From: Nodosilinea nodulosa PCC 7104
Lineage (GTDB): Bacteria > Cyanobacteriota > Cyanobacteriia > Phormidesmidales > Phormidesmidaceae
Direction: 5' to 3'
NCBI RefSeq assembly: GCF_000309385.1
Contig: NZ_JH976537.1
Coordinates: forward strand, 5,503,018 to 5,567,017
Length of the DNA stretch: 64,000 nucleotides
The notes beneath the pieces were generated by a model that saw nothing but the letters and a program-made list of their open reading frames with translations, was not told where the DNA came from and searched no databases. Position numbers and translations under genes: made by a program. Positions 1 through 64,000 of the stretch are shown here, piece by piece (within the stretch, counting starts at the first letter, position 1; the number at the start of each line of letters is the position of its first letter).

Positions 1-348
1 CCCGCTGCCGAGCCTGGCGGCGGAGATACGACCGGGGGGCAGCGCCTGCTCGACCAGCTCAGCGAACACCTGAGCGAGGATATTGCGATTCAGCCGGTGC
101 GCTGTATGGCCGCCTGCGATCGCGCCTGCAATGCCGCCCTCACCGCCCCCGGCAAGCTCACCTTTATCTTTAACGACCTCTCGCCCCAGCAGGCGGCCCC
201 GGAACTGGCCGAGTTTTGCCGACAGTACGCCGAGGCTGAGATGGGCAAGGTGCCCTACGGGCTGCGATCGCCCGCCATTAAGCAGGCCACCGCCTACGTG
301 CTGCCGCCGCTGGTGGCTGAGGCGGTGGAGGGGGCGATCGCCCGGTAG
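1..348 (+). CDS. DUF1636 family metal-binding-like protein (5' end outside window)
   Basis: The frame is open from the first base and ends at TAG, so the start lies upstream of the window. The visible part carries the VRCMAACDRAC stretch and a following FIFNDLS...ELAEFCRQY segment, which I recognise as typical of DUF1636, a small Cys-containing predicted metal-binding family common in cyanobacteria and proteobacteria. The C-terminal PPLVAEAVEGAIAR helix is a normal end. Function is unknown; some relatives sit next to cobalamin or metal-transport genes, but that context is not visible here. It converges on the next gene across an octamer repeat array that begins on the last base of its stop codon. 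Confidence 0.8.
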   Translation, partial: PAAEPGGGDTTGGQRLLDQLSEHLSEDIAIQPVRCMAACDRACNAALTAPGKLTFIFNDLSPQQAAPELAEFCRQYAEAEMGKVPYGLRSPAIKQATAYVLPPLVAEAVEGAIAR

Positions 349-440
349 TGGGGGAGTGGATGAGTAGGAGGGTGGGAGGGTGGATGAGTGGGATCTATAC
401 CCATCACCCATCTACCCCATCACCCCATCCACCCCATCAC
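348..440. repeat. Octamer-period array with inverted arms between two stop codons
   Basis: The left arm (348-395) reads as six consecutive 8-nt words: GTGGGGGA, GTGGATGA, GTAGGAGG, GTGGGAGG, GTGGATGA, GTGGGATC. The right arm (about 401-440) is the C-rich counterpart (CCCATCAC, CCCATCTAC, CCCATCAC, CCCATCCA words) and could pair imperfectly with the left arm. It fills the whole gap between two convergent genes, starting on the last base of one stop codon and reaching the other stop codon. It may act as a two-way transcription end. Similar arrays occur near 50617, 51211, 55372 and 59477. Confidence 0.7.
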
Positions 441-937
441 TCCCGCCCGACAATCTCAAACTCCAGCCCAAACCCCCGCGCCAAATCACAGGTCTGGTGG
501 TCGGTAATATTCGTATCGCTCAGCTCCAGGTTGTAGAAGCTGACGGCGGGGTGGGTGAAGTACGGCCCGGCGTGCCAGGTGCCCACCTCCAGCTTGATAA
601 AGCAGTTGCCGGGGATATGAAAGGCCCGAATTGATGGCGGGTTGGGCTGCTCTGCTGCCCCGGGCGGAGCCACCGCCATTAGCCAGTCTTTGCCCTCCAG
701 CGCTCCCAGGCACTGAGTGCAGCGCTGGTGCCGAGTAACGGTGCGAAACCGGGTGCCTCTATTTTTCAGGGTCATGATGTAGAAGCGGGGAATGCCAGCA
801 TCCAGCTTGAGTTGTGCATCGGCAGGGCCAAAGGGAGCTTCATCATGGCTGGGGAAGATGACTTGGCCAAAGGGAGCAAAGTCTGCCGCAGTAATGGGTT
901 GGGCAGAGAGTTGGTAGAGGGTCAGGGGTAAGGCCAT
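437..937 (-). CDS. Ureidoglycolate lyase-like protein (AllA family)
   Basis: A 166-residue protein of the usual AllA length, with the family signatures PFGQVI near the N-terminus, a central FYIMTLKNRGTRF strand, CTQCLGALEGKDWLMAVAPP, and the HIPGNCFIKLEVGTWHAGP cupin core, in which the conserved Lys and His lie. AllA splits ureidoglycolate to glyoxylate and urea in allantoin or purine breakdown. Many cyanobacteria carry this single homologue without an allantoin pathway nearby, so the real substrate is unsure. The start ATG is preceded by a purine-rich AGCGAGGAGC element. The neighbours do not suggest an operon. Confidence 0.8.
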   Translation of the reverse strand: MALPLTLYQLSAQPITAADFAPFGQVIFPSHDEAPFGPADAQLKLDAGIPRFYIMTLKNRGTRFRTVTRHQRCTQCLGALEGKDWLMAVAPPGAAEQPNPPSIRAFHIPGNCFIKLEVGTWHAGPYFTHPAVSFYNLELSDTNITDHQTCDLARGFGLEFEIVGRE

Positions 938-1139
938 AGTGCTCCTCGCTTTGAATGGGCAGAGGATAGAAGCTTTGCGCTGGTATTAGGCAGCCCGCGC
1001 CATGAGGTTGGTTTCACACAGCTAGAAGCCAACAGCCACGGCTCTTTCTCCCCTGACAACAGATTTAATTCTAAAGGGTGTAGCAAAGGCCACTGGTTAT
1101 ACCCCTACGAAAGGTCGTAATCGAGGAAGAAGATGCGTT

Positions 1140-1382
1140 ATGACCTGTGACCATGCCAGAGCGTTAGCCCTGGCCAAAGCAGGGCAGTGGGATGCTGCCC
1201 ACGAGCTAGTGCAGCCCTATAGCGATCGCAACTCCTGCCTGATTCACGCCTACCTGCATCGGGTCGAGGGCGACCATGGCAACGCTCGCTACTGGTATCG
1301 GCAGGCTGGGGAAACCATGCCTGCCAATACGCTGGAGGAGGAATTGGAGCGCTTAGCTGATGCGATCGCGGGCCAGGCGTGA
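1140..1382 (+). CDS. Small conserved hypothetical protein, TPR-like helices
   Basis: An 80-residue protein beginning MTCDHARALALAKAGQWDAA. The pattern of alternating helices, with Leu/Ala spacing, a W near position 18 and the YLHRVEGDHGNARYWYRQAG motif, resembles a short TPR-like hairpin pair that I have seen in small bacterial proteins of unknown role. It has no signal peptide or membrane segment. An ATG seven bases upstream is followed at once by a stop in another frame, so this ATG is the better start, with GAGGAAGAAG as a possible ribosome site. It is followed by a convergent membrane-protein gene. Function unknown. Confidence 0.6.
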   Translation: MTCDHARALALAKAGQWDAAHELVQPYSDRNSCLIHAYLHRVEGDHGNARYWYRQAGETMPANTLEEELERLADAIAGQA

Positions 1383-1414
1383 ATAGATTCATTGGCTCGC
1401 CGTTGGGCAGCCTG

Positions 1415-2011
1415 TCACGTACGGCCACTATGGCGTAGAGCCAGCAACCGATGCATCACCATAGCGGTCATGGTGGCAGAAATACCCCACATCATGGCGA
1501 TCGCAACGGAGCCCGCCAAAATCAACCCGGTGGTTGTGTGGCCGATAGCTCGGGTAACAGAACCCAAAATAAACCAGCCCAGCCCCCAGCTAACCGCGCC
1601 GCTAATAACTTGAATTAAAACCCACCAGGCCATGCCAGGAATCTGGGTATAAAAGACCAGCCCCTGAATACCACCGATTATCAGGCCCCCAACGGCTCCA
1701 CTCATAATTAAGCTGCTGTGAAAGGCAATGTAGGGCCGCACCATTCTGCTCAGCACTAACCCTAACATCGTGGCCAGGGTCCATCGCACCGTTCCCGAAG
1801 CTCCCAAACGCAGCATTGACCCCTGCAAGAGACCGACTGCAGCTCCCAGAACGTAGGGAATGACTAGGTTTTGCCCAGCAGGGACGCTAATTGTGGCTAA
1901 TCCACAGCCTAAAACCGTCAGGCCAACCCAGAGGGAGCAGAACGTCCAGGCCCTGTGAGGGGGATAGTTGGCGGCCAAAAACAGGGGACGATTAAGGGTA
2001 GAAAGATTCAT
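1415..2011 (-). CDS. Polytopic membrane protein of unknown function
   Basis: A 198-residue protein with five or six hydrophobic segments: near residues 25-45, 48-70, 78-95, 100-122, 128-155 and 160-185, many of them Gly-rich (for example GAVGGLIIGGIQGLV). The composition and the small-residue helix packing suggest an integral inner-membrane protein. No motif for a transporter or enzyme family could be recognised. It is a single gene, with an opposing small gene downstream and the repeat-rich zone upstream. Confidence 0.6.
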   Translation of the reverse strand: MNLSTLNRPLFLAANYPPHRAWTFCSLWVGLTVLGCGLATISVPAGQNLVIPYVLGAAVGLLQGSMLRLGASGTVRWTLATMLGLVLSRMVRPYIAFHSSLIMSGAVGGLIIGGIQGLVFYTQIPGMAWWVLIQVISGAVSWGLGWFILGSVTRAIGHTTTGLILAGSVAIAMMWGISATMTAMVMHRLLALRHSGRT

Positions 2012-2155
2012 GGGGATGGTGTTGACCTAACGTTGGGTCAGGGACGATACCGTCGATGGCGACTCTACCCCCTGCCAACAGCATACCCTTGCATCCTGAG
2101 GCGATAGCGTGATGCGAAACCACAAAACCCACGGGTGAGACGGCATGGACCGTTC

Positions 2156-2220
2156 CCCCCGTGGGTCGCCCTGCGGTTGACCCACGCTACGCTCAGGCAC
2201 AACCGAGCCGCGTAGCGTGG
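2156..2220. repeat. Dispersed double-hairpin repeat, copy 1
   Basis: The segment holds GTGGGTC (2161-2167) pairing with GACCCAC (2179-2185), then CCACGCTACG (2182-2191) pairing perfectly with CGTAGCGTGG (2211-2220). The two stems share bases 2182-2185, so they are mutually exclusive. A near-identical copy begins at 3416. Further ACCCACGGGTGA words flank it at 2128 and 2233. It looks like a REP or small non-autonomous repeat; no gene lies in it. Confidence 0.65.
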
Positions 2221-2284
2221 GTAGAGGCACGAGACCCACGGGTGAAACAGCACAGCGAAGGGGAATGCTTCACTTTTTTGGAAA

Positions 2285-2425
2285 CAGACTCGCCGTCCCC
2301 TCTTGGGAGGGGCTAGGGGTGGGTTAGTCTCGACCGTTGAACAGCTCATCGGTAAGAGCTGGCTGCTTTGGTGTCATCGTTTTGCCCCACCCCGCCCTCC
2401 GGGCACCCCTCCCAGGATGGGAAGA
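2285..2425. repeat. Cyanobacterial G/C-rich dispersed intergenic repeats
   Basis: The stretch contains a CCCCTCTTGGGAGGGG palindrome followed by GCTAGGGGTGGG, and about 80 bases later its complement-like form CCCCACCCCGCCCTCCGGGC with CACCCCTCCCAGGATGGG. Words like these occur many times between genes in filamentous cyanobacterial genomes. No credible reading frame crosses it. Together with copy 1 of the double-hairpin repeat it accounts for most of the 450-base gap between 2011 and 2465. Confidence 0.5.
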
Positions 2426-2464
2426 TGTTATCCCAAACTGAGGTTATCCAAATAGACGAGGGCC

Positions 2465-2752
2465 CTAAGGGGCCGGTCTTTGACCAACGCGCTGCAGGTA
2501 GCGCAGCACATCGCCGGGGTCGGGGCGAATCATCACTCCGGTGGCGGGCAGGGCGATCGCGCTTGGGTTCCACTCGATGCGATCGATCGCGTGGTACAGG
2601 TGCAGGTGGTCGATGGTGTGCTGGGTATCGGTCTCGCTGCCGACCAGGTACAGCCGCAGCCGTCTGCGCCTGCGCTGGGGCATGTCGTCGGGCCGCACGG
2701 GCAGGGCCGCCTCCGGTAACGGGGACGGCAGGAAGTATTGAATCTGTAGCAT
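2465..2752 (-). CDS. Small conserved hypothetical protein
   Basis: A 95-residue protein starting MLQIQYFLPSPLPEAALPV, with a basic run MPQRRRRRLRLYLVGS, then a TIDHLHLYHAIDRIEWNPSAIALP segment and a DPGDVLRYLQRV end. The chosen ATG has GGAGG 11 bases upstream; a longer frame without that signal is also open. I do not recognise the family with certainty, but the protein-like composition and good ribosome site argue that it is real. Its 3' end overlaps a GGGGCCGGTCTTTGACCA word that recurs at 21417. Confidence 0.5.
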   Translation of the reverse strand: MLQIQYFLPSPLPEAALPVRPDDMPQRRRRRLRLYLVGSETDTQHTIDHLHLYHAIDRIEWNPSAIALPATGVMIRPDPGDVLRYLQRVGQRPAP

Positions 2753-3032
2753 CTGAGGGGATTCCTCCACGAAGGGTTGGTAGGAATCCCCGAATATTCG
2801 GCCACCCCAAGACGCAGAGCTAACGCAGGGTGGCAAAATAAGCACAGCCTGTGGACAGCTTCGACCTGTCTACGGGTTAGGCGCTGGTTGGTGTTGCAAC
2901 CACCTTCCAGTGCCGACCAAATGTTCGGGGATGAAGTTGCACGGAAACAACTCTAGTCAAAAACATTACCCCATTCGCCCATCGCACACAACCGTAGGGC
3001 GACTTTGGATTTTGGCGACAGATTATGAGCAG

Positions 3033-3110
3033 CCGTAGGGTGCATTAGCGGTCCACAAATCCGCGCAAAGCCCCACAGTCTCTGCTTTTGGCCGCAATGC
3101 ACCACTCGCG
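3033..3110. repeat. Inverted-repeat element (GGTGCATTagCGG type), copy 1
   Basis: The left arm GTAGGGTGCATTAGCGG and the right arm GGCCGCAATGCACCAC are imperfect reverse complements about 45 bases apart. A related pair occurs at 4265-4330. These arms match a common cyanobacterial intergenic repeat type. No gene was found in the surrounding 770-base gap (2753-3523). Confidence 0.5.
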
Positions 3111-3199
3111 ATATCGGGCCTATTGCTTGATGCTGGGTTAGGTTTCCGTCGCTACGGAGGTTTAGGGCTAAAACTTGGGCGATAGTCGCTAATGCCCTG

Positions 3200-3405
3200 G
3201 CGTTAGTTAAAAACGGGTAGGCAATCTGGACTATTGCTTATGCGTTAGTGACTACGACTTAAGCAATACTAATAATTGGAGCAAAATTTCTGCGGTTTGT
3301 GCGGAGGTTGGGGCGAATTGGGCGGGCGATCGCTCAAAATGTGCACCCAACTATAGGCGTTGCTTAAGCGTTAGTTGATATCGCTTAAGCGTTAGTTATA
3401 AACGG
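3200..3405. repeat. GCGTTAGT word cluster with a 20-bp tandem repeat
   Basis: The word GCGTTAGT occurs at 3200, 3242, 3369 and 3389. The last two belong to a clean tandem pair: GCTTAAGCGTTAGTT is repeated with a 20-base period at 3363 and 3383. GTTAGTTAAAAACGG and GTTAGTTATAAACGG give further partial copies. No coding potential is seen. Role unknown; it could be a decayed small mobile repeat. Confidence 0.45.
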
Positions 3406-3415
3406 AGAAGTCTTA

Positions 3416-3479
3416 CCCCCGTGGGTCGCCCTGCGGTTGACCCACGCTACGATCAGCCAAACCGAGCCGCGTGGCGTGG
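3416..3479. repeat. Dispersed double-hairpin repeat, copy 2
   Basis: This nearly repeats 2156-2220: GTGGGTC (3421) with GACCCAC (3439), followed by CCACGCTACG pairing with CGTGGCGTGG (3470-3479), where one A-to-G change keeps pairing as G-U in RNA. The loop sequences differ (ATCAGCCAA against CTCAGGCAC), so it is a diverged copy whose stems are conserved better than its loops. Confidence 0.6.
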
Positions 3480-3523
3480 AGGGAACTGGTGCTTATTGGG
3501 TTGTAGCACCAGGGCAGAGGTGC

Positions 3524-3940
3524 TTACTCAAGATAAACTGCGGAACACGTGAATGCTTCCTCTGGGGTGCCGTAGAAGGTTCCGTTTGCGAGAAAACAGG
3601 GTTCATATTTTTCGTTGCTGTAGGTGTAGAAGGCGAAGCTCCAGCTATCCTCGTCGCCGAAGTAGCGCAGCCGGCACAGATGAAGCGGATTATTTCGCAT
3701 CCGCTCTAGGCATTCTTCCCGTGTTTCGGGAAAGTCTGGGGGTGGAAAATCAGGAGCCAGTACCGGCTCGACATAGGCGTCGATGTAGCAGAATTGGCCA
3801 CGGAAGCGAATATCGAGGCGATTATATTTGCCCACATAGTGTGTCTCGGCATAGCTCAAAATCCGCTGTCTGGTGCGCTCTTGAACTGCTTTGGGGACTT
3901 TAATACCGCCTGAATGAGGGTCATGGACCCAGGGTGCCAT
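3524..3940 (-). CDS. Conserved cyanobacterial protein downstream of an antitoxin-like gene
   Basis: A 138-residue soluble protein beginning MAPWVHDPHSGGIKVPKAVQ, with RTRQRILSYAETHYVGKYNRLDIRFRGQFCYIDAYVEP and a Tyr-rich SWSFAFYTYSNEKYEPCFLANG segment. I recall close relatives in many cyanobacteria but no known function. The start ATG has a clear AGGAGGAAC ribosome site. It lies 31 bases downstream of an antitoxin-like gene on the same strand, in the position usually held by a RelE/ParE toxin, although it shows no RelE-like fold signature that I can see. It could be a new toxin partner or only a neighbour. Confidence 0.65.
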   Translation of the reverse strand: MAPWVHDPHSGGIKVPKAVQERTRQRILSYAETHYVGKYNRLDIRFRGQFCYIDAYVEPVLAPDFPPPDFPETREECLERMRNNPLHLCRLRYFGDEDSWSFAFYTYSNEKYEPCFLANGTFYGTPEEAFTCSAVYLE

Positions 3941-3971
3941 AGAGTTCCTCCTGATTGGGGTTGGGCATAGT

Positions 3972-4196
3972 TCATTGCTGGCCCTTGATGGACGCTTTAA
4001 CGTCGTCCCAGGTCATAACATTGTCTGGATTGGCTTCGGTATCGTCGATTCGTCGATCTAGCTCTTGTTTTTGGGCATCGGTGAGATCGGGGTAGGCCTG
4101 TTCAGCGGCAATGCTGTCCCAAATGGCCTGGACGATATGGATTCTCTCTTCAAGAGGAAGGGAGGTGATTTCCTGGAGGGTGGCGGTGACATCCAT
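3972..4196 (-). CDS. Addiction-module component (antitoxin-like, PF09720 type)
   Basis: A 74-residue protein, MDVTATLQEITSLPLEERI... with the typical LPLEERIHIVQAIWDSIAAE core and the LDRRIDDTEANPDNVMTWDDVKASI tail of the small helical antitoxin family often paired with RelE/ParE toxins. The ATG chosen excludes a 14-residue extension that would need a TTG start. No RelE-like gene is next to it; the following same-strand gene is a conserved cyanobacterial protein of unknown fold. It may be an orphan antitoxin or part of an unusual pair. Confidence 0.8.
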   Translation of the reverse strand: MDVTATLQEITSLPLEERIHIVQAIWDSIAAEQAYPDLTDAQKQELDRRIDDTEANPDNVMTWDDVKASIKGQQ

Positions 4197-4264
4197 GGTG
4201 GTAACCGGGCAGGACGGCAGACAAAAAGGCTCTCTCAACTATAGATGCAACCTACACTGGCTTT

Positions 4265-4330
4265 GGTGCATTGGCGGGCATGGATATTGGTTCATTGCCC
4301 AGCTTGCCTACCGCCGAATGCACCCTACCG
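4265..4330. repeat. Inverted-repeat element (GGTGCATTggCGG type), copy 2
   Basis: GGTGCATTGGCGGG (4265) is opposed by CCGCCGAATGCACCCTACCG (4311), an imperfect inverted pair related to the element at 3033-3110. It lies in the leader of the antitoxin-like gene and next to the end of the TIR-CHAT gene. No reading frame is supported. Confidence 0.5.
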
Positions 4331-4340
4331 TTCGCGGGTG

Positions 4341-9157
<4,817 letters not shown>

Positions 9158-9158
9158 A

Positions 9159-9193
9159 AAACCTCCCATCCTTACTTGGTAAGCTGGAGGTTT
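9159..9193 (+). promoter_or_regulatory. Strong hairpin in the leader of the aminotransferase gene
   Basis: AAACCTCC (9159-9166) pairs with GGAGGTTT (9186-9193), and inside it CTTAC (9171-9175) pairs with GTAAG (9179-9183). A T-rich run (GTTTCGTTG) follows, 33 bases before the ATG. The shape is that of an intrinsic terminator or attenuator placed just ahead of the coding start. The leader contains no recognised riboswitch. It could instead end a transcript entering from upstream. Confidence 0.5.
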
Positions 9194-9225
9194 GTTTCGT
9201 TGATTGCAGAGTTGGGCAGTAAGGC

Positions 9226-10374
9226 ATGGATAACAAGTTGATGCTGATGATTCCGGGGCCGACCCCCGTACCAGAGCAGGTGCTGTTGGCCATGGCCAAG
9301 CACCCCATGGGCCACCGCAGCGGCGAATTTAGCGCCCTAATGGCCGAAGTCACCGAAAACCTCAAGTGGCTGCACCAGACCCAAAACGACGTGCTGGTGC
9401 TCTGCGCTAGCGGCACCGGGGCCATGGAAGCGGGCATTATCAACTTCCTCAGCGCGGGCGATAAGGTGCTGGTGGGCAACAACGGCAAGTTTGGCGAGCG
9501 CTGGGGCGACGTGGCCCGCGCCTACGGTCTCAATACCCAAGAAATCACCGCCGAGTGGGGCAAGCCCCTCAACCCCGATGACTTCAAAACGGCCCTGGAG
9601 GCCGATACCGCTAAGGAAATCAAGGCGGTGATTATTACCCACAGTGAGACCTCCACGGGGGTACTCAACGACCTGGAAACCATCAACCGTCACGTCAAGG
9701 CCCACGGCGCATTGATCATCGTCGATGCGGTGACCAGTTTGGGGGCTTGCTCCGTACCTGTCGATGAATGGGGCCTGGATGTAGTGGCGTCTGGCTCCCA
9801 GAAGGGATACATGATTCCGCCCGGTCTGGCTTTCGTCAGCGTCAGCGCCAAGGCCTGGGAAGCTTACGAAACGGCGACCCTGCCCAAGTACTACCTCGAC
9901 CTCAAGCCCTACAGCAAAGGGGCCGCAAAAAATACGACCCCCTTTACGCCGCCCGTAAACATGTTCTTTGCCCTCCAGGCGGCGCTGCAAATGATTCAAA
10001 AAGAAGGGCTGGAGGCCATCTTTGCCCGCCACGATCGCCAGAAGCGAGCCACCCGCGCCGCCATGGCTGCCCTCAACCTGCCGCTGTTTGGGGCCGACGA
10101 CTGCGCCAGCCCGGCGATCACTGCCGTCATGCCCCAGGGGGTAGAGGCCGAGCAAATTCGCTCGGTGATGAAAAAGCAGTTTGACATTGCCCTGGCCGGA
10201 GGCCAGGACCACCTGAAGGGCAAGATCTTTCGGATTGGTCACCTGGGCTTTGTGGGCGATCGCGACGTGCTCACCGCCATTGCATCGCTGGAGGCCACCC
10301 TCACCCACCTGGGCTTCGACCAGTTCACCCCTGGGGCCGGGGTAGCCGCCGCCGGGCAGGTGCTGCTGGCGTAG
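9226..10374 (+). CDS. Class V aminotransferase (alanine-glyoxylate / serine-glyoxylate type)
   Basis: A 382-residue PLP enzyme of normal family length. It starts MDNKLMLMIPGPTPVPEQVL, the family hallmark, and has HRSGEF, the ASGTGAMEA PLP-phosphate loop, D167 (VDAVTSLG) and the Schiff-base lysine K193 in SGSQKGYMIPPG. Relatives move amino groups from alanine or serine to glyoxylate in photorespiration; cyanobacterial members were once annotated as the soluble hydrogenase 42 kDa subunit. The substrate cannot be fixed from sequence. A hairpin lies in its leader and an intrinsic terminator directly follows it, so it is a single-gene unit. Confidence 0.9.
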   Translation: MDNKLMLMIPGPTPVPEQVLLAMAKHPMGHRSGEFSALMAEVTENLKWLHQTQNDVLVLCASGTGAMEAGIINFLSAGDKVLVGNNGKFGERWGDVARAYGLNTQEITAEWGKPLNPDDFKTALEADTAKEIKAVIITHSETSTGVLNDLETINRHVKAHGALIIVDAVTSLGACSVPVDEWGLDVVASGSQKGYMIPPGLAFVSVSAKAWEAYETATLPKYYLDLKPYSKGAAKNTTPFTPPVNMFFALQAALQMIQKEGLEAIFARHDRQKRATRAAMAALNLPLFGADDCASPAITAVMPQGVEAEQIRSVMKKQFDIALAGGQDHLKGKIFRIGHLGFVGDRDVLTAIASLEATLTHLGFDQFTPGAGVAAAGQVLLA

Positions 10375-10397
10375 AGACCAGTTTCTTGTGATTGCAT

Positions 10398-10434
10398 GCC
10401 CCAGAGTTTTTCAAAAACCCTGGGGCATTTTTTT
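10398..10434 (+). terminator. Rho-independent terminator after the aminotransferase gene
   Basis: TGCCCCAG (10398-10405) pairs with CTGGGGCA (10420-10427), with an inner TTTTTCAAAAA that can extend the stem, followed by seven T. It lies 23 bases after the stop and just before the end of the convergent marC-type gene. Confidence 0.85.
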
Positions 10435-10442
10435 GTGAGTTT

Positions 10443-11114
10443 TTATGAGTCCAGCGGCTCGATATCAATGCCAAAGGCCTGGGCAGGCGGCAGCTGCAGC
10501 ACGCTGAGCAACCCGTCGAGCATGTACTGCACCGCCAGGGCCGCCAGCAGCACCCCCAGCACGCGGGTGACCACGTTGATGCCGATCTGGCCCAGCAGCT
10601 TGCCCAGGGGCTGCGACAGCAGCAAAAAGATATAGCACAGGATCAAAACGACCCCAGCCGCCGCCAGCACCACACTCAGACCCAGGTAGTAGTTGGTTGA
10701 CTCCCGCGACAGCACCAAAATGCTGGCCAAACTGCCCGGCCCCGCAATCAGCGGAATCGCCAAAGGAAAGACGCTCACGTCCTGCCGCGCCTCGGCCTCT
10801 TCGGCTTCGGCCTCGGTCTCTCGCTCCTGGTGGATAAAAATCATGTCGAGGGCAATCTTAAACAGCAGCACCCCCGCCGCAATTTGAAAGGCTTGCAGGC
10901 TAATGCCCAGGTTGTGCAGCACGTAGGCCCCCGTCAGCCCAAACACCAGCAGAATAGCGGCAGAAACGACAACGGCTCGGGTGGCAATTTGGGTTTGCTC
11001 CTCTTCGGTGCGATCGCTCACCAGGGCCAGGTAAAGCGGCGTCAGCCCCACCGGGTCAATGACGACAAACAGGGTCAAAAAGGCCTTGGCAAACAGCGGC
11101 AAAACAACGGGCAT
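10443..11114 (-). CDS. MarC family integral membrane protein
   Basis: A 223-residue protein with six membrane segments and the MarC signatures: FLTLFVVIDPVGLTPLYLAL at the first helix, a central acidic loop (ERETEAEAEEAEARQD) and the PLAIPLIAGPGSLASILVL motif in the fourth segment. MarC proteins are inner-membrane proteins of uncertain role, once linked to multiple antibiotic resistance without proof. The length is typical. A tRNA-Gly gene lies upstream on the same strand, with about 200 bases between. Confidence 0.85.
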   Translation of the reverse strand: MPVVLPLFAKAFLTLFVVIDPVGLTPLYLALVSDRTEEEQTQIATRAVVVSAAILLVFGLTGAYVLHNLGISLQAFQIAAGVLLFKIALDMIFIHQERETEAEAEEAEARQDVSVFPLAIPLIAGPGSLASILVLSRESTNYYLGLSVVLAAAGVVLILCYIFLLLSQPLGKLLGQIGINVVTRVLGVLLAALAVQYMLDGLLSVLQLPPAQAFGIDIEPLDS

Positions 11115-11317
11115 AGGGTCGCCTGGGAAATTTTCTAAAATCTAGCGCCGTTTGGACCAGATGGAAATTTTTTGTCGACAGGAAAACTCTGAACACAGCT
11201 CAATACCGTTCGTCCCCCGGCGACCTGGCCCTAGTTATCGAACGCTTGGCCAAGTCAAGCCAGCCCCATTGCTGGAACAGGGAGCCTTGGCAAAGACCTA
11301 CAGATTCAACCTTAATA

Positions 11318-11389
11318 AGCGGGTAACGCGATTCGAACGCGCGACATTCACCTTGGCAAGGTGACGCTCTACCACTGAGCTATACCCGC
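11318..11389 (-). tRNA. tRNA-Gly (anticodon GCC)
   Basis: On the minus strand the sequence folds as a cloverleaf: acceptor GCGGGTA with TACCCGC and discriminator T, D-arm GCTCAGTGGTAGAGC, anticodon arm CACCTTGCCAAGGTG with GCC in the loop, and T-arm GCGCGTTCGAATCGCGT. The CCA end is not encoded. GCC reads GGC and GGU glycine codons. No repeat pair suggesting an integrated element flanks it. Confidence 0.95.
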
Positions 11390-11489
11390 ACAAAAACCAG
11401 ACCTGAAAACAACCATCAGCTGGTTTTGACTTTATCTAGAATCTCAAAAAAGTGTGACTATGTCAACATTTTTTTGAATTTGTTCGAGC

Positions 11490-12065
11490 TTACACAGAGC
11501 CAGCATCGGGGGCAATGACCGGCTGTGCTGACACCGCAACTCCAGGCCCCAGACGGGCGGCACCGTTACCGCTGCCGCTGCCCAGCGCCGAGTGGATCCC
11601 ATCCATGAGGCTGGCCATTTCCAGAGCGCTCATGGCGTAGTCCCACCCGTGGTTAGCTTTGATGCCAGCCCGCTCTAGGGCCTGCTGGAGGGTGTCGGTC
11701 GTGAGGACGCCAAAGATAATGGGGACCCCAGTCTGAAAGCCCGCCGCCGCTATGCCCTTTGCCACCTCTGCCGCCACATAATCAAAGTGGGGGGTGGAGC
11801 CGCGAATGACGGCCCCCAAGCAAATAATGGCGTTATAGCGCCCGCTGAGGGCAAGCTGCCGCGCCACCAGCGGAATCTCAAAGCTACCGGGCACCCAGGC
11901 ATAGTCGACCTGAGTGCCCTCGGGGTTAACGTCGATACCGTGACGCTTGAGGCAGTCTTGACAGCCCTCCAGCAGTTTGCCCGTAACTAGATCGTTGAAT
12001 CGGCCCAGCACGATGGCAAATCGGGGAGACCCTGTGGAAACTAACGTGCCTTCAAATACCGCCAT
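11490..12065 (-). CDS. ribH: 6,7-dimethyl-8-ribityllumazine synthase
   Basis: The penultimate enzyme of riboflavin synthesis, joining 5-amino-6-ribitylaminouracil and dihydroxybutanone phosphate. The 191-residue protein has the family motifs: VLGRFND at the N-terminus, [32 protein letters not shown] with the catalytic-site His, and [20 protein letters not shown]. The last 30 residues are a Gly/Ala-rich extension beyond the usual core (about 155 residues). It lies 13 bases downstream of psbZ on the same strand, a pairing known in other cyanobacteria, so the two are probably co-transcribed. Confidence 0.95.
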
Positions 12066-12078
12066 AAATAATTAGTAT

Positions 12079-12267
12079 CTACACCACAAAGTAGTTGAGG
12101 CCGCCAACGACAACCACCAGCGCACCCCAGATCACAGAGCCAAACAGAATCAGCCGCTTAGACTGATCCCAGTCTTGGGGAGAGGCGTAGGCTACGGGCA
12201 CATACACCACCAGCACAAAAGACATCAGCACCAGGGCAAACAGCGCGAGTTGAAACAGAATTACCAT
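12079..12267 (-). CDS. psbZ: Photosystem II protein PsbZ (Ycf9)
   Basis: A 62-residue, two-helix thylakoid protein (helices about 3-24 and 38-60) with the recognisable linker [18 protein letters not shown] and the C-terminal GLNYFVV. PsbZ sits at the edge of photosystem II and helps its interaction with antenna proteins. The length is exactly that of the family. It is the first gene of a probable psbZ-ribH unit and is divergent from the CCA-enzyme fusion gene. Confidence 0.95.
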
Positions 12268-12412
12268 TGGTTTATCTTTGCTCTCTCAAACACAGCAGCG
12301 GAGACGGCGGTAGGCAACCCGGCGAGTAGCCCTAGCCCAGGTTAACAGCCACACTACCCTAACCAGTACGCTATCAGAAAGAGGCGCCCCCGAAAAGCAT
12401 GATTTCAAAAGT

Positions 12413-15205
12413 ATGGACCTAGTCCTTTGCCACACCACCGCCGACTTCGACACCCTGGGAGCTGCCGTGGGTTTGGCGCGGCTACAGCCGGGACGGCGGA
12501 TTGTGCTGACTGGGGGCAGTCACCCAACGGTGCAGCGGTTTTTGGCCCTCTACCGGGACGAGTACCCGCTGATTGAGCGGCGAGCCGTAGACCCCGATCT
12601 CATTCGCCAGCTCACCCTGGTCGACGCCCAGCAGCCCGATCGCTTTGGTCCGGCGGCAGAGTGGATTGTTCGGGCCGAGCACAATCAGGTGCCTGTCACC
12701 GTGTACGACCACCACCCAGCTTCCGGTGAGGCGCTGGCCGCCACCGCCCAGGAGCAGATCATTGAGGCGGTGGGGGCCGCCACAACTCTGGTGGTGGAGG
12801 CGCTGCAGCAGAACGGCATTGAACCCACGGCGGCGGAGGCTACGGTCATGGCCCTGGGCATTCATGTCGATACTGGGTCGCTGCTGTACGAGACCGCCAC
12901 CGCCCGCGATGCCGCCGCCCTGGCCTGGCTGATGGCCCATGGGGCCAGCCTTGGCATGATTGCCGACTTTGTGGAACCGGGGCTAAGCCCGCCCCTGCAA
13001 ACGTTGCTGACGGCGGCGCGGGCGGGGCTACAGGTGGAGACCTTAGAGGGCCACAGTCTGGCCTGGGTACTGCTCAAGGTCGATCGCTATTTGCCCGGCC
13101 TGTCGGGGCTGGCGGAGCGGCTGATGTCGCTGGCCGATGCCGACGCGCTGCTGTTTGGGGCCTATTATTCTGGCCAGGAAAAGACAAGCCAGCCACAGGA
13201 GGCTTCTACGCCGCCAGCACAGGCTGGTGATCCATCAATTCCCCAGTCCGTCCCTCAAAAGCTGACCTTAATTGGGCGAGCTCGGGGCCGCCTGGGCGAC
13301 AGCCTCGACTGGGGCGCGCTGCTGACTGCGTTGGGCGGGGGCGGCCACCCGACGGCGGCCTCGGCAGCGGTGACTACCACCGATCCAGAGGGGCTGGTGC
13401 AGCAGCTGCTGGAGAAGGCGCGATCGCAGCTTCCCCCCCAGCCCAGGGCCGTTGACCTGATGTCGTCGCCGGTTCGCACCCTGCGCCCCGACACCACTAT
13501 TCGCGAGGCCCAGCGCATTTTGCTGCGCTACGGCCACTCGGGCCTGTCGGTGGTGGATGAGGGCGATCGCCTGGTGGGCATCATCTCGCGCCGCGACCTG
13601 GATCTGGCTCTGCACCACGGGTTTAGCCATGCCCCGGTGAAGGGCTATATGGCCACTAACCTCAAAACCATTGCCCCCGACACTCCCCTGGCCACCATTG
13701 AAAACCTGATGGTCACCTACGATATTGGCCGTCTGCCGGTGCTGCACCAGGGCAGTCTGGTGGGTATGGTCACCCGCACCGACCTGCTGCGTCATCTGCA
13801 CCAGGGGTACGGCAGCCCCAGCGCCAGGCTAGCTCAGCCAACCCTACCTGCGGCCACCACCCTCCAGCACACGCTGGAAACCAGTCTGCCGCCGCTGCTG
13901 CACAGCATTCTTCAGCAGATTGCCGCCGCCGCCCAGGAGCGGGGCTGGCACCTCTACTTGGTAGGCGGTGCGGTGCGCGATCTGCTGATCTGTAGCGATC
14001 GGGCCGCCGCTGCGCTGCCCGACATCGATCTGGTGGTCGATGGCTGGGTTGGTACCACCGGGGCCGGGGTCGAACTGGCTGCCGCGATCAAAACGCGGTT
14101 TCCAGAAATTGACTTGCAGGTGCACGGGCGGTTTCAAACCGCCTCGCTGGTGTGGCGCAAAGACCTCGACCATCCCCTGGCCGGGGTGATGATTGACATT
14201 GCCACCGCGCGGACTGAGTTTTACCCCTATCCGGCGGCCAACCCCGAGGTCGAAGCCAGCTCCATTCAGCAGGACCTCTACCGCCGCGACTTCACTATCA
14301 ACGCCCTGGCCCTGCGCCTGACTGCCCCTGGGGCCGGCCAGCTGCTGGACTACTTTGGCGGGCTGATGGACCTGCGCCAGGGCGTTATTCGGGTTCTGCA
14401 CGCCAATAGCTTTATTGAAGATCCCACCCGCATCTACCGGGCGGTGCGGTTTGCGGTCCGGCTGGGGTTTAGCCTCGACGCCCAAACCGAAGGCTATATT
14501 CGCCATGCCCTGGCCAGCGGTATCTACGCGCAAATGCAGCGCCAGGTCAAGCGTGCCCCCGCTCTCCAGACCCGCCTCAAAAATGAGCTCAAATACATTC
14601 TCGAAGCCCCCTACTGGCAGGCGGCGCTGGCTCTGCTCGACCAGCTTGAGGCCCTGCGCTGCCTGCACGAAGACCTGGCCATGACGCCGACCCTGTGGCA
14701 GCAGCTGCGCCGCCTCAGCCGCTGGGGCCAGCGGTATGGCTGGCCAGAGGTAGGCCCCCCCTGGCTGCTGCGGCTGGAGGGGTTGTTGGCAGCTCTGCCA
14801 CCGGCGGCGCGATCGCCCCTGGCCGCCAATTTACAGCTGCCCGATCGCACCCTTGAGCGCCTGGCCCACCTCGACAACCGAGAGCACAGCTGGCAAGCTC
14901 TGGTGACAGCCAGCCCCACCCCTGGCATTTTGTATACCGCCTTCAGCCAGGCCGATACCGCTACGCTGCTGCTGGCCAGCGCTCGACACCCTCACGCCCT
15001 AGGCCCGGCTATCTGGCAATACCTGATGCAGTGGGCGGTTACCCCACCGCTAGTAGACGGCAACCAGCTTAAGGCCCTGGGCTACCGACCGGGGCCACGC
15101 TTTCGGCCCATGCTAGAGGCGGTGTTTGCCGCCCAGCTCAACGGGGATATTGCCACTCCGGCGGAGGCAGAAGCGTTTCTGGCCCAGCACTACCCCAGCC
15201 CCTAG
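12413..15205 (+). CDS. DHH phosphoesterase-CBS-tRNA nucleotidyltransferase fusion
   Basis: A 930-residue fusion. Residues 1-330 form a DHH/DHHA1 phosphoesterase (TADFDTLGAAVG; VYDHHP; HVDTGSLLYET; GGGGHPTAA). Residues about 345-460 hold two CBS domains that can bind adenylates. From about 510 there is a class II nucleotidyltransferase with LVGGAVRDLL, PDIDLVVDG, RDFTINALAL and RAVRFAVRLG. Such proteins are known in cyanobacteria and Aquificales, where the nucleotidyltransferase adds A or CC to tRNA 3' ends. The tRNA-Gly in this window lacks an encoded CCA, consistent with the need for such activity. Whether this copy adds A, CC or CCA cannot be read here. Confidence 0.9.
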   Translation: MDLVLCHTTADFDTLGAAVGLARLQPGRRIVLTGGSHPTVQRFLALYRDEYPLIERRAVDPDLIRQLTLVDAQQPDRFGPAAEWIVRAEHNQVPVTVYDHHPASGEALAATAQEQIIEAVGAATTLVVEALQQNGIEPTAAEATVMALGIHVDTGSLLYETATARDAAALAWLMAHGASLGMIADFVEPGLSPPLQTLLTAARAGLQVETLEGHSLAWVLLKVDRYLPGLSGLAERLMSLADADALLFGAYYSGQEKTSQPQEASTPPAQAGDPSIPQSVPQKLTLIGRARGRLGDSLDWGALLTALGGGGHPTAASAAVTTTDPEGLVQQLLEKARSQLPPQPRAVDLMSSPVRTLRPDTTIREAQRILLRYGHSGLSVVDEGDRLVGIISRRDLDLALHHGFSHAPVKGYMATNLKTIAPDTPLATIENLMVTYDIGRLPVLHQGSLVGMVTRTDLLRHLHQGYGSPSARLAQPTLPAATTLQHTLETSLPPLLHSILQQIAAAAQERGWHLYLVGGAVRDLLICSDRAAAALPDIDLVVDGWVGTTGAGVELAAAIKTRFPEIDLQVHGRFQTASLVWRKDLDHPLAGVMIDIATARTEFYPYPAANPEVEASSIQQDLYRRDFTINALALRLTAPGAGQLLDYFGGLMDLRQGVIRVLHANSFIEDPTRIYRAVRFAVRLGFSLDAQTEGYIRHALASGIYAQMQRQVKRAPALQTRLKNELKYILEAPYWQAALALLDQLEALRCLHEDLAMTPTLWQQLRRLSRWGQRYGWPEVGPPWLLRLEGLLAALPPAARSPLAANLQLPDRTLERLAHLDNREHSWQALVTASPTPGILYTAFSQADTATLLLASARHPHALGPAIWQYLMQWAVTPPLVDGNQLKALGYRPGPRFRPMLEAVFAAQLNGDIATPAEAEAFLAQHYPSP

Positions 15206-15292
15206 GCAGGGTTCAAGATATTGGCACATCCGATCTCTGAACGGGTTAAGAACGGGTTACAGTGGCGAAGATATTGACTGCTATCTGCTGCT

Positions 15293-16822
15293 ATGACCCT
15301 AGCTGTGGGCACTGCCCTACGAAACGGTACCTACGTGATCGACGCCTGGGTGACCGATGACGCCATCGGCCCCCTCTACCTCGCCATGGATGTGCCTAGG
15401 GGTCAGTGGGTACAGCTGCGGGTGCTGGGCAGCCGCAACCCAGAAACAATCCCCGACGCCCCCGACCGCGAGGCATTTTATCGGTATCTAGAGCAGGTCA
15501 ACGGGCTGAAGCACACCGCCCTACCCCAGCACCTGGGCGGTTTTGAAGAAGACGGCGTCTGCTACCAAACGTTTAGCGGCCCGGCGGGGACTCCCCTAGA
15601 CCGTCTGGTGGCAGAGACCCAATTCATTACCCCCCGCTCCAGCCTGGCGATACTTCGCCAACTCATCGGGGTTCTGGAGAGTCTGCGCTCCTTGGGCTGG
15701 GCTGGGCTACGGCTCACCCCCGATCAGGTGTGGTATGTGCCCGAGACTCAGGCCCTGACATTCACTGGGTTCGATCTGGCCCAGGTCACCCCCGATCTCA
15801 CCAGTTCACCTGACCAGTCAGATCAACCTGACCAAAAAAAGGAAAACAATCTGCCTTCTGCTGAAGAGGCCACCCTGGTCCAGGAACTCAGCTACCTGCT
15901 GTACTTTTTGCTGACTGGGCAACGGGCCGAAGCTACTAAAGCTCCCCTCGCCGTGGAGCTACGTCGCTGCCAGCCAGCGCTGCCAACCAGCCTGGATGCT
16001 GCCCTAGCAGCGGGCAGTTTCGCTGCTGGAAAAACGCCCAGCATCTCTCTGGCCGAATGGAGTGCTCTGCTGCCTAGCGACGCTCAGCTACCTGCCGACC
16101 CACCCCGGGTATTGCCCACCAGAGGTGAGCCTACCGCTGTCGTTTCGCCCGCCACCGCTTTCGGGATGAGTGCCCCAGCGCCTCAGCCAGAGAGCAGCAC
16201 TATTCCCGCTGCGATCCCCGCTGGCGCGCCGTCACAGCGACGCGCCAAGACGGCCTTAGCCTTAGTTTTTACCGGCCTGGCGGCCACCGCCAGCGGCCTT
16301 GGCTTTGGCCTCTACACCCGGTTGCAGCCCGCCAGCTCCGCCAGCTCAGAGCGCCTCAACCCCAATCAGTCGTTCCCCCCCCTGCCCGACTGGAACGGTG
16401 ATGAGCTATGGCAGCCCTGGGATCACGCTCCGACGCTCCGCAGTCGGCCCGACTACGGCACTACGCCGCCGCCGCATTCTGCGCCCGCTCCGGAGGTTAC
16501 CCCCAGCCAGCCCGAACCCGCTGCGCCGCCCCCGATCGTAGCCCAGCCAGAACCCACTCCCGAGCCAAGCACTGAGCCTGACGACGCCTTACCCAATCCG
16601 GCTGAACCCTGGCCCCAGCCCAAACCCGACTCAGAACTGCCGAACGTACTGGACCCCTCGCCTAGCGATGCTCCAGCCCCGGCTCCGGCCCCGGCCCCGG
16701 CCCCGCTGGCGTCCCCTGCACCGATCGAAGCACCCCCGACGCTCCCCCCTGGCGATGGAGGTGTTCCACAGCCTCTTCCCAAACCCCTGCGGCCCCCGGC
16801 CCCGGCCCCGGCCTCTAGCTAG
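15293..16822 (+). CDS. Membrane-anchored pseudokinase with Pro-rich tail
   Basis: A 509-residue protein. Residues 1-270 resemble a Ser/Thr kinase fold, but the key residues are gone: the VAIK lysine is R43 (WVQLRVLG), the HRD loop reads GLRLTPDQVWYV, and DFG is replaced by GFD (159-161, TGFDLAQ). One membrane helix follows near 320-345, then about 165 residues rich in Pro, Ala and Glu. Catalysis is therefore unlikely; such proteins may scaffold or sense. It precedes a run of signalling genes (AarF kinase, PP2C) on the same strand, with gaps of about 80-120 bases. Confidence 0.6.
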   Translation: MTLAVGTALRNGTYVIDAWVTDDAIGPLYLAMDVPRGQWVQLRVLGSRNPETIPDAPDREAFYRYLEQVNGLKHTALPQHLGGFEEDGVCYQTFSGPAGTPLDRLVAETQFITPRSSLAILRQLIGVLESLRSLGWAGLRLTPDQVWYVPETQALTFTGFDLAQVTPDLTSSPDQSDQPDQKKENNLPSAEEATLVQELSYLLYFLLTGQRAEATKAPLAVELRRCQPALPTSLDAALAAGSFAAGKTPSISLAEWSALLPSDAQLPADPPRVLPTRGEPTAVVSPATAFGMSAPAPQPESSTIPAAIPAGAPSQRRAKTALALVFTGLAATASGLGFGLYTRLQPASSASSERLNPNQSFPPLPDWNGDELWQPWDHAPTLRSRPDYGTTPPPHSAPAPEVTPSQPEPAAPPPIVAQPEPTPEPSTEPDDALPNPAEPWPQPKPDSELPNVLDPSPSDAPAPAPAPAPAPLASPAPIEAPPTLPPGDGGVPQPLPKPLRPPAPAPASS

Positions 16823-16945
16823 ACTGCCTGCTGGGCAGCTCTAAATTTACCTGGAGATCTGTCCGGTGTTAGATGAAGAAGAACGTTATAATTCTCTACA
16901 GTTAAACAAATTTCTGTTACATGACCCGTTTACCTGAGGTTTGCC

Positions 16946-17269
16946 ATGAGTAGCCCTGTGCTGCACGCATTTTATGTTGGTCGCGCTCTGGCCGATGCGG
17001 TCAACGAGCGTGCCGAGCGGCTGCTGACCGATGGCCTGAGCCTAGTGGGCAAATTTGACGCTGAGCAGCGGGAATACTTCCGTCAGTTCACCGAGGAAGT
17101 CATGGTCAGAGCCCAGCAGGCTGAAGCGGAGGCAGGCGTCTCCTACGCTGGTACGACCCCAGCGGCTGGCTCAGGGACCGACCTCCAGGCCACTATCGAC
17201 ACCCTGCGAGCCGAAATCGCCCAGGTTCGGGTAGCCCTTCAGCAGTACCGGACCACGTCCCAGGTCTAA
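16946..17269 (+). CDS. Conserved cyanobacterial/plastid-type small protein (DUF6825-like)
   Basis: A 107-residue protein with a helical N-terminal core, SPVLHAFYVGRALADAVNERAE, then LLTDGLSLVGKFDAEQREYFRQFTEEVMVRA and a short coiled-coil C-terminus (TIDTLRAEIAQVRVALQQY). I recall this family as conserved in cyanobacteria and plants, possibly thylakoid-associated (DUF6825); the name is from memory. It lacks a clear membrane helix. It lies between the pseudokinase and the AarF-type kinase on the same strand. Confidence 0.6.
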   Translation: MSSPVLHAFYVGRALADAVNERAERLLTDGLSLVGKFDAEQREYFRQFTEEVMVRAQQAEAEAGVSYAGTTPAAGSGTDLQATIDTLRAEIAQVRVALQQYRTTSQV

Positions 17270-17382
17270 AAGCCCGCTGAGCTCCCCTTGGGAGATTCAT
17301 CCCCCATGCCGCTGTCCAGCGGTCGGGCAGGGCTGTTTGAGGCTATTGCCATCGCCGCTGTTTTTCTCTTCTAGGAGCCTGA

Positions 17383-19299
17383 GTGCCTGCTGTTTCCGAT
17401 TCTTCTGCCTCGTCCAAGCTGCCTTCCCCTGCGGTAAACGGGGGCGGGAGCGTAGGGCATGGCTCCGAGAGCACCGGCAATGATCTGGGCGCCCCGCCCT
17501 TGAGCGATCTGACCGCTGAGGATTTGCCCTACAGCGGTTTGGAAGAAGGCGAAGCGATCGCTCACTTGCCCTTGGCCAGCGCGATTGGCCTGGAGGCGTC
17601 CTCAGGAGAAAAGGGGTTGCCCTTTCGCCAGGAATCCTACCGCTGGAACCAGGGCCACTACTCGCGCCAGCGCCGTTTTGTAGACATCTGGAGTTTTGTG
17701 CTGCGGCTGCTGTGGGCTCGCTGGCGCTACGGCAAGGCCTGGAGCTATGGCGGCACCATTACCCCAGAGGCTCAGGCGGCCAGGCGGCGGCAGCTGGCGG
17801 TGTGGATTCGCGAAACGCTGCTCGACCTAGGCCCTACGTTCATTAAGGTGGGTCAGCTTTTCTCCACTCGGGCCGACATTTTTCCCATCGAGTTCGTTGA
17901 AGAACTCTCTAAGCTTCAAGATCGAGTGCCTGCCTTTAGCTACGAGCAGGCCCGCGACATTATTGAGGCCGACTTTGGCAAGCCCATCCATATCCTTTAC
18001 CGGACCTTCGACCCGATTCCCCTGGCGGCGGCAAGCCTAGGTCAGGTGCATCGAGCCCAGCTGCACAGCGGCGACGAGGTGGTGGTAAAAGTGCAGCGAC
18101 CCGGCCTGCGATCGCTCTTCACCATTGACCTGTCGATTCTCAAGGGCATTGCCCACTATTTTCAAAGTCACCCCACCTGGGGCAAGGGCCGCGACTGGAT
18201 CGGCATCTACGAAGAGTGCTGCCGCATTCTTTGGGAAGAAATTGACTATCTCAACGAAGGCCGCAATGCCGACACCTTTCGCCGCAACTTCAGGGGCGAA
18301 GACTGGGTCAATGTGCCTCGGGTCTTCTGGCGGCTGACCTCCTCGCGGGTCGTTACGCTGGAGTACATGCCGGGCATTAAAATCAGCCACTACGACGCCC
18401 TGGAGGCCGCCGGACTGGACCGCAGTCGGCTTGCTCGGCTGGGTGCCCAGGCCTACCTGCATCAGCTGCTCAACAACGGCTTTTTCCACGCCGACCCCCA
18501 CCCTGGCAACATTGCCGTCAGCCTTGACGGATCGCTAATTTTCTATGACTTTGGCATGATGGGGCAGGTGCAGCCCCTGACCCGGCAGCGGTTGATGAAT
18601 ACGTTTATGGGGGTGGCCCAGCGCAATGCCGAGCAGGTAATGGAGTCACTGGTGGAACTGGGGGCGCTGGCCGAAATAGACGATATGAGCCCGGTGCGCC
18701 GCTCGATCCAGTATATTTTGGATAACTTTATGGATAAGCCCTTTGAGGAGCAGTCCATAAACGCCATTAGCGATGATCTGTACGCCGTTGCCTACGATCA
18801 GCCCTTTCGCTTCCCGGCTACCTTTACATTTGTCATGCGAGCTTTTTCTACCCTGGAAGGGGTGGGGAAAGGGCTTGACCCCGAGTTTAACTTTATGGAA
18901 GCGGCCAAGCCGTTTGCTGCACAGCTTATGTCCAATGGCAATCCGACCGATGGGGCCAACAGCCTGCTAGGGGAACTCAGCCGTCAGGCGGCCCAGGTAA
19001 GTACCTCTGCCCTGGGCCTGCCCCGGCGCATTGAAGATACCCTCGACAAATTAGAGCGCGGCGACATTCGCGTGCGGGTGCGGTCCATTGAGACCGATCG
19101 CGCCCTGCGACGCATCAGTGGCGTCACGATGGCCAACAACTACGCCATTTTGGTGGGGGCATTTACGCTGTCGGCAACCGGGCTACTGCTGTCAAAGTTT
19201 GTCTGGCTGGCGGTGGTGCCGGGGGTACTGGCACTGGGCACTGGCATCGCATTTGTGCGATCGGTGCTAAAGGTTAACCGGGCCGATCGTCTGCCCTAG
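17383..19299 (+). CDS. AarF/ABC1/UbiB-family atypical kinase
   Basis: A 638-residue protein of the ABC1 family. After a variable 90-residue N-terminus come the KxGQ motif region (TFIKVGQLFSTRADIFP), the Ala-rich loop AAASLGQVHRAQL, the lysine motif EVVVKVQRPGL, the catalytic loop FFHADPHPGNI and the DFGMMG metal motif. The C-terminus has two membrane helices (about 585-630). Bacterial UbiB and plastid ABC1K proteins support quinone and prenyl-lipid metabolism, probably as ATPases. The start is GTG, with AGGAG 8 bases upstream. The PP2C gene starts 20 bases after its stop, suggesting co-transcription. Confidence 0.9.
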   Translation: MPAVSDSSASSKLPSPAVNGGGSVGHGSESTGNDLGAPPLSDLTAEDLPYSGLEEGEAIAHLPLASAIGLEASSGEKGLPFRQESYRWNQGHYSRQRRFVDIWSFVLRLLWARWRYGKAWSYGGTITPEAQAARRRQLAVWIRETLLDLGPTFIKVGQLFSTRADIFPIEFVEELSKLQDRVPAFSYEQARDIIEADFGKPIHILYRTFDPIPLAAASLGQVHRAQLHSGDEVVVKVQRPGLRSLFTIDLSILKGIAHYFQSHPTWGKGRDWIGIYEECCRILWEEIDYLNEGRNADTFRRNFRGEDWVNVPRVFWRLTSSRVVTLEYMPGIKISHYDALEAAGLDRSRLARLGAQAYLHQLLNNGFFHADPHPGNIAVSLDGSLIFYDFGMMGQVQPLTRQRLMNTFMGVAQRNAEQVMESLVELGALAEIDDMSPVRRSIQYILDNFMDKPFEEQSINAISDDLYAVAYDQPFRFPATFTFVMRAFSTLEGVGKGLDPEFNFMEAAKPFAAQLMSNGNPTDGANSLLGELSRQAAQVSTSALGLPRRIEDTLDKLERGDIRVRVRSIETDRALRRISGVTMANNYAILVGAFTLSATGLLLSKFVWLAVVPGVLALGTGIAFVRSVLKVNRADRLP

Positions 19300-19319
19300 T
19301 GGTTTAGTCCGAGTTTGCC

Positions 19320-20075
19320 ATGGTGGATTGCGTTTTTTCAGGACTATCGGACCCAGGGCTGCTGCGGACCAGCAACCAGGATGACTATCACATTGACCCC
19401 GACGGGCGGTTTTTTATTGTCGCTGACGGCATGGGAGGTCATGCCGGCGGGCAGGAGGCCAGCCGCCTGGCTACGGCCGCAATTAAATCCTTTCTAAGCT
19501 GCCAGTGGCACACCGAAACTGCCACGGCGCTGCTGCTAGAGCAGGCGCTAAAGCAGGCCAACAATGCCATTCTGGAGGATCAGCGGCGCCACCCGGAGCG
19601 GGCCGACATGGGCACCACTGTGGTAGTAGTTACCTTTCGCGACGGTGATCCCCAGCCCTGGTGTGCCCACGTGGGCGACTCGCGCCTCTATCGCCTGCGG
19701 GGCCATCATCTGGAGCAGCTGACCGAAGACCACACCTGGATTGCCAAGGCTATTCGAGCGGGGGAGGTATCCCCCGCCCAGTCGCGCAACCATCCCTGGC
19801 GGCACGTACTCTCCCAGTGCCTGGGGCGCGACGACCTGACCGAAATTGATATTCAGCCAATTGAGGTGCACAGCGGCGATCGCCTGCTGCTGTGCAGCGA
19901 TGGCCTCACCGAAGAGCTGTCAGACCATTTAATTGCCTCTCACCTAAAATCTATTCGCGCCTGCGAGGCCGCCGCCACCGCCCTGGTCAACTCGGCCAAA
20001 CAGCGGGGCGGCCGCGACAACATTACGGTGGTAGTGGTGAGCGTATCGCCACCCCTGGGCACCGCCGAGGGCTAA
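19320..20075 (+). CDS. PP2C-type protein serine/threonine phosphatase
   Basis: A 251-residue single-domain PPM phosphatase. Metal-binding motifs are present: SNQDDYH near the N-terminus, [11 protein letters not shown] (D36, G37), [31 protein letters not shown] and [11 protein letters not shown]. There is no membrane segment, so it is cytosolic. It probably removes phosphate from proteins phosphorylated by Hanks-type kinases. Its start lies 20 bases behind the AarF-type kinase stop. It is unrelated in architecture to the larger PP2C at 32195-34582. Confidence 0.92.
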
Positions 20076-20589
20076 TTGCAGGTGGGGCATCCCTCTTTCT
20101 GGGGACAGATCTTTTAGGCTCCGTAGATCGGCTTTTGGGGCAATGACGCCTGGGCCAAAACGGCACCATTACCGCCTCAATCACTGCTCTTGCGCCACCG
20201 AGGCGCTGAATGGGCCTGCGCAAAAGGCCATTCTGCGCTCAGGGAAGGAATATAGCAAGAAGTTTGCCTTGAGCATTTTTACTTAGCCACCGTTGCTAAA
20301 AATTGTAAATTCCCACCCGACAGATGACGGATTTGGGATGACTTGTTATATTCGCTCATAACGCCAATAACTGGATCTTTGTCAAATGATTGTTATAATT
20401 TGTAAACCATAGCGCATTGATCGCGGTTGGCGTTGTGGTTAAGCCCATTCCAGTCAAGTGGCCCGGTGCGTTCAGCCTGGTTTTCCCGTACGGATGGCTA
20501 GTTGAGCAACCCTGGCTTGGCACCCTGGACGTTTTCGTCTCAGCTGCCGATCTCGATTGGGTGTTGTTCTCTCTCTCAGGAGTAAATCC
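20076..20589 (+). promoter_or_regulatory. Long nblA upstream region
   Basis: This 514-base gap before nblA has no believable gene. A TATAAT (20394-20399) could be a -10 element, giving a leader of about 185 bases; no good -35 hexamer sits at the right spacing, as often seen for stress or NtcA-activated promoters, and I could not find a full GTAN8TAC site. The ribosome site is TCAGGAGTAAATCC just before the ATG. A long leader fits the stress control expected of nblA but is not proven. Confidence 0.4.
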
Positions 20590-20784
20590 ATGAACGAACC
20601 GATGCAACTCTCTTTGGAGCAGCAGTTTAGTCTGCGATCATTTGAATCTCAGGTAGACAAAATGAGCCGTGAGCAGGCTCAGCAGTTCCTAGTCAAGATG
20701 TACGAGCAGATGATGATGCGAGAAACCATGTACAAGCACTTTCTCAAGCACGAATGGGGCATTGGGCCAAATCCCCAAATTTAA
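20590..20784 (+). CDS. nblA: Phycobilisome degradation protein NblA, copy 1
   Basis: A 64-residue protein, MNEPMQLSLEQQFSLRSFE..., with the NblA hallmark LSLEQQFSLRSFESQVDKMSREQAQQFLVKMYEQMMMRETMYKHFLKHEWGI. NblA is an adaptor that binds phycobilisome subunits and targets them to Clp protease when nitrogen or sulphur is scarce. The ATG with AGGAG 7 bases upstream is preferred over an upstream in-frame start. A second, diverged member is at 41056-41274. Confidence 0.92.
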   Translation: MNEPMQLSLEQQFSLRSFESQVDKMSREQAQQFLVKMYEQMMMRETMYKHFLKHEWGIGPNPQI

Positions 20785-21474
20785 GCCCTGACCGCGCTCA
20801 GGACAGCATGAAGACGACGACCTCCCTCTCTTGCGGGGTTACCTTGAATCAGGCCGGGGATGTCGGGGCGTCAGCTTCAATGCTAAGCAGCAGGGTTGGC
20901 AGGCTCAAAGCACAGAGCCGAAGATACGGCGCTTAAAGTTACAACGTTACAGTCATAGAGTTTTTAGGCTGCACGGCTCAAAGCCTAGAAAAGCGATCGC
21001 CGAGCCAGACAGTCCATTTGGGACTGCTCCCACACAGGCATTAGGCAATTTAGATATTTAGATATTTCAGGGCTGCGGTAGGGCAAAATCATCGCCCGTC
21101 GGCCCGGCTTTATACCTGCGCTACAGGCCATCGGTAGGACTGGCAGAGCGGACAAAAGTTTTTTGCTATAGCGCACAGACGAGATCGGTCCAGTATCAGA
21201 ACTGCTGCTGACAGATGGGGCGGCCAGGCGATCGAAGACAGCCCCTGGGCTAAAGGCCTGGGTTGAGGGGGCTGGCTTAGCTTTCTGGGGTTGAAACAGC
21301 CCGGTCAAACGCTATGGTAATGGAGAGGGGTTGCCCCGCCGCTGGTGATGGGCCGGGAAAGAAAAACCCTCTCAGTCGCCGAGTTCAACTGCTGAGCCAG
21401 GTGATAGCCCCTTGGGGGCCGGTCTTTGACCACTGAATGCCTAACCACTTTTGTTGCACCTGAACGGGGGACCT
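20785..21474. other. 690-base region without a recognisable gene
   Basis: Short open frames on both strands have shadow-like composition and no ribosome site. The stretch holds direct TTTAGATATTTAGATATTT repeats near 21050 and, at 21405-21434, a CCCCTTGGGGGCC semi-palindrome followed by GGTCTTTGACCA that recurs at 2471-2488. It should contain the promoter of the universal stress protein gene; an unannotated small RNA cannot be excluded. Confidence 0.35.
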
Positions 21475-22347
21475 ATGTTTCAGCGCGCGCTCATCTGTAC
21501 CGACTTCACCGATGGCATCTACCGTCTTGCCCAGTTTGTGCCGAGTCTAGCCGCTGGAGGATTTAGGTCGCTGGTGTTTTTTCACAGCATCTCGGTAGAG
21601 AGCGGGCCAGAAATTCCCCGGGAGGACTCAAAGACGCTGGAACCGGCCCGCCGCCGCCTGCAAGAGCTGCTGCGGGAAGCCCCCGAGGACATTGAGGTCA
21701 CCATTGAGGTTCAGCTAGGCCGCGCTAGCGACTCTATTTTGCGCCTGGCCAAGCAGTACAAGGTGGACGTTATTTTCCTGGGAACTCCCACCCGCACGAT
21801 GCTGGAGGAAAAGCTGTTTGGCAGCACGGCGGCTACCCTGGCGGAAAAGGCCGATGTGCCAATCGTTATTTTGCGCCCTCAGCTGATGTCGACCTACACC
21901 ACCGCTGAGCTTGAGCTGCGCTGCGCTAACCTGTTTCGCTACCTGCTGGTGCCCTACGATGGCAGCCAGGCGAGCAAGACCCTGATTCAGAAAATTCACC
22001 ACCAGGTCAAGAATAATCCTGACTCTGTGCTGGAGCGAGTGCGGCTGCTGTGGGTTATTGATGATAGCGGTCGCCGCGAATTTAAGGGCGACAACCCTGT
22101 GGGGGAGGCCCAGCAAAAGCTCGACAAGATTCAGGCCGAACTGGCGGAGCTAAATTTGGTGGTCAACACCACCGTTGTGGAGGGCAACCCCTTAGAAGAA
22201 ATCATGAAGACCGCTGAGTTGCACGACATTAGCGCGATCGCCACCTGCCCTAGGGACCGCGATGGCATTCTCAAATGGTCGTCCCCCAGCCTGACGCGGG
22301 AAATTCTTCGGCGCAGCTGGCATCCGGTGCTGTTTTTTCCCAACTGA
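21475..22347 (+). CDS. Tandem universal stress protein (two Usp domains)
   Basis: A 290-residue protein with two UspA-like halves. The first runs to about residue 145 (MFQRALICTDFTDG; VDVIFLGTPTRTMLEEKLFGSTAATLAEKADVPIVIL); the second starts at FRYLLVPYDGSQAS and ends ISAIATCPRDRD...LTREILRRSWHPVLFFPN. The first half keeps a G-x-S/T-A pattern, but the ATP-binding GX2GX9G is not clean in either half, so nucleotide binding is uncertain. The ATG at the MFQRAL start is preferred over an upstream TTG. It is a single gene. Confidence 0.8.
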   Translation: MFQRALICTDFTDGIYRLAQFVPSLAAGGFRSLVFFHSISVESGPEIPREDSKTLEPARRRLQELLREAPEDIEVTIEVQLGRASDSILRLAKQYKVDVIFLGTPTRTMLEEKLFGSTAATLAEKADVPIVILRPQLMSTYTTAELELRCANLFRYLLVPYDGSQASKTLIQKIHHQVKNNPDSVLERVRLLWVIDDSGRREFKGDNPVGEAQQKLDKIQAELAELNLVVNTTVVEGNPLEEIMKTAELHDISAIATCPRDRDGILKWSSPSLTREILRRSWHPVLFFPN

Positions 22348-22556
22348 CTATTTTTTTAGCTGAATAGGGCTGCCGCAGCTATAGCCAGGGCGATTGAAAA
22401 AATTGCCTGCCTTCAGCGCGGGGTTTCGGAGTTCAGACTTGGTGCTGGCCCCGCTGCGGCCTGGCGTCAGGCCGTTATGCCTCTAGCCATAAGCTTAGAA
22501 AAGCCGCTGGCCAAGGTTTTTACGGCCTTCGTCACGTTAGTTAACCTGAGTTCGGG

Positions 22557-23435
22557 TTAAGCCGATGGAGGAAGAGCGAAGTCAAGATTGAGGGAAGGCT
22601 TCTTGGGCTGATGGCAGTAGGCAATCAAGCCACAGATGACATTGACCATGAAGTTGGTAGGGCTGCGATGCCTGGAATGCTCAATCTGGGAGATGTTCTT
22701 GAGCTGGTCAATGACGGTTTCGACAATGGCGCGCTTGCGGGCCAGTAACTTGTCGGTGAGCCGCATCAAGTGGTTTGTCATGTTGCGCCTGGGTTTGGCA
22801 AAGAACTCGATGCCACAGGTCTCAAAGAGGCGTTCTGCCAGTGCTTTGGAGACATAGCCCCGGTCAGCAAAGACCTTGCCATAGAGGCCTTGAAGCAAGT
22901 CACAGGCGGGCTTGCGGTCGTCGGTATTGCCCGGCGTGATTTGGATGTTGAGCAACTCCCCTTGGTCATTAACCACCAGGTGGAGCTTGAAGCCAAAGAA
23001 CCAGTCAACTGAGGTTTTGCCCCGAGCCGCCAGGCCGCGAAACACCTTGTGGCGTCGAATCCGACGGTTGTGGCACACCTTGAGGCTGCTGCTATCGATA
23101 AAGCTGATGCCGCTACAAGCGCCAAAACAGTGCTTCAGGTACACGCATAAGGGCAGCAGAGCCGACGGCATCCACTCCACAAAGCGGTGATAGCTGACCA
23201 GGCCAGGAAAGGCCTCTCGCCAGTGCACGCAGACATGCTTGTTGTAGAACGCCTTGAAGTTGCGATAGTGCTGCTGGTGGAAGCACACCAAGATTGTCAT
23301 CACCTCGCTTAAGCTCAGCGATCGCTGGCGCTGACGGTGTTGAACGCCTTCACCCAGCAGCATCTGGTGCCATTTCGGCTCGAACTGACAGCAGAAATCA
23401 TCAATGTGGCAAAACAGCTCTTCTAGACTATCCAT
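22557..23435 (-). CDS. IS982-family transposase
   Basis: A 292-residue DDE transposase. It begins [15 protein letters not shown], followed by [25 protein letters not shown], a typical IS982 N-terminus. Catalytic acidic residues fit [10 protein letters not shown] (D), [11 protein letters not shown] (D) and [13 protein letters not shown] (E). The length is standard and no frameshift is seen. It catalyses cut-and-paste movement of its element. Confidence 0.9.
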
Positions 23436-23460
23436 AGGGGGGCCTGCTGAATCATTTACG

Positions 23461-23570
23461 TGATATAGCCATAGTCACGTTGGTTAGGACATCCAGGAAC
23501 CCTATGACCGTTCAAACGTTTGAACGGTCATAGGAGACATGTCTTAACCAGACTGGCTACAGCTATATCA
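23461..23570. repeat. Palindromic MITE-like element, copy A (inside the IS)
   Basis: The ends TGATATAGCCATAGTCACGTTGG... and the complement of ...CTGGCTACAGCTATATCA match over about 30 bases with roughly seven mismatches, and the centre is the perfect palindrome CCGTTCAAACGTTTGAACGG. A diverged copy with the same ends and centre lies at 63117-63210, so the unit is independent of the IS. Length 110 bp; no gene. Confidence 0.7.
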
Positions 23571-23609
23571 GCTTACAGAGCCCCTCCTTTCCTTATCCCG
23601 AACTCAGGT

Positions 23610-23664
23610 TAGTTAGGACACTGAGAGACGTTGAGAACATTCAACCGTTTGAACGCTGGCTCTG
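23610..23664. repeat. Partial MITE-like copy C split by the IS
   Basis: Just right of the IS lies TTAGGACACTGAGAGACG, then ATTCAACCGTTTGAACG, the same order of words as in copy A (GTTAGGACA... TTCAAACGTTTGAACG). Just left of the IS is GTCACGTTAGTTA, matching the copy A word GTCACGTTGGTTA. Removing the IS and one TAGTTA rejoins them, so the IS appears to have landed in an older copy of the same palindromic element. The outer ends are too decayed to place exactly. Confidence 0.5.
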
Positions 23665-23792
23665 AAAAATGCCGTAACCTATCCGTCGGCTGCCATAGCG
23701 CCAAAACTGTAACGTTTTAAAGCTCCAGATTCGCTTAATCGCTATTGAGCAATAAAGTGATTAAATCAAATTGGCCGTGGCGAGGGCGATCT

Positions 23793-25808
23793 ATGCGCAT
23801 TCTGATGATTCAACCCAATTACCACTCCGGCGGGGCTGAAATCGCCGGTAACTGGCCGCCCAGCTGGGTGCCCTACGTTGGGGGTGCGCTAAAACAGGCC
23901 GGGTTTGGCGAGATTCGCTTTATCGACGCCATGACCAACTACATTGAGGATGAGCCCCTGGCGGCCCTGATTGCTGACTATCGGCCCGATGTGGTGATGG
24001 CGACGGCGATTACGCCGATGATTTACAAATCCCAGGATACACTGCGGATCGCCAAGTCTGTGTGCCCGGGGGCTACCACGATTATGGGCGGCGTGCACCC
24101 CACCTACATGTACCGGGAGGTGCTGGCGGAGGCACCCTGGGTGGACTACATCATTCGCGGCGAAGGGGAAGAAATTAGCGTCAACCTGATGCGGGCGATC
24201 GCGGCAGGCAGAGACCGCCGCGATCGCGAATCCATCCTGGGGCTGGCCTACCTGGATGACGCTGGCCAGGTGGTGGTAACGCCCGCCCATCCCCCCATTC
24301 GCGACCTCAATACCCTCGCCCCCGACTGGACCCTGCTCGACTGGGACCGCTATATTTACACCCCGCTGAATGTGCGGGTGGCGGTGCCTAACTTTGCGCG
24401 GGGCTGCCCTTTCCGCTGCCGATTTTGCTCCCAGTGGAAGTTTTGGCGCAAGTACCGCGCCCGCAGCCCCAAACAATTTGTGGATGAAATCGAGTACCTG
24501 GTCAAAGAGCATCAGGTGGGGTTTTTCATTTTGGCGGACGAAGAACCCACCATCAGCAAAGCCCGGTTTGTCAAACTCTGCGAAGAGCTGGTAGATCGCA
24601 ACCTGGGCGTACACTGGGGCATCAACACCCGCGTCACCGACATTCTGCGGGACGAGGCGGAACTGCCCCTGTACCGCAAAGCCGGGCTGGTCCATGTGTC
24701 TCTGGGAACCGAGGCCGCCGCCCAGCTCAACCTCAACATCTTTCGGAAGGAAACTACCATTGCCGACAACAAGCGGGCGGTGAAGCTGCTGCGCGACAGC
24801 GGCATCGTGGCGGAGGTGCAGTTTATTATGGGCCTCTCCAACGAAACCCCCGAGACTATTGAGGAAACCTACCGCATGGCCCGCGACTGGGGGGCCGACA
24901 TGACCAACTGGAACATGTTCACCCCCTGGCCCTTTGCCGAACTGTTTCAGGATTTAGAAGACAAGGTGGAAGTGCGCGACTTTTCCCACTACAACTTTGT
25001 GACGCCGATTATCAAACCCGACCATATGACGCGGGAGGCGGTATTGCAGGGAGTGCTGCGCAACTACGCCCGCTTCTACGGCTGGAAGTTTCTGGAATAC
25101 TGGTTTACGCGGGATGGGTTCAAGCGGCGATACCTGCTGGGCTGCCTGGGGGCCTTTGTGCAAACTACGCTAAACAAGCGCTTCTACAACCTCAAGCGGG
25201 TCAAGCGTAGGGGTATGCACACCGAGATTGAGCTGGGCTTCGACGAATCGCGCATTCTGTCGGCGGAAGCCATGGCTCAGCTCAAGGCGGCCAAGCTGGC
25301 GGATGTGGAATTTGCCGGTGAGGTGTCCAGCTGCGGCCCGTCTGGCAACCCGCTGCCAGCGGCGAACTCGCCTACCGATACCAAACAGGAGATTCAGGTG
25401 GTGATTGTCAATGGCGACGAGGCCGATCGCATTGCCCTGCGAAAAGGACTGCGATCGCACCCTGGCCTTGAGGTAGCCAGCGAAGCCACCAATGGCGCAA
25501 CCGGGCTGGTGCTTTTAGACTCCATTGCGGTGGATGTGGCGGTTATCTGCGACCCGCTACCGGATATGACCCTGGCGGAGTTTTTGCACCAGCTGCACCA
25601 CCTGGAGGGCTGCCAGCACTTTAAGCTACTGGTGCTGAGCGATCGCCGCGAGGCCCTGCCGGAAACTGAAGCTGGGGCCGTAGCCAGGTGCGATCGCCGC
25701 GCTACCCTGCTGGACTTAGCCCAGGCCATTCGTGACCTATCTTTGGAAAATGCTCTGACGCCTTCAGCTACGGCTGCGCGAACTGCCGCGCCAGCGACCT
25801 CCCCTTAG
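23793..25808 (+). CDS. BchE-type B12-binding radical SAM cyclase with degenerate receiver tail
   Basis: A 671-residue protein. Residues 1-500 closely resemble anaerobic Mg-protoporphyrin IX monomethyl ester cyclase BchE: MRILMIQPNYHSGGAEIAGNW, the B12-binding-like domain with MGGVHPTYMYREVL and IRGEGEE, then the radical SAM cluster CPFRCRFC (C205, C209, C212) and FILADEEPTISKARF. BchE forms the fifth ring of chlorophyll precursors without oxygen. Residues about 535-650 look like a response-regulator receiver (IQVVIVNGDEADRIALRKGL...), but Cys586 (AVICDPLPDM) stands where the phospho-Asp is expected. The ATG chosen matches the BchE start; a longer frame exists. A different natural substrate is possible, as cyanobacteria carry several BchE-like paralogues. 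Confidence 0.8.
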   Translation: MRILMIQPNYHSGGAEIAGNWPPSWVPYVGGALKQAGFGEIRFIDAMTNYIEDEPLAALIADYRPDVVMATAITPMIYKSQDTLRIAKSVCPGATTIMGGVHPTYMYREVLAEAPWVDYIIRGEGEEISVNLMRAIAAGRDRRDRESILGLAYLDDAGQVVVTPAHPPIRDLNTLAPDWTLLDWDRYIYTPLNVRVAVPNFARGCPFRCRFCSQWKFWRKYRARSPKQFVDEIEYLVKEHQVGFFILADEEPTISKARFVKLCEELVDRNLGVHWGINTRVTDILRDEAELPLYRKAGLVHVSLGTEAAAQLNLNIFRKETTIADNKRAVKLLRDSGIVAEVQFIMGLSNETPETIEETYRMARDWGADMTNWNMFTPWPFAELFQDLEDKVEVRDFSHYNFVTPIIKPDHMTREAVLQGVLRNYARFYGWKFLEYWFTRDGFKRRYLLGCLGAFVQTTLNKRFYNLKRVKRRGMHTEIELGFDESRILSAEAMAQLKAAKLADVEFAGEVSSCGPSGNPLPAANSPTDTKQEIQVVIVNGDEADRIALRKGLRSHPGLEVASEATNGATGLVLLDSIAVDVAVICDPLPDMTLAEFLHQLHHLEGCQHFKLLVLSDRREALPETEAGAVARCDRRATLLDLAQAIRDLSLENALTPSATAARTAAPATSP

Positions 25809-26128
25809 TCAACCCCGACATACGTTTATTAATCGCCAGGGGCAGGGGGCTTGTAGACTATGGCAAAAGTGTGGCGACTGTTGTCAATCGCGAGGGAACC
25901 AAGCGAAGTGGAATAGTCGGCATCTTTCAGCCTTCGAGCAATAGGGAATCAGAGCGGTTGGAGCGGAGGCTCAATTTCCGCCCAGCAGCATCAGTCCCAC
26001 GGCAAACTTTCAAGGCCCAAAAACTGATCAACAGCTGCCGACCATTCGATCGCTCAGTCCAGTACAGAGCTTTGCTTAGTGTCTACTCTTGCAACCTACC
26101 GAGTCATTCCTCAGAATGCCAACAGGTC
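25809..26128. other. Convergent intergenic gap without a recognisable feature
   Basis: About 320 bases between the ends of the BchE-like and transporter genes. Open frames crossing it have unlikely composition and run antisense into the transporter. No clear terminator hairpin, RNA gene or repeat was found. Confidence 0.35.
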
Positions 26129-27553
26129 CTAGTCCAACGGCTCGTCCTGCTCCTGGGCGCGATGGCGCTCGCTCAGCTGCAGCAGAATCTCCCCATGGAC
26201 CTGGCGGGTAATTGGGTAAAACCGGGCCAGCCCAATGGCGCACAGCAGCAGCACCATCGGCACCGGGCCAATAAACACCCGAATCGCCATCAGCGCCGAA
26301 TCGGACTGCTGGGTGGCTTCGCTGACGAACCCCGAAAATTGCAGCGCCAGGCTGACCAAAAATAGGCCCAGGGCCAGCCCCACCTTTTGCAGCAGGGTCA
26401 TAAATGCGTAGAAAACCCCCTCGCGCCGCTGACCCGTTTTCAGCTCGTCGAGTTCAATCACATCGGGCAGCATGGCCCAGGGCACCACGTAGGCGGTAGC
26501 CACCCCAAAGCTAATCACAATGCACAGCAGGTACAGAAAGGCCACCTGCCCCGGCTGCACAAAAAACAGCGCGATCTGGGCAATAATCCAGACGCCAATG
26601 CCGATGTAAAACACCTCCTGCTTGCCCAGGCGGCAGCTGAGCTGGTTGACCACTACCATCATAAAAATGGCGGTGCCCTGAACCAGCAGCGCCGCCAAAA
26701 AGTACGAGTCGAGCCCCATCCAAAACGTGGCGTAGAAGGGAATAATGCTGGCGGTCATTTGCAGGGCCAGCCAGGCAAACAGATAAATGCCCACCACAAA
26801 CAAAAAAGCCCGGTTGGAAAAGACAACTTTGACCTGCTGGGGAAACGAAAGCGCTACTTCGTCGGTGGGGGCGGGCTGAAGGGCGTGGCGCTGCACGGCG
26901 TAGGGGTAGGTGCCCCACACGCACCAGAACAAGGGCAGTACCGACAGCACCGCGCAGATGCCCCCCAGCACCAGATACTGCTGGCGCAAATCGCTGATCA
27001 TGTTGGTAATCACCAGGCCCAGGCCCAGGGCCGCGATCGCCCCGAACAGCGACGACCCCAGCCGAAAGGCCGTCAGCTCCGTGCGCTCGTCGTAGTCCTT
27101 GGTCAGCTCGGCGGTGAGGGTGGTGTAGGGCAAATTCACCACTGTGTAAAACACCTGAAACAGCAGCGAAATCACCACGTAGTACCAAAACCGGGCGGTG
27201 TCGCTCTCCCACCCTGGCACCACCCAGGTGAGAAAAAACGTCACCCCAAAGGGAATCGCCCCCAGCACAATCCAGGGGTAGCGGCGGCCCCAGCGGGTGC
27301 GGGTTTTATCGCTCAGGTAGCCAATGAATGGGTCGTTGACAGCGTCCCAAATCCGCCCGATCGCCAGCACTGAGCCTGCCGCTACGGGACTCAGCCCAGC
27401 GGCGGTGGTCAGAAAAATCAAGAACGAAAAGGCCAGCAGGTTGGCCGTCATGCCTGGCCCAATGTCTCCAGCCCCAAACGCCAGCTTGCCCCAGAGGGAA
27501 AACGGTTTGGGAACAGGGCGGTCTGCACTGGTCAACGGAACATTGGAGGCCAT
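26129..27553 (-). CDS. GPH-type (MFS_2) sugar/cation symporter-like transporter
   Basis: A 474-residue, 12-helix membrane protein. The first helices read LAFGAGDIGPGMTANLLAFSFLIFLTTAAGL, and RIWDAVNDPFIGYLSDKTRTRWGRRYPWI is the GPH/MelB signature with the conserved Asp residues of helix 2 and the loop 2-3 basic motif. A second-half motif (ELDELKTGQRREGVFYAFMTLLQKVG) is also typical. Members carry sugars or sulfonated and other solutes with Na+ or H+; the substrate cannot be read here. It stands alone and is transcribed towards the BchE-like gene. Confidence 0.85.
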   Translation of the reverse strand: MASNVPLTSADRPVPKPFSLWGKLAFGAGDIGPGMTANLLAFSFLIFLTTAAGLSPVAAGSVLAIGRIWDAVNDPFIGYLSDKTRTRWGRRYPWIVLGAIPFGVTFFLTWVVPGWESDTARFWYYVVISLLFQVFYTVVNLPYTTLTAELTKDYDERTELTAFRLGSSLFGAIAALGLGLVITNMISDLRQQYLVLGGICAVLSVLPLFWCVWGTYPYAVQRHALQPAPTDEVALSFPQQVKVVFSNRAFLFVVGIYLFAWLALQMTASIIPFYATFWMGLDSYFLAALLVQGTAIFMMVVVNQLSCRLGKQEVFYIGIGVWIIAQIALFFVQPGQVAFLYLLCIVISFGVATAYVVPWAMLPDVIELDELKTGQRREGVFYAFMTLLQKVGLALGLFLVSLALQFSGFVSEATQQSDSALMAIRVFIGPVPMVLLLCAIGLARFYPITRQVHGEILLQLSERHRAQEQDEPLD

Positions 27554-27827
27554 AGGTCGATACGGTGTAAATCAGGATCTTAAAGGCGGGTGAATCGATG
27601 GGGGATGCATAACAATTCAGGCAGCGTCCTCAGTGTATTATTTCCCCATCACAAAACGCCTTATACCCAGTCCAGCTTAGGAACTGTGGCGTTATACCTG
27701 GGCAAAACTTTACACCTGGGCCAGGCGGGTCGGATGCCCAGAGCCGGCGGGCCAGGTCAATGCAGGTTAACGGGCCAGGGCAGCGGGCTGGGGCAATGGG
27801 CCGGGGCTATTCTACTGGAGGCAACGC

Positions 27828-28358
27828 ATGGTTGATTTTCACGTAAGTTGGGACGACTACCACCGGGACATTGAAAAGCTGGCCATCGCGATCTACGAAT
27901 CGGGCTGGGAGTTTAACCAGATCGTCTGCTTGGCCAAGGGCGGAATGCGCATTGGCGACACCCTCTGTCGGCTGTTCGATGTGCCCCTGGCCATTTTGTC
28001 CACCGCCTCCTACGGTGGGGCCGACGGTCGCACCCGTGGGGCAATTACCTTTTCCCGCGATCTGAGCATGACCACCCCCAGCCTGGGAAACCAGGTGCTC
28101 ATTGTGGATGACCTGGTCGATTCGGGTTACAGCCTGAAAAAATCCATTGAGTGGCTGCGCCACAAGTACGGCTTCTACATCGAAGACCTGCGCACGGCGG
28201 TGCTGTGGTACAAGGCCGACTCCATCTTTAAGCCCGACTACCACGTGGTCTACCTGCCCGACAACCCGTGGATTCATCAACCCTTTGAGCGCTACGAAAC
28301 CATGACCCCCGCCGAGCTAGCGGCTAGCTATCAGCCGCAGCCGGAGCCTGCGGCTTAG
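27828..28358 (+). CDS. Purine-type phosphoribosyltransferase
   Basis: A 176-residue PRT-fold protein. The core is present: FNQIVCLAKGGMRIGDTLCRLF, then the PRPP-binding loop QVLIVDDLVDSGYSLKKSIEWL (the DD...DSG signature) and VVYLPDNPWIHQPFERYE, a C-terminal motif shared with xanthine/hypoxanthine PRTases of archaea and cyanobacteria. It probably salvages a purine base with PRPP. Its last 35 bases overlap the end of the convergent TPR-CD225 gene. Confidence 0.85.
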   Translation: MVDFHVSWDDYHRDIEKLAIAIYESGWEFNQIVCLAKGGMRIGDTLCRLFDVPLAILSTASYGGADGRTRGAITFSRDLSMTTPSLGNQVLIVDDLVDSGYSLKKSIEWLRHKYGFYIEDLRTAVLWYKADSIFKPDYHVVYLPDNPWIHQPFERYETMTPAELAASYQPQPEPAA

Positions 28359-29517
28359 CTGGCACCACCGGAGCCGGGAGGAGCTGGACCGGAGCAGCGG
28401 AGGCCTCGGGGGTGCCGTAGAGGCGCTGGTAGCCCCAGTAACTCACCAGCAGCGTCACCAGGGTTAGAGACGCAATTCCCCCGGCGCGACACAGTCCCTG
28501 GATGGCCTTAGACGCCCGCAGGGCGGTGATATAGTCGCCCTGTCGGTAGGCCTGGCGCAGGTTCATGGCGTAGGCCAGGGCTGGAATGCCCAGGGGCGGA
28601 AAAATCACGAAGGCGGTGAGCAGCACCCGATGCCATCGAGCCGGGGGGCAGGGCTGCCCTTGAAAGAGCTTGTAGCTGCCCCGCCACTCTACCGTGGGCT
28701 GATCCTGCACCTGGCCGATGAGATCAAAGCTGTGCACATCGTCCAGCTGCCATCGAATGAGCAGGGCGCGAATCTGATTGGGCAGGGTGAAGTAGTTGAT
28801 GCCCACCCCGATGGGGCGATACACCTGAATTTGGAGACCGCCGTCCTGGTACTTGGCTTCGATCGCAATTTGCCGCAGCCCCAGTTCCCTCAGCAGACGC
28901 TGGGAGAGCAGGCGATCGCGGTGGGCCTGGTGCAGATGGTGCAGCTTCAGGCGCGCCTGGTCGAGGTTGAGATCGTTGCAGAGGGCCAGTTCCCAGTTGT
29001 GGGCGGCGGCGGCGGCGTGGCCCAACTGCTCGTGGGCGTGGCCCCGGTGCAGGTAGGCCTCCGCCAGGTTGGGGTTGGCGGCAAGGGCGCTGTCAAAGTC
29101 GGCCAGGGCCGCTGGGTAGTTTTGCTGCCGAAAGTGCAGCAGCCCCCGGTTGTAGTGAATTAGAGCGTGGCCGGGATGGTGCTCCAGGGCCAGTTGCCAG
29201 TCGGCAAAGGCCCTGGCCTGCTCACCCTGCTGGCAGTAGAGCAGGCCTCGATTGCCGTAGGCGCGGGCGCTGGTGGGATCTTGGGCGATCGCAGTGGTGA
29301 AATGCTCCAGCGCGGCGGCGGTATCTCCCCTTTGCCAGTGAATTTTGCCCAGCTCAACGTGAATATCCGCTGGGCAGGGATAGTTGTCCAGGGCCTGGAG
29401 CAACACCGCCAGTGCCGCATCGACATTGCCCTTGCGAATCTGAGTCAGGGCCTGCCGATAGTGATAGCGAGCCTGCTGACGCCGCCACCAGGGGGTAAGG
29501 TAAAGTCCCATGAGCAT
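28324..29517 (-). CDS. TPR protein with C-terminal CD225/dispanin-like membrane domain
   Basis: About 397 residues from the ATG used here (a TTG nine codons upstream, with a GGAAGG site, is an alternative). Residues 20-190 hold four or five TPR units (VDAALAVLLQALDNYP; AALEHFTTAIAQDPTSARAYGNRGL; ALADFDSALAANPNLAEAYLHRG). A middle domain of about 100 residues has no recognised fold. The C-terminus has two membrane helices joined by AYAMNLRQAYRQGDYITALRAS, the pattern of CD225/dispanin domains, then a Pro/Ala tail. CD225 proteins insert in membranes and can alter curvature. It follows the CHAT-FHA cluster on the same strand. Confidence 0.65.
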   Translation of the reverse strand: MLMGLYLTPWWRRQQARYHYRQALTQIRKGNVDAALAVLLQALDNYPCPADIHVELGKIHWQRGDTAAALEHFTTAIAQDPTSARAYGNRGLLYCQQGEQARAFADWQLALEHHPGHALIHYNRGLLHFRQQNYPAALADFDSALAANPNLAEAYLHRGHAHEQLGHAAAAAHNWELALCNDLNLDQARLKLHHLHQAHRDRLLSQRLLRELGLRQIAIEAKYQDGGLQIQVYRPIGVGINYFTLPNQIRALLIRWQLDDVHSFDLIGQVQDQPTVEWRGSYKLFQGQPCPPARWHRVLLTAFVIFPPLGIPALAYAMNLRQAYRQGDYITALRASKAIQGLCRAGGIASLTLVTLLVSYWGYQRLYGTPEASAAPVQLLPAPVVPAKPQAPAAADS

Positions 29518-29760
29518 TGAAACGTAGTGTATAAGGAGAAGCAACCTTCCCCATGGTTCCCTGGGAACCCAGCTCTCTCAGAGAAGCTTTACAAGATCGT
29601 AATCGGGGGCGGCTTCGCCTTCAACCGGAGACTGCGTCGGCGGGAATCGCAGGCCCTAGTATTCGAAGGCTGAAATATCTCCACCGTTTTGGCGCTTGGC
29701 TCCCCTGCTCCCCAGCTCCCTGGCTTGCAGAAACAGTCCCTAAACTTCCGCCTCAAGATA

Positions 29761-30408
29761 CTAGCTTGCGCCCCGCTCCTCCTGAGCCGCTTTGAGGGCC
29801 ACCGAGGCAATCGTCAGGGCCAGCCGCGCCTGCTCCAGGCTAGACAGCGACTCCCAGTCGGCGGCTGGAATCGCCCGCAGGTTTAGCTCTAAAATTTCGC
29901 CACGGCCATCGCGCAAGGAGTAGGCCAGCGGTCGGGCCAGCACCGCCAGGTCATCGAGGTTCCAGCCGGGCAAGGTGTCGCCCACACACTGCACCAGCTG
30001 ATCGATTAAGGGCTGGCCGCTGCGGACCAGGCCGGTGGCCGTGGTGGCCAGCCCTTGCAGCAGCCCGCCGGGCATGCGCCCCTGAAACTGCCGCAGCTGA
30101 TCGAGCACCGAGGTAACTGCTGCCGGGTCCACGGCTGGCGTGCTCTGGGTTGCAGTCTGGGCCGCGCCCATCTGATCGGTCATCTGGGCTGCCAGGATTT
30201 GCCATCCCGCTGCGATCGCGGTGTTGAGATCGCCATCCGCCAGGGCGTCAAACTCCGCTTCGAGGTGGCTCAGGTAGACCTCTACCTCGGGGGCCATCGG
30301 TTGCCATGGGTACGCCGGTTCAGGGTTGAGAATAGCGGCAAGCAAATCGTGTTCGGTGGCCATGGCGGGCTCAGAAGCAGAATTGGGATGGTGGGAAGGC
30401 TGAGTCAT
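29761..30408 (-). CDS. Unknown protein in the CHAT-FHA cluster
   Basis: About 215 residues starting MTQPSHHPNSASEPAMA. The N-terminal part is helical with an acidic stretch (EVEVYLSHLEAEFDALADGDL), then a long Ala/Gln region and a C-terminal helical end (SLEQARLALTIASVALKAAQEE). No signal peptide or membrane helix. I do not recognise a family. It lies 102 bases behind the CHAT-FHA gene on the same strand, so it is a candidate partner or substrate of that protease. The ATG is preferred over an upstream TTG. Confidence 0.55.
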   Translation of the reverse strand: MTQPSHHPNSASEPAMATEHDLLAAILNPEPAYPWQPMAPEVEVYLSHLEAEFDALADGDLNTAIAAGWQILAAQMTDQMGAAQTATQSTPAVDPAAVTSVLDQLRQFQGRMPGGLLQGLATTATGLVRSGQPLIDQLVQCVGDTLPGWNLDDLAVLARPLAYSLRDGRGEILELNLRAIPAADWESLSSLEQARLALTIASVALKAAQEERGAS

Positions 30409-30510
30409 AGCGTTTACTTTAGATGCACGAGATGGTAACAAAACCCGACAAGGGTGGATACATTGCGCTTTCAGGGGATTCCGTACAGGATGAACAATTT
30501 TGTGGTTTTC

Positions 30511-32148
30511 CTAGCAGGTCAGCGTCGACTTGGGGTTACCCTCCAGGGTAAATTCCATTAACTCCCCCTCGGGGCTGCCAAAGCGAAGGGCCGTACCCAG
30601 GGCCAGCGGCACCTCAGCCCGGTGGACGTGGTTCCAGCTTCGCCCGTCAAAGTAGTACGACCCATAGCGTGACATATCGCGTAGATAGTAACAGGTCTCT
30701 TGGACACCGTTGTCAAACTGGGTGCGGCAGAAAATTTCAGCGTGCTGCCCCGACACCCAGGGTTCTAAAATGACCAGATCGTTGTCGGGCAGTCGCCCCA
30801 CCCGCAAATAGCCGTCGTAGAGTCGCCACAGGCGGGTTGGCGTATTCAGGCAGCGCAGCACCGCCGCCTGGGTCGACTGCACATCTTGTCCAGGCAGCTG
30901 AGTCACCGCCAGGGCGACCTCGCGCAGCAGGTGGCCCTCAAACTGGGGATGCTGATAAAGCACCGGCAGCGTCCAGGCCGGGTGGTTAAATCGGTAGGCC
31001 GTCATCAGATGCTGGCGGGCCAGGGCGACCGCCTGGGCCACCGGCTGGCGCTCAGCTAGCCCCCGCGCCAGCACCTGAATAAAGCTCAGCGCCTCGTGGT
31101 CTGTAATCGAGTCGCGCATCGCCAGCACCGCCGGTACGCCGTGGTGCAGCAGCACCTCCGCCAGGCTGCTGCGGGGGATAATCTGCTGATGTTTGAGATC
31201 GGGCTGCGCCCCCCAGCAGGTGTTAAACACTGCCAGGCGAATGCCGTTGCGGGCCAGCCCCTGGGCCAGTTCAGTGCCGCTCAGGCTGCCCCCCTGGCTC
31301 AAAAACAGCAGCCCCCCGTCGGGGGCAGGCACCCCGTGGCCCGCGTAGAAAAACACGTTAAAGTACCCGGTCTCTAGAGCTTTCAGCAGGGTCTTGGCAT
31401 CGGGTTCTAGCAGGGTTTGAACCTGGCAAACCACCGGGCTGGCCCCCTGGTAGCTGAGGCGAGAGGCGCTGAGTTCCAGCAGCTGTTTTAGGGCTTCGGC
31501 CTCCTGGGGCAGCTGCAAGACGTTTTTTGACCCCTCCGCCGTGCCGGGGTCATCCTGGCCCAGCACCAGCAAAATGCGCAAAGAGTTATCGAGCTCGGCC
31601 TCGGGCAGTGGTTCTACGGCGCTGGCCGTGCGGCTAAACAGCACCTGCGGCCCCAGCGACAGAGCCGGACAGCCGGGCTGGGGCTGCATAATCTCCCAGG
31701 GCAGGCTAATCAGTTCCGGGGGACGCACCTCAAGCCGCAGCTTAAGCGGACGATTTTGGCCGATCGCCATGCCCAAGCTGCGCTCCAGGGTTTGCCGAAT
31801 GGGGCCGTCAAACAGCCATTCCCACAGGCCCACCCCCATCCCCTGCATCAGCCGCCCGGTGTTGCCGCCCGCCTCTGCCGCCGGGGCCACCCGGTCGAGC
31901 AGGTCATCGAGGTGAAACTCGGGCACGTAGGCGGAGGGGACATGGGGCACCTGGGGCAGGCCCCGCAGCGAAAAAAACTGCTGCCAGTTTGCCCAGAGTT
32001 GGGCCATCTGGCTATCCCAGAGGCGATCGTGGTGGGCATAGCCGCCTGGGAACGGGCTTTCTAGCACCCAGATCGCGTAGTGGCTGGAGTCAGCCTGGGT
32101 GAGGCGATCGATCGCAAGGTGGAGGGTGAGAGCATCGGACGACAGCAT
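30511..32148 (-). CDS. CHAT protease-FHA domain protein
   Basis: A 545-residue protein. Residues about 120-410 form a CHAT caspase-like domain: LRLEVRPPELISLPWEIM, the His motif FFYAGHG (H271) and the Cys motif VFNTCWGAQ (C311), both catalytic residues present. Residues about 445-540 are an FHA domain (LRVGRLPDNDLVILEPWVSGQHAEI, with R452, S466 and H469 in the phospho-peptide loop positions, then YYLRDMSRYGSYYFDG). FHA domains bind phospho-threonine, so this suggests a protease steered by protein phosphorylation. It starts 46 bases after the PP2C gene and is probably in the same transcript. Function in stress or defence is inferred. Confidence 0.85.
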   Translation of the reverse strand: MLSSDALTLHLAIDRLTQADSSHYAIWVLESPFPGGYAHHDRLWDSQMAQLWANWQQFFSLRGLPQVPHVPSAYVPEFHLDDLLDRVAPAAEAGGNTGRLMQGMGVGLWEWLFDGPIRQTLERSLGMAIGQNRPLKLRLEVRPPELISLPWEIMQPQPGCPALSLGPQVLFSRTASAVEPLPEAELDNSLRILLVLGQDDPGTAEGSKNVLQLPQEAEALKQLLELSASRLSYQGASPVVCQVQTLLEPDAKTLLKALETGYFNVFFYAGHGVPAPDGGLLFLSQGGSLSGTELAQGLARNGIRLAVFNTCWGAQPDLKHQQIIPRSSLAEVLLHHGVPAVLAMRDSITDHEALSFIQVLARGLAERQPVAQAVALARQHLMTAYRFNHPAWTLPVLYQHPQFEGHLLREVALAVTQLPGQDVQSTQAAVLRCLNTPTRLWRLYDGYLRVGRLPDNDLVILEPWVSGQHAEIFCRTQFDNGVQETCYYLRDMSRYGSYYFDGRSWNHVHRAEVPLALGTALRFGSPEGELMEFTLEGNPKSTLTC

Positions 32149-32194
32149 AGGCAGGCCGAAATCAACAGAGCCAAAGCATAAGGTCTGGGGCGAC

Positions 32195-34582
32195 TTAAGG
32201 GGCGCAGCGGCCCGACTGGGCCGGGGTAACCAGCTCTAGAAAGGCGGCGGCTCCGTACAGGTGGCGGGTCTGCACCCAGCCCTCGTTGCCCGGGGCCAGG
32301 AGCCGTTGACTGAGGTCAGGGGCAGGGGCTGAGTTCTGGGCAGCCTCTAAACTTTGGGCCGACTCCTGGGGCTGCTGCTCTAGGGATACCCCAGAGGGAA
32401 TAGAGCAAACCCGCAACCGTACCCAGTCGACATTGTCGGCTGTAGTTTGGCGGCTGACAACCCTGAGCACGCTCCCCGTCGCAACCGATGGCCCGGCAGG
32501 CGCGGCACCCGCTGGGATGGTCGGCTGGGGCTGGAGCTGTAAGCGGCGATCGCCAGCTATGACCTGCTGCGCCTGCCAGTAGGACCCGACGGGCACGTCA
32601 ACGGTAGCGGCCAGGGCGGCGGCAGGCAGCGGCTGGCCCGCCAGGGCCAGCGGCCACCGAGCCTGGAGGGACTGAAATGCGATCGGGGCGGGCAGGCGCC
32701 GACTCAGGGCCAGACCCAGCGCCCCTAGAATAGCCAACACTACAGCTATTCCCCCTAAAAATGGTCCCCAGGCCATCCCTGAGCGGGTAGAGGCCGATGC
32801 CATGTCGGCCTGAGAGGCCGGAGCCACAATCCGGGTAGAGGGCGGCACTGCCCCTGAGAACGACGATCGGGCCGTGCCTGGGGCATGATCGGGCGCGGTG
32901 ACAGCCTGCCCCAGCGGGCCAAGGGGCAGGGTGGGCAGCGGGCTAGGCCGGGGCATAAATCGCATTAGCCCGACGGTGACATTGTCGTGGCCATTGAGCC
33001 GATTGGCCTGCTGAATCAAGGCGTCAACGGTGAGGCTGAGGGGATCGGGGGTGGTGGTCAGAGGGGCAACCAGGTGCGGGGCTAGGGCTTCAACCCGGTC
33101 GTAGTCGCTCAGCCCGTCAGAGCAGAGCAGCAGCGCTGCCCTATCGTCCAGCAGGAGGTGCTGCACCGAGGGGTAGAGAAAGTCAGAGTCGCTAATGCCG
33201 AGGGCCTGAATTAAAGCGCCGCCGCTGGGCAACTGCACCGCCTCCGAGTAGAGAGCGTAGCCCATCTGGGCCTCCCGCGAGGCCACGTCGTCATCGACGG
33301 TAATTTGGTAGCAGGTGTGGGGGCTAACCCGGTAGGCGCGGCTGTCGCCGACGTGGGCAATGGAGACGTAGGGGAAGTGCACCAGGGCCACCACCACCGT
33401 CGTACCCATGCGGGCGCGGGCGGAGCGATGCTCGTCGTTGTTGCGGGCGGCGATCGCGTCGTTGGCTAAGACGATCGCCTGCCGGAGGCGCTGGGCGATC
33501 GCCTCGGGAGGCAGGTGGGGGCGCTGGGTCAGGGGTTCTAGCTCCTCCTGCAGCAGCTTAATCGCGGTTTGGGAGGCCACATTGCCCTGCTCATGACCGC
33601 CGATGCCGTCGCAGACCAGCAGCAGGGGCGGTGTTTCCAGGTTCTCGGCCCGGCCAGACAGCTGCTGCTGGCGCGGCTCTTTTTCGGGGTAGCAGGCGTC
33701 TTCGTTGCGATCGCGGGTTGGCCCCTGATCGGTATCCGCCGCCCAGTCCACCGCCACCAGCAGGCCCTGGGCAAGGGTTTGAATCGCCCCCTCCAGCTCA
33801 GCCACCAGCCCCTTCGCGGAGGCCATCTGCCCCTCTTTGAGCGCCTTCAGCAGCCAGCCCAGGTAGGCCCGCACCGGTGGCTGCGCCGTCGCCAGCAGTC
33901 CCTCCCAACTCTGCCCCAGCTGAACCAGGGTGGGGAGCGCCTCATCGGCGGTCAGGGCGGTCAGCCGCAGCAGCGCTCCGTCAGTCCGGAGTTCGTCTTG
34001 CAGCAGCAGGGTCGTAGCTACTCGCTCTGCGATCAGATCTGGCCACAGAGCGGCAATTTGGCGCAGCCAGTTGAGCTGCTGTAGGGCCGAGCCCCTGGGC
34101 CAAACCTGGGCCAGAGGCGGCAGCAGCGCCACTTCCACCTTGCCCTGATCCGGCGGCAACCCCTCTTTTGCGGCGGCTGGGAAGCTGGGACGAAAGCTGA
34201 TTGGGGCCATGTCCAGCAGCAGCACCGTCGTCGCTAGCCCCGTCTGCTCTGGGGTCAGGTAGGCGTAAGGCCGGGGCACATGCTGAGCCAGCGAAAACAG
34301 CTTCAGATAGGTTAGAACCGTAGCCGGAATCTGCTCCAGGGGGGGAATGGGGTTGTCGGGTCGAGTGTCTAGCCAGAGCCGATGCCCCGCCGGGGAAGGG
34401 TTTGACCCATCGCCCCAGACCAGAAACCGCCCGGCGATCAGCGTCCCAGGGCGCGATGTCAGAGGCCCATTTTCTCCGACCGCCAGCAAAAATCGGTATA
34501 GCAGGGGAGTCTGGCAGACCTTACAGCGGCTGGCAGGGGGGGTCGCAATCGACCGACAGGAGGAATTAGAGCACTGGATCAC
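32195..34582 (-). CDS. Membrane PP2C phosphatase with N-terminal zinc-ribbon motif
   Basis: A 795-residue protein. The N-terminus has Cys4, Cys9, Cys20 and Cys23 in a zinc-ribbon layout (CSNSSC...CKVC), followed by about 240 residues of a helical, kinase-accessory-like region. Residues about 275-535 form a PP2C phosphatase with DRNEDAC, VCDGIGGH (D325), MGTTVVVA, HVGDSRAYRV, LCSDGLSDYD and GHDNVTVGLM. One membrane helix lies near 605-628 and the rest is a probable extracytoplasmic part of about 165 residues. The start is GTG with AGGAT before it. It likely reverses Hanks-kinase phosphorylation and may control binding by the FHA domain encoded next to it. Confidence 0.88.
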   Translation of the reverse strand: MIQCSNSSCRSIATPPASRCKVCQTPLLYRFLLAVGENGPLTSRPGTLIAGRFLVWGDGSNPSPAGHRLWLDTRPDNPIPPLEQIPATVLTYLKLFSLAQHVPRPYAYLTPEQTGLATTVLLLDMAPISFRPSFPAAAKEGLPPDQGKVEVALLPPLAQVWPRGSALQQLNWLRQIAALWPDLIAERVATTLLLQDELRTDGALLRLTALTADEALPTLVQLGQSWEGLLATAQPPVRAYLGWLLKALKEGQMASAKGLVAELEGAIQTLAQGLLVAVDWAADTDQGPTRDRNEDACYPEKEPRQQQLSGRAENLETPPLLLVCDGIGGHEQGNVASQTAIKLLQEELEPLTQRPHLPPEAIAQRLRQAIVLANDAIAARNNDEHRSARARMGTTVVVALVHFPYVSIAHVGDSRAYRVSPHTCYQITVDDDVASREAQMGYALYSEAVQLPSGGALIQALGISDSDFLYPSVQHLLLDDRAALLLCSDGLSDYDRVEALAPHLVAPLTTTPDPLSLTVDALIQQANRLNGHDNVTVGLMRFMPRPSPLPTLPLGPLGQAVTAPDHAPGTARSSFSGAVPPSTRIVAPASQADMASASTRSGMAWGPFLGGIAVVLAILGALGLALSRRLPAPIAFQSLQARWPLALAGQPLPAAALAATVDVPVGSYWQAQQVIAGDRRLQLQPQPTIPAGAAPAGPSVATGSVLRVVSRQTTADNVDWVRLRVCSIPSGVSLEQQPQESAQSLEAAQNSAPAPDLSQRLLAPGNEGWVQTRHLYGAAAFLELVTPAQSGRCAP

Positions 34583-34736
34583 GATCCTTTAGGGGCAGAT
34601 AAACAGCTTGTAATCTTTCATGGTATCTAACCCCAGCGTATCTAACCCCAGTCTGAATCGGTGGAGGAGCGCTAAACCCTAGCCCAGGGGGCGATCGCCC
34701 CGACCCTGCTCATCAGCGCACAGATCGCCTGCGGCC

Positions 34737-35084
34737 CTATCCTGCGGACTCCTCGGCCTCAACCCGCGGCAGGCCCATGCTGTAGTTCAGCGCCCGGCTC
34801 TTGAGGTTGTAGCTAATCGCGCCCTGCTGCAGGAGCTGTCGCACAAAATGCTCTAGATCTGAGCCAATGCGGCGCAGGTTGTAGTCGGTTAAATCTTCTC
34901 CAGCGGCGGCATCGACCAGGCGGTCAAACTCGGCATAGACGGCCTTAAGGGCGTCTTCAGACCAGTTGAACTCATTGTCGGGGTCGATATCTAGGGTGAG
35001 CTTATCGTCGCTGGGCACCAGTTCATTGTTGGCAACGATCGCTGTATAGATATGGACGTGGCGGGTAGTCGATTTGAGCATCAT
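34737..35084 (-). CDS. ndhM: NAD(P)H-quinone oxidoreductase subunit M
   Basis: A 115-residue subunit of the cyanobacterial NDH-1 complex, with LKSTTRHVHIYTAIVANNELVPSDDKLTLDIDPDNEFNW, the hallmark of NdhM, and AISYNLKSRALNYSMGLPRVE at the end. NDH-1 passes electrons from ferredoxin to plastoquinone around photosystem I and in respiration; NdhM belongs to the oxygenic-specific peripheral arm. The family start (M-x-L-K-S-T-T-R-H) supports the ATG chosen. Confidence 0.95.
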   Translation of the reverse strand: MMLKSTTRHVHIYTAIVANNELVPSDDKLTLDIDPDNEFNWSEDALKAVYAEFDRLVDAAAGEDLTDYNLRRIGSDLEHFVRQLLQQGAISYNLKSRALNYSMGLPRVEAEESAG

Positions 35085-35191
35085 GGCCAGGTTTTGCCCC
35101 TCGTATAGTCGTTTTAGGGTGGTTTGCCCCCGGGATAGCCCAGAATGGCGCTGCTGTTGTGATTGTATAGCAAGCCCTCCCCCAGGCGGGC

Positions 35192-35965
35192 TTAAAACAG
35201 GTCTTTTTTGCCCCGCAGCCGGGCAAAGGTTTGCACCGCTGCGGTACTGTTGGTGGCCCGCTGAAGGGCGGTATCATCCCACCGGAGGAAAGGGTTGGTC
35301 TGCTTTTCTAGCCCCAGGACGGCGGGGACCGTGGGCTGATTTTGGCGGCGGGCTGCCTGTACCTGGGCGAGGCGATCGCGCAGGGCGGCATTGTCACCGT
35401 CTACCGTAATGGCAAAGTTGAGGTTGTTGAGGGTGTACTCGTGGGCGCACCACACGCGGGTGGTGTCGGGCAGCTGCCGCAGCTGCCGCAGCGACTCCAC
35501 CATTTGCTCGGGAGTGCCCTCAAACAGACGGCCGCAGCCGCCAGCAAACAGGGTGTCGCCGCAGAAGAGCTCTCCCCAGCCTCCAATTTCGACGGGCGCA
35601 AAGTAGTAGGCAATGTGGGCGCGGGTGTGGCCGGGCACAAACAAGACCTCCCCCTGGCGTTCGCCAAAGCGCACCCTGTCTCCCGCCTGCAAAAAATGGG
35701 TCTGCCCTGGAATGCGGCCCCGGTCTTCGGCCCCGCCATAGACCTGGGCCGTGGGGAACCGCTCTAGCAGGTGGCGATTGCCCCCCACGTGGTCGCTGTG
35801 GTGGTGGGTATTAAAAATGGCGGTGAGCGTAGCGCCAAGGCTGTCTAGGGCTTGCAGCACCGGCCCGGCGTCACCGGGATCGACCACCGCCGCCTCGGCC
35901 TGGGCCACATTGTGGAGCACAAAAATATAGTTGTCGCTAAAGGCCGCTAGCCGGTGGATCTGCAT
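35192..35965 (-). CDS. gloB: Hydroxyacylglutathione hydrolase (glyoxalase II)
   Basis: A 257-residue metallo-beta-lactamase fold enzyme that hydrolyses S-lactoylglutathione in methylglyoxal detoxification. It carries the [10 protein letters not shown] metal motif, [29 protein letters not shown], and [13 protein letters not shown] in the C-terminal half, all typical of GloB. The ATG at [17 protein letters not shown] matches the family start; a seven-codon longer frame is possible. Confidence 0.92.
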
Positions 35966-36195
35966 GGCGATTTCCTTGATTTGCACCGTTTTTCCGTAAC
36001 TTTTCTGTGGGAGATGGCCCCTTGGCCGGGCTTTAATACAGGTTTACTGAATCTTTATCGGTAGCTCAATCCCGGCGTTGGGGGATGGGGCATGCTAAAG
36101 GAAGATAAAACTGTAGCCATAGCTACAGCGCTGATCCTATTTTTTGGGGCCTGCCCCGTCTACTATCGTCACTCCTGCATCGAGGATTTGCAATC

Positions 36196-36402
36196 ATGGT
36201 GTCGTCTCTACCCCAAAACCCTGCCTCAGACATTCAGGCCCTGGTCAACACCGTCATTCAGCGGGGCATACTGAGCCGCCACGACCACCTCATTCTATCG
36301 ACGGCGATGCTCAGCAACCCGGCACTGACTCCAGGCGATCGCAAACACATCAACCAGGTGTTCGACAGCATTCGTTCCGGACGAGTGCGCCTGGCCGACT
36401 AG
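36196..36402 (+). CDS. Small conserved cyanobacterial protein
   Basis: A 68-residue soluble protein, MVSSLPQNPASDIQALVNTVIQRGILSRHDHLILSTAML..., ending GDRKHINQVFDSIRSGRVRLAD. I recall very similar short proteins in many cyanobacteria; function unknown, predicted all-helical. A clear intrinsic terminator follows 20 bases after the stop, which supports a real single-gene transcript. A 7-bp hairpin (36111-36128) lies in its upstream region. Confidence 0.75.
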   Translation: MVSSLPQNPASDIQALVNTVIQRGILSRHDHLILSTAMLSNPALTPGDRKHINQVFDSIRSGRVRLAD

Positions 36403-36421
36403 ATTGACCGCTGCAATGGGG

Positions 36422-36456
36422 AAAAAAGCGCCCTGGCTAACCCCGGGGCGCTTTTT
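36422..36456 (+). terminator. Rho-independent terminator after the 68-aa gene
   Basis: AAAAAGCGCCC (36423-36433) pairs with GGGCGCTTTTT (36446-36456), giving a GC stem closed by an A/T run. The same hairpin would work in both directions. It separates the small gene from the channel gene. Confidence 0.85.
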
Positions 36457-36489
36457 GATCGCTACAATTTAGGGCAGCTAGGGCGGCCG

Positions 36490-37635
36490 ATGGGCCAGGC
36501 TGCACCACCTCCTAGGGCCAAGCTGCCGTCTCGGGTCCAGGCTTTTTGGGGGGCTAAGTTTCAGGGGTTAACACCTGTGCGTCAAAAACGCCCTCGCTAT
36601 GGCGAAACCATCGTTGAAGAAAATTATCGGCACACCCGGCGACATCTCATTCGCGGGGCGATCGCCCTGGGGTTTGTGGTTTTCTCGGGCATACTCTGGT
36701 ATCGCTTTGTGGAGGGGTGGAGCTGGCTGGATGCCACCTACATGGCGGTGATCACCCTGTCGACCGTGGGCTTTGGGGAAACCAATCCGCTCAGCCCTCG
36801 GGGGCGGCTGTTTACCATCGTGCTGATCATGATGGGGGTGGGTGTCCTGGCCTATATTCTCAACAACATGACCGAGGCGGTGGTGCAGGGCCACTTTCAG
36901 GCGGGGCTACGTCTTTTAAAGAAGCGCAGGTTTATGGAATCGTTGCAGGGCCACTACATTATTTGCGGCTTTGGCCGCACCGGGCAGCAGGTGGCCACCG
37001 AGTTTGCGGCCGAAAACATCTCCTTCGCTGTCGTAGACTCCGCAGACAGCGCCGTCCATGCGGCCCAGCAGCTGGGGTACACCATTCTCCAGGGCGATGC
37101 CACCCAGGATCAGGTGCTTATGCAGGTGGGGGTGCAGCGGGCCCGCTGCCTGGTGGCGGCGCTGCCCTCCGATGCCGAGAATCTCTACATTGTGCTCTCG
37201 GCCAAAACGCTGTCGTCGGAGATTCGCACCATTGCCCGCGCCAGCACCGAAGAGGCCATTCTCAAGCTGCAGCGGGGCGGGGCCGATGTGGTGGTATCGC
37301 CCTACATTACCGGCGGCAAGCGGATGGCAGCGGCGGCGGTGCGTCCCCAGGTGGTCGATTTTTTAGACGGCATTCTCACCGGAGCCGAGCGCACCGTCTA
37401 TGTCGAAGAGTTTTTGCTGCTGCCCGACAGCTGCCCCATCGTCGGCAAAACCCTGGCCGAAGCTCAGCTGGGTCGCCAGTCGGGGGCGCTGATTTTGGCC
37501 ATTCGCCGCGACGGGGCGCTAATTTTTGGCCCCACGGCCGACACTCGCCTCTACCCAGGCGACGTGGTCATCACCATGGGCAACACCGACCAGCTGCGAT
37601 TGCTGAGCCAGATTATTAGCCCCATTGAACCCTAG
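36490..37635 (+). CDS. Potassium channel with RCK (TrkA-N/TrkA-C) domains
   Basis: A 381-residue two-helix K+ channel subunit. Helix 1 is near 54-72, the pore loop carries the selectivity filter TVGFGE (92-97), and helix 2 lies near 107-128. Then comes the RCK domain: GHYIICGFGRTGQQVATEFA (GxGxxG nucleotide fold), VVDSADSAV and GDATQDQVL, and a TrkA-C domain (PIVGKTLAEAQLGRQSGALILAIRRDG). It is the MthK/Kch architecture, in which the RCK ring gates the pore by Ca2+, nucleotide or voltage cues. An alternative name is potassium channel family protein. Confidence 0.9.
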   Translation: MGQAAPPPRAKLPSRVQAFWGAKFQGLTPVRQKRPRYGETIVEENYRHTRRHLIRGAIALGFVVFSGILWYRFVEGWSWLDATYMAVITLSTVGFGETNPLSPRGRLFTIVLIMMGVGVLAYILNNMTEAVVQGHFQAGLRLLKKRRFMESLQGHYIICGFGRTGQQVATEFAAENISFAVVDSADSAVHAAQQLGYTILQGDATQDQVLMQVGVQRARCLVAALPSDAENLYIVLSAKTLSSEIRTIARASTEEAILKLQRGGADVVVSPYITGGKRMAAAAVRPQVVDFLDGILTGAERTVYVEEFLLLPDSCPIVGKTLAEAQLGRQSGALILAIRRDGALIFGPTADTRLYPGDVVITMGNTDQLRLLSQIISPIEP

Positions 37636-37796
37636 GGAGCGCTACAGGGTACTCCGCTGCCGCCGTGCCGGGGCAGCGGTCCGGGCGGTGAAACCAGCCG
37701 TGGGGCACCCGTCAAAAATCTTTGAGGGATACTAATTCTTCGCCATACTTTTCGCCATACTAAAATCAACTATCCACGCCAGGAGGGACGCTTGCC

Positions 37797-38579
37797 ATGA
37801 CGGCAGACACCCACCCCAAACCTGGGGTCATTTTCTATCCCGAATCTGACGGCCAGCCCATGACCGAGAGCGACCCCACTCGCGACTATTTAATTTACGC
37901 CATCGAGGTGCTGCGACAGTTTTTCCAGAGTCGTCAGCAGGTTTACGTGTCTGGCAACTTGTTTATTTACTATCGCGAAGGGGACCCCAAAGCCGTCGTT
38001 TCGCCGGATGTGTTTGTGATCTTTGGCGTCAGCAAGCGCCAGCGGCGCAGCTACAAGGCCTGGCAGGAGGAGGGGAAACTGCCCTCTTTTATTCTAGAAA
38101 TTACCTCCCGCACGACGCGCAAGCAGGACGAAACCGAAAAGCCCGCCCTCTACGCCCAGCTCGGCATTCGGGAATATTTTCAGTACGACCCCACGGGCGA
38201 CTATCTCAGCCCTCAGCTCAAGGGGCGACGCTTGCAGGATGGGGTTTACGAACCGATCGCGCCAGAGCGCGAGGGGCTTAGAAGCGAGGTGCTGGGGCTA
38301 GACCTGCGCCTGGTTGACCCCGTTTTTCCCGTCGATACGGCGGTACCTGGGCTGACCTCAGTAGCCAAGGCCCTGCGGTTTTTTGACCCCCAGACCGGGG
38401 AAAAGCTGCTGAATTACGCCGAGGCCGAGCAGGCCCGTCAGCAAGCCGAGCAGGCATTGGGAGAAGTAGAGCAGGCTCAGCTCAACGCCGCCACCCGACT
38501 CCTGCACCGGGGACTGACGGCGACGGAGGTAGCCGAGATTCTGGAATTGCCCCTAGAGGCTGTTTTGGCGCTGCTGTAG
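37797..38579 (+). CDS. Uma2-family (DUF820) restriction-endonuclease-fold protein
   Basis: A 260-residue protein of the Uma2/DUF820 family, much expanded in cyanobacteria. The PD-(D/E)xK-like core is visible: VSPDVFVIFGV (metal-binding Asp), then SFILEITSRTTRKQDETEKPALYAQLGIREYFQYDP with the E-x-T-S and K-motif of the fold. A coiled-coil tail (AEQARQQAEQALGEVEQAQL) and a helix-turn-helix-like end (TATEVAEILELPLEAVLALL) follow. Substrate and role unknown; these often belong to small mobile or defence-related gene pools. An AGGAGGGAC site precedes the ATG. Confidence 0.85.
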   Translation: MTADTHPKPGVIFYPESDGQPMTESDPTRDYLIYAIEVLRQFFQSRQQVYVSGNLFIYYREGDPKAVVSPDVFVIFGVSKRQRRSYKAWQEEGKLPSFILEITSRTTRKQDETEKPALYAQLGIREYFQYDPTGDYLSPQLKGRRLQDGVYEPIAPEREGLRSEVLGLDLRLVDPVFPVDTAVPGLTSVAKALRFFDPQTGEKLLNYAEAEQARQQAEQALGEVEQAQLNAATRLLHRGLTATEVAEILELPLEAVLALL

Positions 38580-38831
38580 GTGATGGCTACCCTCCATCGA
38601 GAATCAAAGCGCTGCTGTCTGTTCTGTCTGTAGGGCATGCCTAGGCGCGCCCTCAGCAGGCCGATATGGAGCATCTCAGCCGCTACAGAGCGCCTGCGAC
38701 CAGTACCAAACTCTGGTTGAACAGTTGGCAAGTGGCTCAACCTGAGAACCAGAGCCGGTCCTGATTATGCGAGAGCGCGCGATCGCATTCACCAGCTCGA
38801 TAAAATGCCCGAGGCTCAGCCCCTTCCACCC

Positions 38832-39893
38832 CTACGTCCAGCCAGCGCGATCGGTGATCCGCAGGGCTTCGGGGTTGTTGCGGCCAAACACTGAGGCATT
38901 CAGCGGGTCTGCTTTGAAGTCGCCAAAGCCCGCCACCACCGAGTCCACCGCAACACCTTCAACCACGGGGTACTCATTGTTGCTCTCGGCAAAAATGCGC
39001 TGAGCCTCGGGGCTGGCCAGGTATTCCAAAAACTGGATAGCGGCGTCGGCGTTAGGAGCGGTCTTAACTACCCCCGCCCCGCTGATGTTGACGTGGGTGC
39101 CGCGCCCCTCCTGGTTGGGGAAAAACACGCCCATCGCCTCGGCCACGGCCCGATCTTCGGCCTGGTCAGACTTGACCAGGCGGGCAAAGTAGTAGGTATT
39201 GGCGATCGCAATATCTCCCAGTCCGGCAGCAGCGGCCTTGATCTGGTCAATATCGCCTCCCTCCGGAGCGCGGGCAAAGTTGGCCACCAGCCCCCTGGCC
39301 CATTCCTCGGTGGCTTCGGCCCCGTGGGCGGCAATCATGGAGCCCACCAGCGATTGGTTGTAGATATTGGTTGAGCTGCGAACTAAAATGCGCCCGCGCC
39401 ACTTGGGGTCGGCCAGGTCTTCGTAGGTGGAGAGTTCGGCGGGGTCTACGGCGGCTTTGTTGTAGACAATCACCCGCGCCCGCTTGGTCAGACCAAACCA
39501 CAGCCCGTCGGGATGACGAAGGTTTTCGGGAATGGCATTGTTCAGCACAGTCGAGGTCACGGGCTGAAACAGGTCTTCCTGTTCGGCTCGCCACAGGCGA
39601 CCGGCATCGACGGTCACGAGAATGTCGGCGGGGCTGTTTTGTCCTTCGTTTTTAATTCGCTCTATGAGCTGGTCGGCCTCGGCCTCAACCACGTTGAGGC
39701 GAATGCCCGTGGCTTCCCTAAACCCGTCGTAGATGCGGTCATCGGTATCGTAATGGCGGGACGAATAGAGATTGACCGCCGGGCCGCGACCAAAGCCAAA
39801 CTGGGCACTGGCCGGGCGCTGGCGCAGATAGCCTGCGGCTACGGCGGTGGCGGCAGCACTGGCCCCCAAAAATGCGCGTCGTCCTAGTTTCAT
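38832..39893 (-). CDS. futA: Iron(III) ABC transporter substrate-binding protein
   Basis: A 353-residue periplasmic binding protein of the FutA/FbpA family. The Tat-type leader reads [20 protein letters not shown], consistent with a folded, metal-loaded export route. The mature part has [65 protein letters not shown] and [12 protein letters not shown], with the Tyr residues that bind Fe3+ in this family. No permease or ATPase gene is adjacent. A Fur-box-like site (40008-40026) lies about 115 bases upstream. Confidence 0.9.
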
Positions 39894-40007
39894 CGGGTAT
39901 TACCTCACAAAATCAAACGCAACTCGGCCTCTGGGCCACTGCCTGTAGGCAGCCCAGGGTGGTTGAAAGATCAGATTGAATTGTATCGCTTATTGCGACC
40001 ACTTCTT

Positions 40008-40026
40008 GATAAAGATGCTTTTTATC
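40008..40026. promoter_or_regulatory. Candidate Fur box upstream of futA
   Basis: GATAAAGATGCTTTTTATC is a near-palindromic 19-mer that matches the GATAATGATAATCATTATC consensus at 14 of 19 positions. Its place upstream of an iron-binding-protein gene fits repression by Fur when iron is plentiful. Alternatively it may serve the divergent gene at 40197. Confidence 0.5.
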
Positions 40027-40196
40027 TCGGTCTCGAAGCGAACAGTTGCAAGACCTTGGGGGCGGAGCGCAACCACTGTCGTTGAAATAGCCGCCTGAAT
40101 ATAGGCACTTGAGGCAATGACGCAATGGTATTAGAATGACCTATGAAGAATAAATCCTGTTAGCTTAAGCGCATCTGCGATCGCACCCTTTCGACA

Positions 40197-40958
40197 ATGA
40201 CTCCCAGAGTAACGGCCCCTTCATTGCCCCTTAGTCTGTCCTCGCTGCGGTCCAGGGCGCGATCGCGATCGTGGTTAGGCCTTGCCTGCGTCGTCGCTTC
40301 TCTGGCGGCCCATGGCGTGCTGCTGGCCCTGGCATTGCCCGCTACCCACCAGCGACCAGATACCCTGGCCGAAGCCCCAGAACCCGAAGCCCCAGCGCCC
40401 GAGAATGTCGCGGTTACGGTGCTGCCCAAACCTGTGGCTGAAGAGGTTCTAGCCGAACCGGCCCTGGTCGAAGCGACCCCGGCGGCCCCTCCAGTTTCCC
40501 CAGCGCCCCAGGCGGCGGCACCCGCTACCCCAGAATCTGCACCAGAGCCGCTCCCTCAAACCGCTGCACCCGCTCCCAACCCAGCGTTTGAGCCACCCCC
40601 CGCCCCCCCGGTCGAAACCGAACCCACCGAACCCTCACCCTACGCCAACTTTCCCCACTTAGAGGGGGCTCAGACCACCTGCGAAGGGCTGACCGACTGC
40701 TGGCGCAGCCCCGTAAGCAGCAGCTGGCGTGGAGCCGCTGGCGACCTGCAAGAGCGACTAGAAGCCCAGGGCTATCGCGTCGACAACGTGACCAGCGAGG
40801 TGCTCTCCGTCGACTCTGGGGTCCGAGTTTACGCTGTCAGCAAGCCCGGCGAGGCGGACTATTACCTCAATCTTGTTTCGGTGCAGGATGGTGTGCTCTA
40901 CACCATGACCACCGCACCCATAACCACCGAGCAGGTTCTGGCTTTGCAAAGGTCCTAG
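40197..40958 (+). CDS. Membrane-anchored Pro-rich protein, TonB-like layout
   Basis: A 253-residue protein with an N-terminal cytoplasmic basic stretch, one membrane helix (about 25-45, SWLGLACVVASLAAHGVLLALAL) and a long Ala/Pro/Glu spacer (about 50-150), then a small domain (TTCEGLTDCWRSP...GDLQERLEAQGYRVDNV...). The layout is like TonB, which spans the periplasm to power outer-membrane receptors, but the C-terminal domain does not show the TonB YP motif that I would expect. It lies divergently next to futA. Function uncertain. Confidence 0.5.
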   Translation: MTPRVTAPSLPLSLSSLRSRARSRSWLGLACVVASLAAHGVLLALALPATHQRPDTLAEAPEPEAPAPENVAVTVLPKPVAEEVLAEPALVEATPAAPPVSPAPQAAAPATPESAPEPLPQTAAPAPNPAFEPPPAPPVETEPTEPSPYANFPHLEGAQTTCEGLTDCWRSPVSSSWRGAAGDLQERLEAQGYRVDNVTSEVLSVDSGVRVYAVSKPGEADYYLNLVSVQDGVLYTMTTAPITTEQVLALQRS

Positions 40959-40972
40959 ACGGGTTTCTGAGC

Positions 40973-41010
40973 AAAAAATCAGGCAAAGGCACAACATCTG
41001 CACCTTTGCC
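40973..41010 (-). terminator. Rho-independent terminator for the second nblA
   Basis: On the minus strand GGCAAAGG pairs with CCTTTGCC (41003-41010 with 40982-40989), followed by TGATTTTTT (the A-run at 40973-40978 on the plus strand). It lies about 45 bases after the nblA stop codon. Confidence 0.75.
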
Positions 41011-41055
41011 CGGAATCAACATGCTTGGGTATTTTTGTGGCCAAAACAGGGGGTG

Positions 41056-41274
41056 CTAACCTTCCGCCAGGGCCTCGCCCAGGATATCCACGTCCTTGCC
41101 GATGCCCCAAGCGTCTTTAAGGATTTCACGGAACGTGGTGGTTTGATACAGCATGGATTCTTTCAGCTGCACCAGAAGCATCTGGGCGTCTTTTTGGGAA
41201 AGACCTTGAACTTGTTTCTCGAATACCTGAAGTTCAAACTGCTGCTCCAGGGGCAGCTCTTTGCGAATATCCAT
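41056..41274 (-). CDS. NblA family protein, copy 2
   Basis: A 72-residue protein, MDIRKELPLEQQFELQVFEKQV..., with the NblA core LPLEQQFELQVFEKQVQGLSQKDAQMLLVQLKESMLYQTTTFREILKDAWGI. It differs strongly from the copy at 20590 (different N-terminus, longer C-terminus DVDILGEALAEG), so the two may target different phycobiliproteins or act in different stresses. A short AT-rich leader and a downstream terminator mark it as its own unit. Confidence 0.88.
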   Translation of the reverse strand: MDIRKELPLEQQFELQVFEKQVQGLSQKDAQMLLVQLKESMLYQTTTFREILKDAWGIGKDVDILGEALAEG

Positions 41275-41569
41275 AACGACATCCCTTTCACTATTGCTTC
41301 ATATGAATTAATGTAACGCTTTTTTAATATTTCTGTGAGTATATCTGTCTTTCGTGATAACTATTTTGACTCAATAGCTCTATTAAAGCCGCTCAATGCC
41401 AGTCAGCTTGTTCGGTATCGAGCTATCCAGGCGTTTTTCCCAGGCAGCAGCAGCTTTCGAAATGCGATGAGACATTAAGCACTGTCAAGTCTTTGGCCGT
41501 CAGGGCCATTTTCCTGAGAGAGCTTTTTAAAATGAATGCTGTAAACCTGTGCAGCACCGCGGCAACCCG

Positions 41570-42304
41570 ATGAAAGCCCAAATACTTGCCCAGGAAAAGG
41601 CCCGACTTGAAGCGCTGAGGCAGTACAACATCTTAGATACGCCTCCTGAGCATTCCTACGACGACATCACCTCTCTGGCGGCGTTTATCTGCGATGTACC
41701 GATTGCGCTGATTAGCCTGGTTGATGCAGAACGCCAGTGGTTTAAGTCAAGGGTGGGGCTGGCGGTTCAGGAAACCAGCCGAGACGTTTCATTTTGCGCC
41801 CATACCATCTTGGATTCAGGCATCATGCTGGTGAATGATACGTCCTGTGACGAACGGTTTGCCGACAATCCTTTAGTTACCGGTGAGCCAGGAATTCGCT
41901 TTTACGCTGGCGTTCCTCTGATTTCTCCTGAGGGCTACCCGCTGGGAACGCTGTGCGTCATTGATAGAAAGCCTAAAACCCTAAATAATCACCAGGTTAA
42001 AACCCTGGAGGCTCTAGCTCGCCAGGTGGTGGTGCAGCTGGAGCTAAAGCGGGTGTCTTCACAACTGGCAGCGGCGCTGGAAAAGATGGAGCTGATGGCC
42101 GGTTTGATTCCAATCTGCTCCTATTGTAAATGTATCCGATCTGACCAGGGATACTGGTCTACGGTGGAGGCCTTTATCCAAGAGTATTCGGATGTTGGGT
42201 TTACCCATGGAGTCTGCGACAGGTGTATGCAGCAGCATTTCCCTGAGGTCGCCGATATTCTGCTATCAGCTCCCGAAACGAGCGGCATTATCCCAGACCA
42301 GTAG
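41570..42304 (+). CDS. GAF-domain protein with C-terminal Cys-rich motif
   Basis: About 244 residues starting MKAQILAQEKARLEALRQYNILDTPPEHSYDDI. This opening and SLAAFICDVPIALISLVDAERQWFKS...FYAGVPLISPEGYPLGTLCVIDRKP mark a GAF domain of the type often found in signalling enzymes. The C-terminus carries IPICSYCKCIRSDQGYW...GVCDRCM, a Cys motif often seen at the ends of GAF or receiver proteins, with metal- or redox-binding potential. No enzymatic output domain is present. The upstream in-frame start adds only seven residues. Confidence 0.8.
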   Translation: MKAQILAQEKARLEALRQYNILDTPPEHSYDDITSLAAFICDVPIALISLVDAERQWFKSRVGLAVQETSRDVSFCAHTILDSGIMLVNDTSCDERFADNPLVTGEPGIRFYAGVPLISPEGYPLGTLCVIDRKPKTLNNHQVKTLEALARQVVVQLELKRVSSQLAAALEKMELMAGLIPICSYCKCIRSDQGYWSTVEAFIQEYSDVGFTHGVCDRCMQQHFPEVADILLSAPETSGIIPDQ

Positions 42305-42372
42305 GCGCTTCCCCCAAGGCGAGTGGCATTCGTCCTGGGGGAAGCTGGGGAATCCAGCGGGACTGAGGCTTA

Positions 42373-42497
42373 GGGCGTGTCATCAATTCTGGCTAAAATC
42401 CTGATCCCACTAGCCTTGCCACGCCCGACCCAAAACACAGGCTAGGGGCTGTAACCGTTGATGTTGGCCCATCAGCAACTAATTGATGACAGCCCCT
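42373..42497. mobile_element. 125-bp MITE-like element next to the di-heme oxidoreductase stop
   Basis: The left end GGGCGTGTCATCAATT and the right end AATTGATGACAGCCCC are inverted repeats with two mismatches. The left flank TTAG and right flank CTAG fit the YTAR target of IS5-type elements. The middle has no reading frame. The right end falls on the stop codon of the di-heme gene. Confidence 0.65.
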
Positions 42498-43926
42498 AGA
42501 GCGATCGCAGAAACCGAATCAGCGCCGCCCGGTCATCGGTCGCCATGGTCCGAAAGGTTTCTTTCGCCCGCTCCGCCTCGCCGCCGTGCCAGAGAATCGC
42601 TTCTTCCAGGGTGCGGGCGCGGCCATCGTGCAGATAGCCCGCAAAGGGCAGCACCGTTTGGGTTAGCCCCACGCCCCACAGCGGCGGCGTGCGCCACTCG
42701 CTACCGGAGGCCTCAAAATCGGGCCGTCCGTCGGCCAGAGCTGGCCCCAGATCGTGGAGCAGCAGGTCGGTGTAGGGGTGAATGGTTTGATTCACCAGGG
42801 CCGGAATTTTGTGGGGGCCGGTGCGGAGTTCGGCGACGTGGCAGGCGGTGCAGTTGGCCGCTGCAAACAAACGTTCGCCGCGCTGCACTCGCGGGTCATC
42901 CATTAGCGTGCGGGCGGGTACGGCGATGGTCTGCACGTAGGCTTCTGCCGCCTCCAGGGTGTCCATGTCGATATCCGTCTGGCCATCGGCGGTGGGGAAG
43001 AGGGGATTGGTGACGCCCATGTCGTTGACGTAGGCCGCCGCCGACTGCTGCAACAGGTTGGGGGTGTTGGCCTTCCAGCCAAAGCGACCCAGCACGGGGC
43101 GCTGCTCTACCACATCCCACACCCGGTTGGGGCGACCTGAAATGCCGTCGCGATCGCGATCGCCCGGATCGGCCCGCCCCACAATATCAGCCTCGGGCAC
43201 CGCCTCCAGCAGGCCCGCCCCAAACACCGGCTGCGGAATCCGGCTGGAGGTGACAATGCTGGTTGGCAGAGGTGTGCCATCGGGGCGCAGCAGGGTGAAC
43301 TGGGGCGATCGCAGCCGATAGGCCGTGCCATCCCCGTAGGTGCCCGACTGCTCTGCCCAGGTGAGCTGCACCATGGCTTCGGGATCGTGGCCATACACGC
43401 CCAACTCCTGGAGCTGGGTGCCAATGCCGGGGACCGCTGGCGCGTTGCCCCCTGGGGCATCGGCCTCTTGGGCGTAGGGTGTGTGGCCGTGGGGGCGATC
43501 GTCGACAGTCGGTTCATTGGGCTGAAGCTGGCTCACCCGCAGCACCCGCTGCCCCTTCTCCAGCAGACCACGCCCGTTTTTGATGTGGCACCCGGCACAG
43601 GCCGTGCCGTTAAAGAGAGGGCCAAGACCGGGGTTAACCGGAGCCGGGGCGGTGACAAAGGCGGCCTCAAAGGCCAGATCGCCCGCGGCATGGCGATCGG
43701 CCCAGTGGGCATCGAGGTTGGGGGCGGGCTGCTCAAAGGCGCGGGAGGTGCGGCTGTAGACGGTGGTGTCGCCGCCCGCCTGGGGTCGGGTGGTTTGCCC
43801 ATAGGCGGGCGATCGCAGCAGCGCTGAAAGGGCAACCCCAGCCGCCAGGGCGATCAGCCCCAGGACTAGCTGCCGATGCCAGGGATTCCGCCCCCGGTAT
43901 CGGCGGTTCAGGACGGATCGGATCAT
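42496..43926 (-). CDS. Di-heme oxidoreductase-like protein (DUF1111/thiol oxidoreductase)
   Basis: A 476-residue exported c-type cytochrome. A membrane anchor or signal helix lies near 20-42, and there are two heme-binding motifs, CAGCH (near residue 115) and CTACH (near 370), with the family signatures FNGTACAGCHIKNGRG and LTQTVLPFAGYLHDGRARTLEEAILWHGGEAE. Relatives act next to imelysin/IrpA-type proteins in bacterial iron loci. It starts within the last codons of the imelysin gene (ATGA overlap), so the two are translationally coupled. Confidence 0.85.
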   Translation of the reverse strand: MIRSVLNRRYRGRNPWHRQLVLGLIALAAGVALSALLRSPAYGQTTRPQAGGDTTVYSRTSRAFEQPAPNLDAHWADRHAAGDLAFEAAFVTAPAPVNPGLGPLFNGTACAGCHIKNGRGLLEKGQRVLRVSQLQPNEPTVDDRPHGHTPYAQEADAPGGNAPAVPGIGTQLQELGVYGHDPEAMVQLTWAEQSGTYGDGTAYRLRSPQFTLLRPDGTPLPTSIVTSSRIPQPVFGAGLLEAVPEADIVGRADPGDRDRDGISGRPNRVWDVVEQRPVLGRFGWKANTPNLLQQSAAAYVNDMGVTNPLFPTADGQTDIDMDTLEAAEAYVQTIAVPARTLMDDPRVQRGERLFAAANCTACHVAELRTGPHKIPALVNQTIHPYTDLLLHDLGPALADGRPDFEASGSEWRTPPLWGVGLTQTVLPFAGYLHDGRARTLEEAILWHGGEAERAKETFRTMATDDRAALIRFLRSL

Positions 43927-45221
43927 TGCTGCACCAGGGGTAGCACCTGCTCCTCAAAGGTTTCGTACAGCGCCAGAATGCTGCCCTGGGCGGTTTCGAT
44001 GTGGGGCCGGGCGCTGGGGTCGCACAGGGTGACCTCAATCGGGCCGGGAATCGCGGCTACGGCCTTCTGGGCGGTCTCTAGCTGGGCCATGATCTGGGCA
44101 TCCAGGGCCGGGTCTACCGAGGCGACAAACGCCTGCAACCCTTTGCCCTGGGTATTGCCCGCCGGAAACTCACCCAGGTAGGCATTTTGGGCGCTGAGCA
44201 AGTTGTTCTCAAAGTCTTGCAGCGAGCTTTGGGCAAAGCGGGCCTCTAGCAAAAACGGGTTCTGGGTTGCCAGCGCCTCGCCAATTTTGACGTTGCCCAG
44301 CTCGTCTAAAAGGCCGAGAATGCCCTGGACAATTTCTTCCCCGGCAGCCTGCACCGTCAGGTAGGCACCGCTGTCTTCCCCAGCCGCCACAAACTCAGTG
44401 CGGTAGGCCGGGAAGCCGTCGAGGCCCTCTGTCCAGCTGGACAGTAAGGCCTGGGCGGTTTGATCAAACACGGGGCCAATGGCCGCCAGATACTCTAGAT
44501 CGCGATCGCTAAAGGCAGCTAGAGACTTGTCGGCGTCGCTGCCGAAGAGGAGAAACGCGATCGCATGAAACCCCTTCTGACTGGTTTGCAGACCGGCCAC
44601 ATGCTCGGGCGTCAGGGCATTGCCGCTCTCCAGCACCGCCTGCACGTCGGTTTCATTTAGGGGCCAGTCGTCGAGCTCGGCATCCAGCCCCAGGGATGCG
44701 GCGGGGCCAAAGGCAAAGGCTTCGCTCTGCTCCCAGGGCTGGCGGGTGGCCAACCAGGCCTGGCGGGCAGCGGCCAGGGTATCGTCGGTGGGGGTTTCGA
44801 CAAAGGCGGCGATCGCGTCGGATAGCTCGCCCGATCGCTGGGCCAGCAGCTCGTAGTTTGGCACTACCACGGCATCGACAAAGTCAGTGAGAATGGCGCG
44901 ATCGCGAAACTGCTGCTCCGGAGCCAGGGTCACAGCCCCAAGGGATTCTGCAGCGCCTTCCCCACCTTCCCCACCTTCCCCACCTTCCCCGCCTTCCCCA
45001 CCTTCTCCGCCTTCCCCACCTTCTGCACTGCCGCCCTCGCCGCCGCCATCCACGGCCACAGCGCGACAGCTAGAGCCCTGGCTAACCAGGGTGGCCTCGG
45101 CCCCATTGATGCCCTGCCAAGCGCTTCCAGAGACAACCTCCGCCCTCACAGCGGTCTGCGCCCCCGCAACTACCAGCCCCGTAGCCAAAAACAGGTCCAC
45201 TGCCTTATATCGAGCGTTCAT
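43923..45221 (-). CDS. Imelysin/IrpA-like iron-regulated protein
   Basis: A 432-residue exported protein with a signal-like N-terminus (LFLATGLVVAGAQTAVRAE), then a Gly-Glu repeat stretch (residues about 60-95, GGEGGEGG) from a DNA tandem repeat at about 44955-45025, then the imelysin domain. The usual GxHxxE motif reads GFHAIAFLLFG here, so the expected Glu is Ala. Other imelysin features (YLGEFPAGNTQGKGLQAFV) are present. IrpA-like proteins are induced by iron starvation and bind iron at the surface. It is followed directly by a di-heme cytochrome gene, a common pairing, and preceded by a Fur-box-like site. Confidence 0.85.
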   Translation of the reverse strand: MNARYKAVDLFLATGLVVAGAQTAVRAEVVSGSAWQGINGAEATLVSQGSSCRAVAVDGGGEGGSAEGGEGGEGGEGGEGGEGGEGGEGAAESLGAVTLAPEQQFRDRAILTDFVDAVVVPNYELLAQRSGELSDAIAAFVETPTDDTLAAARQAWLATRQPWEQSEAFAFGPAASLGLDAELDDWPLNETDVQAVLESGNALTPEHVAGLQTSQKGFHAIAFLLFGSDADKSLAAFSDRDLEYLAAIGPVFDQTAQALLSSWTEGLDGFPAYRTEFVAAGEDSGAYLTVQAAGEEIVQGILGLLDELGNVKIGEALATQNPFLLEARFAQSSLQDFENNLLSAQNAYLGEFPAGNTQGKGLQAFVASVDPALDAQIMAQLETAQKAVAAIPGPIEVTLCDPSARPHIETAQGSILALYETFEEQVLPLVQQ

Positions 45222-45264
45222 GAAAAATCCAGGTCAAGACTAAACGATAGTTTCAGACTCTATT

Positions 45265-45283
45265 GCAAATGCGAATCACTGTC
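45265..45283. promoter_or_regulatory. Candidate Fur box upstream of the IrpA-like gene
   Basis: GCAAATGCGAATCACTGTC matches the 19-bp Fur consensus at 13 positions and lies about 44 bases before the start codon. Its place fits iron-dependent repression. The match alone is weak; the gene family supports it. Confidence 0.45.
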
Positions 45284-45460
45284 AAATAGGAATCAAGCCT
45301 AGATCTGGCTAAAGGGGCTAAATTGTTGATTCAAAGGACTTTTGCGACACAGAAATCCACAGAATTTGCTTTTATGCCCATCCTGTAGTTAATAACAGAT
45401 TGTTTTGTTGATAGCAGTTCTTGCCTGGGGCAGACACCGTTTGTCCCTGCTGGGTCTCGT

Positions 45461-46123
45461 TTACTCGGCCCACTGGCGCAGCAGGTTGGCGGTGGTTTTG
45501 GTCAGCAGGTCAAACTCAGGGGTTTTGCCGCTCTGGGCAAACATCGTGCGCTTGACGGTTTCAAGATCGAACAAGATCTCGCGGCGGGCGACATCGCGCA
45601 CCAGGCTTTGCACCCAGCCGACACAGACGGTGCGATCGCCCCCGGTTACCTCCTCCACCTGGTGCAGCGTGGTCGATGGATACACAATCGCGCTCCCCGC
45701 CGCCAGCTTGTAGGGCTGCTCGCTGTCGGCCCCCTCAATCACCAGTTCGCCGCCGTCGTAGGCCTCCGGCTCGCTTAAAAAGACGGTAAACGACAGATCG
45801 GAGCGGTAGAAATTGGCCCCGCCCATCAGGGCGTTGTCGGTGTGCCGCCCGTAGCTCATGCCCTCGCCGTAGCAACTAAACAGCAGGGAATGGATGATTC
45901 TTGGCTGGGCGATCGCCTGAAACAGCGCATTGCGCGCCAGCGCATTCTGCACCACCGCCTTCAGCGGTTCAGCCGCCTGCCTCGCCGCCTGCTGATTTTG
46001 CTTCACCAGCTTGGCGTGCCAGCCCGCCGTCGTCTCCCCCGGCACAAACTCCGCCTGGGCTAGGCCATCGCGAAGACGGGCCACCTCATCGGCGCTCAAC
46101 AGGTCAGCAATGCAGACAATCAT
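45461..46123 (-). CDS. PKHD-type Fe(II)/2-oxoglutarate dioxygenase (PiuC-like)
   Basis: About 220 residues from the ATG at MIVCIADLLSADEVARL. The iron facial triad is visible: GRHTDNAL (His and Asp) and the distal His in STTLHQVEEV, with the 2-oxoglutarate-binding Arg in GDRTVCVGW. The SYGRHTDN and SDLSFTVFLSEPEAYDGGELVIE motifs mark the PKHD/PiuC group, often iron-regulated and next to siderophore or iron-uptake genes. The true substrate is not known. An upstream in-frame start needs TTG and is less likely. Confidence 0.88.
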   Translation of the reverse strand: MIVCIADLLSADEVARLRDGLAQAEFVPGETTAGWHAKLVKQNQQAARQAAEPLKAVVQNALARNALFQAIAQPRIIHSLLFSCYGEGMSYGRHTDNALMGGANFYRSDLSFTVFLSEPEAYDGGELVIEGADSEQPYKLAAGSAIVYPSTTLHQVEEVTGGDRTVCVGWVQSLVRDVARREILFDLETVKRTMFAQSGKTPEFDLLTKTTANLLRQWAE

Positions 46124-46183
46124 AAAAGCAGGCGTTGACAACGGTAGCCCATTGTAGAGTTAGGCCGATGCCTGTTGCGGGCC

Positions 46184-46867
46184 TCAGCCAGACAGATTTT
46201 CCCGGGGCCGAACGATCCCCATTTGCATCGCCACCACCACAGCCTGGGTGCGATCGCGCACCTCCAGCTTTTGCAAAATGGCGTGGACATGGACCCGCAC
46301 CGTTCCCGCCGAAATGTACAGATCGTCGGCGATTTCTGAATTGCTCTTGCCGCTGGCGATCAGGGTCAAAATCTCCTGTTCTCGCTGGGTGAGAGGGTTT
46401 TCGGGGGGAACGGCGGGCGGGGAGGCAGCGGGCTGCTGGCGTTGAAAGATGGCCTGAATCTCACGGGTCGCGGTGGAGTCCCACCAGGAGGCCCCGGCGG
46501 CGACGGACTGAACGGCCAGAATCAAAGCATCGGCATCGACCCCTTTAACGCAGTAGCCCTGGGCCTGGGCCTCAATCAGCTGGGCAATCAGAGTGGGCTG
46601 GGAGTGGGAGGTGAGCACCAGCACGGGCAGGTCGGGGTGCTGCTGTTTGATCTGGCGGCAGGCTTCTACGCCGCCGATACCCGGCAGACCAACATCCAAA
46701 ATCACAATGTCAAAATCCTGCTGTTCCACCCGCTGAATGGCCGTTTCGCCATCCTCGGCTTCGGCGGCGATGTGGAGTGTGGGTTCCTGCTGTAGTCGAG
46801 TCGATAGGCCTAGTCGAAACAATTCATCGTCTTCGACCAGTAAAATTTGAATTGGAGAATCAACCAT
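46184..46867 (-). CDS. NarL/FixJ-type response regulator
   Basis: A 227-residue two-domain regulator. The receiver (about 1-125) has the acidic pair VEDDE, the phospho-Asp in IVILDVGLPGIGG, the T/S in VLTSHS and the Lys in GYCVKGVD. After a Pro/Gln linker comes the LuxR-type helix-turn-helix NPLTQREQEILTLIASGKSNSEIADDLYISAGTVRVHVHAILQKL. It probably acts as a transcription factor. It begins 8 bases after the histidine kinase gene, which is its likely partner. Confidence 0.92.
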   Translation of the reverse strand: MVDSPIQILLVEDDELFRLGLSTRLQQEPTLHIAAEAEDGETAIQRVEQQDFDIVILDVGLPGIGGVEACRQIKQQHPDLPVLVLTSHSQPTLIAQLIEAQAQGYCVKGVDADALILAVQSVAAGASWWDSTATREIQAIFQRQQPAASPPAVPPENPLTQREQEILTLIASGKSNSEIADDLYISAGTVRVHVHAILQKLEVRDRTQAVVVAMQMGIVRPRENLSG

Positions 46868-46875
46868 TCAACTTG

Positions 46876-48003
46876 CTAAGTACTGCGGTTTAGGGGCTGC
46901 GGTTTAGGGGCATCGACATAGGCCGGAAGCCGAAAGGCAAAGATGGCCCCCTGGGGCGATCGCGGCTCTGCCCAAATTTTACCGCCGTGGGCCTCCACAA
47001 TTTGACGGCTGAGGTAAAGCCCCAGGCCTGTGCCCTTGGCCTGGCGATTGCCCGACCCCTGATAGAAGCGCTCAAACAGCAGGGGGGCTTCGTCGGGGCG
47101 AATGCCCTGGCCCTCGTCTTTGATCTGCACCTGGTAAAATCCGCCGCTTGCTCCCAGCACCACTTCGACCCGCCCCCCCCGCAGGGAGTGGTTGACCGCA
47201 TTGGCGATTAAGTTCGTCAAAACCCGATGCAGCTGTAGCGGGTCAGCCTTAACCCAGTAGGCCCGGCGAAAGTCGCTACCCTCGTGGCTGAGGGTCAGGT
47301 AGACCTGCCGGGATGAGGCCAGGGTGGTGACGTCGGCGATCGCCTCTTCTGCCAGAATGACCAGATCCGCAGGCTGCTTATCCAAGTGCAAACCTTCGGC
47401 GTCGTTGCGGTAAACATCCATCAGCGTATTCACCAACCCCAGCGTCTTCTGATGGCTGCGCATCATCACATCTAGCGCCTTGCGTTGAGGCGGTGAAATA
47501 GCGCCAAACAGGCCCTCACTGAGGGCTTTGAGGGTTTCGATGGCCCCCAGCAGAGGGGTCTTGAGGTCGTGGGTCAGGGTCGAGACAAAGTCTTCCCGCA
47601 CCTGCGCCAGCTGCTCCTGGGCCAGCAATTGCAGTTGCTGGCGGGTAATCGCCTCTTCGTAGCGCTGAATGCGATCGCCCAGCCAGCCGGTCACCACCAG
47701 GGCTAGAGCGGTAATTAAACGGTTGGCAAGGGCGATCGCCGTCACCGGAAATCTGCCCGGTATGGCCAGATTGAGCAAGGTGAGCAACACCGCCACGACG
47801 GTAATGGTGAAGGTTGCCCTGCGACTCAGTCGGCTGCTGCTGGCCAGCAGCACCGCCCCAATGTACAGGTAGCCAAAGACGTAGGGCGGCGGCGTGCTGT
47901 AGTCGAGCACAATCACCACGGCAAACAGAGCCACAATCAGCCAGTGGATTTTCTGGCGGGTTTGCATCAAACTATTGAGCTGAGACTGAGAGGTAAGGGG
48001 CAT
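46876..48003 (-). CDS. Membrane sensor histidine kinase
   Basis: A 375-residue kinase. Four membrane helices fill residues about 18-120 (LIVALFAVVIVLDYSTPPPYVFGYLYIGAVLLAS...). The HisKA domain has the phospho-His in EDFVSTLTHDLKTPLLG, and the HATPase domain shows NLIANAVNHS, IKDEGQGIRPDEAP and KGTGLGLYLSRQIV. There is no separate extracellular sensor, so the membrane domain itself may sense. It overlaps neither neighbour and is cotranscribed with the NarL-type regulator just after it. Confidence 0.92.
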   Translation of the reverse strand: MPLTSQSQLNSLMQTRQKIHWLIVALFAVVIVLDYSTPPPYVFGYLYIGAVLLASSSRLSRRATFTITVVAVLLTLLNLAIPGRFPVTAIALANRLITALALVVTGWLGDRIQRYEEAITRQQLQLLAQEQLAQVREDFVSTLTHDLKTPLLGAIETLKALSEGLFGAISPPQRKALDVMMRSHQKTLGLVNTLMDVYRNDAEGLHLDKQPADLVILAEEAIADVTTLASSRQVYLTLSHEGSDFRRAYWVKADPLQLHRVLTNLIANAVNHSLRGGRVEVVLGASGGFYQVQIKDEGQGIRPDEAPLLFERFYQGSGNRQAKGTGLGLYLSRQIVEAHGGKIWAEPRSPQGAIFAFRLPAYVDAPKPQPLNRST

Positions 48004-48306
48004 CTACCAAGATTTTTAGAAACATCACATAAGAATCAAGCCGATAATTTTGTCAATCTATTTCAGGGTAGATGATGGCGAGATAATTGCAAAATATATC
48101 AGATGATATAGGTTCTCTTCACCAATCTAAACGCAGCCTATGCAGCTTACCTATTCAGAGAAATATAAAATGTAGCTAAACAGGCTTCTATACCTTTTAT
48201 TTTTTGAAAATTTGGTCAAGAATGGGGTTAGTGATTCAGGAGGTTGAACCGAGAGGGACACTATGAAAAACTCATAGAAACGCCAGGGTAGAGCCAGGAC
48301 TTAGCT
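48004..48306. other. AT-rich divergent intergenic region
   Basis: About 300 bases, more AT-rich than the surrounding DNA, between the histidine kinase gene and the small gene ahead of the kdp operon. It must hold promoters for both. No clear operator, hairpin or repeat was found. Confidence 0.35.
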
Positions 48307-48555
48307 ATGAAACCATCTTCGTCCATTCATCAGGTCTACTTTAACAGTGCTTTTTTAGGAGCAAAATTGAGCGATATTCCGCTGCCTGAGCGATGTTTTT
48401 TGCTGGGGCTAGTGCGCAGAAATCGAGTTTACAGTCTGGCGGATAGTCCAGACATCTCGGAAGAAGACTGGTTAGTGGCGGTTGCCCTAGATGAGGCACT
48501 ACTGCCTGAACTTGACCTTTGCTTGAAGCAGGCACAGCAGACTAACGCTGATTAG
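48307..48555 (+). CDS. Small TrkA-C/RCK_C-like protein ahead of the kdp operon
   Basis: An 82-residue protein with FLGAKLSDIPLPERCFLLGLVRRNRVYSLADSPDISEEDWLVAVALDEALL. The order of a basic-hydrophobic strand, RNGRVY-like turn and DxxLxV strand resembles a TrkA-C (RCK_C) ligand-binding domain, though the match is from memory and loose. Lying about 375 bases before kdpA, it may be a K+-related regulator. It is a separate unit, as a terminator-like hairpin follows it. Confidence 0.5.
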   Translation: MKPSSSIHQVYFNSAFLGAKLSDIPLPERCFLLGLVRRNRVYSLADSPDISEEDWLVAVALDEALLPELDLCLKQAQQTNAD

Positions 48556-48931
48556 TTATTCCAAGTCCAGCCTGAAATCTGTGGCTTTTCTCCAGGCAGA
48601 ACTCCCTTCTGGACTGGGATGAGATTTGAGAGGGCGTTTGAAAAGCGATCTGCTGTAGCTTTAGCCCCCTGCTGATCCTCCCTGCCCCCCTTAAAAAGGG
48701 GGTTTAAAAGTCCTCATTTTTATAGACGCTTGCGGCTTCCCGCAGGGTAGGGGAATTTAGTGGGATTTCCACTTTTGCTGCAAAAAACAGGATTTTTCAA
48801 ACATCCTCTGAATTTCAACAACCTGCGATCGCGGTTTTCTTGAGGTTCGAGGTAGGTCCACCCCTAGCTATCCTGGGGCGAATTTAACTTTCTCAGTCTA
48901 GACCGATCTTTCGCTTACCCATAAATTCATC
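48556..48931. promoter_or_regulatory. kdpA upstream region with hairpin repeat
   Basis: A CCCCCTTAAAAAGGGGG hairpin (48686-48702) followed by TTTAAAAG is of the common cyanobacterial intergenic type and could end the upstream transcript. The last 90 bases before kdpA hold the likely promoter; I see no strong -35/-10 pair and no KdpE-like operator that I can name. No gene is supported. Confidence 0.4.
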
Positions 48932-50617
48932 ATGCTTCAAGGATTTCTACAACTCGTCATTGCTTTACTCATTTTGCTAGCGGTGGCTCCCTTCTTAGGG
49001 AATTACATGGCACGGGTATTTATGGGGCAGAGAACCCTGTTGGACCCCGTTGCCCGACCTCTAGAACGGCTTTTGTTTGCCTCTGGAGGCTTCTCAAACC
49101 AGTCATCTATGACTGGTGGCCAGTATGTGAGAGCAATTCTGGTCAGCAACCTGGTGATGGGGATTTTGGTCTTCGCCATCTTTATGTTCCAGGGTGTGTT
49201 GCCCCTGAACCCAACGGGTTTAAGTGCCCCCAGTTGGGATCTGGCTTTACACACTGCCATTTCATTTGTGACCAACACAAATCAGCAGCACTATTCCGGC
49301 GAAACGACATTTACCTATTTCTCCCAAGTTGGGGCTTTGGGGTATTTGATGTTTACCTCGGCAGCCACGGGTTTGGCGGTAGCGATTGCCTTCATTCGAG
49401 GCTTGACGGGTAGACCGCTGGGTAATTTTTATGTGGACCTGACCCTTTCCATTACGCGGATTTTGCTGCCGCTATCGATCGTTGGGGCGATCGCACTGCT
49501 TATCGCCGGAGTGCCCGAAACCTTCGCTGGCCCGGCTGTTGCCCAAACCCTGGAAGGAGCCACCCAGTACATCGCCCGTGGCCCCGTCGCCCACTTTGAG
49601 ATCATCAAAGAGCTGGGCGAAAACGGCGGCGGCTTCTTCGGCATCAACTCTGCCCACCCTTACGAGAACCCCAACAACTTTGTCAACCTGGTGACCAACC
49701 TCTACATGCTGATCATCCCAGCTGGGCTGATTCTCACCTACGGCATCATGGCCGGTCGGCCCCGCCAGGGCTGGTTAATTTTTGGCATGGTGTTCATCTT
49801 CTACGCCGTCATGGTCGGTATTACCGCTGTGGGCGAGTTCCAGGGCAATCCTATAGTGAATGGCATTTTGGGCAGTCCAGCCCCCAACCTGGAGGGCAAA
49901 GAAGTCCGCTTTGGCTGGGCCTTGACGGCGCTGTGGGCGGTTTCGACCACCGGCACCATGTGCGGGGCCGTCAACGGTATGCACGATTCCCTCATGCCCG
50001 CTGGCGGTTTTACCACCCTATCGGACCTGTTTTTGCAGATCATCTGGGGCGGTCAGGGCACCGGCACCGCCTACCTGTTTGTGTTTCTAATTCTCACCGT
50101 CTTTCTCACCGGGCTAATGGTGGGCCGCACGCCAGAATTCTTCAGCCGCAAAATCGAGAAGCGGGAAATCGTTTTAGCCAGCATCATCCTGCTGGCCCAC
50201 CCGATCGCCATTCTGATTCCGGGCGCGATCACCCTGGCCTTTCCCGAAACCCTGGCTGGCATCAGCAACCCTGGTTTCCACGGCATTTCCCAGGTGATTT
50301 ACGAGTATGCCTCTGCGGCGGCCAACAACGGGTCTGGCTTTGAGGGCTTGGGCGACGCCACCCTCTGGTGGAACCTCAGTGCCAGTTTCTCACTGCTGGT
50401 GGGTCGCTATATCCCCATTATTGCCCTAGTCTATCTGGCCGACAGCATGGCCCACAAACAGCCCGTCCCCGAGACCGCAGGCACCCTGCACACCGATACG
50501 TTTCTGTTCACCGGCGTCACCGCAGGCACCATCCTGATTCTCGGTGCGTTGACTTTCCTGCCGGTGTTGGTGTTGGGGCCGGTGGCGGAGGGGTTTTTAC
50601 TGGCGAGAGGGTTTTAG
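48932..50617 (+). CDS. kdpA: K+-transporting ATPase subunit A
   Basis: A 561-residue membrane subunit that forms the K+ channel-like pore of the Kdp pump. It has about ten helices and the four pore-loop sequences are recognisable ([62 protein letters not shown]). Kdp imports K+ at very low external levels using ATP. The rest of the kdp genes follow, but kdpB is separated by about 770 bases that hold an opposing gene and two repeat arrays, so co-transcription from the kdpA promoter is uncertain. Confidence 0.95.
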
Positions 50618-50795
50618 CGAGGGTGCGAGACTGCGAGGGTGCGTAGTGCGAGAGTGCGTGATGCGTGGATGCGAGACTGCGTCAATCTCTTGTCTTTACC
50701 TGACAATTAAACGCCCGATCGCACTACGCTCCAATGCATTACGCCTCACGCTCCATTACACTCCACGCTCTAACGCCTCAACGCCTCTCCACCTG
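50617..50795. repeat. Octamer-period array with inverted arms after kdpA
   Basis: The left arm (50617-50686) is GCGAGGGT, GCGAGACT, GCGAGGGT, GCGTAGT, GCGAGAGT, GCGTGAT, GCGTGGAT, GCGAGACT, GCGTCAAT: eight-base words with two seven-base slips. The right arm (about 50716-50795) has the complementary ACGCCTC / ACGCTCC words and runs into the last codons of the opposing gene. The first word begins on the last base of the kdpA stop codon. It could fold into a long imperfect hairpin. Confidence 0.65.
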
Positions 50796-51143
50796 AAGAC
50801 AATCCATAAACCGCCTCAACTGCCGACTGCATTTATCTACCAAATCAAACAGCTTCTCAAATTCCGACTGACTGATATGCCCTGCATCCAAAGCAACATA
50901 GGCCTGCGATCGCAATTCTCCCGCTGACGCCTTAGCAATCCCCAAAAAACTCATTCTCAGTTTTGGTGTGCGACTGTCAAACCCTTCCGCAATATTCGAC
51001 ATCACCGAAACCGCCGCTCGGCGCATCTGATCCTTAAGCCCAAAATCCCGCGCAAAAGTGCCCTGGTTCGACAGCCGATAAATCACCCGCGTCAGTTCCC
51101 GCGCCGTCTTCCACACCTCCAAATCCTCAAACTTCTGAACCAT
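50778..51143 (-). CDS. Four-helix bundle (S23/IVP-like) protein inserted within the kdp locus
   Basis: A 121-residue protein of the S23 / four-helix-bundle family: MVQKFEDLEVWKTARELTRVIYRLSNQG, KDQMRRAAVSVMSNIAEGFDSRTPK and LRSQAYVALDAGHISQSEFEKLFDLVDKCSRQL are its hallmarks. These proteins were first found as intervening sequences in 23S rRNA genes and are now spread in many genomes with unknown role; here it is not within rRNA. It lies on the strand opposite to kdpA and kdpB, flanked on both sides by octamer arrays, which suggests insertion. Confidence 0.88.
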   Translation of the reverse strand: MVQKFEDLEVWKTARELTRVIYRLSNQGTFARDFGLKDQMRRAAVSVMSNIAEGFDSRTPKLRMSFLGIAKASAGELRSQAYVALDAGHISQSEFEKLFDLVDKCSRQLRRFMDCLQVERR

Positions 51144-51210
51144 CCCTATGTCCCTTTTGACCCAACGCCCACCCCCTTAAACATTCCCAAAAACTTGGCT
51201 CAACGCTGGA

Positions 51211-51368
51211 GCGAGATTGCGAGGGTGCGTTAGAGCGAGATTGCGTTAATGCGTTTGAGCGGGACTGCGTTGGTGCGTTAGAGCAATTAGTTTTCCCAGT
51301 GCACCACGCCCCCACGCTCCCCGTCCCTACGCACCCTCGTACCACGCACCCTCGCTCTACACCCCCAC
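51211..51368. repeat. Octamer-period array with inverted arms before kdpB
   Basis: The left arm (51211-51282) has nine unbroken 8-base words: GCGAGATT, GCGAGGGT, GCGTTAGA, GCGAGATT, GCGTTAAT, GCGTTTGA, GCGGGACT, GCGTTGGT, GCGTTAGA. The right arm (about 51301-51368) is the complementary set (CACGCTCC, CTACGCACCCTCG, CACGCACCCTCGCTC). It ends about 20 bases before the kdpB ATG. Each word is anchored by GCG, with a variable core. Confidence 0.7.
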
Positions 51369-51386
51369 CTTCTATCTCCCAAAAAC

Positions 51387-53483
51387 ATGACACACACTAC
51401 TCAATCCCCCATTACCCACCCACCCGGCGGGCCTCGCGAAAATCGCCGCCACACCCCCAAAGTGAACACCTCTGGTCTTTACCAGCGCGCCTTTGGCCAG
51501 GCCTTTGCCAAGCTCGACCCCCGGGTCATGGTGAAGAACCCGGTCATGTTTGTGGTCTGGGTCGGCACCATTATCACGGCCATTCTGACGGTCAACCCGT
51601 TTATCTTTGGCCCCGTACAGGACGAAGGCCCTCGCCTGTTCAATGGCCTGGTGACGCTGATTCTGTTTTTTACCCTGGTGTTTGCCAACTTTGCCGAGGC
51701 GGTGGCCGAGGGCCGAGGGAAGGCCCAGGCCGATGCCCTGCGCTCTACTAAGTCAGAGACGACAGCCCGTCGACTGCGCCCCAATGGTTCCGTTGAAGAG
51801 GTCAGTTCAACTCAGCTGCACCGGGGCGATCGCATCAAAGTAATCGCGGGCGATGTGATCCCGGTCGATGGTGAAGTGGTCGAAGGCATTGCTTCGGTCG
51901 ATGAATCGGCGATTACCGGAGAATCGGCCCCGGTGCTGAAAGAGCCCGGCTCTGACGTGGCCAGCTCGGTCACGGGCGGCACCCGCATTCTGTCCGACGA
52001 GCTGACCATCCACGTCACCGCTGACCCTGGCAAGGGTTTCCTCGATCGCATGATTGCCCTGGTGGAAGGGGCCGAACGTACCAAGACCCCCAACGAAATT
52101 GCCCTGACGGTGCTGCTGGCGGTGCTCACCCTGGTGTTTCTAATTGTGGTGGCGACAATTCCTACCCCAGCCAGCTATATCAACAGTCCTGTCAGCATCA
52201 CCATTCTGGTGGCCCTGCTGGTGGCGCTGATTCCGACCACCATTGGCGGTCTGCTGAGCGCGATCGGCATTGCGGGGATGGACCGGGTGGCCCAGTTCAA
52301 CGTGGTGGCGACGTCGGGGCGGGCGGTGGAAGCCTGCGGCGACATCAACACCCTGGTGCTCGACAAAACGGGCACCATCACCCTGGGGAACCGTCTGGCG
52401 GAGGAATTCATTCCCCTCAACGGGCACTCAATGCAGGATGTGGCGGCGATCGCCCTGGCCGCCAGCGTGTTCGATACCACCCCCGAGGGCAAATCCATCG
52501 TGCGACTGGCCGAAAAGCAGGGGGCCAAGCTCGACTTTGAGCGCGATCGGGCTGAAGCCGTCGAATTTTCGGCCCGTACCCGCATGAGCGGCACCGACCT
52601 GCCCTCCGGCGAGGAGGTGCGCAAGGGAGCCGTCGATGCGATTCGGGGCTTCGTGCGATCGCGGGGCGGACAGGCTCCGGCGGAACTCGAAGCGGCCTTT
52701 ACCCGCGTTTCGGAGCTGGGTGGTACGCCCCTGGCCGTTTGCCGCAACGAAGACATCTACGGGGTGATCTACCTCAAAGACATCATCAAACCCGGCATTC
52801 ACGAGCGCTTTGCCCAGCTCCGCCGCATGGGGGTACGCACCGTGATGCTAACCGGCGACAACCGCATCACCGCCTCCGTGATCGCCAAAGAAGCCGGAGT
52901 CGATGACTTCGTCGCCGAAGCCACCCCCGAAGACAAAATTCAGGTGATCCAGGCCGAACAGGCCAAGGGCAAGCTGGTGGCGATGACCGGCGACGGCACC
53001 AACGACGCCCCCGCCCTGGCCCAGGCCAACGTCGGCGTCGCGATGAACTCTGGCACCCAGGCCGCCAAAGAAGCCGCCAACATGGTCGACCTCGACTCTG
53101 ACCCCACCAAGCTAATCGACCTGGTCACCATCGGTAAGCAGCTGCTGATTACGCGGGGGGCGCTGACTACTTTCTCCATTGCCAACGACATCGCCAAATA
53201 CTTCGCCATCATTCCGGCTATGTTTGCCGCCGCTGGCATCGGTGCCCTCAACGTCATGGGCCTGAACAGCCCCCAGTCGGCGGTGCTCTCGGCCCTGATC
53301 TACAACGCGCTGATCATTCCGGCGCTGATTCCGCTGGCCCTGAGGGGGGTGAAGTTCCGCCCGCTGACCGCCAACCAGCTCCTGCAGCGCAACATGCTGA
53401 TCTTTGGCCTGGGTGGCGTTATTGCCCCCTTCATCGCCATCAAGGTGATTGACCTGATTGTGGGAGGCGTGGGGCTGGCCTAG
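51387..53483 (+). CDS. kdpB: K+-transporting ATPase subunit B (P-type ATPase)
   Basis: A 698-residue P1A-type ATPase. The phosphorylation motif [11 protein letters not shown] has D326, with the TGES actuator motif ([13 protein letters not shown]) and the [26 protein letters not shown] hinge in place, and about seven membrane helices. It hydrolyses ATP to drive K+ entry through KdpA. The response-regulator-TPR gene begins 7 bases after its stop. The N-terminal 30 residues before LYQRAF are variable, as usual. Confidence 0.95.
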
Positions 53484-53490
53484 CCCAGCT

Positions 53491-54306
53491 ATGAACCGTT
53501 TAGCGACCCCATCAATCGGACTTAAGAGCTTGCAAACCATGTCTTTTTCAGATTTCGAAGACCCAACGAGTGGCTTTTGTGAGGGGGCATCTGCCCCAGA
53601 CGGTACAGAGCCCGTTGCCTCCACTGCCAAGATTTTGGTAATTCACCATGAACGAGAAACCCAGCTCATGCTGACTCAGTATTTGCAGGCGGATGGCTAC
53701 GCGGTGAACACCGCCAAAAATTGGGAGACAGCCTTCGAGCAGCTCCAACAGCAGCCCGTTGACCTGGTGATTTTGGATCTAGCCATCTCTCAACAGGCCG
53801 GAGGCAACCTGCTTCAGCAGCTGTTGGCGTTCTACCCGGCGATTCGAGTAGTGGTGATTTGCGATCACTGTAGTTTGGAAGATGCCGTCGAGGCCATGAA
53901 GCAGGGGGCCATAGACTTTGTGCAAGAACCCCACGGCTATTTGCAGCGCCCCTTCAACCCCGCACGAATTCAAGCCGTGGTCGCTGAGGCTCTAAAACAT
54001 CCGCTTCCTGCAGCGGCGCTCTCAACTAACTACGACGAGCTGATTACCCTGGCTCGACAAGCGGCTCAACAATGTGATTTTGACCGGGCCCGTGAACTGA
54101 TTGGAGAAGCGCTCAAGCTAGCTCCTGAACGCCCCGAGGGACTGACCTTGCTGGGGCAAATTACCGAGCACCTGGGAGATTGTCTAGAAGCGCTCAAACT
54201 CTATCGAGCGGCTTACAGCCTGGACCCAGCCTATCAGCCCGCCCAGGAAAACTTGGACCGAGCCGCCTTTAGCCAGGGTAAACTCCGGCCCCGCTTCAAT
54301 CGCTGA
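53491..54306 (+). CDS. Receiver-TPR protein embedded in the kdp operon
   Basis: About 271 residues from the first ATG; a second ATG at 53539 is equally possible and neither has a good ribosome site. A receiver-like domain (about 45-170) has ILVIHHERETQLML and the phospho-Asp region VDLVILDLAISQQAGGN, but the usual acidic pair at its start is HHE. The C-terminal part has one or two TPR-like helices (ARELIGEALKLAPERPEGLTLLGQITEHLGDCLEALKLY). There is no DNA-binding domain, so it is not KdpE; it may act by protein contacts. Its place between kdpB and kdpF/G suggests a role in Kdp control. Confidence 0.7.
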   Translation: MNRLATPSIGLKSLQTMSFSDFEDPTSGFCEGASAPDGTEPVASTAKILVIHHERETQLMLTQYLQADGYAVNTAKNWETAFEQLQQQPVDLVILDLAISQQAGGNLLQQLLAFYPAIRVVVICDHCSLEDAVEAMKQGAIDFVQEPHGYLQRPFNPARIQAVVAEALKHPLPAAALSTNYDELITLARQAAQQCDFDRARELIGEALKLAPERPEGLTLLGQITEHLGDCLEALKLYRAAYSLDPAYQPAQENLDRAAFSQGKLRPRFNR

Positions 54307-54352
54307 AGACAGCCACAACATTCCCTACCTATTAGTAACGGAGATTTACGCC

Positions 54353-54604
54353 ATGAATTGGTCTAACTTACAGCCCCTAGAACGTCTCAATACCTGGCTT
54401 GAAACCGTGCAGCAGCGCCGCCACCGGGTCGCGGTGGGCTTGTTTATAGCGCTTTGCTTAAACCTTGTGATCGCACCCGCCCTCTACGCCGCCACCGAAT
54501 CTCTCGAACGCGGCAACGCCTACGCCCTGGGGCTGCTCGGCCTCGTTGTCACGGGCCTCGCCGTCTACCTCACCGCCGTCATCCTTCAGCCAGAGCGATT
54601 TTAA
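54353..54604 (+). CDS. KdpF/KdpG-like small membrane subunit
   Basis: An 83-residue protein with two hydrophobic segments: about 28-46 (VGLFIALCLNLVIAPALYA) and 58-78 (YALGLLGLVVTGLAVYLTAVILQPERF). The second helix and its end resemble KdpF, a one-helix stabiliser of the Kdp pump; the N-terminal extension fits the KdpG-type protein known from kdpABGC operons of Anabaena. It lies between the receiver-TPR gene and kdpC. Confidence 0.7.
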   Translation: MNWSNLQPLERLNTWLETVQQRRHRVAVGLFIALCLNLVIAPALYAATESLERGNAYALGLLGLVVTGLAVYLTAVILQPERF

Positions 54605-54606
54605 TC

Positions 54607-54759
54607 ATGCTGAAAAAACTGATCAATCAAATTCGTGAGCAGATTCGCTTAGGCCGAGTGCAGCGACAAATTCGACAAGCAGACCTGGAGCGGATTCGCG
54701 ATCGTCACTATCGTCGCCATAACAACAAATTCTCCAACGTTGGAACGTTGAAACGTTAG
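54607..54759 (+). CDS. Possible 50-residue basic peptide in the kdp operon
   Basis: An ATG two bases after the KdpF/G stop opens a frame MLKKLINQIREQIRLGRVQRQIRQADLERIRDRHY..., rich in Arg and Lys and probably helical. It ends 36 bases before kdpC. The composition looks protein-like and the spacing fits an operon gene, but no homologue is recognised, so it may be chance. Confidence 0.35.
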   Translation: MLKKLINQIREQIRLGRVQRQIRQADLERIRDRHYRRHNNKFSNVGTLKR

Positions 54760-54795
54760 GAACCTGTCCTCATCACCACAATTCCCCTAAAAACC

Positions 54796-55377
54796 ATGCT
54801 TCAAGACGTTATCACCAGCATCCGCACCACTGTCGTCCTCTGGATTCTGACCGCAGCCTTTTACCCCCTGCTGATCTTCGGCATTGGCCAGCTTGCGTTT
54901 CCTGCCCAGGCCAACGGCAGCTTAATCGTCAACGACCAGGGACAGGTCATTGGCTCAACCCTAATCGGTCAAGCATTTACCAGCGCAGAATACTTCTTGA
55001 GCCGCCCCAGCGCAGTTAACTACAGCGAAGGGGAAGATGCTGCCCCCACCGGCCTATCGGGGGCCACCAACCTGGCCCCCAGTAACCCAGACCTAATTGC
55101 CCTGGTTAAGGAAAGAGCCAAAATCCTTGAGGCAGCAGAAATTGAGCCCACCGCCGATCTGGTCTACAGCTCTGGCTCCGGCCTTGACCCCCACATCTCC
55201 CCCGCCAGCGCCCAGGCCCAGGTAGCCCGCGTCGCCACCGTCCGCAATATCTCCCCAGACGACCTGCAAGGCCTAATTGCTGCCCATACCGAAGGTCGCT
55301 TCCTCGGCATCTTTGGCGAACCCGCCGTCAACACCGTCACCCTGAATCTGGCGCTGGATCAATTGGGGGATGCGTAG
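54796..55377 (+). CDS. kdpC: K+-transporting ATPase subunit C
   Basis: A 193-residue subunit with one N-terminal membrane helix (about 12-32, TTVVLWILTAAFYPLLIFGIGQLAFP) and the KdpC motifs GSLIVNDQGQVIGSTLIGQAF, YFLSRPSAVNY, SGATNLAPSNP, SGSGLDPHISPASAQAQVARVA and EPAVNTVTLNLALDQL. KdpC supports ATP binding and assembly of the Kdp complex. An octamer array starts on its stop codon and separates it from the kdpD-like gene. Confidence 0.95.
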   Translation: MLQDVITSIRTTVVLWILTAAFYPLLIFGIGQLAFPAQANGSLIVNDQGQVIGSTLIGQAFTSAEYFLSRPSAVNYSEGEDAAPTGLSGATNLAPSNPDLIALVKERAKILEAAEIEPTADLVYSSGSGLDPHISPASAQAQVARVATVRNISPDDLQGLIAAHTEGRFLGIFGEPAVNTVTLNLALDQLGDA

Positions 55378-55589
55378 GAGCGCTGGAGCGTTGGGGCATT
55401 AGAGCGTAGTGCGTAGGAGCGTTAGAACGTTTCAACTTCTACATTTCCTAACGCTCCAACCCATCACCGCGCCTCGTACCTCCCACCTCCCACCTCCCAC
55501 CTCCCACCTCCCACCTCCCACCTCATACCTCGCACCTCACACCCCGCACCCCGCACCCCCGCACCCTCACACCCCGCACCCCCGCACCC
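55372..55589. repeat. Octamer/heptamer arrays between kdpC and kdpD
   Basis: The left arm (55372-55426) is GCGTAGGA, GCGCTGGA, GCGTTGGG, GCATTAGA, GCGTAGT, GCGTAGGA, GCGTTAGA. The right arm (about 55448-55589) is C-rich and includes six perfect CCTCCCA heptamers (55479-55520) followed by CGCACCC/CACACCC words up to the ATG of the next gene. It fills the whole gap from the kdpC stop codon to the kdpD start. Despite looking array-like it has no CRISPR spacing. Confidence 0.65.
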
Positions 55590-56696
55590 ATGTACGACCC
55601 CGCCTCAATCTCCGCCTCAAACGCCGCTCCGCCCGCCCGCCGAGGTAAGCACAAGATCTTCATCGGCATGTCTCCGGGTGTTGGCAAAACCTATCGCATG
55701 CTGGAGGAAGGCCAGCAGCTTAAGCAAGACGGCGTAGATGTGGTGATCGGCTTGCTGGAAACCCATGGCCGAGAAGAGACCGCTCGCATGGCCGATGGGC
55801 TCGAACTCATTCCCCGTAAACCCGTCCTCTGGCAGGGGCGAACGCTGAGCGAAATGGATACTCAGGCGATCGCAGAGCGTCGGCCACAGCTCGTCCTGAT
55901 TGACGAGCTGGCCCATACCAATGTCCCTGGCTCGGTGCGTGAGAAGCGTTACCAGGATGTGGAAGTGGTTTTAGATGCCGGTATTGACGTTTACTCCACC
56001 GTCAATATTCAGCACCTGGAAAGCCTGAACGATTTGGTATACCGAATTTCTGGCGTAGTCGTGCGGGAGCGGGTGCCCGATCGCCTGCTAGACGAAGCCG
56101 ATGAAGTGGTCGTGGTGGATGTCACCCCCGAAATGCTTCAGGAGCGGCTGATAGAAGGCAAAATCTACGCCCCCGCCAAAATTGACGAGGCCCTGCAAAA
56201 CTTTTTTCAGCGGCGCAATCTGGTGGCCCTGCGGGAGCTGGCCCTGCGCGAGGTGGCCGACAACATTGAAGAAAATGGGCGCGGCGGCCACACCCAAAAC
56301 TACTGCAATGTCCATGAACGCATTCTGGTCTGTGTTTCGACGTATCCCAGTTCAATTCAGCTGTTGCGGCGGGGGGCGCGCATTGCCAGCCATATGAATG
56401 GTCGCCTGTTTGTGTTATTTGTCGACAATCCTCGTAAGTTTTTGTCTAAGCAAGAAGCCCTCCACATCGAAACCTGCGAACGGCTCTGCGAGGAATTTGA
56501 GGGCGAGTTTTTGCGGATGGAGTCAGAGGATGTGGTAAAAGCCATTGCCAGCATTGCCACCGAAAATCGCGTCAGCCAAATTGTTTTGGGCGAAACCCAG
56601 CGATCGCGCTGGCAGCTGCTGACCCAAGGCTCGATTGTACAGAGGCTGATGCGAGCGCTTCCTAGTGTAGATCTGCACATCATTGCAACCAAGTAG
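55590..56696 (+). CDS. kdpD: KdpD sensor-domain protein without kinase domain
   Basis: A 368-residue protein equal to the N-terminal part of KdpD: residues 1-225 are the KdpD domain with Walker A GMSPGVGKT (ATP binding), LIDELAHTNVPGS and YSTVNIQHLESLNDLV; about 240-368 is the Usp-like domain with GETQRSRWQLLTQGSIVQRLM. The four membrane helices and histidine kinase part of full KdpD (about 890 residues) are missing, not decayed in the following DNA. Shortened KdpD proteins are known in Anabaena kdp operons. It probably senses K+ or cAMP-like signals and needs another partner for output. Confidence 0.92.
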   Translation: MYDPASISASNAAPPARRGKHKIFIGMSPGVGKTYRMLEEGQQLKQDGVDVVIGLLETHGREETARMADGLELIPRKPVLWQGRTLSEMDTQAIAERRPQLVLIDELAHTNVPGSVREKRYQDVEVVLDAGIDVYSTVNIQHLESLNDLVYRISGVVVRERVPDRLLDEADEVVVVDVTPEMLQERLIEGKIYAPAKIDEALQNFFQRRNLVALRELALREVADNIEENGRGGHTQNYCNVHERILVCVSTYPSSIQLLRRGARIASHMNGRLFVLFVDNPRKFLSKQEALHIETCERLCEEFEGEFLRMESEDVVKAIASIATENRVSQIVLGETQRSRWQLLTQGSIVQRLMRALPSVDLHIIATK

Positions 56697-56817
56697 ATCG
56701 CCCGGTTGTTGCATGGGCTGTAGCCCTGTGCCGATGGCCCAAGTCTGCGATCGCAATCCAGGCAACTGGTGTATCTTAGTCGGGGTACCCCCGGCCCATC
56801 GCTGGGGCCGTAATCCT

Positions 56818-58185
56818 GTGGAGAATGCTGAACCAGTGGCTTCCCTAACGCTCTTGACCCTGCCCCTGCCCCTGGGGTTGCTCTCAATTATTTTAGGTAC
56901 GGGGGAACCCAAGCCCCTGCAACCCTCTGGGTTCAACCCCACCGATCTGCAAATTGAGTGGCAGTCGCCGTGGATTGCAGAGCTGGCCCGCGACCCGGTC
57001 GTAGAGGCGATCGTGGCCGACTACGTGGCTGGACTGCAAAAGCAGGGGTGGTCAGGGCCAGACCAGGGGGTTTGGATTCAGGTGGGCCAGAGCGTGGTTG
57101 CCGAGCACCAGGGCACTGTGCTGATGCCTGCCGCCTCGCTGACCAAGCTGGCCACGTCGCTGGCCTCCCTTAAAACCTGGCCCCTCGACCACCACTTCGA
57201 TACCCTGGTCGGTCTCCACGGCACCGTGCAGGACGGCGTGCTCAACGGCGATCTGGTGATTCAGAGCAGCGGCGACCCGCTATTTGTATGGGAAGAGGGC
57301 ATTGTGCTGGCCAACCGTCTGCAGTCGCTGGGCATTCAGCGGGTGACGGGGGATGTGCTGGTGACCGGCCCGTTTATGATGAATTTTGAGGCCGAACTGG
57401 CGGATTCGCTGGGCGATCTGAAGCAGGTGATGGCGGCCGACACCTGGAGTCGGGCCGCCCGCCAGGCCTACGCCAGTCTGCCCCCGGATACTCCCCAGCC
57501 CAGCCTGCACATTGACGGCACCGCCCGCTGGATTCCAGAGGCCGACCTGGAGAACGTGCCGATTGACTGGGTGGTGCGGCACCAGTCGCTGCCGCTGCTG
57601 GATATTCTCAAAGCCATGAACATTTACAGCAACAACGCCATGGCCGAAAAGATGGCCGAGCTACTGGGTGGGCCAGGGCAGGTGATGGCGAAGGTTACGG
57701 CAGCGGCGGAGTTGCCCGCCGGGGAAATTAACCTGGTCAACGGATCGGGCCTTGGGGTCGATAACCAGATGTCGGCGCGGGTGGTGGTAGCGATCGCGCA
57801 GGCCCTGCAGCGAGAGTTGAGCAGCCAGGGCTTTTCGATCGCTGACCTGCTGCCGGTGTCGGGGGAGGATGCGGGCACGCTGCGCGATCGCCGCCTTCCC
57901 CCCACAGCCGCCGTCAAAACCGGCAGCCTCTCGGAGGTGAGCGCCCTGGCGGGGATGGTGCCCACCGCCGAGAAAGGTCCGGTGTGGTTTGCCATTCTCA
58001 ACAAGGGCTGGGATATTCCCGACCTGCGATCGCAGCAGGATCAGCTGATCCAGGCCATTCAGGCCCACTGGGGCGTGGCCGAAGCCCCCGCCGACCTGCG
58101 CCCGAAAATCCACCTGCAAACCGGGTCGTTTCGCTACGGCGACCCCGATCGCAATCAGGTGGCCCAGGAGGCGGCGCTGGAGTAG
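56818..58185 (+). CDS. dacB: D-alanyl-D-alanine carboxypeptidase/endopeptidase (PBP4 type)
   Basis: About 455 residues of an S13-family penicillin-binding protein. A signal-like helix SLTLLTLPLPLGLLSIILG opens it, then SxxK in PAASLTKLA, SxN in IYSNNAMAEKM and KTG in AAVKTGSLSEV. It trims D-Ala in murein peptides in the periplasm. No ATG fits; GTG at 56818 or 56836 is the likely start. The usual spacer domain between SxxK and SxN is present. Its last 31 bases overlap the end of the opposing glycosyltransferase-like gene. Confidence 0.88.
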   Translation: MENAEPVASLTLLTLPLPLGLLSIILGTGEPKPLQPSGFNPTDLQIEWQSPWIAELARDPVVEAIVADYVAGLQKQGWSGPDQGVWIQVGQSVVAEHQGTVLMPAASLTKLATSLASLKTWPLDHHFDTLVGLHGTVQDGVLNGDLVIQSSGDPLFVWEEGIVLANRLQSLGIQRVTGDVLVTGPFMMNFEAELADSLGDLKQVMAADTWSRAARQAYASLPPDTPQPSLHIDGTARWIPEADLENVPIDWVVRHQSLPLLDILKAMNIYSNNAMAEKMAELLGGPGQVMAKVTAAAELPAGEINLVNGSGLGVDNQMSARVVVAIAQALQRELSSQGFSIADLLPVSGEDAGTLRDRRLPPTAAVKTGSLSEVSALAGMVPTAEKGPVWFAILNKGWDIPDLRSQQDQLIQAIQAHWGVAEAPADLRPKIHLQTGSFRYGDPDRNQVAQEAALE

Positions 58186-59417
58186 GGCGGCTCAGCATAG
58201 TGCTGGTGCAGGGCTTTGGCGATCGCCCCGGCGGCCCCCGGCAGGCCCATGCGGCGGCGACCGTTCTCGGCAATCTGCTGCAGGCGAGGGCCATTGGCCA
58301 GGCAGGTCTGCAAGGCTAAACCGGCCTCGGCGGGCTGCTCCAGCAGTATCACCGACGGCCCCAGCAGCCGCGACTGGGCCTCGGCAAAGGCATAGGTAAA
58401 CTGGGGGCCAGGGCCGGGAAACGTGATCACGGGCTTGCCCAGGCCGACCGCCTGCTCGGCAGCGGTACCTGCGGTGGCCAGGGCCGCATCGGCCAGGTGC
58501 AGACATTCGGCAAAGGCGTTGGTGGTCAGCACCAGCCAACCGCGGCCGCGCCGAAAGGTGGGGTATTCGCCGGGGACGGGCTGCCAGCCCGCGTCGAGCA
58601 GCACATCTTTAAACGCCGCCAGGTTGAGGGAGGGGGCCAGGGCGGCCAGCAGGCGAATTTGGCGATCGCCGAACGTCTCCATCACCGAGGCGATCGCGCC
58701 CACCATTCGCTGCCAGTTGTCGAAGGCCTCCGGCGCGCGGGAACCGGGCAGCAGCGCCAGGGTGAGCCGCGCCGGGGCATCTGGAAAGGTGGCGGTGAGC
58801 CGGGTCAGCTTGTCGGCGCGGGTTTCCAGCTCGTCCATCATTGGGTTGCCGGGGTAGCAGGCAGGCACCCCCAGGTTTTGCAGCGTGGCGGCGGTGATCT
58901 GGTCGCGCACAAACACCCCTCGGCAGCGGGGGCGGGCCATCAGCCAGCGCTCCCAGGGCACGTAGACCGAGCCTGACCAGCCCTCCAAAACCGGGCGATC
59001 GGGCAGGCGGCGGGCTTCGTCACGGATGTAATATTCCGACTTGGCGGTGCCCACGAAGCTGTACTCCGCGCCGCTCTGCCAGGCGATCGCCAGGGGTACA
59101 ATATCGCCCACCGCCAGAATCTTGCCGCCGCTTTTGGCCCACTGCCGCGCGGTTTTGAGCTGGGCCAGGGTTAGCCCCACCAGGCCTCCCTGCAAATCGC
59201 GCACCAGCTCCTGGCGATCCATATAGATGAAGCCGCCGGAGGGCATGGCCTGGGTCGGCCCCTGAATCGGGATGCCCGCCTTTTCGTAGGCGCGACCTTC
59301 CCCCACAATGGGCAGGGCGGCTAGGGCAGGGGCACCGGGCAGCTGGCGCAGCTGTTTGAGAATGCGAACCGCAATGCCGTCTTCGCCGTGGCCATTGCTA
59401 ATGCAGAGTAGCTTCAT
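58155..59417 (-). CDS. Lipid-A-disaccharide-synthase-related protein
   Basis: A 420-residue GT-B-like protein. It opens MKLLCISNGHGEDGIAVRILKQL and carries ALPIVGEGRAYEKAGIPIQGP, MPSGGFIY and LALLPGSRAPEAFDNW, then AALATAGTAAEQAVGLGKPVITFPGPGPQFTYAFAEAQSRLLG, motifs of the LpxB-related family of cyanobacteria. True LpxB makes lipid A disaccharide; this branch is of unknown substrate. It converges with dacB with a 31-base overlap of the coding ends. Confidence 0.8.
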   Translation of the reverse strand: MKLLCISNGHGEDGIAVRILKQLRQLPGAPALAALPIVGEGRAYEKAGIPIQGPTQAMPSGGFIYMDRQELVRDLQGGLVGLTLAQLKTARQWAKSGGKILAVGDIVPLAIAWQSGAEYSFVGTAKSEYYIRDEARRLPDRPVLEGWSGSVYVPWERWLMARPRCRGVFVRDQITAATLQNLGVPACYPGNPMMDELETRADKLTRLTATFPDAPARLTLALLPGSRAPEAFDNWQRMVGAIASVMETFGDRQIRLLAALAPSLNLAAFKDVLLDAGWQPVPGEYPTFRRGRGWLVLTTNAFAECLHLADAALATAGTAAEQAVGLGKPVITFPGPGPQFTYAFAEAQSRLLGPSVILLEQPAEAGLALQTCLANGPRLQQIAENGRRRMGLPGAAGAIAKALHQHYAEPPYSSAASWAT

Positions 59418-59469
59418 CGTCAGGGAGTCAATACCATCCCCAACCGTAGCAGAAAATGAATGGGGCGAA

Positions 59470-59519
59470 GGGGGGGAGTGAGGGGGTGAGGGAGTGAGGG
59501 AGTGGGGGAGTGAGGGGGG
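59470..59519. repeat. G-rich octamer array against a stop codon
   Basis: After a G-run come five 8-base words: AGTGAGGG, GGTGAGGG, AGTGAGGG, AGTGGGGG, AGTGAGGG (59477-59516), then GGG, ending exactly at the stop codon of the minus-strand DUF2726 gene. No complementary C-rich arm is seen. The G-runs could form a four-stranded structure on one strand. Confidence 0.6.
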
Positions 59520-60128
59520 CTATGGCTTGATGGGGCGGGGCTTTGGTTTTGGCTTTGGCTTGTCCTTCTTTAGCTCGGGCTGGCCTAGGGTTTGAGTAAT
59601 GTGGTGCTCAATGGCCTTGATGTCGTAGATCGCCTGTACGGGAAAGCGCAGTAGGGGTAGCCCGGCGTTCTCGACGGCCTGGTTGAGGAAATCATCCCGC
59701 TTGACGCGATCGATTCGCCGATGGCTGCTGTCGTCTAGCTCCACGGCGGCTAAAACCTTTAGACTGTCGCGATCGCAGAGCAAAAAGTCGAAATGCTTGG
59801 CCGAGATTTTGTTGAAGGCCCGCTGCCAGTCGCCCCGGTTTTCGGTCTGGGGCTTCAGCACATCGGCTACGCGCACCTTGCCAAACACCTGGTAGCGATC
59901 TGCGATCGCCTCCCGCAGCGCCCGATAGAAAGCAAGTTCAGCCTGGGTGAACAGGGATTTTTGGCGGCTGTAGGTGAAGGCCTGAGCGACGTCGGTCTCG
60001 CTGCCAGATTTTCTGCGTGAGGGGGAATGGCCAGGAGTAGGTTTTGACGGCTTTGCTCCCTGACTACCGATGATCGCGAACAATCCAGCTACGCCCGCGA
60101 CACAAATTATGGCCAAAACGATCAGCAT
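59520..60128 (-). CDS. DUF2726 protein with N-terminal membrane anchor
   Basis: About 202 residues from the ATG at MLIVLAIICVAGVAGLFAIIG, one membrane helix, followed by a basic linker and the DUF2726 domain: SLFTQAELAFYRALREAI, VRVADVLKPQ, ISAKHFDFLLCDRDSLKVLAAVELDDSSH, which resembles a nuclease-like (PD-(D/E)xK) core. The end is a Lys/Pro-rich tail (KKDKPKPKPKPRP). Function is unknown; an upstream TTG start is less likely. Confidence 0.85.
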   Translation of the reverse strand: MLIVLAIICVAGVAGLFAIIGSQGAKPSKPTPGHSPSRRKSGSETDVAQAFTYSRQKSLFTQAELAFYRALREAIADRYQVFGKVRVADVLKPQTENRGDWQRAFNKISAKHFDFLLCDRDSLKVLAAVELDDSSHRRIDRVKRDDFLNQAVENAGLPLLRFPVQAIYDIKAIEHHITQTLGQPELKKDKPKPKPKPRPIKP

Positions 60129-60341
60129 TGACACGTTGACCAAACCTCCGCTGAATGACAGGGCTAGGATTCCCAAACCCTTCTCCTACCGCTGCGCAGG
60201 GCTGAATTGTTGCCAGGGCGAAAGAACCCTCAACATTTCTTTGTGAAGAAATCGCCTTTCGTTGCGAAACGATCGCTGTTTTTCACCAACCGGGGGCCAT
60301 CTCCTTAGGATTGGATAGGCCCGTTGCCGCTGGGATGCGCG

Positions 60342-62978
60342 ATGAAAATCTTGGTTGTGGAGCACGAACCCATTGTCGCCCAGGCGCTGAAGCTGCTGCT
60401 GGTCGGCGTTGCCTACCGGGTTGAGGTCGCTGAGCAACGTACCGCACTCCATCGGGCGGGCAAGGAGGCTTACGACTTGATCGTCCTGGATGGCGCGGCG
60501 GAGCTGGGGGCTGAACTGCGGGTGAGGCGGCCCCAGGTGCCCATTTTGCTGCTGGGTACTGGCGGGGAAGATGCCCCCTCCTGGGCAACGGCAACCCTGG
60601 CCAAACCCGTCGATGCGGCTGACCTGGTGGCGCGGGTGAGCGCCCTGCTGGCGCAGCCCACCGCTCTGACTAGCCCTGTGGTTGAGCAGGGCCGCAGCGA
60701 AGCCGCCCTGCGCGCATCAGAGGATAACTACCGCCTGCTGTTTGAGGCCATGGACGAAGGGTTTTGCGTCATCGAGCTAGTTTTCGATGCCCAAAACCGA
60801 CCGATTGACTACTGCTTTTTAGACATCAACCTCGCCTTTGAGGAGCAGACCAACCTCGTTGGCGCCAAAGGAAAGTACGTCCGAGAACTGATCCCAACCC
60901 TGGAAACCTCCTGGTTTGAAACCTTTGGCCGGGTGGCGTTGAGCGGCGAGCCGGTGCGGTTTGAAAGTCATGTCGAGGAGATGGGGCGCTGGTTTGACGT
61001 CTTTGCCTTTCGCTTTGGGGCACCCGATCGCCGCCAGGTGGCGCTGCTGTTTCGCGATGTGACCGAGCGGCGGCAGGCCGAGGCGGCCCTCCAGGAAAGC
61101 GAGCGCAAGCTGCGGGCGGTGTTTGACAGCAGCTTTGAGTTTATGGGCCTGCTCACGGTCGATGGCACCGTGGTGGACGCCAACCAGACGGCCCTGGCGG
61201 CGATCGCCTGCGATCGCGCCGCCGTCATTGGCCAGCCGTTCTGGAAAACGCCCTGGTGGGCCAACGTCCCCGAGCAGCAGCTGCGATTGCAGGCGGCGAT
61301 CCAGCGGGCCGCCGCTGGCGAAAGTGTGCAGATGGAAACCCATCACATCTGGGCCGACGGCTCTCTGGCCTGGATTGACTTTTCGATCAAGCCGGTGATG
61401 GATGAGACCGGCCAGGTGGTGCTGCTGGTGCCCGAAGGCCGCGACATCACCGGGCGCAAGGAGGCCGAGCGCAAGATTCGCGAACAGGCCGCTCTGCTCG
61501 ATATCGCCTCCGACGCCATCTCCGTACGCGACCTTGAGCACCACATTCTCTACTGGAACCAGGGGGCTGAGCGGCTGTTTGGCTGGCGAGCGGAAGAGGC
61601 CCTGGGCCAGGCCGCCTACGACCTGCTGCGCAGTGAAACGGGTCAGTACAGCGAGATGCTGCCCACCCTGATGGAGCGCGGCGAGTGGCGCGGCGAAATA
61701 GAAAAGTTTACTAAAACCAGCCAAACCCTGACCGTAGCCGCCCGCTGGACGCTGGTTAACGACGAGGTGGGGCAGCCCAAATTCATTCTCTCGGTGGAGA
61801 CCGACATCACCGAAAAGAAAGCCCTGGAGGCGCAGTTCTACCAGGCCCAGCGGCTGGAGAGCCTAGGGCGGCTGGCCAGCGGCATCGCCCACGATCTTAA
61901 CAATGTGTTTACCCCCATTGTCACCATTGCCCAGCTGCTGCGCCTGACCCAGCGCCAGCTGGGGGCCAAAGCCCAGGACCAGCTGCGGCTGCTGGAAGAG
62001 AGCGCCAAGCGGGGGGCCAGTATGGTGCAGCAAATTTTGTCGATTACCCGCAGCAGCGGCGGCGCGCGCACGGAGGTTGACCTGGTGCCAGTGCTGCAAG
62101 ACCTGGGCCACATGCTGGAGCAGAGCCTGCCCCGGCACATTGACCTGCGGCTGCCGGGGTTTGAACCGGGAGCCGCGCTATCTCCACTGCGGGTGAGTGC
62201 CGACCCCACCCACCTGCACCAGGTGCTGATGAACCTGTGCATCAATGCCCGCGACGCCATGCCCAAGGGCGGCACCCTGACCATTGCGGCAGAACCAGTG
62301 ATGGTGGACGCCGCCACGGCCCAGGCCTTCCTCGATGCCCAGGTGGGCCAGTACGTGCGGCTGACCGTGACCGACACCGGCACCGGCATTGACCCCGAGG
62401 TGCGCGATCGCATCTTCGACCCCTTCTTTACCACCAAGCCCCCTGGGCAGGGCACCGGGCTGGGCCTGGCCACGGTGTTGGGCATTGTCAGGGCCAGCGG
62501 AGGCTTTTTGCAGGTCCTCAGCGAAGTCGATCGGGGCACCCAGGTGCAGGTCTATCTGCCCGCGCTGAGCGGTTCACCCCCCGACGACACCCTGGCCGCC
62601 GACCCCGACGACCCCCACTTGGGCCAGGGGGAAACCTTGCTGCTGGTGGAAGACGATGCCGCCGTGCAGCAGGCGGTGCGATCGCTGCTGACCAGCTACA
62701 ACTACAGCGTGCTGGTGGCTAACGACGGCTTTGAGGCGATCGATTGCCTCGCCCAGCACCAGCCCCACCTGGTCGTGCTCGACGTCATGATGCCCGGCAT
62801 GGATGGCCTCACCCTGATTCCACGGCTGAAGGCAATTCGGCCCAGCCTGCAGCTGATTGCCACCAGCGGGCTGCCGACCTACCACGAACCCGCCCTGGCC
62901 GCCGGGGCCAGCGCCTTTTTGCTCAAGCCCTACGACCTGGGCGACCTGCTCACCACCCTCTCAGCGCTAATCAACTAG
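60342..62978 (+). CDS. Hybrid sensor histidine kinase with three PAS domains
   Basis: About 878 residues. An N-terminal receiver (about 1-105: MKILVVEHEPIVAQAL, phospho-Asp in DLIVLDGAAELG, Lys in LAKPVDAADL) is followed by three PAS/PAC units (about 125-240, 255-375, 380-500), the HisKA domain with phospho-His H517 (SGIAHDLNN), the HATPase domain (GTGLGLATVLGIV), and a C-terminal receiver (LLLVEDDAAVQQAV, LDVMMPGMDG, LKPYD). There is no membrane helix, so it acts in the cytosol. The signal is unknown; PAS units may bind haem, flavin or small ligands. The ATG at MKILVV is preferred over an upstream start. Confidence 0.9.
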   Translation: MKILVVEHEPIVAQALKLLLVGVAYRVEVAEQRTALHRAGKEAYDLIVLDGAAELGAELRVRRPQVPILLLGTGGEDAPSWATATLAKPVDAADLVARVSALLAQPTALTSPVVEQGRSEAALRASEDNYRLLFEAMDEGFCVIELVFDAQNRPIDYCFLDINLAFEEQTNLVGAKGKYVRELIPTLETSWFETFGRVALSGEPVRFESHVEEMGRWFDVFAFRFGAPDRRQVALLFRDVTERRQAEAALQESERKLRAVFDSSFEFMGLLTVDGTVVDANQTALAAIACDRAAVIGQPFWKTPWWANVPEQQLRLQAAIQRAAAGESVQMETHHIWADGSLAWIDFSIKPVMDETGQVVLLVPEGRDITGRKEAERKIREQAALLDIASDAISVRDLEHHILYWNQGAERLFGWRAEEALGQAAYDLLRSETGQYSEMLPTLMERGEWRGEIEKFTKTSQTLTVAARWTLVNDEVGQPKFILSVETDITEKKALEAQFYQAQRLESLGRLASGIAHDLNNVFTPIVTIAQLLRLTQRQLGAKAQDQLRLLEESAKRGASMVQQILSITRSSGGARTEVDLVPVLQDLGHMLEQSLPRHIDLRLPGFEPGAALSPLRVSADPTHLHQVLMNLCINARDAMPKGGTLTIAAEPVMVDAATAQAFLDAQVGQYVRLTVTDTGTGIDPEVRDRIFDPFFTTKPPGQGTGLGLATVLGIVRASGGFLQVLSEVDRGTQVQVYLPALSGSPPDDTLAADPDDPHLGQGETLLLVEDDAAVQQAVRSLLTSYNYSVLVANDGFEAIDCLAQHQPHLVVLDVMMPGMDGLTLIPRLKAIRPSLQLIATSGLPTYHEPALAAGASAFLLKPYDLGDLLTTLSALIN

Positions 62979-63116
62979 GCGCTCGCAAGCGCCAATTCAT
63001 CAGGCAAAGCATCGCCCGCCACGGAGAATGATCAAAAAAACATCGCCGACCTGTCGATTTAGCAACCTGCGGTTCGACTACTGGGTGTAGCCGAATTAGA
63101 GAAGCGGCTGTGGAGG

Positions 63117-63210
63117 TATAGCCATAGTCACTTGGGTTCAGACCTCCAGAAACGTTCGACCGTTTGAACGTTTTGTGAGGAAATTCTCACCCGGGCTAGC
63201 TACGGCTATA
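63117..63210. repeat. Palindromic MITE-like element, copy B
   Basis: It has the same plan as the element at 23461-23570: TATAGCCATAGTCACTTGGGTT at one end, CGTTCGACCGTTTGAACG in the centre and the complement CCCGGGCTAGCTACGGCTATA at the other. It is about 94 bp and lies in the leader of the first VOC gene. The shared ends and centre make the two a dispersed family. Confidence 0.65.
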
Positions 63211-63269
63211 TAATACATGTGAACTAGCTGGCCGCCATCGGTCAAGCCTGACGTTAGGAGATAAAGGCC

Positions 63270-63704
63270 ATGACTCAAGCTGCTCGGCCCACCAGCGTAA
63301 CGGTTATTCCAACCCTCCGCTATCGCGATGCCGCCGCCGCGATCGACTGGCTTTGCAAGGCTTTTGGCTTTGAAAAGCACTTGGTTGTACCGGGCGAAAA
63401 CGGCGCGATCGCCCACGCCGAACTGGTGTTTGGCAACGGCATGATCATGGTGGGTTCGGCGGCCAACGGCGGGGCTTTTGACCGTCTTCAGCAGCCGCCC
63501 AAAAGTCCAGGCGACGTGGTTAACCAGAGCCCATACATTGTGGTGGAGGACATCGATAGCCACTACGAGCGGGCGATCGCCGCAGGGGCCAAAATTGCCC
63601 TTCCTCTCACAGATCAGGACTACGGCGGCCGCGACTATTCCTGCCACGATCCAGAGGGCCACCTGTGGAATCTTGGCACCTACGATCCCTGGAAGGCCGC
63701 CTAG
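63270..63704 (+). CDS. VOC-superfamily (glyoxalase/bleomycin-resistance-like) protein
   Basis: A 144-residue VOC-fold protein: TVIPTLRYRDAAAAIDWLCKAFGFEKHLVVPGENGAIAHAELVFGNGMIMVG, then YIVVEDIDSHYERAIAAGAKIALPLTDQDYGGRDYSCHDPEGHLWNLGTY, the second half with the HDPEGHLW motif and its acidic ligand. Members bind metals and act as isomerases, dioxygenases or drug-binding proteins; the substrate is unknown. It is followed by a second VOC gene on the same strand. Confidence 0.88.
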   Translation: MTQAARPTSVTVIPTLRYRDAAAAIDWLCKAFGFEKHLVVPGENGAIAHAELVFGNGMIMVGSAANGGAFDRLQQPPKSPGDVVNQSPYIVVEDIDSHYERAIAAGAKIALPLTDQDYGGRDYSCHDPEGHLWNLGTYDPWKAA

Positions 63705-63890
63705 TACTGCTGGACGGAAATTAAGCCACCGTTCCAGCTCCTCTGGCTCCCTAGCCCTACGGCCCCCTTGCGATCGGCCATAGTCCAGAAACTTGTGCCG
63801 CAGTCTACTAGACAGGTTGGATTGATTATTTGTTGATCACTTGAATAGATCTGAATAGATCATTTTGTTCTTCAGCCCCAGGAGGGCGCT

Positions 63891-64000
63891 ATGAAACTAA
63901 ACCCCTATCTGAGTTTTGATGGCAACTGTGAAGCCGCCTTTAAGTTTTACGAAAAGGTATTGGGCGGCAAAGTCGGCGGCATGATGACCTACGGAGAGTC
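63891..64000 (+). CDS. PhnB-like VOC protein (3' end outside window)
   Basis: The start is clear: CCAGGAGGGCGCT then ATG. The visible MKLNPYLSFDGNCEAAFKFYEKVLGGKVGGMM is the N-terminal hallmark of the PhnB/DUF1428-like VOC group. The rest lies beyond the window. It lies about 190 bases after the first VOC gene and is probably expressed with or after it. Confidence 0.85.
   Translation, partial: MKLNPYLSFDGNCEAAFKFYEKVLGGKVGGMMTYGE

Follow-up and report, generated by a model that had tools for sequence, protein, structure and literature searches.

Three neighboring genes on the minus strand of Nodosilinea nodulosa PCC 7104 belong to a conserved cyanobacterial set, which encodes a membrane phosphatase of the PP2C type, a caspase-like CHAT protease carrying an FHA domain (CHAT-FHA), and a small PatU-related protein of 215 residues. 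We give a probability of about 0.5 to the reading that these genes form a proteolytic switch paralogous to HetF/PatU, to which a phospho-reader and a membrane phosphatase have been added. This reading builds on what was observed: the genes are linked, the protease is kin to HetF, the 215-residue protein is remotely homologous to PatU, protease and partner show matched phyletic pairing, and the active sites are conserved. No published description of a CHAT-FHA protein was found among titles, the opening parts of abstracts, and term counts, a search that covered few subscription papers.

The genes lie within a 64,000-nucleotide stretch of DNA (the window). The phosphatase gene (32195..34582, minus strand, 795 aa) is followed by the CHAT-FHA gene (30511..32148, minus strand, 545 aa), the gene for the 215-aa helical protein (29761..30408, minus strand, 215 aa from the ATG), and a TPR-CD225 gene (28324..29544, minus strand; Pfam CD225, 3.8e-8). 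An earlier note on this DNA had described all four as one cluster, and the ORF map and Pfam bore out its minus-strand reading frames and domain calls, as well as the 46 bases between the PP2C stop codon and CHAT-FHA. When the neighborhoods of orthologous loci were compared, the first three genes stayed together, with order and strand retained in most loci, whereas the TPR-CD225 gene did not stay with them. The PP2C gene is found beside CHAT-FHA in the same order and strand in 33 of 58 diverse loci and the 215-aa gene in 44 of 58; the corresponding counts in 80 named loci, a set that overlaps the diverse one, are 76 and 80. The CD225 part was detected in 0/58 diverse loci (E ≤ 1e-4) and 0/80 named loci (E ≤ 1e-5), and tblastn with the whole protein returned only weak matches to its TPR part, in two loci (L041 and L087) at 5 to 8 kb from CHAT-FHA. 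On these counts we reject the TPR-CD225 gene as a member of the module; it is most likely a chance neighbor. The membrane output through CD225 that had been suggested earlier falls as well, since the fourth gene is not kept with the other three.

The CHAT domain of the protease is well supported (Pfam PF12770, E = 1.9e-19, 70.6 bits against a cut-off of 24). Its predicted catalytic residues, His271 (codon 31336..31338, minus strand) and Cys311 (codon 31216..31218, minus strand), had been called intact from the sequence and proved to be invariant in 57/57 aligned orthologs, two incomplete sequences among the 59 orthologs found having been omitted. In the AlphaFold model, the CHAT part is predicted to adopt a CHAT protease fold, with Z-scores of 23.6 to the Craspase TPR-CHAT protein and 22.5 to human separase. 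The FHA domain (residues 449-524; 30577..30804, minus strand) was recognized by Pfam (PF00498, E = 2.7e-8, 34.6 bits against a cut-off of 20.7), and the AlphaFold model has an FHA fold there that matches the EmbR FHA structure (Z 15.1). At the positions that we take to be the phosphothreonine contacts of FHA domains, the 57 aligned sequences share Gly451 (57), Arg452 (55), Ser466 (57), and His469 (55), and the position of the NGT-loop Asn is occupied by Tyr or Phe in 55, a substitution that counts against the proposed switch.

HetF is the nearest curated family to the CHAT part (E = 1.6e-44). CHAT-FHA scores 152.4 bits against the HetF model NF045509, over residues 104-422 only and under the 1200-bit cut-off, and its matches to HetF show 32-39% identity, mostly over about 300 residues. 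In a phylogenetic tree, CHAT-FHA (support 98) and HetF (support 95) form separate, adjoining groups, with two long branches sharing an open node; this tree was built without two of the eight canonical CHATs and without a partial CHAT from the genome of the window itself, and one of its CHAT-FHA rows (L046) is shorter than the full sequence. Judged by these comparisons, the CHAT domain of CHAT-FHA is a diverged relative of HetF.

Through HetF and PatU3, cell division is linked with the differentiation of heterocysts. HetF carries transmembrane and TPR parts (PMC8406250), and a review relates that it is reported to cleave PatU3 (PMC12288457). The pair in Anabaena sp. PCC 7120 resembles CHAT-FHA and the 215-aa protein in having a CHAT protease with His and Cys (both residues are present in 20/20 aligned HetF sequences, of 54 found), a PatU-family partner, and a matched phyletic pairing. 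The two systems differ in that HetF has transmembrane and TPR parts whereas CHAT-FHA has FHA, and in that the 215-aa partner is short, its window copy is not next to hetZ, and a PP2C gene is linked.

The window copy of the 215-aa protein had no match in Pfam or NCBIfam. Its predicted fold had no match in the PDB, where the best Z-score of 5.0 fell on one long helix, leaving room for a known fold. Comparison of profiles using hhalign suggested a relationship with PatU, with a probability of 82, a P value of 1e-5, and 24% identity over 99 columns. The shared region corresponds to PatU residues 128-226, and the 215-aa protein (compared with 328 aa for PatU) is without the C-terminal region that follows this helical part in PatU. 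The real comparison gave 43.4, against 24.3 for reversed PatU and 25.1 or less for 99 of 100 column shuffles; the one remaining shuffle scored 131 by aligning 5 columns at an end, and we regard it as an artifact. The PatU alignment comprises 32 of 50 sequences.

Searches of 5,695 locus ORFs, a set rich in both PatU and the 215-aa family, agreed in both directions. The best 50 distinct non-self matches of the PatU HMM were all 215-aa family members (50/50, best E = 1.6e-6), and the 215-aa family HMM found PatU in 25/25 of its top 25 and 38/50 of its top 50 matches (best PatU E only 7.4e-4). When 244 genomes were searched with the PatU profile (E ≤ 0.1, best candidates, at most 8 per genome), the matches were PatU, one PatU fragment, and the 215-aa protein of two genomes, and nothing else. 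The 215-aa protein is therefore a distant homolog of PatU. Its gene in the window follows CHAT-FHA, as in 44/58 others, and is not directly downstream of hetZ; in one genome (G042), hetZ overlaps at its end with the PatU ORF. By analogy, the distant homology to PatU and the kinship of CHAT-FHA to HetF make the 215-aa protein a predicted substrate of CHAT-FHA and lend indirect support to the earlier note, which had suggested it as a possible substrate.

We then examined how the two protease-partner pairs are distributed across the 244 genomes, which are related yet were counted as independent, so that the pairing represents few independent events. CHAT-FHA and the 215-aa protein occur together in 58 genomes, and only one of them occurs in 4; HetF and PatU occur together in 53 genomes, and only one of them occurs in 2. 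The Jaccard index is 0.94 for CHAT-FHA with the 215-aa protein and 0.96 for HetF with PatU, and for the cross pairs it lies between 0.79 and 0.80. Each pair is also found in genomes without the other, and these dissociations fall into four family codes: three with CHAT-FHA and the 215-aa protein only (f6, f21, and f23) and one with HetF and PatU only (f9). The CHAT-FHA and 215-aa genes are non-adjacent in 13 of the 58 genomes with both. As only the best candidates were scored (at most 5, 12, 4, 8, 7, and 3 per genome, depending on the search), absence from a genome means absence at that depth. The presence lists were compiled by hand, and the one for HetF consists of second matches in the search with CHAT-FHA. 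A search with the HetF family model found the same 54 genomes plus one with the C-terminal half only (G005); 26 of the 54 score above the 1200-bit cut-off, and the 28 below it (434 to 928 bits) were called HetF by similarity.

Near-complete co-occurrence would suit any obligate partner. It is conceivable, if doubtful, that the PatU-like protein is instead a dedicated regulator of CHAT-FHA (an inhibitor, activator, or adaptor) and that the true substrates lie elsewhere; securin is such a regulator of separase. Consistent with this alternative, PatU3 itself binds HetZ, as described from two-hybrid and pull-down assays (PMC7377430). However, the related HetF and PatU3 are reported as protease and substrate, as cited above, and one would expect a pure inhibitor to disappear along with its protease. 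This is not so in G005, the single clear case, in which CHAT-FHA is missing between the PP2C gene and the 215-aa gene, and the 215-aa protein is thus kept without the protease. Two further genomes (G123 and G207) have the 215-aa protein without CHAT-FHA. Retention of the 215-aa protein in these three genomes also counts against the proposed switch.

The PP2C protein consists of a zinc ribbon, an N-terminal region of unknown fold, the PP2C domain, a linker, one predicted transmembrane helix (approximately residues 605-627; 32702..32770, minus strand; hydropathy scan), and a C-terminal tail. The phosphatase domain matches Pfam PP2C_2 (E = 2.6e-11, 43.9 bits against a cut-off of 24), and five acids that are presumably its metal ligands (E294, D295, D325, D489, and D533) are invariant in the 22 of 34 linked orthologs that were aligned. 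The zinc-ribbon-like N-terminus proposed earlier was borne out: its four cysteines (C4, C9, C20, and C23; 34514..34573, minus strand) are invariant in the same 22/22 sequences, although the window copy itself is not picked up by any zinc-ribbon model. The idea, formed by eye, that the N-terminal region is a degenerate kinase was unsupported by profile searches against the PDB and Pfam.

Within the linker, ahead of the transmembrane helix, Thr583 (T-R-I; 32834..32836, minus strand) aligns with Thr in 21/22 sequences. A strict form of the surrounding motif, [KR]T[QKRT][VILQR], was tried first and occurred in 24/34 linked PP2Cs, 64/76 named ones, 0/5 paralogs, 0/6 from genomes without CHAT-FHA, 1/4 unlinked copies, and 0/1 from G005; in this count, L306, L309, L312, L317, L319, L128, and L191 were without the end motif used in the search. 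The form T[QKR][VILF], counted within 35 residues of the transmembrane helix and in more sequences than the strict form, occurs in 28/34 linked PP2Cs, a count that is not independent of the choice of motif because the form was changed after the strict results had been seen. It is found in 0/8 paralogs, in 2/19 PP2Cs of genomes without CHAT-FHA (L317 and L319, at chance level), and in only 7/14 unlinked PP2Cs within CHAT-FHA genomes. The shuffled expectations are 0.15 for linked, 0.19 for named, 0.06 for paralogous, 0.12 for those without CHAT-FHA, and 0.11 for unlinked copies. The linker threonine motif is thus a candidate ligand of the FHA domain.

These counts also bear on whether the phosphatase belongs to the unit at all. 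It could be an old co-transcribed neighbor with no functional tie, leaving only CHAT-FHA and the PatU-like protein, although we consider this rather unlikely. The PP2C type is present in 88/244 genomes, compared with 59/244 for CHAT-FHA, and 30 of its genomes are without CHAT-FHA; it was not found adjacent to CHAT-FHA in 25/58 diverse loci, one of which begins at a contig end. Upstream of PP2C, ndhM (34737..35084, minus strand; Pfam NdhM, 1.4e-53) is a conserved neighbor with no proposed role in the switch, and the order ndhM-PP2C-CHAT-FHA-215-aa gene is found in 72/80 named and 25/58 diverse loci, with ndhM near CHAT-FHA in 26/59 loci, including the window. Because ndhM is a comparably constant neighbor, adjacency alone proves little, and half of the unlinked copies are without the linker motif. 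A functional tie is nevertheless favored by the presence of the PP2C type in 58/59 CHAT-FHA genomes, by the contrast in the motif between linked PP2Cs and paralogs, and by the fact that FHA and PP2C domains both act on phosphothreonine.

Other recurrent gene clusters near CHAT-FHA, known by counts and first residues alone, reach up to 31/59 loci, mostly on the opposite strand or several kilobases away. In 21 of 59 loci, one of them is found on the same strand at a distance of about 5 kb upstream. A kinase linked to the CHAT-FHA locus is possible among these neighbors.

In PCC 7120, ndhM, CHAT-FHA, and the 215-aa protein presumably correspond to all1732, all1730, and all1729, respectively. PrpJ (all1731) of this strain is described as a plasma-membrane PP2C in heterocyst maturation (PMC6161253). 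By this description, it resembles the window PP2C, a predicted membrane PP2C as well. The gene all1729, which we infer to be the 215-aa gene, was listed among filament-specific core genes and then dropped from the core by the authors of that list (PMC2821919).

Defense or cell death is the presumed role of many bacterial CHAT proteases, and the window also holds a TIR-CHAT-NB-ARC-TPR gene (4389-8774). That the locus is itself such a module is nonetheless very improbable. CHAT domains occur in these systems, but CHAT-FHA is present as one full-length copy per genome, in genomes of 17 family codes; most loci have the same neighbors, and the distribution of CHAT-FHA is close to that of HetF. Among the four cluster proteins, PADLOC matched CHAT-FHA alone, with two weak hits (E = 0.0064 and 0.0097). 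Separase/securin and Craspase (Csx29 with Csx30) each pair a protease with a dedicated protein partner or substrate, and across residues 1-405 the modeled protease fold of CHAT-FHA resembles theirs, with Z-scores from about 15 to 24. In contrast to these systems, CHAT-FHA has FHA in place of TPR or RNA-guided control, and no relation was found between their partners and the 215-aa protein.

With a membrane phosphatase, an FHA protease, and a PatU relative, the three-gene set may be a second, phosphorylation-gated switch of the HetF/PatU type. In the proposed switch, CHAT-FHA would be a cysteine protease in which an FHA phosphothreonine reader replaces the transmembrane and TPR parts of HetF, and it would cleave the short PatU relative as HetF is reported to cleave PatU3. 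The membrane PP2C would set the phosphorylation state read by FHA, possibly at its own conserved linker threonine, which precedes the membrane helix. The balance of kinase and phosphatase would then recruit or release the protease and so set the level of the PatU-like regulator; the FHA ligand, the phosphatase target, and this direction of control are our proposals. Three features lead us to infer phosphorylation control: the presence of an FHA domain, the linkage to PP2C, and the threonine motif.

More tentatively, an ancient duplication may have produced two paralogous protease-regulator circuits, HetF/PatU/HetZ and CHAT-FHA/short PatU/PP2C, with PP2C using the phosphorylated threonine of its own linker to recruit the protease and dephosphorylating that residue for release. 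As it is also found in lineages without HetF, PatU, or HetZ, the CHAT-FHA circuit may be the more general form.

If true, the proposed switch would connect two bacterial processes, Ser/Thr phosphorylation and regulated proteolysis, and would give meaning to the 215-aa family. It offers a defined protease, a candidate substrate, and a candidate phosphosite, which are testable in Nostoc or Anabaena.

All four minus-strand ORFs described in the earlier note are present at the sizes it gave. A PP2C phosphatase gene (32195-34582, 795 aa) is followed after 46 bases by the CHAT-FHA protease gene (30511-32148, 545 aa), then by a gene for an unrecognized 215-aa protein (29761-30408), whose ATG at 30408 lies 102 bases past the CHAT-FHA stop, and by a TPR-CD225 gene (28324-29544). 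Pfam returned the domains named for three of them (PP2C_2; CHAT and FHA; TPR and CD225) and gave no match to the 215-aa protein. The TPR-CD225 gene overlaps a convergent phosphoribosyltransferase gene (27828-28358, plus strand) by 35 bases (28324-28358).

We searched 244 genomes of the phylum for CHAT-FHA orthologs (E below 1e-100) and found them in 59 genomes, including that of N. nodulosa, across 17 family codes. Of the 58 loci outside N. nodulosa (diverse loci), 33 carry a same-strand upstream PP2C gene of this type, and 44 have the 215-aa protein gene directly downstream. A second, overlapping set comprises 80 named loci, chosen as the best of 413 relatives among genome contigs and by title nearly all Nostocales. 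Here the 215-aa protein gene is downstream in 80/80; PP2C is immediately upstream in 76 and further upstream in 2 more. Of the 80 named loci, 72 have ndhM ahead of the set, as do 25 of the 58 diverse loci. The CD225 part was found at none of the 58 or the 80 loci. Thus, of the proposed four-gene cluster, PP2C, CHAT-FHA, and the 215-aa protein are kept together in most loci and the CD225 gene is not, and we regard the module as three genes.

The curated family nearest to the CHAT part is HetF (E = 1.6e-44, residues 104-422), with CHAT-FHA falling far below the HetF family cut-off. An AlphaFold model built on 57 orthologs (mean pLDDT 82.8) contains a complete CHAT fold, matching Craspase TPR-CHAT (Z = 23.6; 309 residues, 3.7 Å) and human separase (Z = 22.5), and an FHA domain matching EmbR (Z = 15.1). 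His271 and Cys311, previously noted as intact, are invariant in 57/57 orthologs, and 20/20 HetF proteins have a His and a Cys at the matching alignment positions. A quick tree of 54 CHAT domains gathers CHAT-FHA (n = 21, support 98) and HetF (n = 20, support 95) into one group each, and the two groups adjoin. Because the same open node also takes two long branches, the TIR-CHAT protein of the window and another N. nodulosa CHAT protein, strict sisterhood is not established. The former (4389-8774, minus strand) is a 1,461-aa TIR-CHAT-NB-ARC-TPR protein, defense-like by domain content; the N. nodulosa genome has 18 CHAT-domain matches over two contigs.

The 215-aa protein has no Pfam family (45 members, which make up its profile, were scanned individually and gave only single weak matches) and no PDB relatives beyond two helical designs (E = 0.3 to 0.4). 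Its predicted model is helical (pLDDT 85.6). HetZ was located in one genome, G042 (648 bits; cut-off 550), where one ORF overlaps the end of the gene; given the published order hetZ-patU (PMC7377430), we infer that this ORF is PatU. In many genomes of one family (L235, L236, L244-L249, and other loci), the patU region is broken by stop codons, in line with the published patU5/patU3 split in Anabaena. Among ORFs of three HetZ-type loci, the 215-aa family profile ranked the G042 PatU ORF first (E = 8.5e-4), and profile-profile comparison gave a probability of 82 (P = 1e-5, 99 columns). Reversal controls scored 24.3 (reversed PatU) and 15.6 (reversed 215-aa family) against a true score of 43.4. 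In a set of 5,695 ORFs of loci (5,167 distinct) that is rich in both families (134 distinct 215-aa family, 50 distinct PatU), the best 50 distinct non-self matches of the PatU HMM were all 215-aa family members (best E = 1.6e-6), and PatU made up 25/25 and 38/50 of the best matches of the reciprocal HMM (best E = 7.4e-4). Run against the 244 whole genomes (E ≤ 0.1), the PatU profile picked up PatU in 54 of them. Its three other matches were the 215-aa family genes of G185 (0.0026) and G149 (0.0081) and, in G074, an N-terminal piece of PatU (0.078). By eye, the two families have in common an [FY]PW followed by helices near KLV/QLV and LFP/LP; an Arg comes next, and the last helix contains [EQ]..[AM]. 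Only the portion after [FY]PW is covered by the statistical match. Unlike PatU, the 215-aa protein lacks the C-terminal part.

CHAT-FHA and its PatU-like neighbor also co-occur across the 244 genomes (59 and 61, respectively; both in 58), the exceptions being G237 (protease only) and G005, G123, and G207 (PatU-like only). HetF and PatU occur together in 53 genomes; of this pair, G022 has only HetF and G051 only PatU. The HetF family model returned the same HetF genomes, exceeding its cut-off in only 26. Jaccard indices are 0.94 for CHAT-FHA/PatU-like and 0.96 for HetF/PatU, and lower (0.79-0.80) for cross pairs. Seven genomes (G095, G097, G235, G105, G143, G131, and G111) have the first pair without HetF and PatU, and three (G033, G045, and G135) the reverse. 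HetZ or HetZ-related genes occur in 55/244 genomes, exactly those with HetF or PatU; none was found in CHAT-FHA-only genomes in this search. Since CHAT-FHA and the PatU-like gene are non-adjacent in 13 of the 58 genomes holding both, the pairing reflects more than mere linkage. In G005 (L207 5397-9107; G005:C28:53502-54332), no protease gene separates PP2C from the PatU-like gene; of HetF, just a C-terminal half was found, and PatU and HetZ gave no match.

The PP2C type occurs in 88/244 genomes, including 58 of the 59 with CHAT-FHA, and its best PDB sequence matches are PP2C phosphatases. In the N-terminus, proposed earlier to be zinc-ribbon-like, the four zinc-ribbon Cys are invariant in 22/22 aligned sequences, as are the PP2C acids. 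The linker ahead of the transmembrane segment is variable, yet Thr583 is kept in 21/22. The motif T[QKR][VILF] occurs near this segment in 28/34 linked copies (shuffled expectation 0.15). Of the 77 named copies scored, 71 have it (among the 80 loci, two lack PP2C and one lacks an end motif). It occurs in 2/19 copies from genomes without CHAT-FHA (including G005, negative) and, where the genome has CHAT-FHA but the PP2C copy is not linked to it, in 7/14 (Fisher P = 0.019 between these two). Many genomes have a second or third PP2C resembling that of the window away from CHAT-FHA (e.g., G000:C1:1310074-1311711 in N. nodulosa); the eight such paralogs examined in CHAT-FHA genomes lack the motif (0/8). 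The Thr motif is a candidate FHA ligand, a lead rather than a demonstration because it was read off the linked set itself.

HetF is reported to cleave PatU3, thereby restraining a protein that negatively regulates differentiation and also restricts division (PMC12288457), and is described as a divisome component (PMC8406250). By kinship, CHAT-FHA most likely cleaves its PatU-like neighbor, which would then be its substrate; alternatively, this partner may be a regulator. A link to PrpJ, encoded by prpJ (all1731; PMC6161253), is plausible. The FHA domain and PP2C would place the predicted PatU-like cleavage under Ser/Thr phosphorylation.
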